In this document: in pieces, positions 1 through 64,000 of the stretch
How the letters are laid out: the number at the start of each line of letters is the position of its first letter
How positions within the stretch are numbered: position 1 is the first letter of the stretch
From: Serendipita indica DSM 11827
Taxonomy: Eukaryota; Basidiomycota; Agaricomycetes; Sebacinales; Serendipitaceae
NCBI GenBank assembly: GCA_910890315.1
Contig: CAJVGD010000001.1
Location: 372,001 to 436,000, forward strand
Length of the DNA stretch: 64,000 bases
Direction of reading: 5' to 3'
Program-made: the position numbers and the translations under genes
Notes under the pieces: generated by a model
Seen by the model: the letters and a program-made list of their open reading frames with translations, nothing else
Told to the model about the DNA's origin: nothing
The model's database searches: none

Positions 1-538
1 TAGATCTTGGTGACTCGCCGCCATCCTCTCGTCCGCGCAAGTCTACGGTCAGCTTCAGCTTTCACCAGGACAAGGAGAATGAGCCGAACACGACAATTGA
101 TAAACGTCAGAAAGTCGCCCCTAAACAAAAGACAATTCAAAGGCAGCCAACAAGAGGCATTACTCCCTCCAAACGAAATCCAATCGACAACGTTTTGGCA
201 GCAGAATCGATGCAGGTGTCTCCCCTACGCTCGCCCGCTAGGCCACAAATCCCACAGTCCACGGACATCAAGGAGTTTATTCAGAGTGTGGTCAAGGAAG
301 CTATGCGCGAACGAGAAGAGGAACAGCGTGAGGAGCTTCGAGCTTTGCATCTCGATGTCGTAAAGATGGGTCGCATGTGGAAGGTAAATCCAAACGGAGT
401 TGTGGAGGTCACCTTCTGACATTCACGTAGAATGAACTCCGCACCTTGATGGAAGAGTATGTTGGTGACTTTAAGCAACTACACCAAGAAAACGAGCGGC
501 TCAGGGCGGAGAATGAGCGCTTACGACGAGGATACTGA
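1..538 (+). CDS. NEDD1-like gamma-tubulin recruiter, C-terminal end only
   Basis: The window opens inside this gene, so only the 3' end is visible. Two exons read in one frame: bases 3-383, a 47-base intron (384-430), then 431-538 ending in TGA. The tail holds a 'DKENEP' stretch, a helix starting 'IQSVVKEAMRERE' and a terminal coiled coil ending 'ENERLRAENERLRRGY'. Animal NEDD1/GRIP71, which brings gamma-tubulin rings to spindle poles, ends in the same way: a helix, then a heptad repeat closing on ENKRLRAHF. From this I infer a NEDD1 homologue whose WD40 half lies upstream of the window. The match is short, so another coiled-coil spindle or centrosome protein remains possible. The stop faces the stop of the adenosine deaminase gene 57 bases away. 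Confidence 0.6.
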
Positions 539-594
539 GTGTATTCTCATGTATAACACAGCTATACCCGTGCTCTTTGCGAATAACCGGTTGG

Positions 595-2763
595 TTATTT
601 TGTATGTTCTGCCAGAATCTCCTCTATGTACTCCGTCCATTGACAATCCCATACTTTAAGAAGTTCCGCTTTGGACTCTGCACCAAGAAGAGCATGCTAG
701 AATACAGACTCAGTAAGGTCCTAGGACGGAACGAGACGCGCACCTCGATGGATTGGCGAGCCAACACGCCTAGAGTCATCAAACCAGATATTTCGCTAGC
801 GACTAGAACCTAGAGCAAGGTTTAGCCACAGTTGACACGTTAGCTCGACCTAATGACCTGGAAGAAGTCGTAGGATATGCCAATGTTCGAAAAGATACCG
901 GGATCATCGCTTGCCAAAGCAACTAATTATTCGTCAGAGATGCTACCATCCAAGCAGAATATTTCGGACCTGGTACACCGTGATTAAGCATTGCGGCGAG
1001 TGGATGTGCCGGCATGGATGATGTCAAGCGCTACAGAAAGAGTCAGATTTATTGAGATTACGATATGACGCTCTGACCAAGATCTCGTTGCTGTGGGGAG
1101 TGAGTCGATATTACATCTTTCATCGACACACGTACCTAACAGGGCAGACTTCGCAGCAAATATTTCGTTCTCGACAAAGTCGCATCAGAGCTGGGTGTTT
1201 GACCAGGGAGAAGGCATGACCAATGCGCTTTGTCCCGAGAAGTATTGCATCGTACAGGTTCTGGTCGACGCTATCCCCTGTGGACGGTAATTTAGGCTGA
1301 GTGGCGGGGACCTACGGCCAAGCTTACCATCCCCAAGAGTTTCTCCTGCATGGAAGAGGAAGGGTAGGTCGACTCCTTGCTCTTCACATGTCCGACTAAA
1401 CTCTAACAAGGGCTCAAGATAATAAATCAGAGGATTCATCTTGTCTTCGGGTCCGACGAGATCAAATGCTATTGTGCATGAGCGGAATCAACACCCAAGG
1501 TAGAAGACGCGCACCTGCCAGTGTATCCGGAAACTTCTTCTTCAACTCTAAACAGTCGTCCAAGTACCATTTGAGTTCCTCTACGGACAAGATTCGAATG
1601 ACCGTATATATCAGCTATTCGAAAGGTGAAAAAAACATCCTGTATCGTAGACTGGATAGGTACCTTGGCGCCGTGGAAGAGGTTACCTTTGCCTTGTGCA
1701 GTAAGATCTGCTTTGAATTCCTGGACGACATCTTGGAAGATGCCCACAAAGTACGAGTGGTCAACAGCTCCAGCGCCATCAGCAGCTACAATCGTCCTTT
1801 GATGCCATTGAGAGTTGTATGACTGAAGAATGGTAGACGTACTTTGGTGTAAAGTTCATTCTAATCTCCGCATACGAAACACCATCCTCGATACAAGACT
1901 CGAAGAGAGCTCGAATGTACTTGCGATACACAGGCTCATAGGCAACCAGTCCCTTCTCGAGTTAGCGCACATCCAAGATACCCTGCTTTCTTACCCTAAT
2001 GACACTGAAACACGACACGAATTTGTCCCAGATCTAAATCGGATAGTGAGGGCCACGTACGCAAAATTTAGGAGTTGGAGAGTACCTTGACAGTTGTATT
2101 ATGTGTCCCATACGCTTCAGTCGGGTTTATGACGATAGCCCGGATCACCCAGTCGTCGAAGCCATTCCCAAGTGACGCCGGCCACTCGTTTCTTGCCTTG
2201 TGGATGGGGATATAAGTTCCAGGATTATAATAACTGGAGGTAATGCTGGGTGAAGCCTCCAATTCCTTCAACTGTGCGAGAGGAAGGGGCGCAAAGTCTG
2301 GTAGGATGTTATCCATATTTGACGCATCGATCGCACATGGCGAGCGGATGCAGATGTTGGGATGTTCGAGAGCAAGGTCGAGCAAGACGCGAGCGTCGAC
2401 AGTCGCCTCGAGATGTGCATGAAGGAGTGCCCCCTTGGGCATCTTTTTGATGATTTTAAAGATTCGCGTCGACTCGATTGTCTTCTTTGCGGTCAAAAAT
2501 GCCATGCCCGGGAAAGGGTGCTCTAGGGACTCATTCTTCTGGCTCCAGATCTGATTCGAAGCAACATCAGGGACTTCGTGCAAGAACAGGGTGAAAGAGA
2601 ATACTTCTTCTGCTTCATGCTTGCGTATCTGGCGCACAAGGGCTTCTGCCTTTGCTTCGAGCGGCGTCAAGTTTCTGAGCTTGGCACGATCTGCTCGGAG
2701 CGATGTATCCTCTTCGATGAGCTCCTTGCGTTTCGCCAGGTAGCTGTCTACAATGCTCGACAT
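595..2763 (-). CDS. ADGF/CECR1-type adenosine deaminase
   Basis: It deaminates adenosine (or 2'-deoxyadenosine) to inosine. Exon 1 (2086-2763, ATG at 2763) carries the ADGF N-terminal region and the metal-binding 'LLHAHLEA' (HxH). Later exons carry 'FLFHAGETLGDG' (zinc His plus catalytic Glu), the 'RIGHAF' region and 'ASDDPGIF' (zinc Asp pair), all in family order. At least six introns of about 40-55 bases are needed. The last exon reads from 'HALLGAESKAELLK' to 'EEILAEHTK' and stops at 595. ADGF proteins are usually secreted, but this N terminus ('MSSIVDSYLAKRKE') is charged and shows no signal peptide, so I expect a cytosolic enzyme unless an upstream exon was missed. It is convergent with the NEDD1-like gene. 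Confidence 0.88.
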
Positions 2764-2998
2764 TGTTGCAACAAGGTGAAAGGGCGGCGTCTGACAATGT
2801 GGCTACCCATTGGCTGTAGCGCGCGGGTTTTCTAATCGAACAAACCGGCACCAGATGGCACATGCAGATACGGCAAAGAGCGAGGAAAAACGATGTAATA
2901 TAGGACAAATACGGCATACAATGAGAATGGGAGAAACGACAAAAGTACATAAAAGAAATCGGATTCACGCCGACCCTAGCGCACGACGAGAAAGCGCA

Positions 2999-5943
2999 TT
3001 ATGAAGAGGGTGGTGGGTACGTAGTCCCATTTAGCGCGAGACTCGAAAGTGGCTCTGTACCCAGGCTTTGCAACCACGTGTCCCACCCACCTAATTAAAC
3101 AAATGAGGACGACGCTGTCGAAATCCCAAGACACTTACCCCAGTCAAACATGTTCCCAGGTACTCCATCGATTCCCAGCTGATCCGGTGCGTTCGGGTGC
3201 GAATACACACTGGGCGGCTGTGGCGGGCGACCAATCGAGTCGCGGGAAGGCGCCCTGTCCCTAGTGTCCATCAGACTTACAGGTCCATTGGAAAACATTG
3301 TGCCATCTCTCGACCCCGGATCATCTATACTTGAAGTTGCAGGTGTGTTAGGCTCGGTAATGATCGTCCCCTGTGGGAGCTCCTTGAGCTGGGCAGCAAT
3401 CTTCGGGTCAGAAGTGACATAGGCTCCGCCCTTTGTGTCCTTTCGGAATGTCAGGTTTTCGAAAACGGCATCGCTTCGCTCCCGCATGCCAATGGTCGGT
3501 GCAAGTATATTCGCCGGTCCAGATTGTGGTGTTTTGGTGACTTCGTACAGTAGACATAGAATTTCTCCAACCTAAAGTAATGTTAGACCATAATGAAACC
3601 CGACGGTAGCGTGGGACTTGCCTTGGCTCGGGTAGGATGTTCGGAGATGGAGGCCTTCGACTCCCATCGCTTGACCGCATCACGGAGCACTAGTAGAGTC
3701 GTGACCGCCTCTTCGTCTTTTCTTCGTGCCCAAGTATGGTACTGAATGAGATAGTTGAGTGCCGGTGCTCCACTCTCGTTGGTTACCCACCTGACTCAAA
3801 GCACAGCTGACAAGAGAATATGACGTTGCGAACCACGAGTCCCAGTAAATGTCGTTACGATCAAACCAAAGTATGGCAGAACGCGCATTCTCAATGACCT
3901 TGTTCCATTCGGTAACATTGAGAGAGAATTGCAAATGTGGTGGGCAGATGAAGCTGATGCGCATAAACACTCTCCAAAAAATCATGCAGACGCAGGTGTA
4001 GTAGACGTGTAAGAGGCCTGTGCGGTTGAGCGGCGGAAGCCGACTGACTGATGGCTACATACCAGCAGCTGGCTTCGATTCGGGTCCAGTAAAAGTCAAT
4101 TCAACCGGAAGGTTTTGTTTCCAAAGATCCAAACGTCGCAAAATGTCCTCCAGCATAGCGTCATTTGCGCTGTAGAGACCGCTAGGGCTGTTGCGATTGT
4201 CAAATTATGAGCCTCTTCCCTGGCAAGAGTACTTGCCTATAAATGGCTTTGAGTACCTCACCCAGAATGATGGATAGGCGGGTTAATGCGTTGAGATATC
4301 CGATTCCCTGGTCCTGCGGAGTCGGGAGTCGGACGTCGCAATCCGTCAGGTCGATCATCTAAACGCATTAGTCGAGGTTGGAAGAAAAACGTCGTCTTCT
4401 CACTTGCGGGTACCCAAACGATGCAGCTTGCCTGACCTGATGAGCTGGATCTACATCTTTTGGAGAATAACTTACCATCTGTCAACCACGACACATGTTG
4501 CCCATACCCTTCGCCTCGTTTCCATCCCTTCTTTGCTAATCTCCGCTCGGTGAAGGTTGAGGTCCTGCGCCATTCGAATGGCTACGCCACTTCTGACCCA
4601 CAAAAACGAGAGTGGATTCGGTTGCGTACCATGGCAATCAGCGGTCATGCTCAGGACAAGCAAGGCCTGCACGTGCGCAAGACTCGGCGTCGAGAGCACG
4701 TCGTCGTTCTTGATAATGCTCGACACGATCTTTCGGAGCGCGTCAAAGATGCCGCGAGGCGTGTCACGCAATGTGGCAGCCATGAGACAGATACTGTATA
4801 GCAAGATAGGTGGAGGGTTCGGCTGATACGCGACAAATTCGGCTTTGGTGATAATGGGCAAGATGGGAGAAATGTTGGCAAAGTAGCTGTTGATGAGGCG
4901 TTCGACAATGTCCCGTTCTACCCGCACGTCTGGAGCCTTTGGCCCGAGGGATGAGTCGGTCACAGGTTTGAGCGGTCCGACTTTAATGTACCCGTCCCCA
5001 GCTGTCACGACGTTCCAGACGTTGCGTGGGTGCAGACCGTGTACGTCAACAGGCACGTGAAGGGCCGCGGTAGAATTGATCATGAACGGAACCGATGTGG
5101 GCCCTGAGAGCAGCCATGAGCACAAAGTTGCATCGACAAGCGCAACGGCATGCATACCAAATGTTCGGACTTCGACCCTCGTCTCGCTCCTCTCTCCTGG
5201 GTGTCCTGGATGTCCTGGGCCATAAGTTCGGCCTTGGAGCGAGGCATCCTCTTCTTGTCGCTTCTTTTTGAATCTGGTTTCCTGAGGGATAGATGAGAAT
5301 TGGGGATGTAAACAACACGGAGGGCAAGTATACCTGGATTGGAAGGAAGAATGTGCAGTCATAATTGTATTGTTTGCAGTGGGCACATAGCTACGCACCC
5401 CGTCAGCAAAGTTACGACGTCGGGAGGGACACTCACTGGCGGATCGGTATCGGGCAGTACGTCGCAGCTGGGATAGAGGTGGATGGTTAGCGCCGCCGGC
5501 GACGTTTGGAGATGAGCAACCAAGTAGTTACCGTATCTTTTTTGTCCGACACTTGTCGCAGGCGCGCTGCGTCTTCGTCCTCTTCTTTACGTCGCTGTTC
5601 TGGGGATTTGAGGCGTTCTTCGAGCTGTGGACACCGTTATGCGCCGAAGTGGGGCCTGATTCTGTGTTTGAGATGATTAAACAAGTTATATATAGCGATT
5701 TGAGCGCATACCATGACCGTCGCTGTTGTAGCTGTCCTCTGACGGATGCCGATGGGCGACGTCTGCCGGTGCTCTCTTGCGTTTGTTGCCGGCCTTTGCT
5801 TGGGCATTTGAACCATTTACTGGTGACGGAAACTGCGCAGAGTATGGGCTAGACAGCGAGCTCTGGCGATCGAGCGCGGTGCCGATGGACGACGGCAGAG
5901 AGGGGCCCGACTGCGGCTGACCGTATGGGTTGTTAAACGACAT
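2999..5943 (-). CDS. Zn2Cys6 fungal transcription factor (Fungal_trans family)
   Basis: This is a nuclear DNA-binding regulator. The start is ATG at 5943 ('MSFNNPYGQPQSGPS'), followed by a Ser/Pro-rich leader and a basic 'NKRKRAP'. The binuclear zinc cluster is split over exons: 'RACDKCRTKKIR', then 'CDVLPDTDPP', then 'LCAHCKQYNYDC', then the linker 'ETRFKKKR'. That gives six cysteines with normal spacing. Around 4470-5000 lies the middle-homology domain ('LINSYFANISPILPII', 'AIRMAQDLNLHRAE', 'RRRVWATCVVVDRW'). The C terminus reads 'FDWGGWDTWLQSLG' and stops at 2999. Basidiomycete relatives are often labelled XlnR-like; I cannot tell the true regulon. A compositionally biased tail rich in Pro and Ser precedes the end. 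Confidence 0.85.
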
Positions 5944-6093
5944 AAACTTGTATTTTTCCTCGCTTTTTAGGCCGTGGTATTTGCGACTCTGCGTCGACAC
6001 AAACGACGCGGTAGGGGTCAAGGCTACAAATTTTACTAGGTTACTTTGAATGAAAGGCCAGCTCCGTGGGTGCCTACACACTCGTCATCCGCC

Positions 6094-9000
6094 TCAACTC
6101 CCGAGCCACAACAGCCGCTTAAAGTTGTATTCGAACCTCGCAAACACGCTCGTCGTCTTTTGCGCTTCTGCCAGACTAGCACAGCGATCAGTTGCCGTGC
6201 CGCGAATCTATTGCCACTTCGGCGCCGTCCAGTGCGTACCTTACAATATCCGCCTCGCTCAAAAATGTCTCGTCGACTACTCCATAGTCTCCGCACGCCT
6301 TTGCGAGCGTCTGTACAAGCCTCTCGATTGCTTCCTTGGGTGTCTTCGGACTCGTCGCGGATTGCGAGCCGTCGGTCCCGAAAACCCGCGCTGCGTCCAC
6401 AGGGAGACATTTGAATGCAACCGATACGACCTTGTTTGGCGAATTTGCATCAGCCAGGATCTGCGAAAGTGTCGCTCCAAAGCTGCCATCTGTCGCCGAT
6501 CGAGGAGGGTTATCACGTCCGCTGAGGTCGAACCGGTTCCGAACAGAGTAGCTGGTGATTCGCGTATCTTGTCGGGCAGCAAGAAAGGAGATATTAACCC
6601 CATAGTTTGTTTCTGGATCACGAGTCTGGCTGTTGAGCGTGGACAGAATATATGCGCCTACAAAAGTGAGCAATCTGCGTTAACCTTTCTACAGTCGTAC
6701 CTCTCTGGATGCTGACAATGTCTCCTAATGGTACTCTTGTCGATACCTTGACCTTTTCAAGCGAGTAATCGTAACTCTGCTAACGTGAGCTTTGACCTGT
6801 GCATGGGCCAAAAACATACAACGATGTAGATCGCTTTTGTAGTCTAATGGCGCGTGAGATGGCTTCCAATAGACACTGAGCACTCACCAAGAGGAGAATC
6901 TTTTCTTCAAACTTGTCCGCCAAGCGCACGTCCAGCGCTTCGGGGGAGAGGAGAGTCCATCCAGCTGTCAGCCGCTCATCATTGACAATCACCATCAAAG
7001 ATGCATGCTCTATGGCTGCTTCTCTGACTTTGGACAGCCTGATGACCTCGCTCGGTTCAGACGAGGAGAGCGTTTGTAGGAATTCGGTGAACACGCTCGG
7101 GCCTCGATAACCCAACATAAAGTCGATAACGGATTGCGAGAACCAATCGCTAAAGGTCGACGTGTATACCCTGCAAAAAATCAATAAAGTCCATCAAGTC
7201 CTTGATCCTTACCGAGCGAGCGAGTTGATTCCGTCATTAAGCATGCCTCCAAGGTCCCGCTTGCCAGTCCTATACTCGTCGAGTAACATTCTCATCCACT
7301 CTGTTCCAGCTTACCTTGTATAGTCTCCCTGAACAATATCAGCTACGTTGGGATTAGCAAAAAGGACTTACTTTGAGAGCGGACGTCCCCGCACTAGATG
7401 TGGTCAGTAATATTCTCTCCTTTTCTGGTCACATACTATGCCCGGCTGATTGCATCTCCATTGTTCGCCCAGACTAAGGGCATGTCAATTATGACTACTT
7501 TACCAACCCATGTAGCCTCTCACCATCGTTAAAGACTGCTTCAGCTTCTGTATGGGCGGTACCGGATTCGTGCAAGATGGCGACTGCCTCGAGTTGAGTG
7601 GCTAGTACGTGCCGGGCAAAGGCCGATTGCACGACGTTTGTCCGGTCGAGACAGTCGATACAGTTGACGCGGAATACGCCTTTTTGTCTTGCTAGGATTG
7701 TCGAGCCAGATGTCCAGTAGAATCTACGTATTACGTTGAAACCCCTCCAGTCTTATGACAAGGTACCGACCCTTGTTGCTCGAACGTCCTCTCCAGTTTA
7801 TGAATGAGCTTGGAGATATTTTCATATCTACAGAGGCTGAGTCACCGCGTCGTCTGGATTAAGCACAAACCTCATCCCTCGACACTCGCGATGAAAGTCC
7901 CATCTCGTCAATGTCAGTCCCATATCAGCAGGAACATTGCGACGTACTCGTTATACCTACAACAATCAACATTTCATTATGCGTTATTTAGGGACTCACT
8001 TTGCACCCTGCAGCCCCAACCCGTTCATCGTCTCTCGAAATGCATCCGTGATGGGCCCTTCTTTGCCCGTTTGCTCCGCTAGATTCACGCAACTCTGCAG
8101 GCAACTGTCAAGATTACAACGCATGGTAAAGATGCTCTTACCACCGGTCCATACCGTGCAATGGCATTCGCCAAGTGTGCTCTCATAGCCTGTGAGTTTT
8201 GCTCTGAAGTCTTTGTAGAATCAAGCTGTGGTGGCGGCTTGAGACCATATCCTGGCTGGGACCAGAATAGAGGTACTAATCACCGTCAATGCTCCCTCTG
8301 CGATATAAGGCATCATGGACATACTAGATCCTCGTATTTGAACAAAGGAGAATACATTCTCTGTATCCTCTCGCTAAGACGCTTTAGGAGAGTTCACCTA
8401 AAGCTGATAAGAACTCACCATTAGCCTGACAATTGCCTCCGTCTCAACAAAATTCGCAACATGCGCGTCGGCATCGATGCCACGACGCTGATAACGGAGT
8501 CCGGCGCGCTCCTTCGATCGTCGAGAGATGGTGGCGTATTCGACTTTTATTGATGCTGCATCGTCTGCAGCGTTTAGCTGCGCTTCGGCACCTTGCGCAT
8601 CAACCGGTACTATGGGAGAAGTACCAATTTCGCTTGTGAGAGGCATAGGAGTGATCGGATCTGGCGTAATGGGGATGTGGAAGGTGGCACATTGGAAGAA
8701 GCCTTGTAGGATTGGAAGAATATAGCCATGTAGCTATAACAAGTTTTCAGTTCATATATTCCAATAGGAATAGAGAAAGATGCGAAAACGCACTTCGCTT
8801 CGATGAATGGCTGGAGCATGTGCTCGTTCCACCAAAACTTGCGCTCGATGCGCCTCCACAGAGGAAGATGGGCGAGCGGTTCCTCCCAAGGATCCACCTT
8901 ATCATCTGCTTCTGTTCGACTTTGATTTGGCTTGCAAACATCATCAGAGGCTGCATCAAGGTCGGAGAGAATGGAACATTGCTTCTTTATCCGCTCTATG

Positions 9001-10380
9001 TTTTGTTGCTTATGTTGAAGCGAGTTGGATAAATCTACTAGTGTATGAGCCCACGGATCCAGTACTTGCAGCACCAGGGATACTCACCGAAAGAGTAGGC
9101 AAAGTACATTCCTCCTTTCGTGTATTGGCGGACCAGCTCTCTGAGTACTTTCTCCTCGACTGCTGCATTCTTCTCTTCCGCTGTCAAGGGTTGGGGTCCA
9201 GTCGCAGCTGCAACGATATCCTCTACTGCCTGTGCCGCATCCACGTTATCCACATCGCCGCTATCGATGTTATCCACTAGCTCTCCTAGGGTATCCTCTC
9301 CCGTTGTGCTTCCACCTATATTTGCCCGTGTGGGTGCAGAAACGAGAGAGGCTTCATCCGCACGACCGGCTTGTCGAGTTTTCCAAAATGATAATCGATC
9401 TGCTAGAGTCTTTGCCAATGGTGCGATAGACACTCCTGCAGAAGTAGGAGTAGAGAAGCCAGATGAAGAAGGGGAAGAGGATAAGATGGAATCCGCGTCG
9501 GGTACAACATTAGGGATATGTTGAGGTGCCCACTTTACGTGTAGCGAACCCGTGTCACTTACACTAGTGTTATTGAGTGGAGCAGCAGTTGGAACCTGAG
9601 AACGCTGAGATGCCCGTTTGAGCCGCTGGAAGACATCCTTGGCTCGCCCATAATCTAGCGGCACATATGCGACGCCTTGGATGCCATAGACCTGACGCGT
9701 CGGGCCACATACTACGCAGTCATCAGAGTTTAATCGTCGTGGTGAGAGGAACTAAACCCACAATTACCCAGATCCGTCAAGCTTGTGATCACCAGCAGGT
9801 ATGATGCACTGAAGAGCGTGATAATGCCAATGATTCCACGGATTTCTAGCGTATCCTCTGTAACTAGTTCATCTTCTTGCTTGTCGTTGTGGGCACGCAA
9901 GACACGCTCAATGCGGATAGACTTGGACCAGCTGAGCTTGAGATGTTCCCCGACATTGTTCTCCCTGGTACTCTTGGTACTAAGCGGACGGACGAGCAGT
10001 GCATCCTCTGTCAGAACGAGGCGCATGGACCGCCAGAGCTCCGCATCACTCTTCTTTGGCGCCGTGGGGCGCGACGAGAGGGTCGGACTCTTTCGTTCTG
10101 ATTCACTTGTAGCGCTTATTCGCCTTTCCCGCGATTTACTCGTCTCGCCCGACTTCGCAACACCCTTGGCATCATTCATCACATTACTGGTGACAAGTTG
10201 AGGAGGTGCTTTGGACGTGTTTGAATTCGAATGTTGTATGTTTGATTTGGGAGACTTGCTCTGGAATCCAAAGAGACGCTTCATGGACTCGAGTCTCAGA
10301 TGACGGTGGCGGATGAGGAGAAGAAGAGAGGTCCATTCATTCGGACAGTGTGACCGCCCGCCCAGCTCAATAACTTGCAT
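6094..10380 (-). CDS. SAC-domain phosphoinositide phosphatase with hSac2 region (SAC2/INPP5F-like)
   Basis: It removes phosphate from phosphoinositides on membranes. The N-terminal SAC part reads 'IRGIIGIITLFSASYLLVIT', then 'GIQGVAYVPLDYGRAKDVF', 'GGMYFAYSF', 'WWNEHMLQPF' and 'RRGIDADAHVANFVETEA'. The catalytic CX5R(T) motif is 'NCIDCLDRTN' at 7636-7665. After it comes an hSac2/INPP5F-like region ('ERLTAGWTLLSPEALDVRLADKF' spans two parts of it). The last exon starts after an intron at 'SEADI' and ends 'FEYNFKRLLWLGS' at 6094. ATG is possible at 10380 or at 10284 ('MKRLFGFQ'); the second looks more like a normal start. The domain order suggests a SAC2-type 4-phosphatase rather than ER SAC1, as no terminal membrane hairpin is visible. 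Confidence 0.85.
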
Positions 10381-10675
10381 TTGGCCGAAATTCTCTGTAT
10401 ATATACTTCAGTACCTCAAGGAATGTCGGCCACGACAGGGGTCTCCAAACTAATTGGGATTCGACAGTATCCTACAAATCTTCCCGAGTAGCGCTCCGCG
10501 ATCTGGGTGAAAGCATTCTATACATACTTGGTCGTTTGCAGCCCCACCAATGTCGAACCGTTGACAAGCTGGTTGACCCAATGAAACCCTGTCGCGATAT
10601 CGACGCCCACAGATTTATGCTATTCCCAGTTTGCAAAGCTCACTTCCTCAATTACATGTCTACAACATTTTGACT

Positions 10676-12772
10676 TTACAACAATCTTTGTTTCTTCTTC
10701 GCTATCCTGGAGACGAGGAGGATCAGCGTCGTCCACACATAAGCAACTGCAGTGAGGGCAATAGCGAGGTTGAGGAACATCATCATATCATCTATGGCTG
10801 TTTCAGTAGTGATTCTTGAATACAAGAGAGATACGCACCTCGCTCGGTCCTCATGGCCCAAAATGTGACTTGCTCATCAGAGCAGATGAACGAGATACCT
10901 CCCGCACCCAGGAAGATGGAACCAACGAGCTCGGAGGGCGGACGACTTGGAGGTCCTACCCAATCTCGTCCATTCTCTACCATGTCCTCCATAATCGTCT
11001 CGCTCGAGTCTCTCCTTGGAGACCTCGAGTGAACCGAATCCTTTTCATTCGAAAAGGATGAAGGAATTGGCTTGACCCACTGCAAGAAGCAGGTAATGCA
11101 GCGACAGATGGCAAAGCCAAGGAGAAGGAAGCCCCAGAGTGAGTGGATCTGCACTTGGAAACGATAGGTTTGGTGGTGTGCGCTCATCGCGATACCAGTG
11201 ATGCCAATAACGACAGCGGGCAATGGGTTGGGACTTGGACTCGAGCTCGCCTGGGCCATTGGTGTTGGCCTTTGGAGATGGGCATTCTCAACATGCAAAG
11301 GAGAGGAAAGGCTGGCCTTGCCTTTTCTCTCCCTTTCACTCTCGTCGTGACTATGATCACGAATGGCGTCGTTATCGTCGCCTATAAGCCACCTTCGGAC
11401 TGCTGGGCTCTCGACAGCCATACCAACAAGCCCACCAGCCCAAAACATGACAGCGATTGAGATATGCTCGATATCCTTTGCACTGTATGGGTCTCCTGGA
11501 TGTTTGCCTAATCGTTCCATAAATTGCTGGGTGAAGCCATAGACAAATATGACGAGAGATTCGAGGAATGAGGCGGACATTATTCGTGATTTTGAAGAGA
11601 AAGTGTTCCATGCCCATCCCCAACTCGCCCAAGCACCCATATAACGTGCAAAGGTAAGGATGCCGTACCACCAGAAGATTGAACCCTCTATATGATGGTG
11701 TTGAGAACAAGGATTAAAAGAGACAACAAGATAACTCACTGATAAAATGAGCAAGGATACCATTGATGTACTCTGCCCGACCCCAGCCAACGTAGATTGT
11801 AAACCCGGATAATATCTGACCCCAGGCATAGACGACGAGACTTCTCTCGACGACTTCAATAGCATGGCTCGCTAGACGGAGGAGCCGACTTCGTAAAGAG
11901 GGTCGAGAAGTCGCATGGTGCGGATGGTGATCATCATGTAATGTCGAGTGGTCAGAGTTGATTGAATGTCTCTTCCAATGACTTGGTCGCTTATGGGAAT
12001 TGTGTGATGAGAACATTGCATATGCAGTGGCATGTGCATCATCGTCAAGGGGTACAGGTGAGTCGGAGAGCATATACTCGACTTCTTCCTCCTTTCTTTT
12101 AGCGATTCTTGATTTGAAGAGATGTATCAACTTGTGTATATGCGGCATGAGTGCTGGAAAGATGTCGGCGAAGGCGACCATGGCAGATAGCCAGATTAAG
12201 ACTGCCCCGGACGTCGCGTGCGTTGAGCCATGGTATCTGTACATACGTTGAATAATTCATCCCAGACAGAAAAGGGGCATACAAATCCGGGGTGAGTCTT
12301 CTATACGCTCTTCCTGCCGCCCATCCAATCAAGTTCAGGCTCCAAAAGGTTGATCGAGCCAGTGTCGCTAAGCGATGACGGCCGGCACTGAGGGCGATCA
12401 CTAGTGACGTGGACACGGCATGTCAGCATTGGCAGCGCCACCCATCAGCCAAAAAAATACAACCGTACCTAGGGGAAGTAGGCCAAGGTAGCTGATGCCG
12501 AGCGCAGTTGCATGAAGCATCATCAGTCCACCATGCCTCTTGTCGATTACCGCAACGTTTCCAAAGACTGTTGTATTAGTTTTTGGAGTAGCAGCTAGAT
12601 AGTCATAGTCGTAGTAAGACACGCCGTTGGGCGCGTGGTAGCGGAGGATCTCGTCCTCGTCGATTTCCTCTAGTGGTGCGCCAGATCCATGTCCATGTCC
12701 ACTGCCGTGTGCGTATACAGTTGCTGCCCACGTCCCTAGGACGAGCAGAGTGAGGAGCGGACGAGGCGCCAT
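10676..12772 (-). CDS. YTP1-family multi-pass membrane protein
   Basis: The ATG at 12772 opens a signal peptide, 'MAPRPLLTLLVLGTWAA', followed by a His/Gly stretch ('HGSGHGHGSG') that could bind metal. Next come an N-terminal DUF2427-like part ('HGGLMMLHATALGISYLGL') and a long series of hydrophobic helices, including 'GFLLLGFAICRCITCFLQW' and the last helix near 'ALTAVAYVWTTLILLVSRI'. A cytosolic loop around 11900-12100 is rich in Ser, His and charged residues. The protein ends 'RIAKKKQRLL', a dibasic tail consistent with ER retention. YTP1 of yeast is similar in layout but has no known biochemical role, so only a membrane location can be stated. Five or more short introns are required. Confidence 0.8.
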
Positions 12773-13129
12773 ATGGGCACCTGAGAGATCGTACACGACA
12801 AGGATTTATGTTTGTGCTGACTGAGCATCAGCAGGATCAGATGCGCCTTGACTCGTCAGCTCCCTATTCTTTGACCACAGTCTGATAACAGCCACTCCCC
12901 GATCCCAACGGAGTCGCGCCGACACCAACCAGGTCTCGACTTCGATAGAAAATGTCTCGTTTGCCGAAAGGTCATCTGGTATGACGAAACTCCCGAGGTG
13001 CTTGGTCACCCACTTCTTCGACTTAGCGCCCACGCAGCCAAGGTCTAGTAATCATCAATTGGACAGCCAATCATACATGCGCGCGCCGAGGCAAGCTATA
13101 ATCTTCGGACGACCGGAAAAGTGACTAAA
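12773..13129. other. Gap between YTP1-like start and XPB stop
   Basis: The minus strand has an open frame here (12806-13033, 75 residues), but its first codon is GTG and no in-frame ATG precedes it before a stop. I recognise no domain in it. The gap most likely holds the promoter and leader of the YTP1-like gene and the 3' end of the XPB transcript. A spliced tiny gene cannot be excluded. Confidence 0.4.
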
Positions 13130-15946
13130 CTATGTCCCCTTCAGCTGCTTCTGGTGCTTATCTCGAGCCACGAACAGCTTATTTCGGACCGGTGTACTAC
13201 TCCCACTGGGCGCCCCTTCTTTGCCAATCATCCGGTTCGCACTCTTGTTCGTCTCGCGGTAACTCATGTGCGACCCACCGCTGACCCCGGCCAAACTTGC
13301 TGTGGTCCGCTTCGCTCCACCAGGGAACCCGAAGTGTTTGCTCGTGACCGTCCCTGCCAGATCATCTTCGCCACCATGAACGTCCGCACCCAGGTCTGCA
13401 TCCGAATCCTTGGCCGTGAGCACCTCTTGCATCAGCTCAATCTGCTCGTCCTTGGTCTTGTACACCAGATTTGGCATACTCTTCATCCCGTCCAACTCGG
13501 TGATCACTTTGAAGCTGTAACCTTGGTCGATCAAAAATTGCTGCCGCTTTGTCGAGTAATACATCTCTTGAGTGTCTTTGGACACCAGTGAATAGAAAAA
13601 CGCATTGAACCCTTCGTCGTTGCGACGTTTGGCCCGCAGAATTCGACCCAGCCGCTGTGCTTCTTGTCGCCTCGATCCGAAGTGCGACGAAATCTGGATC
13701 AAACACGTCGCTTCTGGCAAATCGATCGAGGTGTCCCCGACTTTCGATAAGAAGATGGTATTGGTCAGCGGGTTATTCTGGAAGTGCTGCAAAACACGCA
13801 TGCGCTCGACTTGCGGAGTTCCGCCGTGGATGTACATCTTGTTCAGACGTTTGGCGTACGCCTGAAGTGCGTAGACGTTGTCGGAGAACACGATGATCTT
13901 ATCCCCTCGTCGCTCGTGATAGTCGATCAGGAATTGACACGCTTGGAACTTTTCGGGGTTCATGCAGTAAAGCAGCATTCGCTTGCGCGTGTCCTGCTTC
14001 AGATATTCTGCGTAGAATTCCGATGTCATCGGACACCACACCTCTGCACACTTTTTTGCAGGGATTAGCCAAACGCCTTTCCAACCGGAGAACCCAAAAG
14101 AGACGTACCTGCACATTTGCAATATGCCCCTTTTTCGCGAGATCCATCCAATTCGCTTCGTACAACTTCGGGCCGATCATATAATTCAAGTCGACCACCT
14201 TATCATCCTCACGTACGAGCGTCGCTGTCAATCCGAGCTTCGAATGTGCCTTGATCGTTGTGACTACCTTCCGGAACATGTTGGCCGGGACGACATGCAC
14301 CTCATCCAACAACAGGAACCCCCACTCCTGGCCGGTCAAAAAGTCCATCATTTTCTTCGACTCGTGGGATCGGTTATGCGTATTTGCGATCATATGATAT
14401 GTGCTAATCACGATTCCACTGTCACCGCTAAACTTTTCTTTCTGGTCTGCGGTGAATACGGAGATTTGCTGCGACGCAATGTTGGACCACATCATGAATT
14501 GCTGTCGCCATTGCATTACCGACACACTATCCTGGTCAGCACACGACTCCTAGTTGAAAAGAATACGTACGACGAGGTGCAGAGCACAAGGCAGCTCTTC
14601 TTAATCGTACACGCTGCTGTAATGCCTACGAGCGTCTTGCCCGCACCGCATGGAAGCACAATGATGCCCGACCGAGCACGTCCGTTGCCGAACATCTTGC
14701 TCAGGCTCTTTTCTTGGTATGGTCGGATCGTTGTCGCAGGCTTTAGATCAATATCTAGGTTCGGATTGACCTTGTCGTTCCGGAAGTCGTACTCTTCTAG
14801 CATCGGATACTGCAAGTCGTTGCATCGCTTCTTTACATCCTGTTTACAGTTAGAAATTTGGCTCAGGAAATATATGCACTCACATCAATGCGAGCGTCTG
14901 CAATCTGGAACGAAATATTGATATCATCCTCCTCGAGGTCGTCTGGACAGGTTAGAACAAGCCGTATGAAAGACGTGAACACCCACCTCGTTCTGCACCA
15001 ATGACTGCGGCAAAGACATCTTGCGCCTGCTGCTCGTCGTCCTTTGCTGGCTCAGGTTTTGCAGGAGCGGGTTTTGGCGCGATCGCCGTACTTTCCTCCA
15101 TTGTCTCTTCAGTGATTCTTGCACCTCGAATCACTGGATCTTTAAGGAGCTTTTGTACAATCTCTGGATGACTCGATTCGACGAAATACTTGTTATGCTT
15201 GAGCACGAGCTTGACTTTGCCATACGAAACGGTACAGTCGTGGATAAATTTGGCGATAGACTCTGGTACGGGTACCTTTGAATAACGGTTAAGCACTTCG
15301 ATGATATCGTTGGTCTCCAAGCCGACTGAGACGGCGGCGTAGAGGGAATAGATTGTCAACTTGTATTCATGAATAAACTCAGGCCTATGCACGTTATTTA
15401 GCATCCTTAGACTTGGATGCAGGGTAGCATACCTGCTGACTGGCTCGCTGATAGCAACCAAGAAATCCTGCGCCTGTTCCGCTATTGGCGAAAACGCTTC
15501 CAGGATGAGAGTCCTGTCGTCTGGATTAATCCACAACGGACGGGCGGCGTGATCATTCTTGAGCTTGAGATTTGACCAATCCTGCCTCTCGCGAAACATG
15601 CGTGCGACCAAGTGGTCCTGCTGCCGACGCGTCACAGTTTCGAGAGCAGGTAGTCTTTCGCGGCTTGTGACTGCTGACGGTGGTGCAGAGGAATCAGGCA
15701 CTCTTGCCTGGTTAAGTTTCTTATGCAGCGCGCTCAGATTGATCTTGTTGGCGCGCTGCGGGGTAGACGGGTCGCTCTGTTCGTCGGACGGGTCGACATA
15801 GTCCAGGTCCATCGAGTCAGCGGGTGGTTTGGCGACCAGCTTGAGCCGCTTGATCTTCATAGGCGCTTGACCCACGTCTGCGGGCCTGAGCACACGATTA
15901 AAACTCCTCAAAAAGTATCGAGCATACCATCAGCAGCGCGTTTCAT
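13130..15946 (-). CDS. SSL2: TFIIH DNA helicase/translocase XPB (Ssl2/Rad25)
   Basis: This is the 3'-5' translocase of TFIIH, needed for promoter opening by RNA polymerase II and for nucleotide excision repair. ATG at 15946 gives '[19 protein letters not shown]' after removal of a short first intron. The N-terminal damage-recognition part includes '[19 protein letters not shown]'. Walker A 'PCGAGKT' lies at 14633-14653, the DEVH box in '[13 protein letters not shown]', and the RED motif in 'TLVREDDKV'. The helicase C half holds '[19 protein letters not shown]' and motif VI '[15 protein letters not shown]'. The protein ends in 'KHQKQLKGT' at 13130. Length and order fit XPB. It diverges from the BBP gene across 117 bases, so two core RNA-production genes share a promoter region. 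Confidence 0.96.
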
Positions 15947-16063
15947 TCCAGAAATAGTGTCTACAATGTAAGAGGTTAGAGGTGGTTGGCGGCAAAGAGC
16001 AGCAATTGTTTGTCAGCAAACAAAGCTCACTTCTTGATCCCTGACCACCTCTTCAAACTCAAA
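15947..16063. promoter_or_regulatory. Divergent promoter XPB / BBP
   Basis: Only 117 bases separate the two start codons, so both transcripts must initiate inside this segment or inside the neighbouring 5' ends. I see no clear TATA box. Two short pyrimidine/purine-rich patches lie close to the BBP start. Confidence 0.5.
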
Positions 16064-17690
16064 ATGTCCTGGCGTGCAGTAAAGACGACTGGAACGAATG
16101 ATATTCCACTCGGTTCAAAACGCAGATTTGGCGCTGCTCCAGTAGAGGATATGGCGCCCCCGCAGCTCGCTGCCCCATCACCAAACGATTTCCCTCGTAG
16201 TCGCTTCCAGGAATCAGAGAGAGAGCGACAGTCCCAGGATGAGCAGCGCTCCTCTGCGCCTGGTACGTATACAAGCCGGATAACACTGTGTAACACGCCC
16301 GCTGACCCACGGCCTCCAGCGATGCCCGAGGAGCCAAGGAAGCGTCGTAGTCGCTGGGGAGAGGCCTCGCAAAAGATGGAACTCCCCGGTTTGCCTACAG
16401 CGATTTCCTCCACAAACATTTCCCAAGCCCAGCTTGACAATTACGCGATCCAGCTCCGTCTTGAAGAGATTAACAGAAAGCTGAGACTCAACGATTATGT
16501 TCCTTCAGAGCGTGAAAGGTTTGTATTCTTTTACCACGTATTTTGACTCTGCTCACGACAACAGGTCTCCCTCCCCTCCCCCTACCTATGATTCTCAGGG
16601 TCGCCGTACTAACACGCGCGAGGTGCGCTACAAGAAGAAGCTCGAGGAAGAGCGTGTTCGCCTGGTTGAAAAGGCATTGTCCATTGATCCTAACTTCCGC
16701 CCTCCCGTCGAGTATCACCAGCAGAAACGTTCTCTTCGTCCACAGGAAAAGGTCTATATCCCCGTCAAAGAGTTTCCCGAGATCAACTTTTTCGGTCTTC
16801 TTGTCGGACCACGTGGAAACAGCTTGAAGAAGATGGAAAAAGACAGCGGCGCCAAGATCAGCATCCGTGGTAAAGGGAGCGTTAAGGAAGGAAAGGGAAG
16901 GCCCGACGGTTTCGCTGACGACTCGGAAGAGGACCTTCATTGCCTTGTAATGGCTGATTCCGAAGAAAAGGTCCGCGCATGTGTCCGGCTTATTAACAAG
17001 GTTATTGAAACGGTACGTGTCTCTGAATCAAGTTGACCGATTACTGACCTCGTACAGGCAGCGAGCACTCCAGAAGGTCAGAATGACCACAAGCGTAATC
17101 AGCTGCGCGAGCTGGCTGCACTAAACGGTACCCTGCGTGACGATGAGAACCAGATTTGCCAAAACTGCGGAGGCGTAGGTCATCGCAAGTACGACTGTCC
17201 AGAGCAACGCAACTTTACCGCCAACATTATCTGTCGCATTTGTGGGAGTGCAGGTCACATGGCCCGCGATTGCACGCAACGACCGAATCCTAATGGCAAC
17301 TTTATGAGCCCAAATGGTCCACCAATGAACGGGAACAACGCGCTCGTGCGAGGCTCTGCGGGAGGACCAGGTGGCTATGTCGATTCCGAGTTCGCTAACC
17401 TGATGGCGGAGCTGGGCGAGACAGCAGCAGCAGCAAGTGCAGGCTCTGGAAGCGCTCCATGGGGTCAAAGTGGAGGTATAGGCGAAATTCCTGCCGGTGG
17501 AACGTCTGTCCCTCCATGGCGTCGACCAGAGGTATGGTTGCAACCCAGCGGCGGACAGAGACCCCAACAGGGCGGTCAGAGCTATCCTGGAGGCTACGCA
17601 GGTTACGCCGGCCAAGGTTATGGAGGATATGGTGCAAATGCGTGGCAACAGGCTGGGTACGGCCAGCAAGGGTATGCTGGCTACTACTGA
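16064..17690 (+). CDS. MSL5: Branchpoint-bridging protein (SF1/BBP, Msl5)
   Basis: It recognises the intron branchpoint in the early spliceosome and bridges to U2AF. Four exons are joined by introns 16263-16320, 16520-16564 and 17013-17057. An N-terminal 'RKRRSRWG' motif, the UHM-ligand type that binds U2AF65, is followed by the helix-hairpin region ('[15 protein letters not shown]') and the 'SPSPPPTYD' segment with the SPSP phosphosite pair. The KH/QUA2 domain contains '[17 protein letters not shown]'. Two zinc knuckles follow, '[14 protein letters not shown]' and '[14 protein letters not shown]'. The tail is Gly/Tyr/Gln-rich and ends 'GQQGYAGYY'. This is the full family architecture with nothing missing. 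Given how intron-rich this genome is, it should be essential. Confidence 0.96.
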
Positions 17691-17951
17691 GCTTGCTTTC
17701 ACTCTATTCCCAACTTGCTAACGCTCAAACTCATCTATGACCACTAACTGTATACGTGTGCACTCACTCGCATACTAACTAGGCTTAGTCTCATGCTACT
17801 TTGACTGATCTCTTTCACATTGCTCACATTTGAACTAACGACGCAGCTACATTACAAAACTTGATGAATTATCAGCTCTCTGGTGGTTGGTTGTAGGAGG
17901 GTTGTGTGCAACTTTCTAACTTGGACCTCACCGCGAGAGTATTTACGCACC

Positions 17952-19814
17952 ATGTATCGATCCTTTCTACGTTCTAGACCTCCTCGCCTTACAATTGGTC
18001 CTGTAAAGATGAACTTTCTTTGGAAGAGTGTGTCGACGACGGTGACTTCGAACGGGCCTGTGAAACCGGTGGACGATATCCGGAATGTGCGCGAGCTGGA
18101 CCGACTATTGGAGCTCGTCCGTCAGTGTTCGACTTCCAATCATTATAAAACTCTAATAGGTCAACAGGGGACCGCTCTGACCCAGCGTTGAGATCGTTCG
18201 TCCGAAAGTGCCCTGTGACCGGCATCACTGACGTACGAGTAGGACAATGCCAACGCGTTCTCCCCAGCTCTGGACAGAATCTCTCCGATCTGGGTCTTCT
18301 AGGACACAAGTAGAGGCTCCTGAAAAGAGAGAAACGTCCTCTGAACTGCCGGCTCGGCCCATGCATTATTCCTACTCCGAGGTCAGCTGCTTCACACCCC
18401 TTGGTACAACAACTGAGAACATATAGTTTGTATTGCCCTTTAGCAGTGATCCCGCTGTGTTGGAACAATATACGAATGCACGTGGGGGGATTCGAACTGG
18501 GAAACTGATGGAAGACCTTGATGCTTTAGCGGGAGGTGTGGCTTATAAGCATCTTATGGAACGGGGCGTCACTCAAATCAAGGGGAGCATCAACGACCGT
18601 GGCTTCTATGTCGTGACGGCTGCTGTCGAACGGTATGCTCTTATTTTGCCCATTGACGCAGAGCTCATAGGACTCTAGCTTAGATATGCTGCATCCGCTG
18701 ACTCCTTCAAACGTCAAGGATATACGGTTGAGTGGACAGGTTATTTATACTGGTCGAAGCTCTATGGAAGTCGTTGTAAAGATGGAGGCTTTGGGCCGAG
18801 ATAATGCGGAGGAGACAATCATGCTTGGTGTGTGTCATAGCGAGTTCTAAGTCACACTTATCGTCTGCCAGGCCGGTTCACAATGGTTTGTCTCGATGCG
18901 TTTACTCACAAGGCTCGGCCAGTGAATGGACTCATCCCAATGACGGAAGATGAGAAGAAGTTATATGCGATGGGAGAAGGTATCTATTGTGGGTTCTTTT
19001 GATGAGGCTTTGCTCAAACGTGGCAGCACTAAAGGAACGAAGGCAGACTCGGGGGCAGCAATCCCTCGACAAGAAACCACCAACCTCGGAGGAAGCAGCT
19101 CTTTTGCATCATCTGTATCTCAAGTATGGCAACGGGACAAAAAATAGCGACGGACTCCAACCCGTACCGATCAGCGAGACTTTGTTGGAGAACACGATGC
19201 AAATGTATCCTCAACAACGAAAGTAAGCGCCGATAATCTCTCTATCGATAAACTAATGAGTGATGTAGTATTCAGAGCAAGGTTTTTGGAGGTAAATCCA
19301 TCAAATGTCAGCCGAAGTGAGCTAACACCACCTCAGGCTATTTGATGCGCCTTGCATATGAACTTGGGTACTCGAATGCCGCCATCTTCACTAGAGGAGT
19401 GCTACGTTTTATGTCGTTGGACGAAATCACCTTCAAGCATCCAGTGCCCATTGGATCCGTCCTTCGACTACGATCAAGAATTGTTCACACCGTTTCGAAT
19501 GCACCAAGTTCTGTGGCAAGTTCTCTTGTGCATCGCTTGACTACGCTCAACAAGCTCACAGCATGTCGTGGTTAGTGCGTCTGTCATCGACGACCAGACA
19601 GGCGACGAGCGTGTCACGAACGAGTTCAAGTTTACATGGGGCTCTCCTGACCGAAGCTTTAGCCGGACAGTCATACCCAGGACGTATGAGGGTGAGCCTG
19701 TTCTCCATTAAGGATGTCTCCTGAGGCCCGAGTACAGAGGCTATGCAGTGGGTCGATGCTACGAGAGCTTTAAAGGTTGGCACAGAGATTCGGGGAATGC
19801 TTGCCGGCTCGTAG
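17952..19814 (+). CDS. ACOT9-type acyl-CoA thioesterase, double hotdog
   Basis: It hydrolyses acyl-CoA to free acid and CoA, probably in mitochondria. ATG at 17952 ('MYRSFLRSRPPRLTI') gives an Arg-rich, acid-poor leader typical of mitochondrial import. The first hotdog domain spans 'GGIRTGKLMEDLDALAGGVAY' (in pieces) to 'RFTMVCLDAFTHKARPV'. The second contains 'VFGGYLMRLAYELGYSNA', then 'FKHPVPIGSVLRLRSRIVHT'. The C terminus reads 'AMQWVDATRALKVG' and stops at 19814. About ten exons are needed. One intron (19516-19561) has a GC donor (gcaagt) rather than GT; skipping it restores 'PSSV|HVVVSASVIDDQTG', which fits the family. The next gene, at 20306, lies on the same strand. Confidence 0.87.
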
Positions 19815-20305
19815 AGAACGGGCGGGCCCTCCGTAGAGTATCACCAGGATTGGCGAGAATTCCAGACGGAGAATATATGGGGCACATAATAGTACGATTG
19901 AAGAAATGCTCTTTCTCTCAGCTTTGTCTTGGGTTATCGGGTTTCTATTGAGCGAGTGTCAGATTGCGAATCAGGTTGTAAAGGAAAAGCAATGGTGTCA
20001 CCAGGATTGTACAGTACGTCGTAGCATAAAATTAGGTTTCTGCAGGCTTCCTGCCTTTGAGGGTACGCCCGGCGGTCTGACCGCGCCAGGGAGCATCTCC
20101 CGGGCAAACGAAGCCCCAAAACCTGTCACAGCGACCAGATCAAGCCTCATATTCCTCATTTATGGCCATACTTGGCGCCGCAAGTCCATAAAGGTGGCAC
20201 AACCAAAGTTGCTCCTAACCACATCCAAGCCAACAACCGACTATCGCATCGACCAACGAACAGACGCCTTGGAACGACATTAGCAGGAAAAACATCTGCG
20301 AAACC
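19815..20305. other. Intergenic gap, no gene seen
   Basis: This stretch of 491 bases separates two plus-strand genes. Short open frames exist, but none shows family motifs or a convincing codon pattern. It should hold the thioesterase 3' end and the promoter and leader of the gene starting at 20306. Confidence 0.5.
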
Positions 20306-21194
20306 ATGTCCGACGACATTCAGATGGACCTTGAGCCAGCGCAAGTCGCGGTGGCACACCCAGACATGAGCGCCGCTCAGCATCCAACGACGGGATTCCA
20401 AGCCCCCCAGTGGCCTCCACAATCTGGATTTGCCTTGCCTGCTCACCAGCAGACGGTGCCCCAGGGCGCAGAGACGGTCAACGGGCCATTTGCAGCCTTC
20501 ATCCCTCCCGCCGTCGCAGCGAGCGCCGCAGATCAAGAAGGTGAGTTTTGTTTACTCTATCATTCTCTCGTTCACCTCGTCGGTCTCCTCATGGACGCAT
20601 GCTTACGACTCGTCATGATCCCCAATAGACGCACGCGACGAAGAGCACAGTGACAGAATTCCTGCGAAAATGCACATCAGGCGACCTGGAAGAGATAATT
20701 GGTCTTATGTCGGACGCGTGGGCGTCTATCAGGAACTCACACCCAAGACACCCATCGTCGGTACGTCAAAATTTCCGCTGCTTTATGCATTCATATCGAT
20801 ATGGTACTAAATTTTGTTTCCTATTGTCGAAACAGTTGTTCGCTTGCAAAGTAACGACAAGACGATCGCCACATTTTCCGAAAGCTCAAACATCAGTGTT
20901 GATAAACGTGGTAACTTTATAGTCATTGCATCTGTCGAGCCAGCGGGTGTAATCTCGTACTCGCTTCATGCCCAGACGAACAACGATGCTCTTCGGCTCC
21001 TCGCTTCCATCGAATTGGCAGCCTACAAACTCGGCTCCGTTAGTGGCACCGAGAACCGCGCGCAAAGCAAGCTCCGCAGGAAGATTGAGCGTACTATTAG
21101 GGAAGACCGCAGGAAGCGCCACAAGAGGCGAAAAGACGATGATATGCTCGTCGCAATGCTCGGAAACGCTAGTCTTGACGTCCCAACCGTCTGA
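20306..21194 (+). CDS. Unrecognised protein with Pro/Gln-rich head and basic tail
   Basis: I do not recognise this protein. Three exons join cleanly at canonical GT-AG sites: ATG at 20306, intron 1 after 'SAADQE', intron 2 after 'ELTPKTPIV', stop at 21194. Residues 1 to about 75 are Ala/Pro/Gln-rich and likely disordered ('MSDDIQMDLEPAQVAV'). The middle (about 80-190) is a compact mixed alpha/beta region with 'NWSYVGRVGVYQELTP', 'TIATFSESSNISVDKRGNF' and 'LRLLASIELAAYKLGS', alternating strands ending in a helix. The last 50 residues are strongly basic ('RRKIERTIREDRRKRHKRRK'), which suggests nuclear or RNA binding. The clean splicing and frame make it a real gene; the function is open. Confidence 0.7.
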
Positions 21195-21875
21195 GACCGC
21201 TCTCCTTGACAAGGTGCTTCAATATCTTCCCCTTTCCTGACTGTACAACCTCGGCCGCCCGGCTCCCCTTCCTGTCATTATTGCATCACCCCACTCGTCT
21301 CGTCTTCCATTCCCTCTACCAGCGGCCTCAGAGCTGTCATCGCGTCAGACAGAGTGTTCTGGCGCTATTCACTATCTCTATCGATCCTTTTCTTTACTTT
21401 ATTCACATCTGTCGATTGCCTGCGGCGGGTAACAGGCTCTTTCGAGTTGGCGACTTCCACTACTCATCTCGTTTCTTTGCTTGGCCGATGCCCCTTGGAG
21501 GATCTTTACTAGTGCTCAGGCATCCCTAAGGCTGTGACAGGTTTTTGCACCCACTCGACCAGGTCAGACCAGGCTATCTTCACGCGATGCGGGGACGATT
21601 CACGTAGCAATGGCACTGTGTCGTTTCCATCTTCATTTTTGTATCCTTGACCACCCATAGTCTACCGAAACCTTTGAATGTGCACACGTCTTCAACCAAG
21701 TGGGGCACGCTTGAGATAAATAAGTCACATTGTTAATTTGTGGCACTACATGACAATTCGTTTCGGTCCGTTTGCTGCGTCCGCCTATAAGTCCATTCCG
21801 ACTGTCTGATTTGTCGTACATCCTCATTCGTGTCATTGATCGTGATGTCTGATGGCATCCTGGAATTAGATTTCG
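21195..21875. other. Convergent 3' region, no gene seen
   Basis: This stretch of 681 bases lies between the stop of a plus-strand gene and the stop of a minus-strand gene. It is pyrimidine-rich at its left end. Open frames on both strands are short and lack motifs. It should hold both 3' untranslated regions. Confidence 0.5.
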
Positions 21876-23257
21876 TTATGCCCCTGGAGCTGGGATGAAG
21901 TGCCTTGCGTCTTCTTGCATTTGTGCCTCGGATTGCTGAGTATCGGTGAGTCATGCACGAGCAGAATCTTTGTTTCTTCGTACCTTGAACGCAACGAGAC
22001 CAACAATAAGACCGAGACCGAAGTAGATACAGGCGATAATCAACCAAATAAAACCCCATACTATTTGTCGTTAATCAACACCGAAAACAATCGAAAGTTC
22101 TCACCTCGACTACTGCAGCATCCACAAATCTTTGCGAAGACCGAAGCATCACTAGTGTTGACCTTTCGCGCCAATGTATCGTCCACAATATCCCAAAGTA
22201 CTGGTATGATCTTAGGAAGCGTCTAGATGCCAGCACCCGCACGTACCGTACATGCAACTCATGACTCCCATGAAGAGAACAAAGTAGCGCAGGGCAATCG
22301 AGTTCTTGATGAGCCAAAGAGCGACGATGATAGCTGCAAATCCGATTATAAGAGCCCATGTACTGTATCGTGGTGAGCGTTCTCAAAGTGAAGGAATACA
22401 ACGAGAAGAGAGGCGTACATCCAACTCTTACGTGCCCAGAACAGCGCTATTAAGAATAATACTGCTAGAGCAATGCTTGCAACCTTTGAAGCGTTCGTAT
22501 TGAAGCCACAAGCAATCATGCAAGCGCCGAAGAAGCTGCTACCGAGATATCCTGCAGGTAGAGTGATGATAGGGATCCCGCCAGCCATTCTCGTTGCCCC
22601 CTGTAATTATGAACTTGGTGTCAGAGGACCGTCATGGGAAAAGCATGACTCCGGAGATGCTTACTCCTTCATCAGCTAAAAAAAACTATGAGAACAAGTA
22701 CTGTGCATGTAGGAGTTGAATACGCACGATCGAGCTGGATCGAGTGTATCCGAGCGCATGTTAGAATACCGGCGAATGCGTGGCTAAACTGGGAACAGTG
22801 GGTTCAGACTGCTGTCGTTGGGTCAAATTATTGATTAAAATACCTCGTGCAATGCTACAGTAAGCAGCTTGAAGGGATACACTGTAGCGGGAGTTATTAG
22901 GCCATGATGCAGCACGTGGCTATGAATAGGACGTACGGAGATACTTGAGGAATGGAACATGCCATAAAATGGCTATCGCAACGATGTAGCATCTACCAGA
23001 GGTGAGAACTAGGCGTCAACAAAGCACGGAAATGACATACGCCGCAACGATGAGGGTAACCTTTTGCGTCTCGCTACTCGATGTATCAGTAATCCATGTA
23101 TATCATATACGAATCAAATGGAATAGCGAGTCCCTAGCCGCCTGTATGCATCGCTATAGTGGCAATCTCGCTCGAGTCTCGACCGTACGTACTTTGGAGT
23201 AAAGCGCTCTGCGACATCTCGTTTCTCTAAGTCATTTGGTAGCTGAAAATACGGCAT
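21876..23257 (-). CDS. Peptidase M50B-like membrane zinc metalloprotease
   Basis: The start is ATG at 23257 ('MPYFQLPNDLEKRDVAERF'), with an in-frame stop just before it. The first membrane segment runs 'KVTLIVA' into 'CYIVAIAILWHVPFLKYL'. The zinc site 'HEFSHAFAG' (HExxH) comes next in 'LTVALHEFSH', then 'IHSIQLDPDEGGATRMAGG', matching the M50B pattern LDPdEGGaTr. 'LPAGYLGSSFFGA' and four or more hydrophobic helices follow. The end reads 'SEAQMQEDARHFIPAPGA' at 21876. M50 enzymes cut membrane-embedded substrates. In fungi this branch is conserved but poorly studied, and its substrate is unknown. At least eight short introns are needed, several with exons of only about 12-60 bases. Confidence 0.82.
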
Positions 23258-23689
23258 TTATGAATTCAAGAACAAAAGGCGCAGAGAGGTAAAGAGGCAA
23301 GGAACTGAACCAAACAATGGACACTGCCGCCCCATCCCGGGATCGCCAAGGGAAGGACGTCAGCTGAGCCACAAATCGGCTCCAGCCAACGTCCGCAAAT
23401 GCCGGTCCACTATAAATGGTGGCAGTGACCAGCCACTATTGCTGGCTAATCGACAGCCGAGCGCTCGCAGACTCTCATTTCAAGGGAATGGCAAATCTCG
23501 CTGCATCAAAGCGCTGACTACAATCTGTCTAGGACGTCCAAGAGATCACTCCTGGATAACTGGCGAGGTAAACGCCCGCAGGGGAGGCTGTCGACCCATA
23601 CTGAGCAACATATGCGACAGACTGCGAGGGGACGTAGGTCGGGTTCTAGTCCCAGATTTAAGTACCAGTATCATAAAATGAATGGTCAC
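23258..23689. other. Intergenic gap, no gene seen
   Basis: This stretch of 432 bases runs from the start of the M50B-like gene to the stop of the CorA-like gene, both on the minus strand. It should hold the M50B promoter and the CorA 3' end. A tRNA-like T-arm was considered near 23640 and dropped. Nothing else stands out. Confidence 0.45.
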
Positions 23690-25556
23690 TTACTGTCCAT
23701 CTTGTGGTGCCATAACAAAGACGTCGGGACGCAGGGTATCCTTCTTGCTCAGTTGATCCCTCGCTTTTTTATTCTCCGCCTCGAGCACCTCAAACTGATA
23801 CTCTTTTGCAAAGTCGACGGTTTGTTCTTCATCCCATGTATAATCCTTCCGCTTGCGCTTGGTGAACACAGGAAAGTAGATGAGGAGCCAAGAGACGACG
23901 AGAAGGAGAATGATAGCGCCCGTGATGGAGAACGCGAGAACAATCCTGGTCGGAGGTTAGTATATTGCCCCTGATTTACCATAGGCATACTTATGTCCGT
24001 CCAACCGACTTTCGTTAAACCAGTTGATGCCAAGAAGACCGGAAAGGATAGTCAAAGGTATTGATGCCAATGTAATAATTGTCAAAAGGAGTAAAAGGTT
24101 ACTCGTGTTGAATGTGATCGTCTGCGACTTGTCAATCATGAGGTCAATATGAGCTGTTCCCTACATTGAAAGCGAGCGAGCCAACCGCGTCTGCCTGACT
24201 AGATAGATCCGGCAGCTCTTCTACAAGAAGAGTAATGAGACCCGCTTGATCATTGAGGAGATATCGCGTATTCTGGGATATGAGAGGGCGCTCGCCGCTA
24301 TCTGTTGATCCTCGCGTACGACGATGCATCTCCTTCGCTATGATATTGAGATTCGTAACCGCATTCTTCAAGCCGGTTGTGTCCAGTTTGATGCCTAGGA
24401 GCTTTGCTTTGAGTTGGTAGACTGTAGCCGTCAGCCAAACAGAAATATTAATATGCGGCAGACTCACAGAAGGCCAAGTTATCCCTGCTAGGACGTTGCA
24501 TTGCCTTTTTGTAAGCCGAGTCCATAGAACGCTGCACTCTGAATGCGGTCTGGCGCAGGTCCAAGATGATGCTTCGGAGGATGCCATAGAGCATGAGCGA
24601 AGGATCTTCCCAGACCTTGTTTTTCTGACGTGAGTCTCCCCTGTCCACAAAGTCCCACAGGCGATTCATAAAGTTGTGGCGAGGGTTCCGCCCAGTGCAA
24701 AGGATAAAAGTCACTAAAAGGATTAGGCTCCAAAGGAAGAGACAGGATTAAACATACGTGGTGTCGTGCTCTCTGAATAGAGACGTATATTTGAGTTGAT
24801 TGATTGATAAAGTGAACCAGCAAGCGACCCTCGACCTTTTCCACACTCGCGCGAGACCCTATGGGCAGTCAGATCATGCGAAAAAAGAAGCAGTTGTATC
24901 ACAAGTAAATACTCTGGAGAACTCCCGGGGGTTCCAGCCTATAAGGGGTCAATAGTTGGAACTTTATATTTGAAGTTGATGTACCAGTGCATTCGGCAAC
25001 CAGCTTCAATGTCGGCCCATGTAAACCTTCACAATGAATCAGTCTCCAAGTATCTTTGGCCTCGGCAGTTGCTGCCAGTCGACGTCGGATATCGCCGTGG
25101 TCTGTCGCTGGATCCGCCCATTCGCTATAGCGATCCCCCGCAGTATGAAACGTAACAATTTGTACGGTGCATTCGTCTCGAATGCGTCAAGAAATAGTCA
25201 TTTCGGACAGATATGACTCACCCTCTTTGAAAGTATCACGGTCCTGATAGATATCCAAGGCCGCGTCCGCATCATTTTCCATATTATCAGTTTCCAACAC
25301 CCATTTTCCTTGATTCAAGATGCGTTTCATATTTCTGGGTAGGTATCCGGATGTGGGCTCAGTCTCCATAGGCTCAGGCGATTCGCTTCTGACTACCAAA
25401 GCACGTTAATACGATGAATAATATATAATAGGATTTATGGTAGTTACCATTAGCATCGTCCAGTGGTGTACCTTGGTTCTCCACGCCAGGTTGTTCAGGT
25501 TGTTGCTCTGCTACGGGCGTCTGCGCTTTCGTTTCTTGTGCATTGGGTTGTTCCAT
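23690..25556 (-). CDS. CorA-like divalent cation transporter, GIN variant (copy 1)
   Basis: This is a membrane protein of the CorA superfamily, which forms pentameric channels for Mg2+ or other divalent cations. The ATG at 25556 opens a disordered Gln/Pro/Glu-rich leader. The cytosolic domain includes 'WRLIHCEGLHGPTLKLVAEC' in pieces, and 'LLVHFINQSTQIYVSI'. A long helical stalk precedes 'ASIPLTILSGLLGINWF', where the pore signature reads GIN rather than GMN, with 'RLDGHK' after it. The second membrane helix is 'ILLLVVSWLLIYFPVF'. The tail is 'KKDTLRPDVFVMAPQDGQ' and stops at 23690. A paralogue with the same GINWF and 'CxGLHGPTL' motifs lies at 39266-41327. GIN is also seen in ZntB-type members, so Mg2+ should not be assumed as the ion. 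Confidence 0.82.
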
Positions 25557-25866
25557 AGTGTTAAACTCCAGCTAGTTGCAGTAGGGACCAGCTGTACGGG
25601 TCTATTTGTACCTGCAATCACTAACTAACCAGCTGCCAGCCTCGGGAGCGACTTCTGAGCCCCTCAACCGTCAATGGACTAAATCGGTCTTCATATGCAA
25701 TAAATGACACGAGGACGATGAAAGAATTATAGAGAGAGGTCTAGGCTGGGGAAAGAAAAAAATGTAAACAAGTGTGCCACCCAATATCCGCATGAGAGGT
25801 CGTAAGAGAATGTGAGCAAATATGACTACCGGCTACCCGAGCTGCAAACCAACTATAAGGATCCGC
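25557..25866. other. Intergenic gap, no gene seen
   Basis: This stretch of 310 bases lies between the CorA-like start and the casein kinase stop. It should contain the transporter promoter and the kinase 3' end. A run of A residues sits near 25756. Confidence 0.4.
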
Positions 25867-27877
25867 TCAGCTGCACCCACAAGTGAGCACGCTCATGAGA
25901 CCTCCCTTCTTCTGCTGCTGTGGACCCTTTTGCATCAACTGTTCTTCCTGGACGCGGTTCTCGGGTATTCCAGCAGCATGAATGTTCGCAACCTTGGCAC
26001 TTGCGACCATCGGCGACTGTCGGCCATACCCGTACGAACCGTCAACAGTCGTGCTCCCTACAAAGTCTGACGGTGTCCGCATTGCCTGGTTAGAATACGG
26101 ATGTGTGCCGACTGTACCGCCCGCGGCCATTTGCGCCGACGACTGTCGCTGGAACGGTGGTTTAGGTGATGGAGCAGGGACCGCCACATGTGCTCCTGCG
26201 GAAGAAGGCGTGACGGGCGTTTGAACCCCGTTTGGTGTGCGGCGTTGCTTGGAGTTTTGCCGAACGAGTGCAGGAGATTGCGGTGGGTTTCCAGGCTGTT
26301 GCGAGTTTCTGGGTTGTGTTCTTCTTTGTGTTGGATGTGGAGTCTACAGTTTGATCAGTTGCATGCAGGTCCCCACGTTGAAACACGCACGGGATTATTC
26401 TCCCATCCCTTGCCGCCATTGAGCAGCATCCAGTCATACACACCATCATCCGTTTCACCCTGAACTTCCAGCACCTTGGTGAACAATGCACGCAAAAAGT
26501 TGTAGTCCGGGGTCTCTTCAAAGCCGAGCTTGCGGACATAGTTGAGATAAATAGAAAACTCTTCCGGGAAGCCCTCGCAGAGTTCTTTGATAGGGGTAGT
26601 TTGCTTCTTCTCGCCAATCTTCTCATACTTTTGTTTGTTGGTGGCTGCCTTGAGACCTTGCCAAGGTAGGCTCCCTCGGAGGAAATACATAAAAACGTGA
26701 CCGAGCGCTTCCAAGTCATCTCGTCTTGACTGCTCGCGTCCCAGGTGGGTATTGATAGACATATAACGCGCTGTGCCTGTAGCCAGAAATGATGGGTCGG
26801 ACGTGACGCCGTCGGAGAAGAGACGTACCGCTCAAACTCTTGCGCTCTCGGTATGGAATATGTTGCTTAGTCTTTGGATCTCGATATTGCTTGGCCATTC
26901 CGAAATCAACCATATGGACCTGAGTCGTGGGTTAGCGCGGAACCACTCGTTGAATGGGAGAGCGAGAATGTCGCACCAAGTTGGCATTCTTCGTCCCCGG
27001 CCTTCCGATCAAGAAATTGTCCGGTTTAATGTCTCTGTAGATCAGATTCTTTTCGTGCACCGACTGTATCCGGGAAAGCTGTGGAAAAATGGGGTTGGGA
27101 GCGGTTCCGACGTGCGAATGAGAGGCCACGAACCATCTGGCGTGCGACCATGCATGTAGTCTTGATGCTAAACTTGCGGCCGCACATGTCAAAGAGGTCC
27201 TCCATGCTCGGGCCTAGGAGCTCAATCACGAGCACATTGTGGAGGCCTGTTCACAGGCTGATCAGAATGAATTGAGAAACGTGCGAATGGTGGTCACCTT
27301 CGGAGCCAAAATGATAGATCTGGGGGATGCCAACTGTGCGTGTTAACGGTCAGGCGAGCTGTTCTTGAGTTTCAGGATAGGGAAAGGGACGCACCACAGC
27401 CGTTGAGGATGCGGTACGAACGGCACTCATCCCGCAATTGTGGTGCTTCGGACTATAGACGACGCGGGTGGGTGTCACGGAAGCCGACACGGGGAGGCAG
27501 AGTAAAGTCAGGTCATGCGGACTGCGCCTTGCCAGCGAAAGACTGACTTTTCGTGGCTCCTAGAGGGATGGGATAGACAGTCAATGATTTATCACAAGTT
27601 CTGTCGCGCAAAAGGACGCACAAATTTGATAGCAACGTCCGACGAGTTGAGAAGATTTGTCCCTAGGCTTGCAGTCAATACGACGAGCTCACAGAGCACC
27701 GTAAGAACATTCCTGCATAGATGACGCCAAAGCTGCCTGTTCAAAGGGGCGGATGGGTGAGCTCTGTGCTGCTGAAAGAGGCGCTCCTGGCTTTATCTCA
27801 CCTTCTCCAATCTTCCGATTGACTTTGTAGTAATTTCCGACTACATTTGGGCCGTTTGGTTGGCCTGTGCTTGCCAT
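25867..27877 (-). CDS. Casein kinase 1, Yck/CK1-gamma type
   Basis: This is a serine/threonine kinase. ATG at 27877 gives '[20 protein letters not shown]', then the start of the glycine loop 'KIGEG'. Further exons carry '[19 protein letters not shown]', the catalytic loop '[15 protein letters not shown]', '[12 protein letters not shown]' (DFG) and the CK1-specific '[17 protein letters not shown]'. It then reads '[20 protein letters not shown]' as in fungal CK1. The C-terminal tail is Pro/Gln/Ser-rich and ends 'MSVLTCGCS'. Terminal cysteines are what anchors the yeast Yck1/Yck2 kinases to the plasma membrane by palmitoylation, so I infer membrane anchoring here. The spacing (CxC) differs from the usual CC end. 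About seven introns. Confidence 0.93.
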
Positions 27878-28090
27878 GGTCCTTCCGCTCTGGGCTGCTT
27901 GCTAGACGAGGTGGGAGACAAGCTCGGCTCACGCGGACTCTGTCGAGGGCTCACAAACTGCCAGTCAAATCCACATCAAAACTTTATGTTCAGACTTTGT
28001 ATTTAAGACTGTCCTTTCAATGTGCAGCCCCGGTCATCCACGGAGACACCAAAGGTCCCATCTCCGACCAGGAATTATCCGAAACATCAT

Positions 28091-28599
28091 CTACTTTTTC
28101 TTCTTCGGCTTCTTCTTCTTGTTACCTCCGGCCCCTTGAGCTCCTCCTTGAGCTGCAACGCCACCACCCGTTGCTTGCGCTGTTGCATCCGACATAGGCA
28201 CATCCTGTCCGGAACTAGTCCCAGCAGCACCTCCAGACGCCGACGGTGCGGTCTGGGCCTGTCGGTTCTGCATTTTCGACATGATCGACAGATTAAACGC
28301 CTCGAATCGGTTTAGCATGATGGAAGATCGGGTCTTGTACTTGAGACACTATCAAGATGGTCACTAAGAACCCTGGGAGCTCGTCCAAGAGGCGTACCGT
28401 ATTATCGTCGGTCACTTTGAGAATCAATACGCCATCTGCAGCACGATACTTGATGCAATACCGTGTCTAAGTACACGATCCATCTTTTCAGACGCTCATC
28501 TCGTCTTGAAAAGAACGGCAAACGCACCCGTATTGGCTGTTCCTCATACAACTGCTCAGCTTTCGCCTGATATTCTGTCCACGACTTGATGAAGACCAT
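28091..28599 (-). CDS. SRP9: Signal recognition particle 9 kDa subunit (SRP9/Srp21)
   Basis: This is a subunit of the SRP Alu domain, which slows translation while secretory chains are targeted to the ER. ATG at 28599 gives 'MVFIKSWTEYQAKAEQLYEE', the conserved SRP9 opening. Later exons give 'CIKYRAADGVLILKVTDD' and 'CLKYKTRSSIMLNRFEAFN', the second strand pair and helix of the fold. The C terminus is extended: a Gly/Ala/Gln-rich linker and a lysine block 'NKKKKPKKKK'. Such basic tails occur in fungal Srp21 and would help RNA contact. The gene is short, with three or so exons. Confidence 0.92.
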
Positions 28600-28707
28600 C
28601 CTTAGAGCGAACGAATTGTATTGCGATGTCAAAAAAGCACCGCCGACCACCAAAGGACAGGGTGTGGCTGGGGTCAAGGATAAAGATACAACAAAACGGC
28701 GTAAGGC

Positions 28708-31700
28708 TCAATAGCGGATATTAAGAGGATTGTAGGCAAGATCATCATCAGACTCTTCGTCTTCATCTCGCGGTGGTGGTGGCTTCTTTTGGGTGATTGG
28801 ATTGCGGGTACCTTGAGGGCGGCCTATAGACCTATGAGAGAGAGATCGAATCGTTAGAATGCATACTCACTAGTATGCGACTTGGACGAAGATGGTTTGT
28901 GCGAAGATCCTTCCGCCAACCTCGCATAGTCATTGTCTAGACTCAGCAACTCCAAATTCTTCGCCTCCAACATGCCTGCGTACTTCCTTAGCTGCTCCGT
29001 AACTGATACGAGTTCCGCCTTGAGATCTTTGTTCTCCGCCCGGAGCGACTCGATATCCTTGTCTCGTCTTTGAATATGCTGAGATAACTCATCCTTGAGC
29101 TTTCCATGGCTCTCTCGGAGACCAAATAGCTGGACCTTCAGCCTTTGCACCTCGACCTTGGACTCTTTGCTACGATTCTTTTCCTCTTCATAGTCCCGCT
29201 CGTTTCTACGTAGAGTCTCAAGTTCTCGGGTAGCATTCATCTTGAATGCCTTGAGCCGTTGCACCTCCTCCTCGAGCATTTTGTTGCGAGCCGTCTGCAC
29301 CTGACACTCTTGCTCCAATTCGTGCAACTTCTCCAGCTGCCGTGCGTTACTCTCTGAAGAGATGCTCATACCAACAAGTTGCGCTTCAAGACCGTCCCTC
29401 TCTACCGCCAAACGTGCGACTTGTGCCTCTAGTCGACCGTTGGTCTCCTCATGCTGAGCGAGCTTTTGCAGATATCCTTCGGGGAGAGTTGGATGGAATT
29501 TAGCATCCATACTAGACTGTGTAGACAGTGGCACGTCTGGTCCGGGTGAAGACGATGCTGGAGGAAGATGGTCGACGGGGCTGCTTGGGCATGTGGCGTC
29601 GGTGGTGACCCCGGAGAAGGATTCTGTCGGTTGCTCGATTGCAGAAAGCCCATTGGAACTCTCGTCCAGTACGATGGGCTCATCCACATCGATTTCTTCA
29701 GCATCGACGTCAAAGTTGCTGGACGAAATAGAGATCCGCGCTCGACGGCGATCTGTATTCGGTGTCTGGCTCTCTTCAAGAGGAATGGTGGCCAGGATAG
29801 GGGTGGCTTCGTCTGCCGTGGTCTCCGCCGTTGAAATATTCGTAGTAATGCTCAGCTTCGACTTCTTTTTAGGTTTCTTTCCGCTTTTGAGGCTGAATGT
29901 ACCATCCGTGGTCTTTCGCTTTCTCTTGCGTTGGATGTTGCCTTCCGCATCTATGGGTATAGTTGCCTTGGCACCTTTGGTAAGACGATGAGAAGGCTCC
30001 ATACTTGAATGTCTAGTGTCCTGATTCCAAGTAGGTTCGTTGATTTCTTCTCCGAGAATCGGGTCGTCTTCGTACTTTTCACAGATCACCTGCTACGGGT
30101 TAGCACTTTTTCAAAACGCGACCGAATTTCTTACATCTGGCAATGGATGGTCATAAAATCCCAGGCGAAGTCCAGTGGCTTTGATAGGATGACACTTGAC
30201 TTCGGTTGATGCAAGTCGGGTCATTGTATCGGAGGGGTGTGATAGTGTCTTGCACTTTTGCTTCCACTCAAGCCACCGAGGTGCCCAGGTAGTGTGAATG
30301 TAATGCCAGTCGCGATCATGCTGCAACCGGAATGCGGCTTCTGCAGCATGAACACCAATTGCAAGGAGGTGCGGAAAACAAATCGTGTCGTGACCTTGAA
30401 ACCTGTCAGCCAGACCAGAGACACGCAAAGAAAAGCGACTGACATCTCTCGCAAGTCACGCTTTGAAGTCGGGAAACTTCATGCGGTTCGCACCCAGCCG
30501 GTCCGCCTTTGCAGCGCATCTATAACTGAGTGAGCGTTTGTGGATGTAATACTTCCATTCGTACTGTCATGCTGATCCTACTATCAGACTTGTCGGTGGA
30601 GAGAGGGAAGCGTCGAATGTGGAGGATAGAAATGGCTCCCAGCGTCAAGTGAATGTATTCGTCATCTTCATATATATCCCTATACTTCGAGATTAGTTGA
30701 CCAGCAAGTCACCCAGTGTCACATACTCCAAATTGATGGATCGAGCGATTGAAGCTGGCACTGTCCCTAGGCTAGCAATACACCACTCTGCGATTCTATT
30801 TCTCATGGAAATGAGTTGCTCAAAGTTGAAAACAGAGCAAACTCTCAGCTTGCCGCACGCGCAAGATCGCCCCTCGGCACAACAAGCCGGGCAAAGCGTG
30901 ACTTCGCAACAGTCTGACGGTAGTGTTGATGTAGCAGAAGCAGCGACGTTGCTGGAGCAGACAAACGCCGCGTGGAATATGTCGGCGCCACAAAAGTCGC
31001 AATAGCCAGCATCGTCAAGCTTAGGCTCATGGTCTCGTGTCCCTTGGGTAAACTCTTCGACGAGTAGCCTGTCGAAGAGTTTGATTGCCTGCTGGATGGT
31101 GCCTGGGGCATACTCGATCGTCTCTGGTGATTGCAGCTGCCCTGCATCGAGTGATCGTTGAACGGCTTGCAGATAGCCATACAGCATTCTGCGGTATGGC
31201 GGCATTTTATCACAACAAAGGCTGCCCATTTTGTAAGTATAAGCTTGAGCGGAAGACGGAATACCAACCGATGCTTGACGCGTGTGTAGTGCTGAAACGC
31301 ATGCGCAACTGTCGGAAGAGAATATGTTTGCCACGTTCTAAACTCCATTTCAGATTCGACTTCGGCCTGTGTTGTATGAGAGAAAGATTTACATGATAAC
31401 GCTTGACATACCTGATAGAGAACACCGGGAGGCAAGCAAAGAACGTCTCCGGCGTTTTGCGTGACAGTATAGATAGTTACACCAGAAGAAATCAAGTCTT
31501 GGAATTGGTGAGACCCCAGTGCGGTATTTTGATTATCCAGAGAGATGCCCTTTGCCTCGAGTTTTTCCAGAGCATGGGGAACATCACAGCGGGCGATTAT
31601 CGACCAACGTGTATTGCAAATTGATGATGCTGCGCTGTATCCTTGCACCTAAAAAGTATTCGATGCTCAGAGTATCGAATTGGAGAGTGACATCCCTTAC

Positions 31701-32930
31701 GTATGTCGCTGCCCCCGGCTCCGAAATACATAACGAGTTACGAGCGACGTTTGCCTTATCCGTCTTAGTTACCTTGTGAAGAACACTACATTAGCGCTCG
31801 CATCGGAGTTTCGAGTTCCTCACATTTTCTGAGATGTACCGCGCAAGACACATTGTCCCGAGAGTCGCAGAATGTATGCAGCCTATAGTAGCTGGAGGAT
31901 AATTGCGCGTGCCTAGCATGAATTCTCACGTTAGAGTCCGCTAATGACCAATTTTAGACGCACCTTCCCGGCGGAGATCTAGAGAGCAATTAAGAGGACA
32001 GAGAGGAAAGGCACCAATCAATAGAGGTATTCCGTTAGTTTCGAAATGGATGAGATTGGAGCCTACGAGTGGATCGTTGTAAATTACGCTTTTGATTGAG
32101 ACTATGCCTTGGCGTTCAATGGAGGGTGGATATATAGACAAGGATGACGATCCAGGAATGTAAGCATTTGCATTCAAATGTTCAAATGTGTTTTCGGTTG
32201 TAGGTCCATGCAGGGAAGGCGGTACCGAGGCGGCCCAAATTTCGTTTCGAGTTTCCTCAACCGCATAAGGGTATCCTAATATCTCGTAATCAATCATAAG
32301 CTGTTACTTGAGAGGCTTTGTACCTAAAGAAGGTTGCTGGTCACTGGTGACCGGTACTGGGGTGATTACTGGCCCAGCAAAAGACTCGACTTCATTCCGA
32401 ATCAAAGGCGATGGATGATGTCTGGATGGATGGGAAACGTCGACAGAACCAGAGGCCGCCAGGAAAGCTGGGTTTGTCGCCGTGACAGAACTACTCTCGC
32501 GCACTGGAGTAGGTTGAACTTGTAGCAAGGTACTTTGTCTGTCGTGATTCGAGGCTACCCTTTTTTGGCCACCCTTCTCTCGTTTTCGACCGGATACTGG
32601 AGCGACTGTCAATGTTCCAGGGGTTCCGGGAGAGAGAATAGATCCGGTACCCTCTGCTGGATTGTACGGTAGTTGAGTCGAAGGACCAGAGGAGAGGGAA
32701 AGTTGTGCCATCCTCTGTTGGTTATGAAGATCAGAGTCATGATGATCCAGTTGTGCGTTGGACGAGATATCGTTGAAGTTGTTCACAACATTAGGTGGGT
32801 ACCACGCCTGCGTCGCGTTGTTTGTAACGTGTAGCGTCTCTGGAGCAGTAGCCGTCGAGATTGCACTGTCCGGTATGATTCCGTATATTCCTCCAGTCGT
32901 AAAATATTGGCCATTATCACCACTATCCAT
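28708..32930 (-). CDS. JmjC-domain protein with Cys-rich zinc regions and C-terminal coiled coil
   Basis: ATG at 32930 ('MDSGDNGQYF') starts a long disordered, Ser/Thr/Pro-rich head. The JmjC part follows: 'SNLIHFETNGIPLLI', then the ARIH-type strand pair 'SSGVTIYTVTQNAGDVLCLP'. After it come 'YCDFCGADIFHAAFVC' and 'CEVTLCPACCAEGRSCACGK', a cysteine-rich zinc region. Consensus introns then link to 'EDDEYIHLTLGAISILHI', a second cysteine cluster ('RCKGGPAGCEP' ... 'VTCERCHDTICFPHL'), a basic Lys/Arg stretch and a coiled coil of about 170 residues. The last exon ends 'DDDLAYNPLNIRY' at 28708. JmjC proteins are Fe(II)/2-oxoglutarate dioxygenases, often histone demethylases; I could not confirm every iron ligand. 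The unit might be two genes, with the second starting at the ATG near 30520. The JmjC identity is firmer than the join. Confidence 0.6.
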
Positions 32931-33184
32931 GAACGCGGGTGTCGGTCGGGGCAAGGTAGAAGAGTAGCAAGCCCACCTTTCTCCTGACCGCCAAAGTGCG
33001 CCTGATGGCTAGTTGCCCTGGAAAATACACTTTCTAACATATTCAGAAGGTGCAAGAAGTTCCTTTCGGGCAAATGAACCTCGTGTCCACCTCCTGACAT
33101 GTAATGGTCGTATATCGTAATCTCAAGTCCAGCTTCAACTTGCTTTACTATATATAGGCCACAGTATGGGCGTCTGATTAAAAG

Positions 33185-33797
33185 ATGAAAGCTGGGCGTC
33201 TCCAAACCTTGACAGCCCTCCCTCAGAATAAGAGCCAAGATACGAGCACATCTACCATAGCATACCTTGGTGCGAAGGAGAATCTTCAGAAACCCCTCAC
33301 CTCTATCAAGCTGACGGGAGCCCCTGTGCGCGAAGACGAAGACACAGTTCTCCATTGGCACTATTATCTCGTCGCCAACAAACTGCAGCAACGACCTTTG
33401 ACCTCAGTCAGGGAATAGATGCTGGGGTGCTCATCGTCAAAGGAATCACCACCGACACTAACGAGTACAGCCGGGCAGACGTAGAGTTTGAATGCAATGG
33501 ATCCGTAACAGGACAAGAAATCCTTAATGAACTCGTGAAGCGCGGAAGGGACAGATATCATACGTACACCTACCTGACTTTGTGAATTGGGTTGACCTTC
33601 CAGAAGGCTATGGCGATGCTGGAGACGGGTGCCGTTTCTGGTGCTGGACAATTTTGCACGATATGGTTGAGATGGGTATTGTCCAAAAGAATGCTGTAGA
33701 AGTCTTTGACGCCTTCATTGCCAAAAGGCATATAGTGCGTCCCGCAGCATACTCTCTTCCGACCCTCAAAGGAGCCTTTTACTCAGGGTTTCAATAA
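33185..33797 (+). pseudogene. Broken DUF7770-like gene
   Basis: Three consecutive plus-strand frames together read like one fungal protein: 'DTVLHWHYYLVANKLQQ', then 'TFDLSQGIDAGVLIVKGI', then 'DFVNWVDLPEGYGDAG' and 'GCRFWCWTILHDMVEMGIV', ending at 33797. The order and the 'GCRxW' motif recall the DUF7770 family, which is large in Rhizoctonia and of unknown function. The frame changes twice (near 33395 and near 33575) at places with no usable intron of normal size, so I think the gene is decayed. A functional gene with unusual splicing is the alternative. The family call rests on memory of its motifs and is tentative. Confidence 0.45.
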
Positions 33798-33914
33798 CTT
33801 ATAATCGCATGCGCTGGTTACCGTCTGGATTTCAAGCCAGCTGCAACCGAGTCCCCGCAGCAAAGGCGGGTAACATCAATTGCCAACGTATTGGATAGCG
33901 AATATAATGTCCAT

Positions 33915-35112
33915 TCAATGTCCGTGATACAGAAAATTGCTACAGCCCCACGGCTAGGAGCCTCCAAGTAAACCACCCAAGAAAGGCTAAGGCGAGATGA
34001 GTAAAGGGAAACATTAAAGTGTAAACCTACCGCAAGTTGATCTCTCTGCAATGGACATTTGAACGATGTCTGTCCATCGAACGAGGGAGAAATGCTAAAG
34101 ACCAAGATCTTGATCCTCAAGGTGATGGAGTATTTCAATGAGATAGGCTGCTCCGGACTGCCTGTAAAGCCGCAGCGATTAGCAATATCCATCAGAACCT
34201 TGCCGTCGGGATCTTTGGACTGGGTGTAGACAATGCTGAACGGAAAGTTGAAGGATGTATCAGAGTTGGTTTCGAATGTAATGTAATCTCGACTGCCTCC
34301 TCCAACTTCGACGTTATTGACAGGATAGATGGCCTTTGCCTTGATCTGCTCAAAGGTAACAGAAAAGAAGTTTGGGTTCTTGACTCTGGATATTGATTCA
34401 GTGCATTTTCGTTTGAATATGGGCGGCTTTACTCGATTGGTAGTGCAAAATTTAGCTTCAGTTCGGTACTCGAGGCCTCGATCTGGCAAGCACATGAGCG
34501 AGGGAAAGCACAAGGTTGCTTTGACTTACAGCACTCCCGTTGGTCGGAGGGCTAATGTTACCGATTGTAACGTCCGGAGGCCTGAGCCACTGAACGAGGT
34601 GAGCACGGGTGATATGAAAGAAACGATGACTGACCATCGCAATTGAGAGTCCAACAGCGAGGATGACGACGAGTAAGGTCATGATAGAGCAACAGCAGAA
34701 TCGTCCAATTGTGCGTGCGTTGCCGCCCTAGAATAAAACGCCAGATGTCAGCACCACTTTGGCCGTTGTATATGCATATAATACCTTTCTCCAGAGGTTC
34801 CCGTGTACCTCGTGTCTGAAGATTCGGAGGTCCCCAGTATTTCTTTGCCATCCGGTCAGATGCCGCTTGTGACAAAACGAGGGCGACGTACTTTGGAGGT
34901 TCCCCAACAAGGAATGCTTCGGTTCTCCTTTTCTCCACGCTAGAGTATGTCGAATTGGCGGCGGACCTTCTGTTGCCTACGACCCCAGACCCGCTGGAGT
35001 CGTAACGGGCATGATTATCAGGCTGAGCGCCATAAGCATAATATGGATCTTGGAACCCTGCATTATTATAGTTGTAATTTGGTGCATATGGGTCCTGATA
35101 GTTCTGGGCCAT
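33915..35112 (-). CDS. Single-pass membrane protein with LEA2-like domain
   Basis: ATG at 35112 ('MAQNYQDPYAPNYNYNN') begins a Tyr/Asn-rich cytosolic head. One membrane helix follows ('CCSIMTLLVVILAVGLSIA'), then an outer beta domain: 'RPPDVTIGNISPP', 'FFSVTFEQIKAKAIYPVNN', 'FNFPFSIVYTQSKDPDGK' and 'ANRCGFTG', closing at 'SFKCPLQRDQL'. This TM-plus-LEA2 layout is conserved in basidiomycetes and resembles plant NDR1/LEA2 proteins in fold only; the role is not known. The 3' end is uncertain. If an intron after 'QRDQLA' is used, the stop is at 33915; if not, the frame runs on to 33818. It shares an 88-base divergent promoter with CEG1. Confidence 0.68.
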
Positions 35113-35200
35113 CGCGGCGGTTGGAAGCAAGACGGAAACGAGGCACTGCCAACCTTGTACCACTCCTTGGCTCATCCTTTATTTGCAGCTTCCAGCACTA
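35113..35200. promoter_or_regulatory. Divergent promoter LEA2-like / CEG1
   Basis: The two start codons are 88 bases apart on opposite strands. This segment and the flanking 5' ends must serve both genes. No TATA box is evident. Confidence 0.45.
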
Positions 35201-36873
35201 ATGTTGCCCGGAATTCCAGGTCAGGAAATAGGACCAAACCACGTCATTCAGCTGCAAGAACGTGTTCAGTATCTGTGCCACTTGGAAAGTCGCAGGTCAG
35301 CCATCGAGAATGTCGTGGGGGCTGTAAACTGAAAGAGAGTATTAGATTTCCAGGCAGTCAGCCTGTCAGTTTCGCTGGTTTCCATCTTGCAAGACTCGAA
35401 CAGGAAGAGTAAAGCGATTCACATTTTGGTACACCTTTCTGAAATGTCGGCAGCTTTTGGGTCTGCGAAAAGTCGGATGGTATCAGGGTACTCATGTATA
35501 TCTGCCTGGCCCAGGACGGAAGCCACGACGTCTTCCTTGTACGTTGCAACCACCTCGCAGGAACACTCTTACAACTGGCGGCAAGATTGACCGGAAAAAT
35601 GTGTACCGCCATCAAGGTCCCGGTTTCTTCTTTCCTCATCATGCAGACAAGACGAAACCCATGAGGGACTGCCTGTTAGATGGAGAGCTTGTTCTTGACA
35701 AGGTTCCCGGTAGAGGCGAAGTGCGAGTGTGCACAATGAGATATTCTGCTTCCTGATATGCCTTAGGTCCTACGCTATCTCGTATTTGATGCGCTTGTCA
35801 TTGATGAAGAAAACATCATGGATAAGCCTCTTACATCCCGGTACGGTGTGCGTCCCCTTTACCACAGTATCGAATGCTTCTGAGTCGTCGGTCTAGCGAC
35901 TACAGCAGTACTTTTTCCACCCATACAAGAAGATGCTGGCGGAATTTCCTCAAATGGCGAGCGAGGCTCCATTCCAGTGAGTCAATACCCGATTCTGCGT
36001 TCCTACTGACGGGCTATAGACTAGTGCTCAAGCCGATGCAGCTGGCGTACCATCTAGACATCGTCCTCGCCGAGATACCAAAGCTCCAGCATGGCACTGA
36101 TGGACTCATATATACTGCAGTCAACAGCAAGTACGTGCCTCGTACGGACCAAGGAATGTGCGTACAGTTCATGTTCGCTAAGCCGGCACACTTATTCTGC
36201 CCGTTAGCCTAAAGTGGAAGCCACCACATGAAAATAGTGTTGATTTCAAACTCGAACTGCGATTTCCACCCATCAAGGACACTAGTAAACCGGATTTTGA
36301 ACAAATGCCGCTCTTTTTGCTCAACGTCTGGGAAGGAGGCAGAAAGTACTCCTTCTACGATACTATGACCGTTGACGAGGATGAGTGGGAGACGTTCGTG
36401 GTCATTCGTCGTATGTGATAGTGCTAACATCCCCAAAGCATGAAAAAATCCAGAATCCAGTATGATGACCGGGTTGTAGAAGTCCGATGGGACTTTGAAC
36501 GAGAAGCGTGGAGATTTATGAGACTACGCGACGACAAGGCCGATGGAAACCACGTCGATGTTGTGGAAAAGGTTGTAGAGACCATACTAGATCCAGTGAG
36601 CCAGAAAGATGTATGCCTTCATGTGTTTTACTCCCATCCACTCATGAACAAACATAGCTTCTGGATCGCTGTCCGGCGATACGAGCAAAATGGAAAGCTC
36701 GTGCTGCAGCCCCTCAGCCATCAACAGCTCGGCCTGTCATCAAGCCACCACCATACAACCTACCACCACCAAAACTACCATTCCCCAACGCGCCTCACTG
36801 GCAAGGTTCATGCGTTGGATATGGTTTTGCAAGAATACGCGGGCCATCTGTCGTGAATGGGTGGGTTAGATAG
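35201..36873 (+). CDS. CEG1: mRNA guanylyltransferase (capping enzyme alpha subunit)
   Basis: It transfers GMP to the 5' end of nascent RNA polymerase II transcripts in the nucleus. ATG at 35201 reads 'MLPGIPGQEIGPNHVIQLQE'. After two introns comes the nucleotidyl-transfer motif I 'CEKSDGIRVLMYI' (KxDG, the lysine that carries GMP). Motif III appears in 'LRYLVFDALVIDEENIM', motif IV in 'HGTDGLIYTAVNSKYV', motif V in 'LKWKPP', and the OB-fold motif VI region in 'VVEVRWDFEREAWRFMRLRDD'. The end is Pro-rich ('RPVIKPPPYNLPPP') with 'GPSVVNGWVR' at 36873. All essential motifs are present in order. There is no attached RNA triphosphatase, as expected for fungi. It converges with the glutamine synthetase gene, 44 bases away. 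Confidence 0.93.
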
Positions 36874-36917
36874 CAGGCTACCTATCTATTCCAAGTCCAT
36901 CATAAGATTATGTTCCT

Positions 36918-38982
36918 TTACACCAATTCGAGATATCTTTCGACTGTATATGGTCAGTTCAAATGGCATCGAGACTTGCTTCATGCACAAACCTTCCCAG
37001 TTCGTCACCGCTGCATTCCATGCATTCACTTCGTGCTCTCTCGTCCCTCCGAAGTGATCAACAAACTCGTTACCGAATACCTCTCGCGCTACACTGCCTT
37101 CCCGCATGAAGAGTGAAGTGGCTGTCTCGAGATTGGTCGCGAGTTTCGTAACTCTGGACTTGTCGTTCATGAGGTCCTTGACAGGTGGGACGGGAATTGA
37201 CATTTGCTTCTCAATACCACGAAAACCGAGGAGGAAGATGGCCGAAAGAGCAAAGTATGGGTTCATGTCCGCTCCAGGTACTCGAATCTCCATTCTAGTT
37301 GCTGAACGTGGGCAAGACGGTGGCGTGATGAGTCGAATAGAGGCCGCTCGTGAGTCGTAGCCCCAGGTGACTGCATTCGGTGCCCAGAACGACTAGGCGT
37401 ATATGAGCTTTCGCTTCTTTACAGCTCCAACATGGGCATCTTACCTCGCCACCGACCAAGCGTTTATAGCCGTTAATGGTGGGCACCATCTACATAATAA
37501 GCAGTTTGCTTAGTGGCCTTGTTGCACTCACCAGTGGCACAATATCTGGTAGACCATCAAGAACGCCAGCAAGGAACCATTCACCTTCTTTGCTGAGCCA
37601 CTTTGTATCCTCGTACTGTGCGTCTGAGCGCCCACGATGCAAATGCGACTTGTCGATGGCAAAAACATTCCTTCCATCTTTTGTCTTTAGCGAGACATGA
37701 ACATGCCTGATGTTTGTTTGTATTAGCTGGAGAATCCAAGCGGTTCACTTACCCGCTGCAACCTGGAAGCTACTGGGCGTCAACAAGGACAAGACAAGAG
37801 AGATCAGCCTACATTTCCCCATGGTTTTGCCATGAAACTGGGCATGATGTTCCCGTACTGCATGCCAAGACTCTTTGCAAGGTATTTGAAGAGAATGGCG
37901 TTGTCGGCCATGCGAAGGGCAGATGTGTATGCCAGCGCCGTTTCAAAGACACCAGGTCCAGTTTCGGTGTCTAACGACTGTAAGCGTAGTTGGGCTTTGG
38001 TGACTTTACTCACGATGACCCTCTATCTCGATCGCAAAGCTATTGGCAGTGTCAAAGATGTCATTGAAGAAGTCCTTGTTGAGCTGCGTTCTTAGCAACG
38101 AGTAACCGTGCACTGGGAATGTTAGTTTGTCCTGGCTCGACGTCACGACTTACTGCCAGGAGTCAACGGACTAAGACCGTTGAATTTCTTATCCGCCGCA
38201 CTCGTCGGATCCTCTGCCAACTCTTAGAGATTGCGCTTAAGGTAAAGGATGATGGCACCTTTGAATGTGAAGTACTACACTGATTCAGCGTAGCTCCCTA
38301 GTACGACCAGCAGACGAACCTCGTATTCCACGCCAGCCAGACATTCCCATTCATGCCTCTCCGCAACAGTGACTGCCTTTGCAAGTGTTCCTCGCGGGCA
38401 GGCACAGATTGGCTCCTTGGTGTCGGGGTCCAGGAAGGAAACGAGAAAGAAGGGGACATCGTACTCCCAGGGAATACGACGATAGGTCGACAGATCGACC
38501 TTGGCGATGATATCTCGATATCCATTTGCCTTGTTGGAGATGAGAAGCTCCCGACTATATGTCGTGTCGTGAATATCCCAGCCACTTGACGATGATGTCA
38601 GGTCTTCTGAAGGGCTAAGAAGGATGGACTATGGCTCACAAAATGACCGAGCAGAATCCGAAACCATCCCCTTCAACTGCGCTAAGAAACTTTGCCTTGG
38701 ACTTGTCGATGTCAATCCAGCGTCACAGTGGGTGGCTAAGACCAACTTGCCATGTATTTCCCTCTCAAGACACCATCAACTAGTAGAATGGAGATTAGGT
38801 CATGATCTGCCAATACCTCGTCGCCGCTCACCGTCAATGCCTGCAAACGTCATTAATCATCCTTATCGCAACACTCTGAGGCTCTTCTCACCAGCAACTT
38901 TGACTTTGATATCATCTCGAAGAAGCTCCTCGAGCTCTTTCTTGGACTTTGGAGCGTTCGGAGTAGCTTTGGTTGACAGCAT
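36918..38982 (-). CDS. Glutamine synthetase, GSI/PuuA-like fungal type
   Basis: The gene family joins glutamate (or a related acceptor) and ammonia with ATP. ATG at 38982 gives 'MLSTKATPNAPKSKKELEEL', followed by the beta-grasp region and 'WEYDVPFFLVSFLDPDTKEP'. The catalytic part includes 'PTINGYKRLVGGE' and the signature 'PGADMNPYFALSAIFLLG'. The last intron (after 'AVTNWE') leads to the short final exon 'VERYLELV' and the stop at 36918. That ending is typical of the fungal GSI-like group rather than of eukaryotic GSII (Gln1). The length of about 480 residues is usual. This group includes enzymes of uncertain substrate, such as gamma-glutamylpolyamine synthetases and the C-terminal half of FluG, so I do not assign a gene symbol. 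Confidence 0.88.
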
Positions 38983-39265
38983 ATCAAGTTAGAGGTAGGG
39001 CAAGTTTGTTCTGTGGTAAAGTGCCTGGCGAACACGACCACCACGAACATATCACGTCGCAAAAAGATGTAAAATATCAAAAATAAGTGTATTCGGCTAG
39101 GATGTAACTTTGGGTTCATTCGTGGCACGGAGCGCTGCCTCGATAGTTTCTAGCGATGGTGGCAAGTTGAAGCGCATTTCAAACTGGACCGCCCTTCTCC
39201 TATCCTTTTAGAGGGATCTGTAGACCTCTCTGGGAGCTCATACCTGTCATTTGTGGTCAACGAAC

Positions 39266-41327
39266 ATGGAAACGAAGCAAGCGCCTAGTGACAACGTCAA
39301 TGGCTATCTCACTCGCGATGTGAAACGAATTCGACAGGCCGATGGCTCGTGGAAGTTTGTAAAGGACGTTGTCAATGGAACAGCCGATATTCCCTATGAT
39401 CCTCCAGGCCCTTTCGGAGACAGACGCTACTTTCCAGACGGTGAGCAGACAATCCAGAAAAGTGAATGTTCTCATTTTCCAAGATCGTACTACTGTACAG
39501 GTAGTTGAATTTCATCGCGAATCAGGTCTTCCGCCCAATTGGCACAGAGAACTTGTCGGGTCAGCGGAAATAGCAGAAGCTATCGCTGAACCAGTGCCAG
39601 CAAAATCTTGGAGATGGATACACTGTACGGGGTTGCATGGACCGACTTTGGAGGTCGTCGCCAAGGCAGCAGGTGCGTGGCGATTTCCACACCTCGCACT
39701 TCGTGCCGGGGCAAAGCTGAAGGGCGACACCTAGGTTGGGATCCAAGAAAGTTTGCTGGGGTCTTTACATGTACGCTTCCTATTCAACTCAGTCCAACTG
39801 TGACATTTATCCAGGGACTCGTCCGAGCATGGAATTTGCCAAGGGTCTATTATTGACGCACTTTATCAACCAATCCATCCGCTTTTTTACGTGGCAAGGA
39901 GGTGGATCAGACCGTTCGTGTCGGCGCCTTGCATAACCACCAATCTTAAATACCTTTACAGCCGTCAATACGTTTATCACCTGCGCCACTGCAGATCCAT
40001 CCACGTCCCCAAACTTTATGGAGCGTCTTTTTGACTTTGTCGACCGTGGATGCTCTCGACCAGAGGTATTTCGTGTTGTTCGAGATAAAGGAGGCTGACG
40101 ATGAGCATAGGTCATAATTAGCAAGGATCCCTCCCTCATGTATTATGGACTGGTACGAGCAATCATTATGGACCTACGCTATGAAGTCCGAACAATTCAT
40201 GTCGACATGGAGAAGAAGTATAACAAGATGATGTCCCAACCGTCTCGTGGTAATCTCGCGGAATGTGAGGATAGAATTAACACTCTTCTGGATGCTAATT
40301 CGATCAGTTCATGCACTTCAAACAACCTTGATCAATCTCACATTGGATACGACCGGTCTTCGGCTCGCTGTCGCAAGTTTGAACGCTGTCGCCGAGAAAA
40401 TGCATGGTCCAGATCAAAAAGAAATACCGCTACTATCTCAAGAGACTCGGTGAGCTATCCCGTCTTTAGTGAAGGAACAACTAAGCTTGGCGACCAGTGA
40501 CCGATTGCTCGATCAAATGGGCCTCATTAGGCTTCTGGAAAATGAACTTCCTTTCATAATTAATCGTGCTGAAAATATGGGCAACTGGACTTTCAACGTA
40601 GGGGTCACCATCTGGTTGATGTGACCATGGCACTCACGAGCCTCCGACAGATGTTCGCCTTTGACAACAATAACCTGCTCCAATTGATTGCAGTCGCGAC
40701 TATCCTTTCATTACCTGTGACTATTGTAACGGGTATCCTCGGAATCAACTGGTTTGATTCCGTACGCTTGGATGGCCGCAAGTGAATCGTTTACTAGGAT
40801 TGAGACGCGCAGGCTGATTGTAGTGCAGGATCGGTCTCATACTAGGCATTATAGGGGGTGCCGTCTTTATTCTCTTCGTCCTCTTCTTTTGGTACTTCAT
40901 GAGCAGGCACATTGACTGGCAAAAGTCGTCTCGCGCCAACCAACCTCCACCGCAACATGTCCAGACAATGGCCGAAAGGAGAACGTGGGCAGCGGCAGAG
41001 GACCAGTCGCGGAATCTGGAGAACATGCGGATCAACGAGGAGCTCTCGCAGCTCTATGCATCCATCTCTGACGGGACCGAGGCCATCATTTGGCAAGTTT
41101 ACACACGTGATGCCAATTTACTTTCTCACACTTGGCTGCAGGACAAATACAGGAATGCGAAGACTTTCCTTGCCGCCCAACGCCATTCGTTATCGGGCCA
41201 CCATTTGACGCAAGGACTGTGTCGGCATTCAACGGGGCTTGGGCTTAGGGTGGTTCCTGTCCGCGGAAAGATCGGCCATAAGCCGGTAGGAGTTAAAGTC
41301 GTTCTATATACGAGGCCCTTGGCCTAG
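39266..41327 (+). CDS. CorA-like divalent cation transporter, GIN variant (copy 2)
   Basis: ATG at 39266 gives 'METKQAPSDNVNGYLTRDVK'. After a 44-base intron the cytosolic domain reads 'DRTTVQVVEFHRESGLP' and 'WRWIHCTGLHGPTLEVVAK', parallel to copy 1. 'THFINQSIRFF' follows, then a helical stalk with 'MFAFDNNNLLQLIAVATI'. The pore region is 'LPVTIVTGILGINWF' with GIN in place of GMN, then 'RLDGRK', and a second helix 'GGAVFILFVLFFWYFM'. The tail is charged. A last intron near 41100 may lead to the end at 41327; that final exon has no homology I know, so the stop is provisional. It lies about 14 kb from copy 1 on the opposite strand. Confidence 0.75.
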
Positions 41328-41597
41328 ACAGCAGTGATGAATAACAGCGTGTTAATTACCAGACAGGAGACGTGGAAAGGAGCCGCCGTTGCGGGGAATC
41401 CTTGAGCGATTAGCGGGGTCGCGTGGACTTGAGATAGGGCGAGAGCAGAGCAAGAGTCCATATTGGGCGGGGGACGGCGACAAACGGAATGCGTTCAACG
41501 ATTGTAGATCGTTGATAAGACTGAAAATGCAGAGAAAACCGACCATGGGCGCCCACCGAGCGTCCACGAGCCGGAGGTGAGGTGAGCGGACTTGAGA

Positions 41598-41876
41598 TTA
41601 GGACGCGACGAGCTTGTCAGCGATAGCGGTCTGGGACTCGAGCTTTGCTCTATTGGCTTCAAATGCCTGCTGCTTGCACTCGGTCAGCTTTCCACAGGCA
41701 TGCGTCTCTGGGAGACGGTGCTAGAGAGGGGCCGCGTAAGCGCCACTGGCCACTGGTCAGACGCAGACGAGACTCACCGAGGTGCAGTAGTGCGAAGAGC
41801 AGTGAGAACATTCACCAGCAATACGCTGTACGGCGTTGCGGCAACCGTCGAGCTGACAACGCTTCTTAGCAGGCAT
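41598..41876 (-). CDS. Small AN1-type zinc finger protein
   Basis: This is a two-exon gene of 73 residues, too short to stand out as an open frame. Exon 1 (41778-41876) starts 'MPAKKRCQLDGCRNAVQRIA' and continues 'GECSHCSSHYCTS'. A 57-base intron follows, then exon 2 (41598-41720) 'HRLPETHACGKLTECKQQ', ending 'ADKLVAS'. The cysteine and histidine order (C..C..C..C..C..H..H..C) is the AN1 finger, and 'HYCxxHRxPExHxC' is its hallmark. Stand-alone AN1 proteins such as yeast Tmc1 and Cuz1 link to the proteasome and p97/Cdc48 under metal or misfolding stress. I infer a similar role. The intron sits between two halves of the finger, phase 0. Confidence 0.85.
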
Positions 41877-42329
41877 CTGGAGACGCTCTGGTATTAGTTT
41901 CGAGTGTTCAGGTGCTTAGATTGGGCCCAAGGACTTACGGAGAAGTTGCTCGTGGAAAGGGCTGAGGGAGTGGTGGGAGGCAAGGTTGCAGAAAGGAAAG
42001 CGCACGAGCTTCCGGTTCAGAGCCCCAATGGCGTTGACATAATCGGGTAAACGAAACAGCCAAAAAGCAATAAGATTAATCTTTCACCAAGATACTACCA
42101 ACTCCGGCTACATTACGACTGCAGCAGGGCACGGACAAGGGCCAATCCGGAAACGACTGAGACGGGCAGCCTCTGCCAGGAGAGACGAAAGCGATGGCGA
42201 GAGTGTAAAACGAACGTGAAGGGACATGTTTGGGATGGTTCCGAGAGAGAGATTCCAGGGAGGTGCATTGAGGGTCTTCGATCGGAGGAAGCTGCAGTGG
42301 GGGACGAATCGACGACCCCATGTGTTGCA
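41877..42329. other. Intergenic gap, no gene seen
   Basis: This stretch of 453 bases lies between the start of the AN1 gene and the stop of the first syntaxin, both on the minus strand. Open frames on either strand look like chance. It should contain the AN1 promoter and the syntaxin 3' end. Confidence 0.4.
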
Positions 42330-43865
42330 TTACGCCGTTCGAACCCCTGCCGATGCGGATGCGGACGGAGCAGCGGGTTGAGTGACCGTAACGGTGGCTG
42401 GCTGGTTGTTGTTGTTATTATTCGAACCGCCGCTACGTCCAATGTTGCCTTGTGCAACTTGAACGCCAATGACGACCGCAACGATAATGAGAATAATAAG
42501 GACGATAAAGAAGCATATCCATCTAGCGGAGAATCAGATCTGTTTCAGCTGAGACGGATGGCACATCCAACTCACCTCTTCTTGCGCGCGGAAATGGCAG
42601 ACTTCTTAGCTTCCTCCGTGTGTTTGTATCTGTTGTGTGTCAGAGCGCCGACATTGGTTTAACTTCCGTCTGATACTCACCCGGTCTCAACGTCCTTCTC
42701 GGCAATGGCCGTTGTCTGCTCGACGGCAGTGATAGTCTCTCCTTGTTCTTCAACCATCATAGCCATGTCGTTCATCAACTGCTGTAGCTCCGCAACGGTT
42801 TGGGTAATTTTGAGAATGTCATTGTGTCGCTCTTGCACTTCTCGGTAGGCAGCCTTGGCTCGACCATATTGATCCGAGTTCATGAGCTACGGTTTGATCA
42901 GCAAACAGAAGTGTAGGTCCGTTAGAGAAACAAACCGCTTGTTGGAAGATCTGCCCTCCAGAATCGTCATTGACGACCGCTCGAACTTCTTCCGGAGACG
43001 CATTCGGTTTGACTACATGCATTCAGTTGGGTGTGTATCCATGCAGAGAGCTGTACGCACCTATCCGGAACTGGCGCTCCATTTGATTCTTGGTGGCATT
43101 TCGCTGCTTTTGCTCAACTTGCTGATAGTTCTGGAGGGCAGCCTGGAACTTGTCTTTCAAAAGCGCTGCCTGGAAGCTGCGGGTCAGCATGAAAGCGCCT
43201 CATAGTAAGACTACTGACTTGCTGCCTTCGCGTCTGGCCCTCGCGACTGTCACCTCCCTGCGCCTGCAATGCCTTGATCCTGTCCTTGAGCTGCCTGCTG
43301 AGTTGTCTATTGCTTGCGACGACCTGATCCAACTGCCGCGACGCTTGTTGGTCATCAATGTTGTTCAGAGATCGTTGATGTAAGTTGGAAATTTGATTGA
43401 CATTGTCGTTGTATTCTCTCAGCAGGTCCTGGACTGCTGAAACCTATCGCGGAGAAGGTCAGCGGTTCGTCCGTCGAAGAGTCGTAAAACTCTGCCAGTT
43501 TTCTACTCACCTCGGACCAAAATGCAGACATGTCATTGCCAGCGGGTGCTCCTCTTCCCTGGTTGTCTGAATAGCTCGACATTTCGTAGTTGTTTCCTCT
43601 GCTGTCTTCTTGGGCATACGGATTCGGCCTGCGACTCGAATACCCTCCTTCTCCAGACCCAAATCTTCCTGCGGAATTATTGCTGGAGCAAAATTTCAAG
43701 CCCGTCAGCGCGCCGTTGCCCGAGCTCGGAGTCGTCCCATGAATCGCTCACCTTGCATAACTGCCTCCTTGTTGGGCCTGGAGCAATAAAAAGTAAGCGA
43801 AAAAGGTCTATAAATGATAATGAACCAATACGTACGCGCAACGCAGCGAGTCTGTCAGTAGCCAT
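42330..43865 (-). CDS. SSO1: Plasma-membrane syntaxin, Sso1/2 type (Qa-SNARE)
   Basis: This is the plasma-membrane t-SNARE for exocytosis. ATG at 43865 gives 'MATDRLAALR', then a Gly/Ser/Asn-rich head. The Habc domain follows: 'DMSAFWSEVSAVQDLL', 'ISNLHQRSLNNI', 'LKDRIKALQAQGG'. The SNARE helix includes 'RHNDILKITQTVAELQQLMN' and 'DMAMMVEEQGETITAVEQ', with the zero-layer glutamine in EEQGE. A transmembrane helix ('ICFFIVLIILIIVAVVIGV') ends the chain, then an unusual extracellular tail rich in Asn, Thr and Ala ('PATVTVTQPAAPSASAS'), stop at 42330. About seven short introns. The tail of about 30 residues after the anchor is longer than in yeast Sso1. A tandem paralogue follows upstream at 44276-45500. 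Confidence 0.92.
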
Positions 43866-44275
43866 TGTGGAAGGGTGCAAGTTTGAGGATTTCGTTCGGT
43901 GACAGTTGTTCGCTGCTGGCACAGCAGACCTCTGGGCGCTAAACGAAGAAGAATTTCACAAAATAATGGGATAAATAAAAGCAGAAAGACGTCAAGCGTC
44001 CCCTTTAGCGTAGGAAATAAGAGCAAAGGATGGGAACGGCCACACTGCCCCGGCGTGCGCTCAGCAGTGCTTGCAGCAGGCCTCATATCACAGGAAATTT
44101 GAATACTCGGGAATGATATAACAACGAGCGTAGCGACGCAGGGACTCCGCTGCGCTCACGGGAACAAAGATTATAGTTCACAGTCACTAGTCCACAATAG
44201 TCCATATTGTCCGTAAATAGTTACCTTGGAACTCCTTCAATTCTTCTGCGGGCGTCCAAACTAAAGAAAGGGGCA
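43866..44275. other. Gap between the two syntaxin genes
   Basis: This stretch of 410 bases lies between the start of the Sso-type syntaxin and the end of its paralogue. It should hold the promoter of the first and the 3' end of the second. A small frame encoding 'MPLSLVWTPAEELKEFQG' lies at its right edge and could be an alternative last exon of the paralogue. Confidence 0.4.
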
Positions 44276-45500
44276 TCAGGGCTGGACATTCTATCCACCG
44301 ACCTCGAAACTTACCACGATAGCAAGAGCAATCGCAATGATCAACAGAATGATCACAGAGATGATGAAACACATCTTCCGCTTCTCTCTCGCCTTCTCGG
44401 CCCACGTTCGCGCCTTTCGCGTCTCGTTCAGGCTGAAACCGTAAATACACGCAATCAAGAACAATGGCTGCAACACGTACGCCTTTTCGGTGTCAGCCTC
44501 GACAGCTGCAGTGTTCTTTTCAATCTGAGCAATCTTCTCCTGGTCTTGCTCGACCATGAGTGCCATGTCATTCATCATTTGAGTTAACTCTGCCATCGTT
44601 TGCGTAATGCGTAAAAGTTCCTACAGTAGGTTAATAATTTAGGGGGGATTCGTTCCCACGCACTTCATGTCTAGTTTGGACATTTCGGTATGCAGTCTTC
44701 GCTTTGCCCAATTGATCAGAGTTCATCAACTAGGTGGGCATCAGCATGATTTCTATATAAAAGAGATTTTACGCACGGCTTGTTGAAACACCTGTCCATT
44801 GGATGTATCATTCACAATGGCCTGAATCTCCTCGTTTGTCGCAGAGGGTTTGACTAGGGCTTCGTCAATACTATTCACCACTTTAATCATGTACACTCAC
44901 CGGTACGAACTTGTCGCTCAATTTGTGCCTTTTGGGCAGATTGAAATCGTTGCTCAGCCTGTCGATAGTTTTGCATTGCTTGAAGAAACTTTTCCTTGAG
45001 GATCTCGACCTGAGCATAAATGAGCCGACGCTTCAACCGGGCATAAAGAGACGACTCACCCGACGTTTTCTGATCTGACCCTCGCGGCTATTGCTTCTCA
45101 ACGACTCCATTTCCTTGATACGTGTCCGAAGTCCTTGTGCCATGGCCTTGGTTTCTCGTACCAATGAGTCCAGATCACTCTGAACCCTATTATCGCCAAT
45201 ATTGTTAAGAGACCGCTCTTGTAGTTGCGATATTGTGTTGATGTTGGCGTTGAGGACGATGAGCTCCTCTTCGAGCTGTTCTACTGCAATTAAGAAGGAG
45301 GGCATGTCGGTTATGTTCGGAAGGCCGGTATTGACACCATTTGTGCGAGACATTTCATACTGTCCTGGGCCATTACGAGGAGTTTGGCTACGACGGGCAT
45401 TGAGATTGACGGCGTCTAGCAAGCCAATATCTCTCACTATTTGTAACTCTAGGCGGCCCGTTAGGGTGTTATATGGCGCATAATAGATATACAATACCAT
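44276..45500 (-). CDS. Divergent syntaxin paralogue with Asp at the SNARE zero layer
   Basis: This Qa-SNARE relative is the tandem neighbour of the Sso-type gene. Shared blocks are 'LQERSLNNIGDN', 'NSREGQIRKRR', 'VKPSATNEEIQAIVNDTS' and 'ALMNSDQLGKAKTAYRNVQ'. The SNARE helix reads 'RITQTMAELTQMMNDMALMV' and then 'EQDQEKIAQIEK'. Aligned to VEEQGE of its neighbour, the zero-layer position holds Asp (codon 44543-44545) between two Gln. The anchor is 'CFIISVIILLIIAIALAIV'. The end is at 44276 if the intron after 'ALAIV' is used, or 44291 if not. The start is unsure: ATG at 45500 ('MVLYIYYAPYN') lacks the normal syntaxin head, and ATG at 'MSRTNGVNTG' would also serve. Sequence and splicing look intact, so I expect a functional, diverged SNARE. 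Confidence 0.75.
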
Positions 45501-45691
45501 TTTGAAAAATGGGCCCCAACAGGAGAGGTCGAGGAAAGGGAACAAGGTGTAGACACTTGCCCGAGGCAGTGCCGTGCCCCAGCTGTGGTCACTCTTCATC
45601 GCTATCCGCAGGACCAAAATCTGACAGGTTTGGTGATCTTCAATCAGCCCTGACGTCAAAGTCAACTAAATTGCAAGTACCAATGCTCAAT

Positions 45692-47332
<1,641 letters not shown>

Positions 47333-47505
47333 TTTGATGCGAGGCAAGGAAAATCAAAGTCGAAGGGGAGAGAGAGAAAAGGTCAACGAGTCACCTAATT
47401 CTTCAGTCTCGCAACGAACGACTTATAGAGTTCGACAAAGAGCCTTTCGGATTTCGGAGTTTAGGTACATGAACCGTGGCGACTTCTTCGGAGTGGCAAA
47501 TAAAC

Positions 47506-48384
47506 CTACTGATGAAGCCAGTTGAGTGCTCTGAAAACGAACACTGAAAAGGTCGTGCAAGTAGCGTAAATGACAACGCGAATGGGAAGGGAGCTGAAAG
47601 TCAAGAAGGGATAAGGAACTATCAGAGGGTGAGCGCGATACAATTAAAGTTCCAACAGACGTACAGTAATTATTCTTTGTGGCACAGTATTCAGCCCACA
47701 TAGCGTAGGTTGTACCAATGCAAAGAGCCAGAAGAGGTGCGTATTTCTGCATTGTCTCCTGGGAGAACTTTTTCTCAAATAGGAGAAAATCGAGAACAAG
47801 GAGGGGCCCAGGGAAGCCGTGCAAGGATAAGTCAATGTCAAGTGGAATCCGGAAAGGAGTCGCAACATCGCCCTTGGAGGTAGGTTCTACCGTGAAATCC
47901 TCGGTGAGTATAAGCTTAGGAAGAACCAATATCAAAGGCCAGTAGACAGAGGCTACGACAGCTGCCACCTATACCAATGTAAGACAGTGTCGCCGAAAGG
48001 GTTTCTCGTCTCACAGGCAGTGCAATCATCACAAGCAGCCGCTTAAAGTTTGTAAGGCTTTCGAATATAAACGAACCCTTGGAGGTTCGAGGGAACAAGT
48101 CCAAGAGGAGACCCGTGAACATCACGAGCATTCCAGCGAACAGCCTGGAAAACATGAGCACCAAAGGCATTGCACTCTTCAGAGCGTACCCGTCAATCGT
48201 TAGAAATTGAAAGTGACCTCCTGTTACACGCGTCAAACAACTCTGGACCGAGTGAGCATGACATACCATATTGTCCACGAATCCAAGTGTCGAAATCTCC
48301 CAGTCTCGAAAGACCCTTGTAGCCATAAACCATTGTCGCAGCTCCGATAGAGTGAAGCAGTATACGAGCTGCTCGGTTCGCCAT
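47506..48384 (-). CDS. AIG1/FAR-17a family membrane protein
   Basis: This is a multi-pass membrane protein of the Far-17a/AIG1 family. Human AIG1 and ADTRP hydrolyse fatty acid esters of hydroxy fatty acids with a Thr and a His. ATG at 48384 gives 'MANRAARILLHSIGAATMVY'. Then come 'GGHFQFLTIDGYALK' (family motif GGxxxFLT, with the Thr), 'FESLTNFKRLLVMIALP', 'LDIDLSLHGFPGPLLVLDFL' (with the His) and 'TTYAMWAEYCATKNNYF'. The last exon reads 'SSLPIRVVIYATC' and ends 'FRALNWLHQ' at 47506. Six hydrophobic segments fit the family. A lipid hydrolase activity is plausible but unproven for fungal members. Confidence 0.85.
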
Positions 48385-48653
48385 AGTAAAGAACAAGACT
48401 GCGTGCGTGCTTTGGGACCCAAGGGCGCTGGCTTTAAATGTCGTGGAGGGGTCCAACTAAGCCGATTGCAACGGAGGCCGCGATCTGGGTACTTCATGAC
48501 GCGCCCGGGCTCAAGTGCTTCAAGTGAACTATTGAATACAGAAAACCATATGACGTGTATATGAATCCGGCATCATCAAAAGCCTCCGAAAATCGAGCCC
48601 GAACATGGTTGGGTCCAAGAGGGATGTATCGCATAATATACAGCAAGAATAGG

Positions 48654-50993
48654 CTACAAGGCGACTTTCTTCGATGTCGCTCCATGTGAGCCCTTTTGTT
48701 TTAGTCTCTTTCGCTTGGCTGCTTCAATGTACGCCTGATCAGCTTCGTCGTCAAACTTGATCTCGTCCTGCGCAGACCCCTTCTTTTTAGCACCCTTTTG
48801 TCCACCTTCATCGTCGATGATACCAGTCAACTCTGGCTCGTTTCTTTCCCCTTCTTTTGTCTTCACCCGCTTGCCCACATGCAATTTGGCAACGTAGAAA
48901 CCGTCCATGTTGTGCACGTGTGGATAGAACCGTCTGGTGAGTTTCAGACTCTCGCCAAATTGCTTGCCGCGGAAGTTGGTAAAGCCCTCTTTGCCAAACT
49001 CGAGTCCAGTGGGCACAAGCTTCACATGAGGTCGCTTGCGGAGAGCATATGCTACGACTGCCTCGTCTTCCTCTGGCATGATGGAGCATGTAGAGTAGAC
49101 GACAATGGCCGCGGTTTTCGGATCTACAGAGTCGATAGCGCAGAGGATGAGTTGCTTTTGGAGGTGCGAGAGAAGTACAAAGTCTCGCTCGGACTATCCG
49201 CTCGTAAGATGAGATGTCTCAATGCTGCAGTGGACGCACCTTGTTAATCTTTACACTCGGATCCTTGCTAATGACTCCCGTTCCACTGCATGGCGCATCC
49301 AGCAGGACGCGGTCAAAACCCCCAATGACTTTTGGGAATTCACGTCCATCATAGTTGCACACGATCACGTTTTTGCAGCCTAGACGGTGGACGTTGGCCG
49401 ATAGGCTCTTTGTTCTCGCCTTGGTGGCATCATTGGCGAAGACAAGGCCCGTATTTTGCATCAGCGCCGAGATGTACGTCGTCTTGCCACCCGGAGCAGA
49501 CGCCATATCGAGCACCCGCTCGTTTGGCTTGGGGTCGAGAGCGAGGACTGGGAGGAAGGATGAGGCGGATTGGAGCATGTAGTGTCCAGCGAGATACTCT
49601 GGTGTCGCACCGATAGGAACAGAACTCTCAAACACTTGAAGACCCTCTTTGGACCACTTTCCTATCGGCTCCAAGTTAACACCTCGATTAATAAGTGCCT
49701 GAGCAAGGTCTCGTCTTCTGCACCGCAGGGTGTTGGTCCGAATCGTAACTGGACGCGGGGTTTCATTGGCTTCAAAGAATTCAATAGCCTGGACTATGGT
49801 CAGTCGTCGAAGCCTGAATAAGAGTCGACACACCTCGTTAACGGTGAAGAGTTGGAACAGTCGCTCAGCCAAGAATTGATTGTATCCATAGTTGTACGCA
49901 ATGTCTGCAATCAGTTGTGCGACGTACTCCGATCTCGACCTATCCACTGTGAGCAACTCTGATTGCACTCGCGAAAAAGCAACCCACCTGCCAGGCTCTG
50001 CAAGTTTTGTGAATCGGTTCAAAATACGTGTGCAAGCTCGTATCCGCTTCTGTACCACGGCAAGGTCCACCCCACCGCTCTGAGCCTCTTGCTCTCGTTC
50101 CTCTGCAGACGGCAAAACAAACCCATCAATTTCCTCATCCAGTTCCATAGCATCTTCAGCCTCTTCGGCTTGCTTCTGTAGCATTTCTTGCTCGTCCACT
50201 TCCTCTTGTTCCTCTTGTCGCGCTCGCCTTTCCAATGCCTTTGACCGCTTCTCCATGTTTTTGGCAGTGACAGGAGCATCCGAGTCCTCATCTTCAGATT
50301 CTTCACTGCCTTCTTCGGAGCCTTCATCGTCCTGCTCCGAGTCGGAGAGATCCAAATCTTGAATCTTGTGGCCCTGTGTGCTGCATTAGGCAATTTCTTC
50401 CTCTAGCTCTACACGCATACTTGTATAAAGTCGTCTCCTCTGAAGAAAGGTCAAAGAGTTGTAAATCGGAGCATGCCCATACTTACAGCATTTCCTCATC
50501 TTCTTCAAGGGCACTGAGACCTTCTTCCTCCTCGGAGTCACTGCCTTGAAAGAGTGATCTGTACATATGAATATCACATAAGCAGATTGATACACGGCCG
50601 TGTCTGCACATACTTTTTCGAGGTTGCCAAATCTGCACCGTCTGCGACGCCTTCCCAACCATCACTATCTCCTTCGACGTCACTCTCATCTTCCGATTCG
50701 GAGCTCTCCAACTCGTCCTTGATTGGCTGACCCTTTTGTGCTTTTGCAGCTTTGCCGCTCGCCACTGGTGCTTTTACATCCTGTTTCGACTTTTTCATCG
50801 GTCGCTTCACATCAAAACTAGTCTCTTCCATCTCCATAGCCTTTCGTTTGGCAGCTGGCTTTGCGCTCGTCTGAGCATTGGCTGTCCTAGCTTTGCCTTG
50901 TGGGGCGGATTCGCTGGACGACTTTGATGGAGCATTTTTTACTGGTTTCAGAGGTTCTGGAGGCGGTTGTTTGTTTTTTGCGCGTCTGCCCAT
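48654..50993 (-). CDS. NOP2: 25S rRNA cytosine-C5 methyltransferase Nop2 (NSUN1)
   Basis: This nucleolar enzyme methylates a cytosine of large-subunit rRNA and is needed for 60S assembly. ATG at 50993 gives '[20 protein letters not shown]', then a Lys-rich and an acidic head ('[19 protein letters not shown]'). The catalytic core has '[20 protein letters not shown]', the SAM site '[20 protein letters not shown]' and '[19 protein letters not shown]' with a conserved cysteine. A second active-site cysteine lies just upstream of '[17 protein letters not shown]'. The end has '[18 protein letters not shown]' and a basic tail to 'SKKVAL' at 48654. The full architecture is present. It diverges from the FUN14 gene across only 54 bases. 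Confidence 0.95.
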
Positions 50994-51047
50994 CGTATCT
51001 GTCGAAAGGCAGAGTTCAAAAGGTGGCACAACGCTTGGAACTCGACC
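50994..51047. promoter_or_regulatory. Divergent promoter NOP2 / FUN14
   Basis: The two start codons are separated by 54 bases, one of the tightest divergent pairs in the window. Transcription start sites probably overlap the coding regions or their 5' leaders. Nothing like a TATA box fits. Confidence 0.45.
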
Positions 51048-51864
51048 ATGAACTTACTCCCACTCGCCCGCCACGCTTGTACTCGCCAGATAGCGAGAAA
51101 TACACGGCTAAACTACTGTAAATGTAATTCAGGTGCCCTACGACGGGTCCAGCCTGCGCAACGGTCCCGACATCTCCACACTGTAGTCCACCCTCCTCGA
51201 ACGGCGGTGGATGAAGCCGTTGTGGTACCAAATATCAGCCTTCGCTTCTCCCATGCACCCCGTCGCGGTGCTGGAGTCGCCGCTGCAGTGGGGTTGGGCC
51301 TCGGTGCAGGTATGACGATGTTCATGGCGCGGACAGCACTGCTAGAACGTACGTGAATATATCCAGAGAGGAATTATAGGCTAAAACTTTCTCACTATAT
51401 AAGCTTCTCCACCTGGTACATCGACTCCGACCAATGCTTCGACCAACGTACCGGCAAACGCCTACGATCCTAATACACCCCTACCGGAGCCGAAAGGCAT
51501 AGCGAATCCATATGAACTATCATTTGGCGCGATATGCGGAATTTGCGCGGGGGTATTCGTCAAAAAGGGTCTCAAGGCAGCCGCTTTTCTACTCGGGGGA
51601 GTATTCGTCTTACTACAGGTAACGAAGCGTCCTAGTTGCCACCAGGGCCTAACACTGCCAATAGTACTTTAACCGACTTTCCTGGATCAAGGTGGACTGG
51701 AACAGTGCAGGTAATCGCTTCCAGCAAACGCTTTACGGTTCAGACGGGCGTGCACCGACGATTCAGACCGCTTTCCAGTGGCTGCTAAACTTTGTGATGG
51801 CAGACTTTCAGCCCAGAGCGTCGTTCATCGCGGGCTTTGTGTTGGGCTTGCGGGTTGGGTGAAT
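51048..51864 (+). CDS. FUN14-family mitochondrial outer membrane protein
   Basis: ATG at 51048 gives 'MNLLPLARHACTRQIARNTR', an Arg-rich leader that suits mitochondrial targeting. A first hydrophobic segment, 'GVAAAVGLGLGAGMTMFMA', leads to a linker with 'NPYELSFGAICGICAGVFVK'. The FUN14 core is 'GLKAAAFLLGGVFVLLQYF' and 'NRLSWIKVDWNSAGN', and the end 'ASFIAGFVLGLRVG' is the family's closing helix (51862-51864 stop). Animal FUNDC1 acts as a mitophagy receptor and ER contact protein. I see no clear LIR motif (YxxL type) near the N terminus, so I do not claim a mitophagy role. Three introns, each about 45-50 bases. Confidence 0.88.
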
Positions 51865-51996
51865 TTGTGTATTGGGTATTATGCTACAGTGTCCAAGGAT
51901 CTTTGATTCGGGTTATCATGAAATGTCCGTTTAATAAGTTTCCTTGCGCCTAGAAACATGGGGTGAATAGAGGCATTTCACGAGATGGCGGCGCTC

Positions 51997-52805
51997 TTAC
52001 CTTGTGCGTCGAGCACGGAAGCCAACGATACAGAAGAGGACCAACCCAATCCAAAGCAATATCATGGCGGCAAGGGTCATCCAGGTCGTTTGACCATAAC
52101 TGAGGTGCAGGCTGTCGTTGAATTTTTTCTACATTTTTCTTGGTGACACTCATGATCACATAGTTGACGACAAAGGCGATAGTTGCCAGAATGGCTGCGA
52201 TGAGTCCGGAAATGGCTCCGAGAATAAGCGGTGCGAGTCCGTGCTTGTGTCGGAACGCAAACCAGATGGCGAAGATCAAGGTGAGAAAGGTAAAACCGCA
52301 AGCAATAGGGTTAACGACCAGCGCAAATGTGAGGCCACCGTTGATCGCATCCTGCAAGTCTTGCAGACGGCTGACAGTGTTGTTAGTTTTAGCGTGGCGA
52401 TTGGATAGGCCACTTACAGCAAGTCTACGAGACGTTGATCAAACTTGAATCCCAGTTTGACCTTGGAGCATTCGCCTGGTACTGTGTTGGTGATGCCGAC
52501 GACTCTGAACAGGAGTTCAATATCGAACTATGGTACCAAGACCTCTACGTACTTTACGATGATATCTGAATAACAATAGCCATAATTTCCAAAGCTCACA
52601 GACCCCTGAGGATAGAATGAGACGAGCTTTTGGTGCAGCAGCTTGGATGAAGTCACACCTTGACGCCCGTCGCAAAGGTTCCAGAGGTCATGTCGAGGGA
52701 GAGTGTAAAGTACTTTATTGTTTTTGTGACGGGGAGCGAGACTGAGACGAGAAGCAAGAGGAGAAAGGCGACAAAGAACATTCCAATGGGGGCATAGTGG
52801 ATCAT
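51997..52805 (-). CDS. SUR7/PalI-family four-helix membrane protein
   Basis: ATG at 52805 gives 'MIHYAPIGMFFVAFLLLLLV', the first membrane helix. The outer loop includes 'TLSLDMTSGTFATGV' and 'GNYGYCYSDIIV', then 'VPGECSKVKLGFKFDQRLVD'. Three helices follow: 'GFTFLTLIFAIWFAF', 'APLILGAISGLIAAILAT' and the last, 'AMILLWIGLVLFCIVGF', ending 'RARRTR' at 51997. Sur7 proteins sit in eisosomes of the plasma membrane; PalI/Rim9 proteins support the ambient-pH signalling pathway. The sequence fits the superfamily, but I cannot choose between the branches. Confidence 0.8.
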
Positions 52806-53599
52806 GATGGCTCGTGTATCGTCTCTACGGTCTTGAAGAGGTCTTGAAAGTCTTGCAGCGAGCGTGGTTGGGGTCCAAGAGGTAAACGGAAACGACGGCT
52901 CCTTTTGGGAGCCTATGACGCGACTGGATCCCGTTTGTTTACTTTGCGCGCCGCTAGAGACGAAAATATGGTGGAAAAAATTGTGGGAATTTCAAGAAAA
53001 AGGAGGATTTGACATTGGACATGTCTGATAGCCGTGGCGAGCGTGTGTCCCTGACCTCTAGGCTGAAACGAGTGGTGCGATGTCGAGATTGATAAAACGA
53101 GTGGAACGAGCAACCAAAATGCAACACTAAGAATATTTGTGAATATTTGAAGATAGCGCAAGATTAGCTAATAGTTGGCTTGCAAGGGTCGCGTGGTCGG
53201 CGGAAGCCGCTGGGTCACGGCGTCTTGCGATAACAAGCAGCACTTGCGTTGGGAATATTCTCAACAATTTTATCAACGACGGAGACACGGATTCAGAAGC
53301 TCAGAAGCTTCGGCAACGCAACCCAGACACCGAAGCCAGAGCGGACCCAGGCATCCAGGTTTGTTTGGCTTTTCATCTTGGACCCCTCCATCTCGTTCAC
53401 AGTCTCTCCCCTCTGTTTAATCCCCTCTTGATCGTACGTCTACTTCTCATTCTCTCCTCCCCGACACGCCAAGGACCCCCTCGCGCTTTTCCCAGAATTT
53501 TCTGGCGTCGCGCGAGCGTCTTGGGATCCGTGCGCTGTTGAGCTTCCCCCCGCTGACCCTCTGGCGACGCGCCGTTCTCTAGCATTCACACACTTCATA
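52806..53599. other. Long promoter/leader region
   Basis: This stretch of 794 bases lies between two divergent start codons, the longest such gap in the window. Near 53130-53150 is a short tandem repeat of the type gaatatttgt, and near 53300 the 8-base word cagaagct is repeated. The 150 bases before the start at 53600 are pyrimidine-rich, a common feature of strongly expressed fungal genes. No open frame convinces me. A long 5' leader with an intron is possible. Confidence 0.45.
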
Positions 53600-54794
53600 A
53601 TGTCTGAAGCCGTTGAGAACAAGCCCGTCGAGACCGTCGCTCCCGTCGCCGAGGAGCCAAAGGTAGAGGCCGCTGCCCCCGTCGCAGAAGAGCCCAAAGT
53701 TGTACGTCGCGCCCTCCAAGTTGTTCTTCATCTGACCGACATTCTAACAGGAGGAAACCGCAAAGGTCGCTGTAAGTCGCCTCGCGTCCCAAATCAGGAC
53801 GTCCGCTTTGTTTGCCCTGAACCTGCCCTGCTCACACCGCGTCGCGTTTCTAGGACCCAGCTCCTGCTGCCCCAGTCACTGAGGAGACGACGGCCCCCGC
53901 TGCTGCAGAGGCTGAGAAGACCGACAAGGTAATGCCCTCTTTGATTGCTCGTGACCCGGTCGTACGATCTTCGAGTTCTCACCTCACTTTGTCCTCTCTG
54001 CCAGCCCGCTGAGGAACCCGCCGCAAAGGAGGCTAAGCCAAAGACTGGTCTCTTTGCAAAGATCTTTGGCGGCTCTCCAAAGCAAAAGGTAGAAAAGGCC
54101 GAGAAGAAGGTCAAGACGCCAAAGTCTCCAAAGTCGCCAAAGAAGACCAAGGAGAACAAGGAAAAGGAGGCAAAGACCGAGGAGGTTTGTCATTCTCTTA
54201 TCGTTGCCTCGATCGCCGTTAAACGGGTTGCGCAGGCGCCAAAGGAGGCCACCACTGAGGAGGCGCCCAAGGAGGTCACTGAGGCTCCCTCCGCCGCTCC
54301 GGCAGCAGTTGAAGAGGTTTGTCATCCATTTCCGATCGACGGTCATCTGGATTCTGATCTCGATCTCTAGACTCCCGCTCCCGCTGCCACTGAAGCCGCA
54401 AAGGAGACTGAGGCCCCTAGCGCAGCTCCTGCCGCCGCAGAGGCTTCTACATCCGAGACCCCTGCTACGACCGAAGACTCAAAGAAGAAGGCATCTGAAA
54501 AGGTTGGCCGCCGTCTGTCGACCAGGATCACTGGTCTCTTTGGCGGCAAGAAGGACGTCAAGTGCGTGTCCATTCCTTTTTTCGTATTTACGTTTCTCAC
54601 GACTCTATTATGTTATTAGGAAGACCGATGCCCCCCCTGTTGCCGAGGAGGCCCCAAAGCTTGATTCGCACACCCCTGTTGCTCCTCTCGCCGTTGAGTC
54701 TACTGCCGAGGAGGTTTGTTTGCGATTCCCCTAGCCGTTAAAAATACTGACGAGCTGCTAGACCAAGCCAAACGCGATCCCTGCGACCGCATAA
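53600..54794 (+). CDS. Disordered Ala/Glu/Pro/Lys-rich protein built of short modules
   Basis: I do not recognise a family. ATG at 53600 gives 'MSEAVENKPVETVAPVAEEP'. Eight exons join in one frame. Six of the seven introns lie between codons (phase 0), and three of them share the boundary GAG|gtttgt. The protein is made almost wholly of A, E, P, K, T and V, with two short hydrophobic motifs: 'KTGLFAKIFGG' (before a run of 'KSPKSPKKTKENKEKEAK') and 'STRITGLFGGKKDVK'. These GLF(x)GG motifs look like amphipathic, membrane- or partner-binding spots in a disordered chain. The end is 'TKPNAIPATA'. The codon choice (GCC, GAG, AAG) and the C/T-rich leader suggest high expression. Confidence 0.75.
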
Positions 54795-55230
54795 TTGAGC
54801 TTCTTTCGGTGAAGACTGTCATGCCCCAACAACGAGCCCTCTAATCCGTCCTCTGATCACAGTAACTCGCGTGGTTTACGACCTGTCTCATTTCTTTTCC
54901 GTCCCCCCCTCCCCTCTACGTCGCCCCGCTAATAGTCGCTCGCCTCGTTTCGACAGCGGTCGGTCGCAGCGTGCGATGGCTCCATCTTCCCTTTTCCATG
55001 TTTCTAGGATTCATCCATGCATGTAGTGTCTGTTCTTAGCACTCTATGCCGTTTGCTTTCGTTATGTTCTTACGTAGGGCATAATAGATTGCATTCCTTT
55101 GAAATGTTTTTTGATTGCCGGTTAATCTTTTGCACGTGTCATATCATTTGATTAGGATCAACCTCTGGAAAGGGGCCACTTTGAAACTCCCTTTCTGACT
55201 CGACTTTTCGTTTCATCAAGCCGAGACCAG
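54795..55230. other. Intergenic gap, no gene seen
   Basis: This stretch of 436 bases lies between two plus-strand genes. The left part is pyrimidine-rich 3' untranslated sequence and the right part is the eIF2B-epsilon promoter and leader. I see no further feature. Confidence 0.5.
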
Positions 55231-57941
55231 ATGGCTCCCAAATCGAGTGGAAAGGAAAAAGGAGTGGATTCCGATGATGTTCTTCAGGCAGTTGTCATTG
55301 CAGAATCCTTTAATCGACGGTTCACGCCGCTCACGTTGAATAAACCTCGAGTACGCGCCAATTTATGATGAATAAAGAGTTTTCTAACAATGACCCTAAT
55401 CGAATGACCATGATTTGGATGCCTGTTTGCCGCCGTCCAACGCTTGCCACTCAATCCAATCGATATCAACTCTCAGTGTCTATTGCCCATGTGCAATGCG
55501 CCCCTTCTCGATTGGACATTCGAGAGTTTGGCTGTAGCAGGTGTTCAAGAAGTGTTTGTCATGTGTCAATCTCATTTCGAGTCAATTGAAGAGGCCATTC
55601 GGTATGTCTCCCTTGATTCTCCCAATCCAGTTCCCATCCACTCGTAACTGATCTATGTTAGCAACTCGAAATGGTCACAAACGGTTTCACCACTCAAGGT
55701 TCACGCCATGAAATTACCACCGACGACGCGCTCGTTTGGCGACGCGATCCGGTTTGTCGATAGCCAGTCGATCATCACAAACGACTTTGTGCTTGTTTCC
55801 GGGGACATGGTGTGCAATGTCAAAATCGACGAAGTCGTCAAGGCGCACAAGGCACGTAGAAAGGCCGACCACGAAGTCATCATGACTATTCTCGTCAAAG
55901 AGGCTGCCGTAGGCCACAGAACGAGGTACCTACCTTCTTCAATTGTGACGATGTCCGAGGACTGATGGAGCGTTCAGACCAAAAGGAGAAACTGCTGTAT
56001 TCACTATGGACGCAGCGAACAATCAGTTGTTACATTATGAGGGAGTACCTGCGGTCCCAAAGGTCAACAAAACGGCGTTTCCAAAAGCCCTCCTCAAAGG
56101 CACCGAACTGGACGTTCGATATGACCTTATCGACTGCGGCATCGACATATGCTCCGTTGATGTGAGTGTACTTGCGCGTGCGCCAAGTCATTTGTTAACC
56201 ACGTACGGTGGATTAGGTCCCCATCATCTTTAGCGACAACTTTCACGAAAATGATCTCCGACGAGACTTTGTGACCGAAGTCCTGACGTCGGAGATTCTA
56301 GGCAAGAAAATATTCTGCCACTACGCGGAAGACGGATACGCAGCCCGAGTTCGCGACCCACGAACCTATGCTGCTGTAAGGTCGGTTTCAAATAGAGAGG
56401 TCTCGTATCGTGTGCTGAGCCAGTATAGTCGTGATATCATTGGACGATGGTGCTTCCCCTTGGTTCCAGACGATAATCATCCAGGAGGTCACCAGTACGA
56501 ACACCTACCAGGGAACCGCTATCTCGCCAAAGACAAGGTCACGCTATCGCGGTAATGCCGATGCATTCAAGGTGTCCTACTTTACTAACCTACATAACAG
56601 AAATTGCAAGATTGGCAACAACACTTTGATAGGACCCGGTTCCCGACTCAACGACACGGCTCGAGTCGAAGGCTCTGTCTTGGGAGAGAATTGTACCATC
56701 AATGGCGGCGCCATGATCCGAAATAGCTATCTCTGGAATGGCGTATCGATAGGAGCGGGATGCATCATCAAGGAGAGCATTCTCGGTGCCAATGTGGTCG
56801 TCGAAACTGGAGCAGTGATTGAGAGGGGCTGTTTGATTGGCGAAGATGTTGTCATTCGCACACATTCGAGGATCCCCGAGTTTAGTCGTATCGCGAAGAA
56901 AAAGGATGCAGCTCCAGGTTTGATCTTACTTCTCCAATGACCTTTTGCTTATGTATTGGCCACAGATGAAGAGGCTTCGTACTATGTCGAGGACGCTGCG
57001 CCAGCCGATTCCGATTCCGATTCTGATGAGGATCAGGATCCACTCGAAAGCGCCGCCAATCTTCGTTACTTGAGACTAGGTACGAGTCTCACCCTCTTAT
57101 CCCAAATCAGACCTGACTGCTAGCAGGAGGAACAGGAAAAGATTCCTCTGAATCCGAGACAGAGTACAATGACTCTGGAAGTGAGGGGAGGCGGATGTCC
57201 ACGACGTGTACGATCCGGCAGAACTCGAGCGCGATCCTTGGTCGTCACTAAGACGGCAGGACGAGTTTGGTCGAGAAGCGTATCAAACGCTGAAGCGCGG
57301 TGTTGACGAGCATCTCAATGTCTCTGACGTTGCGCTCGAGCTGTCGACATTGCGCATGGCGAGCAACGCAGACCCAGAGAGAATCAAAGTAATGGCGCTG
57401 GCGTTTCTACTTGAACAGATGCGGCTAGTTGAAGGCAACCAAGTCGAGCAGAAGCGTGCAGCTACAGAGGTGGTTACCCGATGGGGTGGACTGGTCGCAG
57501 CCTTGTGTCGCGGGGAGATGGAGGTGGCGCTCTCTCGACTCCAGGTGAGTTAATCACGACCGTCCATTGGTAGTTATTGACCGGCCATAGAAACTATGTG
57601 CGACATCGAATTACTCCTCGGCCTTTGGTGCCTTATTATCGGCACTATTCCTCGCAGAAATCATCGATGAGGACGTGATAGAGGCATGGCATCTACGACC
57701 AGATTCCAGAGGCGAAGAAGGGTCCAATTTGAACAAACTCTGGCGCGTTGGACAAGCAATGTTGGCGGCCTTGGCCCCGGATAGTGACGAGGAGTCGTCT
57801 GAAGAAGAGAGCGAGGAAGAGGAGAGTGATGATGAAGACCCGGCTCCAGCAAAGCCCAATGCGGCTTCAAAGAAAGAGGCTGAGGAATCTGACGACGAAG
57901 ACGAAGACGAAGAAGAGGATGAAGAAAGCGAAGAAGAGTGA
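55231..57941 (+). CDS. GCD6: Translation initiation factor eIF2B epsilon (Gcd6)
   Basis: This is the catalytic subunit of the guanine-nucleotide exchange factor for eIF2. ATG at 55231 gives 'MAPKSSGKEKGVDSDDVLQA'. The nucleotidyltransferase-like part reads 'PMCNAPLLDWTFESLAVAG' and 'FVLVSGDMVCNVKIDEVV'. The left-handed beta-helix follows ('NCKIGNNTLIGPGSRL', 'SVLGENCTINGGAMIRNSYL'). The W2/HEAT domain includes 'ALELSTLRMASNAD', 'LFLAEIIDEDVIEAWH' and the acidic aromatic end. A 41-base intron at 57181-57221 is needed to keep the frame. The tail is a long Glu/Asp/Ser run to 57941. All domains are present. It converges with the DMAC1-like gene, 22 bases between stops. Confidence 0.95.
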
Positions 57942-57963
57942 TAATTCCATCATTTCATGTGTT

Positions 57964-58247
57964 TTATTGCGATTCTACAGAAGCCTTTCGAGATCCAAAT
58001 TTTGCTTCGAGGTATCGCTCCATTGGCAAGAGTCGTAGAATCCCGATAGCGACAAAACCTGAGCAAATTTAGATAGACGTATTTGATGAAATGTCATCAT
58101 ACCCGCTCCCATCATCCCAATCAGCCGCTTGCCCATTGGATTTCCTGGAACATGCGAGCGAGTATTCCAAAGTGCATAAAGTCCAGTACCAGTGAGAGTT
58201 ACTCCTCCAACGACTCTACACGTGACGCAATCCTCTTGCAAAGGCAT
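57964..58247 (-). CDS. DMAC1-like (DUF4536) mitochondrial membrane protein
   Basis: This is a small two-exon gene. ATG at 58247 gives 'MPLQEDCVTCRVVGGVTLTG', where 'DCxxCRVxGG' is the DUF4536/TMEM261 motif. A first hydrophobic segment runs to 'GLYALWNTRS'; the second is 'RLIGMMGAGMVFVAIGILRL'. The end is 'SRKASVESQ' at 57964. The human member DMAC1 helps assemble the distal membrane arm of complex I, and a related role in the inner membrane is inferred. The two cysteines of the motif are conserved. It diverges from kynurenine formamidase across 67 bases. Confidence 0.83.
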
Positions 58248-58314
58248 TGCTGACTGTCGTGGTCAGCTCCGGCTTGGATTTTTGCTCTCACCACTGGGGC
58301 TCGTCGCTTGATAA
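58248..58314. promoter_or_regulatory. Divergent promoter DMAC1-like / kynurenine formamidase
   Basis: A 67-base segment separates the two start codons. The mitochondrial protein and the first kynurenine gene must share this control region. No motif is clear. Confidence 0.4.
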
Positions 58315-59209
58315 ATGACAGAACTACAAGTCTTGCGAGATCTACGCTATGGAGAGCATCCTTTACACACGTGGGACCTCTACATACCTTCAGGTATCTC
58401 TGAATCTCCAGATTCCAAAGCGAAAGGAGTGATTGTGTTTGTACACGGCGGTGCTTGGAGAAGGTTTGTGGCTTCTAGTTTATCATTCTTGTCTCACAGA
58501 TTGTCTCAAGTGGAGATAAGTCTGAACATGAGACACTCGCTCGGAACCTCTTGTCAGCATCAAAACTCCCGATTGCAGTCCCAAACTATCGTCTATCCCC
58601 GAGAACCCCACCTCCAGATTCAGAAGCATCGATCAAGCATCCTGTTCACGTTCAAGACACGTCCTTGGCGCTAGATGCGATCATCAGTTCTCAGAACTTG
58701 CGTCAGATCTCGGATACGAGCAGAGTATTCCTCATTGGTCACTCTTGTGGAGCTCATATGCTGGCATCCCTTCTCCTTGATCCACCAGCAGGAGAAGGAG
58801 CTCCATCTGATTTACGACCCAGCGTAGCAGTGAACGACGCGATAAAGGGCGTAGTATTGGCGGAGGGGATCCATGATCTCGACCTACTACTCGAGACATT
58901 TCCCTCGTACCAAGATTTTGTCCAAGGAGCTTTCCCAGGCTCCAACTTTTCTCCATTCTCCGTGACACGATATAGTGTGAGAGAAGGAGCACCACTTAGA
59001 TGGCTCGTCGCGCAATCACAGGCGACACCCTCATCGACGAGGCACAGGCAGCCAGCATGTATGCGCACCTGCAGTCCGAGTACGGGCGGATGGGCTGGGA
59101 CACTGCACTTGTACAAAAGGATTTTGATAGCACAACCGAGGATCACGACAAGGTGCTTCTTACAACACGCTTTGCAGAGGTGGCCTGTAGGATCTTGGAG
59201 GAAAATTGA
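58315..59209 (+). CDS. BNA7: Kynurenine formamidase (arylformamidase)
   Basis: It converts N-formylkynurenine to kynurenine, the second step of tryptophan breakdown to NAD. ATG at 58315 gives 'MTELQVLRDLRYGEHPLHTW'. The oxyanion motif 'VIVFVHGGAWR' (HGGxW) is followed, after a 47-base intron, by 'SGDKSEHETLARNLL' and 'VPNYRLSPRTPP'. The nucleophile elbow is 'FLIGHSCGAHM' (GxSxG). The last part holds 'REGAPLRWLVAQS', then 'GDTLIDEAQAASMYAHL' with the acid residue, and 'DHDKVLLTTRFAE' with the active His. The frame shifts by one base near 59015-59020 between these two blocks. Either one base is missing there or an unlikely 47-base intron (58975-59021) removes 'REGAPLRWLVAQS'. The stop is 2 bases from the kynureninase stop. 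Confidence 0.85.
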
Positions 59210-59211
59210 CT

Positions 59212-60896
59212 TTATTCCATCGCAAGCGATTCAAAGGCATCATTGAGGACTTGAATAGCTCGCTCGCAATCCTCTTCAGAGACGTACAGAGGTGCCGGGG
59301 CAAGTCGTATCACGTCCGGGTTCCGCTCGTCTCCAACGACCCCGTATGCCTTGAGGTGCTCCTGAATCTTTTGCATGGTACCGGAGCGACTCGGTAAGAA
59401 GAGTACAGAGAGTTGTGCACCTCGAGACTCTATCTCTGCGGGTGTGATGATGGTCATGCAAGGCTTTGTCGCCCCGTGAGCTCGTTCAACCGGAATATAG
59501 TGCTTGGACGAGCGAATACCGTCTTCCAAGGTCTTTGTCAGGGCCACTGATTGTTTCCTTAGGGCATCCAACCCTCCCGCGGCCTGAAAAACCTCTAAGC
59601 TTCCTAGAAGCGAGACTGTCGAAAGCACTCCTGGATTGGACTGCTGGAAGCCCTGGGCTCCCTTGATCGGGGAGAACGTAGAGGGCATCTGAAACCTAGT
59701 ACGGGGATCGTGACCCCACCATCCTGCTTGACTACGGGCCAACTCAGCGACTTGCCGAGGTATACGACGAAGAGGGACTCACGAAGGCGGGAGTTTGTCG
59801 TGCCACTTTTGATGGACAAACAGGCCACCTATGCTACCTGGTCCCGCGTTGAGGTACTTGTATGAGCACCAAACGGCAAAATCTACGCCCCAGTCATGGA
59901 GGCGAAGAGGAACGTTGCCAATGGCATGGGCCAAGTCCCACCCAACAAGAGCGCCCTACGTACACACTCGGGGTTATTCAACGAGTAGCGAAATCGTGGC
60001 GGGAGGAACGGGAAAAGTTCTGTCAATCGGCGGAGGACTTGCCATATCGTGTCCCGCTTCCGTTATTTTCCTCATCGGGAACCATTGACCAGTGTAGTAT
60101 TGGACGCCACTGAAAAGTACCAATGCCGTCTCTTTTCCGTGCTGCCGAATAGTGTCGAGAATATCCGACTCACGCAGCGTGAATTCGCCAGACCTTGGCC
60201 AAACCTCGATGATGGCCGACTTGGGTTCAAAACCGTGGGATTGGGCCTGGGAAGCGAAAGCATACTATCAATCGGAAGACAGAGTGTTTCAGTAGAGTTG
60301 AGATGGGCAACGTGTACGGTACCTGGTCCGAGGGGAACGCCCGAGCCTCGCAAATAATTTTGTAGCGGTCTTTGGTCGGCTTGTAAAAACTGTTCATCAT
60401 AAGGTGCAGGTTTGCGGTCAGAGTTCCCATGCATGCGACTTCGACAGGGTCGGCTCCTGTACGCATTGTCAAAGATGCATCCTCTGGGCTCGTTTGATGG
60501 TTGCGTACCAACCAAAGAGGCAAGTAGAGGGTTAACATGGTCGGTTATGTCCTTCCAGTTGCGGTCATGAGGATGGTCAAAGTGGCCCTCTACAGCCCTG
60601 ACAACTTGAAGTCAAAGGCCTGCGGCGCGCACAGAATTGAGAGAGTGGAGTATTGGTCTCGCTGGTTACCTCTTCCCCCATACGTCAAGCTCTTCGGATA
60701 TAAGTTGTTTAGTCCTTTTTGGCAACAGTCCGAGCGAATTGCCACACAGATAGACGCAGGGCTTTGATGCTGCGGCAAAAAACTGATAAGAGCCTTGAAC
60801 GGATCGGAAGTAAAGAAGTTATGTACCATCTTCTGGAGATAGTTTTGATGCGCCAATATCCAAGTTTAGAGGAATCACAAAGTCGTCCTTATTCAT
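59212..60896 (-). CDS. BNA5: Kynureninase (PLP enzyme)
   Basis: It cleaves 3-hydroxykynurenine to 3-hydroxyanthranilate (and kynurenine to anthranilate). ATG at 60896 gives '[20 protein letters not shown]'. After a 43-base intron it reads '[19 protein letters not shown]', the substrate-pocket motif. '[20 protein letters not shown]' and '[20 protein letters not shown]' follow. The PLP lysine is in '[20 protein letters not shown]'. The C-terminal part is '[20 protein letters not shown]', '[20 protein letters not shown]', and the end '[11 protein letters not shown]' is at 59212. The length of about 470 residues is normal. It shares a divergent promoter with kynurenine 3-monooxygenase. Confidence 0.94.
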
Positions 60897-61008
60897 GACG
60901 TCCAAGATGGCAAGGTTCAACTTGGATCCTTACAAATACGATCGACGTCTCGTTGAACCTTGACTTTGGACTAAGTTATCAAAGAAATCTCTGTATTTTG
61001 TCTCCTAG
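60897..61008. promoter_or_regulatory. Divergent promoter kynureninase / kynurenine 3-monooxygenase
   Basis: This 112-base segment is the only space between the start codons of two consecutive pathway genes, so a common regulator could act on both. It is A/T-richer than the flanking coding sequence on its right side. No palindrome of operator size is obvious by eye. Confidence 0.5.
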
Positions 61009-62787
61009 ATGCCGCGAACGGCCGTTGTTGTTGGCGCTGGGCCCGTGGGATGTCTAGCCGCTCTTGCGCTACGCAACGCCGGCTGGACAGTGACCGTATA
61101 TGATGCCCGTCCTGGTCAGTACTGTCGAATAAAAGCTTTTCTATTGTGTCTGATACACATTAGACATGCGTCTCCCTGAAAATAAGAGCCAACTGTCGCA
61201 ACGCTCGATCAATTTGGCCATTTCCGCCAGAGGTATCACCGCCTTGCATTCGGTGAACCCAAAGTTTGCAGAAAGATTCCTGGATACGGCAATTCCTATG
61301 CGCGGGAGAATGATCCATCCCGTTCACGGAAGAGAAGAAAGCCAACTGTACGACCTGAATGGGCAGGTATGTCCGAATAGCTTACGATAGCCTCCGGTAT
61401 TGATCTCTGCAACAAAAGTGCATCAACTCGATTGACAGGGCACTTCTCAACGAGGACTTGCTCAACCAACTGACAGCCGCATCTGTGCCTATAGTCTTCC
61501 GCCACAAGCTGCTTCATGCAGACTTTGATCACAAGACGTTGACATTCTACTCCGAATCTGATCAAAAGGACGTGCGTGTACGTTACGACTTTTGCATCGG
61601 GGCAGATGGCTGCTATTCAGCGGTCCGCCGACAGCTGATGCGGGTAGTCCGGTACGTGTGCCATCGGTAGAGGTTTCTTCGAGATTAATCTGTCTCACAG
61701 AATGAACTACCAGCAAGAATACATCCCTCATGAATACATTGAGCTCCGAATTCCTGCTGGAAAGGGACCCTCCGGGGAGGATACGTTTCGACTAGACCCA
61801 AATCACCTGCATATCTGGCCACGGCATTCTTTCATGCTTATTGCATTGCCTAACAAGGTTGAAAAGCCCTCAATTTACACAAACTGCTGTTGATATCCAT
61901 ACAGGACAAAACATTCACTTCGACCCTCTTTGCACCCACGGCAGAATTTGAAAGATTTCGCGACGACAAAATGTTTATATCGTGGTTCCGGACACACTTT
62001 CCGGATGCTCTCGATTTGGTTGGCGAAGATCGGCTGCTACACGACTACAAGCACAATCCGAGAAGCGCTCTGATTCACATCAAGGTTAGTGCGTTTCCAC
62101 GGAGCTAGGCTGGGCCTGCTAAAACCCCCCGGAATAGACCCGACCGTATCACTACAAGGACAATGTCATCCTCTTGGGTGATGCTGCCCATGCCATGGTG
62201 CCCTTTTACGGCCAGGGGCTCAACTGTGGACTGGAAGACGTCCGCGTTCTCCACGTGCTACTAGAGAAGCACAGGGTCGACCCTGAAAATATGGTCCCGG
62301 ACGGACAAGTCGATGACAACCTTTCTCGCGCTTTGCAAGAATACACCGACTCGCGACACGAAGACTTGGATGCAATTTGCGACCTTGCCATGGCAAACTA
62401 GTGCGTCGGTTGATTGATTTCTCCTTGGTTCACCCATCTCACCCCTTGTCGTCTAGTGAGGAGATGAGGCATGCAGTGACAACGCCCATGTATCGGCTGC
62501 GAAAGACGCTCGATGGGCTACTATCGAGGTGGACGCCGTTCCTCCCGTTCCAATCCTTTTTCCCATACCTGTCGTCGAACACGTTTGAACCGACGCCGAA
62601 CGGCTGGCTCGCACTGTATACGATGGTCACCTTTCGACCGGATATACGCTACTCTGAAGTGCGACGAAAGGCAAAACGGCAAGATTACCTTCTTTCCATG
62701 TTTGCTTGGAGCGGGATCGCAACCACGGCCGGTGTCGGCTCGTTGGCCGTCGGTTTGCAGTTATGGGCACGGTGGAGACGGTGCTGA
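61009..62787 (+). CDS. BNA4: Kynurenine 3-monooxygenase
   Basis: This FAD enzyme hydroxylates kynurenine at the outer mitochondrial membrane. ATG at 61009 gives '[20 protein letters not shown]' (GxGxxG, FAD site). Then come '[19 protein letters not shown]', '[16 protein letters not shown]' (DG motif), '[18 protein letters not shown]', '[20 protein letters not shown]' and the second FAD motif '[20 protein letters not shown]'. The C-terminal part has '[20 protein letters not shown]' and a final hydrophobic helix '[19 protein letters not shown]' that anchors the enzyme. The stop is at 62787. Four or five introns of about 45-55 bases. Everything expected is present, including the C-terminal anchor. 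Confidence 0.95.
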
Positions 62788-63176
62788 TGGTATACGTCAT
62801 TATCCATTTACGTGGCTCATCAAAAGTGAAAGGCAACGTGCATTGAGCCCGATTCGAATACAAGAGGAGTTGTATCAAATCTGTACCGTTGAGAGCAATG
62901 ACACAGTCAAAAGTGAGTGGGAGAAGAGAATGACCGGAGGGGGGAAAGAAACAGGATACAGAACGAGACGATGTCCGATGTTTTGAGAAGGCGTTCATTG
63001 CTGTTTCGTTGCTTTGAGAATATGTACAGATCCATCGGAGAATGGCGTGCTGAAAAGTTGGCATGCTGTTTCGGGAGCTTGCAAACTTGTGGGATGACAT
63101 GACCGGATGTTCCCACGGGGGGTTTTCAACACGCCACTGGACGGAGTGTCTGTGTGTGTGATGACGCAGAGGGAGC
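62788..63176. other. Convergent 3' region, no gene seen
   Basis: This stretch of 389 bases lies between the stops of the monooxygenase and the AT-hook gene. It contains a short TG run near 63150. Open frames in it are antisense shadows. It holds both 3' untranslated regions. Confidence 0.45.
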
Positions 63177-63746
63177 TCAAGCGACCGGGGCAGGCTGAGC
63201 TTCGAGCGTCGGAGCAATGACTGGAGCCTCTTCGTCTGTCTTTGGCTTTTTGCGCGGACGACCACGCTTTGCGGGTGGACGATTCTTCTTTGCCTCTTCT
63301 GCGGCTAGCTCTTCGGGAGTCTTGATCTGGTTTGAAAGCAATGTTAGAACACGTCTGAGAACAGATGGGACGGGGCGCAACATGCCTTTTTGGGACGTCC
63401 CCTACCACGTTTGACTGGCGGGGCTGGGGCGTCTCCGGAGACGGGAGCAGCGGGGTCTACTGGAACACTGTCGGTAGCAGGAGCGGGCGCATCTGCACCG
63501 TCTGGTTTCTTGCCAGTGCTTGCTGGTCGTCCACGCTTGCGTTTCTGGGCGTCGGCGGAGACGACTGGGAGTGCAAACGAGTCGAAAGGAGTGAAAACCA
63601 AGTCCAAACGACGAGTAGACGGTCAGTCTTTACACCACTGGCAACGGGCGGGTCCACATACGCGCTGGATCAACGAGCTGGTCGTTAGCATCGATATCCT
63701 CATCATCAGACTCTCTGCTGCGCTTTGCAGGCGGGACAGTCGCCAT
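63177..63746 (-). CDS. HMGA-like AT-hook protein with three hooks
   Basis: This is a small chromatin protein that should bind the minor groove of A/T-rich DNA. ATG at 63746 gives 'MATVPPAKRSRESDDEDIDA'. Three AT-hooks follow: 'QKRKRGRPASTG', 'VKRGRGRPKK' and 'AKRGRPRKKPK', all with the RGRP core. The linker is rich in Ala, Pro, Asp and Val. The tail reads 'APVIAPTLEAQPAPVA' and stops at 63177. Two introns are needed. The second (63327-63385) appears to use a GC donor (AAG|gcatgt), which keeps the frame into 'IKTPEELAAEE'. The protein has about 130 residues and no other domain, like mammalian HMGA proteins in layout. Confidence 0.82.
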
Positions 63747-64000
63747 TCTTCGTACAAAAGGCCCAGTGGTGGCGGGGGAGAAGGAGCGGCGAGCACGGTC
63801 CCCTCTGGAAATTCGGGGGGCCTTTTATGGGTTGAAACACCTTTACGCTATTTGTGGCTTATTTTCTGCAATTAACATTCAGTCTCCTGATTATTCCGCC
63901 GTTATCGAGACGTCCCCTTGGAACGGCTCCCGCGCCTCGAGCGGCCCCTTGAAAATTCCCAATAATTGCCGACGGCTTTCTGGAAATTTTCTCAGCATTT

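Follow-up and report, generated by a model that had tools for sequence, protein, structure and literature searches.

In fungi, the GAL, DAL and tyrosine-degradation clusters each bring together, at one locus, contiguous genes whose products act one after another in the same pathway. Bacteria possess kyn operons with the arrangement kynA-kynB-kynU, and bacterial loci for the route from tryptophan to quinolinate that contain a kynurenine 3-monooxygenase (KMO) gene were reportedly described by Kurnasov in 2003. In Saccharomyces cerevisiae, BNA7, BNA5 and BNA4 are scattered. Primary-metabolism clusters of the GAL, DAL and tyrosine-degradation type are named for fungi in the available portions of two articles (PMC7826186, PMC3914699), and the available portion of a third gives 1.6% for clustered enzyme genes in Agaricomycetes (PMC4256263). 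For Aspergillus fumigatus, the accessible text of one study lists IdoB and Bna5 under the consecutive locus tags Afu4g09830 and Afu4g09840, and the formamidase (Afu1g09960) and Bna4 (Afu6g07340) under tags of other chromosomes than that of Bna5 (PMC5786828). The gene numbers published for BNA4 and BNA5 of R. toruloides, in the excerpted source, are not consecutive. Such published gene numbers, partial as the sources are, suggest that the genes for kynurenine formamidase (KFA), kynureninase (KYNU) and KMO are not together in either fungus.

Gene order at the locus

We analyzed 64,000 nucleotides of Serendipita indica DSM 11827 (contig CAJVGD010000001.1, positions 372,001 to 436,000; referred to as the window), which contain the following features:

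58315-59209, forward strand: KFA, a kynurenine-formamidase-type alpha/beta hydrolase, likely a kynurenine formamidase; exons 58315-58463 and 58511-59018, coding-like sequence at 59021-59209 in another frame
58975-59021, forward strand: KFA stretch in dispute, which is either coding sequence whose frame breaks near 59019-59021 or a GT-AG intron of 47 bases
59212-60896, reverse strand: KYNU, kynureninase; seven exons, 435 residues, exact start uncertain
60897-61008, no strand: divergent intergenic region between KYNU and KMO, 112 bases, presumed shared bidirectional promoter
60911-60962, no strand: perfect inverted repeat with 11-base arms (60911-60921 and 60952-60962) separated by 30 bases; may be a binding site
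61009-62787, forward strand: KMO, kynurenine 3-monooxygenase; seven exons, 490 residues, hydrophobic C-terminal segment

Spliced models built by hand from the sequence gave the order KFA> <KYNU KMO> at 58315-62787 with no intervening gene, bearing out the adjacency that the sequence-only reading had proposed. KFA and KMO are on the forward strand and KYNU is on the reverse strand; KFA and KYNU converge, with two bases between their stop codons, and KYNU and KMO diverge from start codons 112 bases apart. The locus shares with fungal metabolic gene clusters that contiguous genes serve steps of one pathway. A back-of-envelope calculation that assumes 8000 genes and considers this one pathway, though many pathways exist, puts the chance of contiguity at about 9e-8 for the named trio and about 5e-6 for any trio drawn from eight pathway genes, and we consider it unlikely that the three genes came to lie side by side by chance. 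The mixed orientation, a GC-AG intron in KYNU (59956-60042) and an interrupted KFA frame are observations beyond the first reading.

Identity of the three enzymes

KYNU is firmly identified from its sequence as a kynureninase. It matched solved kynureninases in the PDB (best E=1.4e-111), scored 395.6 bits against the curated equivalog TIGR01814 over residues 4-429 (cut-off 246.4) and carries a Pfam KYNU_C domain (66.2 bits, cut-off 27). The identity of KMO is also firm by sequence comparison: solved kynurenine 3-monooxygenases matched it with E-values down to 9.4e-104, spanning residues 3-402 of 490, and FAD_binding_3 was found at 82.5 bits (Pfam cut-off 22). Among the best 25 of 65 NCBIfam rows for KMO, there was no KMO model and none exceeded its own cut-off. 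A hydrophobic segment, placed by eye at about residues 458-485 of the gene model, is a putative membrane-anchoring region. No second copy of either gene was found among the best-scoring candidates in the genome, all seven query matches falling within the window gene in both cases. We take the PDB structures that KYNU and KMO match best to be eukaryotic enzymes, and those matched by KMO and KFA are presumably from yeast.

KFA is an alpha/beta hydrolase (Pfam Abhydrolase_3, 50 bits, cut-off 25). Its model sequence contains the motifs HGGAW and GHSCGA, and we assume that HGGxW is the oxyanion motif and serine the nucleophile of Bna7-type kynurenine formamidases. The top PDB matches were two esterases (E=5.1e-10 and 2.3e-9), followed by 1vkh, a "putative serine hydrolase" that we take to be yeast Bna7 (E=6.2e-7), and 4e11, annotated as kynurenine formamidase, matched at E=9.6e-4. 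The best NCBIfam row was a lipase family at 55.8 of the 320 bits needed, far below the cut-off. Of the identities given by the sequence-only reading, those of KYNU and KMO are firm, whereas kynurenine formamidase is only likely for KFA, esterases outranking formamidase. This is the weakest assignment of the three, and formylkynurenine is the presumed substrate. The genome contains one other KFA-like match, a remote one.

The interruption of the KFA frame near 59019-59021 may be an assembly error, a real lesion or a 47-base intron. The disputed stretch has a codon-usage score of -0.98, between the exon and intron values, and the Pfam bit scores of the versions with and without the intron differ by at most 2.5 bits. 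Searched alone, the C-terminal part gave no Pfam match in either version; against the PDB, a single hit, unrelated and due to chance, came from the version with X, and the intron version had a weak match to 1vkh (E=1.3) outside the disputed stretch. If KFA were a decaying pseudogene, the functional unit would be reduced to the KYNU-KMO pair. The frame is indeed broken just ahead of the presumed catalytic Asp segment, and KFA could be dispensable, for formylkynurenine can hydrolyze spontaneously or through other hydrolases. However, no other lesion is seen in the 62 residues that lie in open frame between the break and the stop, one assembly error could produce the same picture, and a GT-AG intron of 47 bases, a normal length locally, would likewise leave the frame open. 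We regard decay of KFA as unlikely.

The remaining pathway genes lie elsewhere. Three IDO genes are on contigs C44, C19 and C40, one 3-HAO gene is on contig C6, and one strong QPRT match is on contig C14; TDO had no match in the genome. The first reading had suggested IDO and 3-HAO as possible neighbors of the cluster, and both turned out to be on other contigs.

The region between KYNU and KMO

Because KYNU and KMO diverge across 112 bases, it is most likely, judging from this arrangement, that both are driven from one regulatory region at 60897-61008, and the two genes would then share a promoter and be co-expressed. The gap contains the perfect inverted repeat, which we noticed after the fact and whose length of 11 bases was reached by one of 2000 shuffles. 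As an exact pair with a gap of 20-50, it occurs nowhere else in the genome. The KYNU leader sequence could include its left arm. Genome-wide, a single arm shows no enrichment (21 matches versus 30 for the reversed control). Since 39 of 100 shuffles contained as many near-matches to a single arm as the window or more, only the pairing of the arms is notable.

A motif shared by the whole regulon was not found. The 11-base arm had no exact match in the 9.9-kb surroundings of the three IDO genes, 3-HAO and QPRT, five loci in all. Upstream of six pathway genes (KFA, HAAO, the three IDO genes and QPRT), in regions placed approximately from match ends or from the start codon by eye, the best arm matches had two to four mismatches, as did those of all 200 random window segments.

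We lean towards reading the locus as a partial primary-metabolism gene cluster with KMO and KYNU under one bidirectional promoter. KFA would make kynurenine, KMO would convert it to 3-hydroxykynurenine, and KYNU would cleave the latter to 3-hydroxyanthranilate; from there, the unlinked 3-HAO and QPRT would continue towards NAD. The presumed benefit of linkage is that one regulatory region would keep the maker (KMO) and the consumer (KYNU) of reactive 3-hydroxykynurenine in step. A separate promoter upstream of 58315 would serve KFA, which would be linked by position alone. The sequence-only reading had proposed co-regulation of de novo NAD synthesis; this is plausible, because the only KYNU and KMO found are here and share the 112-base divergent region.

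Alternative origins and roles of the linkage

The trio might instead have been joined by rearrangement in this lineage, the linkage having no regulatory meaning. Because the locus numbers of A. fumigatus and R. toruloides appear to put the genes apart, adjacency may be lineage-limited: in the partial sources, the trio appears unlinked in the former, with tags on three chromosomes, and BNA4 and BNA5 of the latter have non-consecutive numbers. Neutral joining is also in keeping with the absence of a regulon-wide motif and with the figure of only 1.6% for clustered enzyme genes in the available text on Agaricomycetes (PMC4256263). Against it stand the chance of about 5e-6 for any trio of the eight pathway genes, though many pathways exist, and the very short divergent region with its inverted repeat. 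On balance, we find neutral joining rather improbable. Scans for the neighborhoods of relatives used single-sequence patterns, which reach close relatives only; they gave seven pattern stretches for KYNU in viral contigs and 18 for KMO in genome contigs, none of them confirmed. Titles and abstract openings among the matches listed described no fungal KFA-KYNU-KMO cluster, and one may still be published.

A bolder version of the favored partial cluster is a lineage-specific mini-cluster: a dedicated inverted-repeat site would tie KMO and KYNU, which make and consume 3-hydroxykynurenine respectively, to the bidirectional promoter of 112 bases and so guard against a toxic intermediate, and KFA would be joined by tail-to-tail transcript overlap. 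We hold this version to be doubtful.

Seventeen selected neighboring frames were compared with Pfam; nine matched nothing, and the other eight included eIF2B epsilon, an rRNA-methyltransferase family protein, SUR7 and a protein kinase, along with weak matches to syntaxin and an amino-acid permease. Among these 17 frames, we recognized no dedicated regulator or transporter directly beside the trio and no core synthase or tailoring gene. Single copies, and neighbors that look ordinary wherever Pfam gave a match, favor a role in housekeeping NAD synthesis rather than a secondary-metabolite cluster, the mark of which, a paralogous extra copy of KYNU or KMO, was absent among the candidates scored. 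Some basidiomycetes produce phenoxazinone pigments such as cinnabarinic acid, and the three steps end in 3-hydroxyanthranilate; yet a locus serving such a tryptophan-derived product rather than NAD, which the sequence-only reading had offered as an option, is very improbable, since, with no second copy found, the same enzymes must also serve NAD synthesis, oxidase and biosynthetic core families did not turn up in the 17 frames, eight of which hold ordinary genes, and downstream there are only the kinase and the below-cut-off permease match.

If the KYNU-KMO divergence proves conserved and the genes co-expressed, the locus would allow the idea that fungal genes are linked as a safeguard against toxic intermediates to be tested cleanly in primary NAD metabolism, and the KYNU-KMO gap would provide a native bidirectional promoter of compact size for study. 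If the arrangement is limited to one lineage and unregulated, it would be a routine rearrangement.

Comparison with known systems

Like the clusters of the GAL, DAL and tyrosine-degradation type, the S. indica trio is contiguous and covers successive steps of one pathway; unlike them, it links only three pathway genes, and its co-regulation is putative. With the bacterial kyn operons, the locus has in common that the same chemistry is gathered in one place, but the S. indica genes are separate, intron-bearing and distributed over both strands, and form no operon. BNA7, BNA5 and BNA4 of S. cerevisiae perform the same steps as the trio; they are scattered in yeast, whereas their counterparts are adjacent in S. 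indica. In A. fumigatus, two kynurenine-pathway genes are neighbors as well, by the accessible text, but there the pair consists of an IDO and a kynureninase gene (PMC5786828), whereas the IDO genes of S. indica are on other contigs than the trio. The locus represents a modest instance of a type of gene cluster already known in fungi.

Results

The sequence-only reading, which had placed three kynurenine-pathway genes next to one another, is correct. Gene models drawn from the raw sequence and its reading frames put a kynurenine-formamidase-type hydrolase (KFA), a kynureninase (KYNU) and a kynurenine 3-monooxygenase (KMO) side by side without an intervening gene:

58315-59209, forward strand, KFA
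60896 down to 59212, reverse strand, KYNU, seven exons
61009-62787, forward strand, KMO, seven exons

KFA and KYNU are convergent, with stop codons 2 bases apart, and KYNU and KMO are divergent, with start codons 112 bases apart. The introns of KYNU and KMO measure 47-87 bases; the 87-base KYNU intron at 59956-60042 has a GC-AG boundary, and all other modelled introns are GT-AG. The modelled KYNU start is the first ATG in its frame, its exact position being uncertain because the N-terminus falls short of those of relatives with known structures: KYNU residue 5 pairs with residue 45 of the 3e9k chain.

KYNU matched solved kynureninases in the PDB (best E=1.4e-111) and scored 395.6 bits against TIGR01814 (cut-off 246.4). 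KMO likewise matched solved kynurenine 3-monooxygenases (best E=9.4e-104, PDB); no KMO model was among the best 25 of its 65 NCBIfam rows, and the top row, VioC, reached 152.3 bits, far under the cut-off of 760. KFA is an alpha/beta hydrolase by Pfam, and the NCBIfam model that scored highest with it, one for a lipase family, stayed far under its cut-off. Its top PDB matches are two esterases, ahead of 1vkh (E=6.2e-7), presumably yeast Bna7; 4e11, labelled kynurenine formamidase, matched at E=9.6e-4. The esterase alignments break off at the segment gihdldllletfpsyqdfvqgafpg, into which the 1vkh alignment continues. Formamidase is the most likely assignment for KFA. The gene neighbourhood helps this assignment, yet it would be circular if used as proof.

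The KFA frame is interrupted past codon 219, near 59019-59021, directly before a segment resembling the catalytic Asp region. The break may be an assembly error or a lesion that is real; alternatively, 58975-59021 is a GT-AG intron of 47 bases, although such an intron would take out an apparent core strand. The disputed stretch has a codon-usage score of -0.98, intermediate between those of exons and introns; 56 of the 66 KYNU and KMO exon windows, which also trained the score, were positive (lowest -2.75), and 17 of 18 KMO intron frames were negative. Over the six Pfam families listed, the two KFA versions scored at most 2.5 bits apart. When KFA is read across the break, Abhydrolase_6 reaches residue 226 rather than 188 and Abhydrolase_1 residue 217 rather than 196, a slight hint that the disputed stretch may be coding.

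The genome assembly searched comprises 24.7 Mb in 55 contigs; the window is C1:372001-436000 of it, and the short introns together with the set of enzymes suggest a fungus. Among the best candidates scored, all seven matches to the KYNU query and all seven to the KMO query were the window genes themselves; the broad FAD_binding_3 family gave nine matches, two of them in the window KMO gene. The N-terminal 219 residues of KFA retrieved the window gene twice and, on contig C6, a stretch of 29% identity. The IDO family gave seven matches on three contigs, interpreted as three genes:

C44:949073-950445, IDO-family gene
C19:121356-123080, IDO-family gene
C40:723962-725371, IDO-family gene

Two 3-HAO matches, interpreted as one gene, both lay on C6, and QPRT was matched strongly once, on C14, and weakly once, on C12. 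TDO gave no match among the best candidates scored, a scope within which "none found" is not absolute. IDO and 3-HAO, which the sequence-only reading had proposed to look for near the cluster, lie on other contigs. With the cluster placed at roughly 430-435 kb of a 2.59-Mb contig, their absence beside it is not a contig-end effect, although contigs may belong to the same chromosome.

Seventeen chosen neighbouring frames were scanned with Pfam, ten upstream in the window and seven of the 20 listed in the stretch downstream of it; nine of the 17 had no family at 0.001. The genes flanking the trio are:

56419-57938, upstream of KFA, eIF2B-epsilon domain gene, with a W2 match under cut-off (Pfam)
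about 63180-63750, reverse strand, directly downstream of KMO, protein read by eye, with repeated RGRP motifs that look AT-hook-like

Farther upstream lie SUR7, an RsmB/F methyltransferase and a syntaxin match under cut-off; past the window, two downstream frames matched a kinase and one an amino-acid permease, the latter under cut-off. The 17 chosen frames bore no sign of a secondary-metabolite locus.

The 112-base region between KYNU and KMO holds a perfect inverted repeat:

60911-60921 and 60952-60962, 11-base arms

This length was attained by 1 of 2000 shuffles. When the window was cut into 571 tiles of 112 bases, a single tile, 31025-31136, held a perfect inverted repeat as long as this or longer (12 bases); the KYNU-KMO region falls across the border between two tiles. 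The exact arm pair with a 20-50-base gap occurs at a single site genome-wide. A single arm had 21 genome matches versus 30 for the reversed control, its near-matches in the window were not above shuffle level, and none of the other pathway genes carried it in the upstream region. The arm counts, the near-matches and the upstream search speak against a regulon. The repeat was spotted after the fact and could be due to chance, or it may be a site particular to this locus.

Discussion

Judged for one pathway, the adjacency of KFA, KYNU and KMO is not chance-like. Clustering of primary-metabolism genes is already a known fungal phenomenon, and McGary and colleagues are said to have advanced a toxic-intermediate hypothesis in 2013.

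In print, 1.6% of enzyme genes are clustered in Agaricomycetes (PMC4256263), and a review describes functional clustering as less characterised in Basidiomycota (PMC10218983). The term "cluster" is absent from the main text of Ternes and Schonknecht 2014 (PMC4217691). In A. fumigatus, kynureninase (Afu4g09840) and one IDO (Afu4g09830) have consecutive locus tags; formamidase (Afu1g09960) and Bna4 (Afu6g07340, in a row with an ambiguous product label) lie on other chromosomes going by their tags (PMC5786828). The R. toruloides numbers in the cited passage, BNA4 9267, BNA5 8725 and BNA1 8602, are non-consecutive (PMC7873862), a weak hint because numbering need not track gene order; the passage gives none for BNA7. 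In U. maydis, Rss1 is described as an anthranilate-responsive regulator of tryptophan degradation (PMC5082525), and this control offers a possible regulatory parallel to the present locus.
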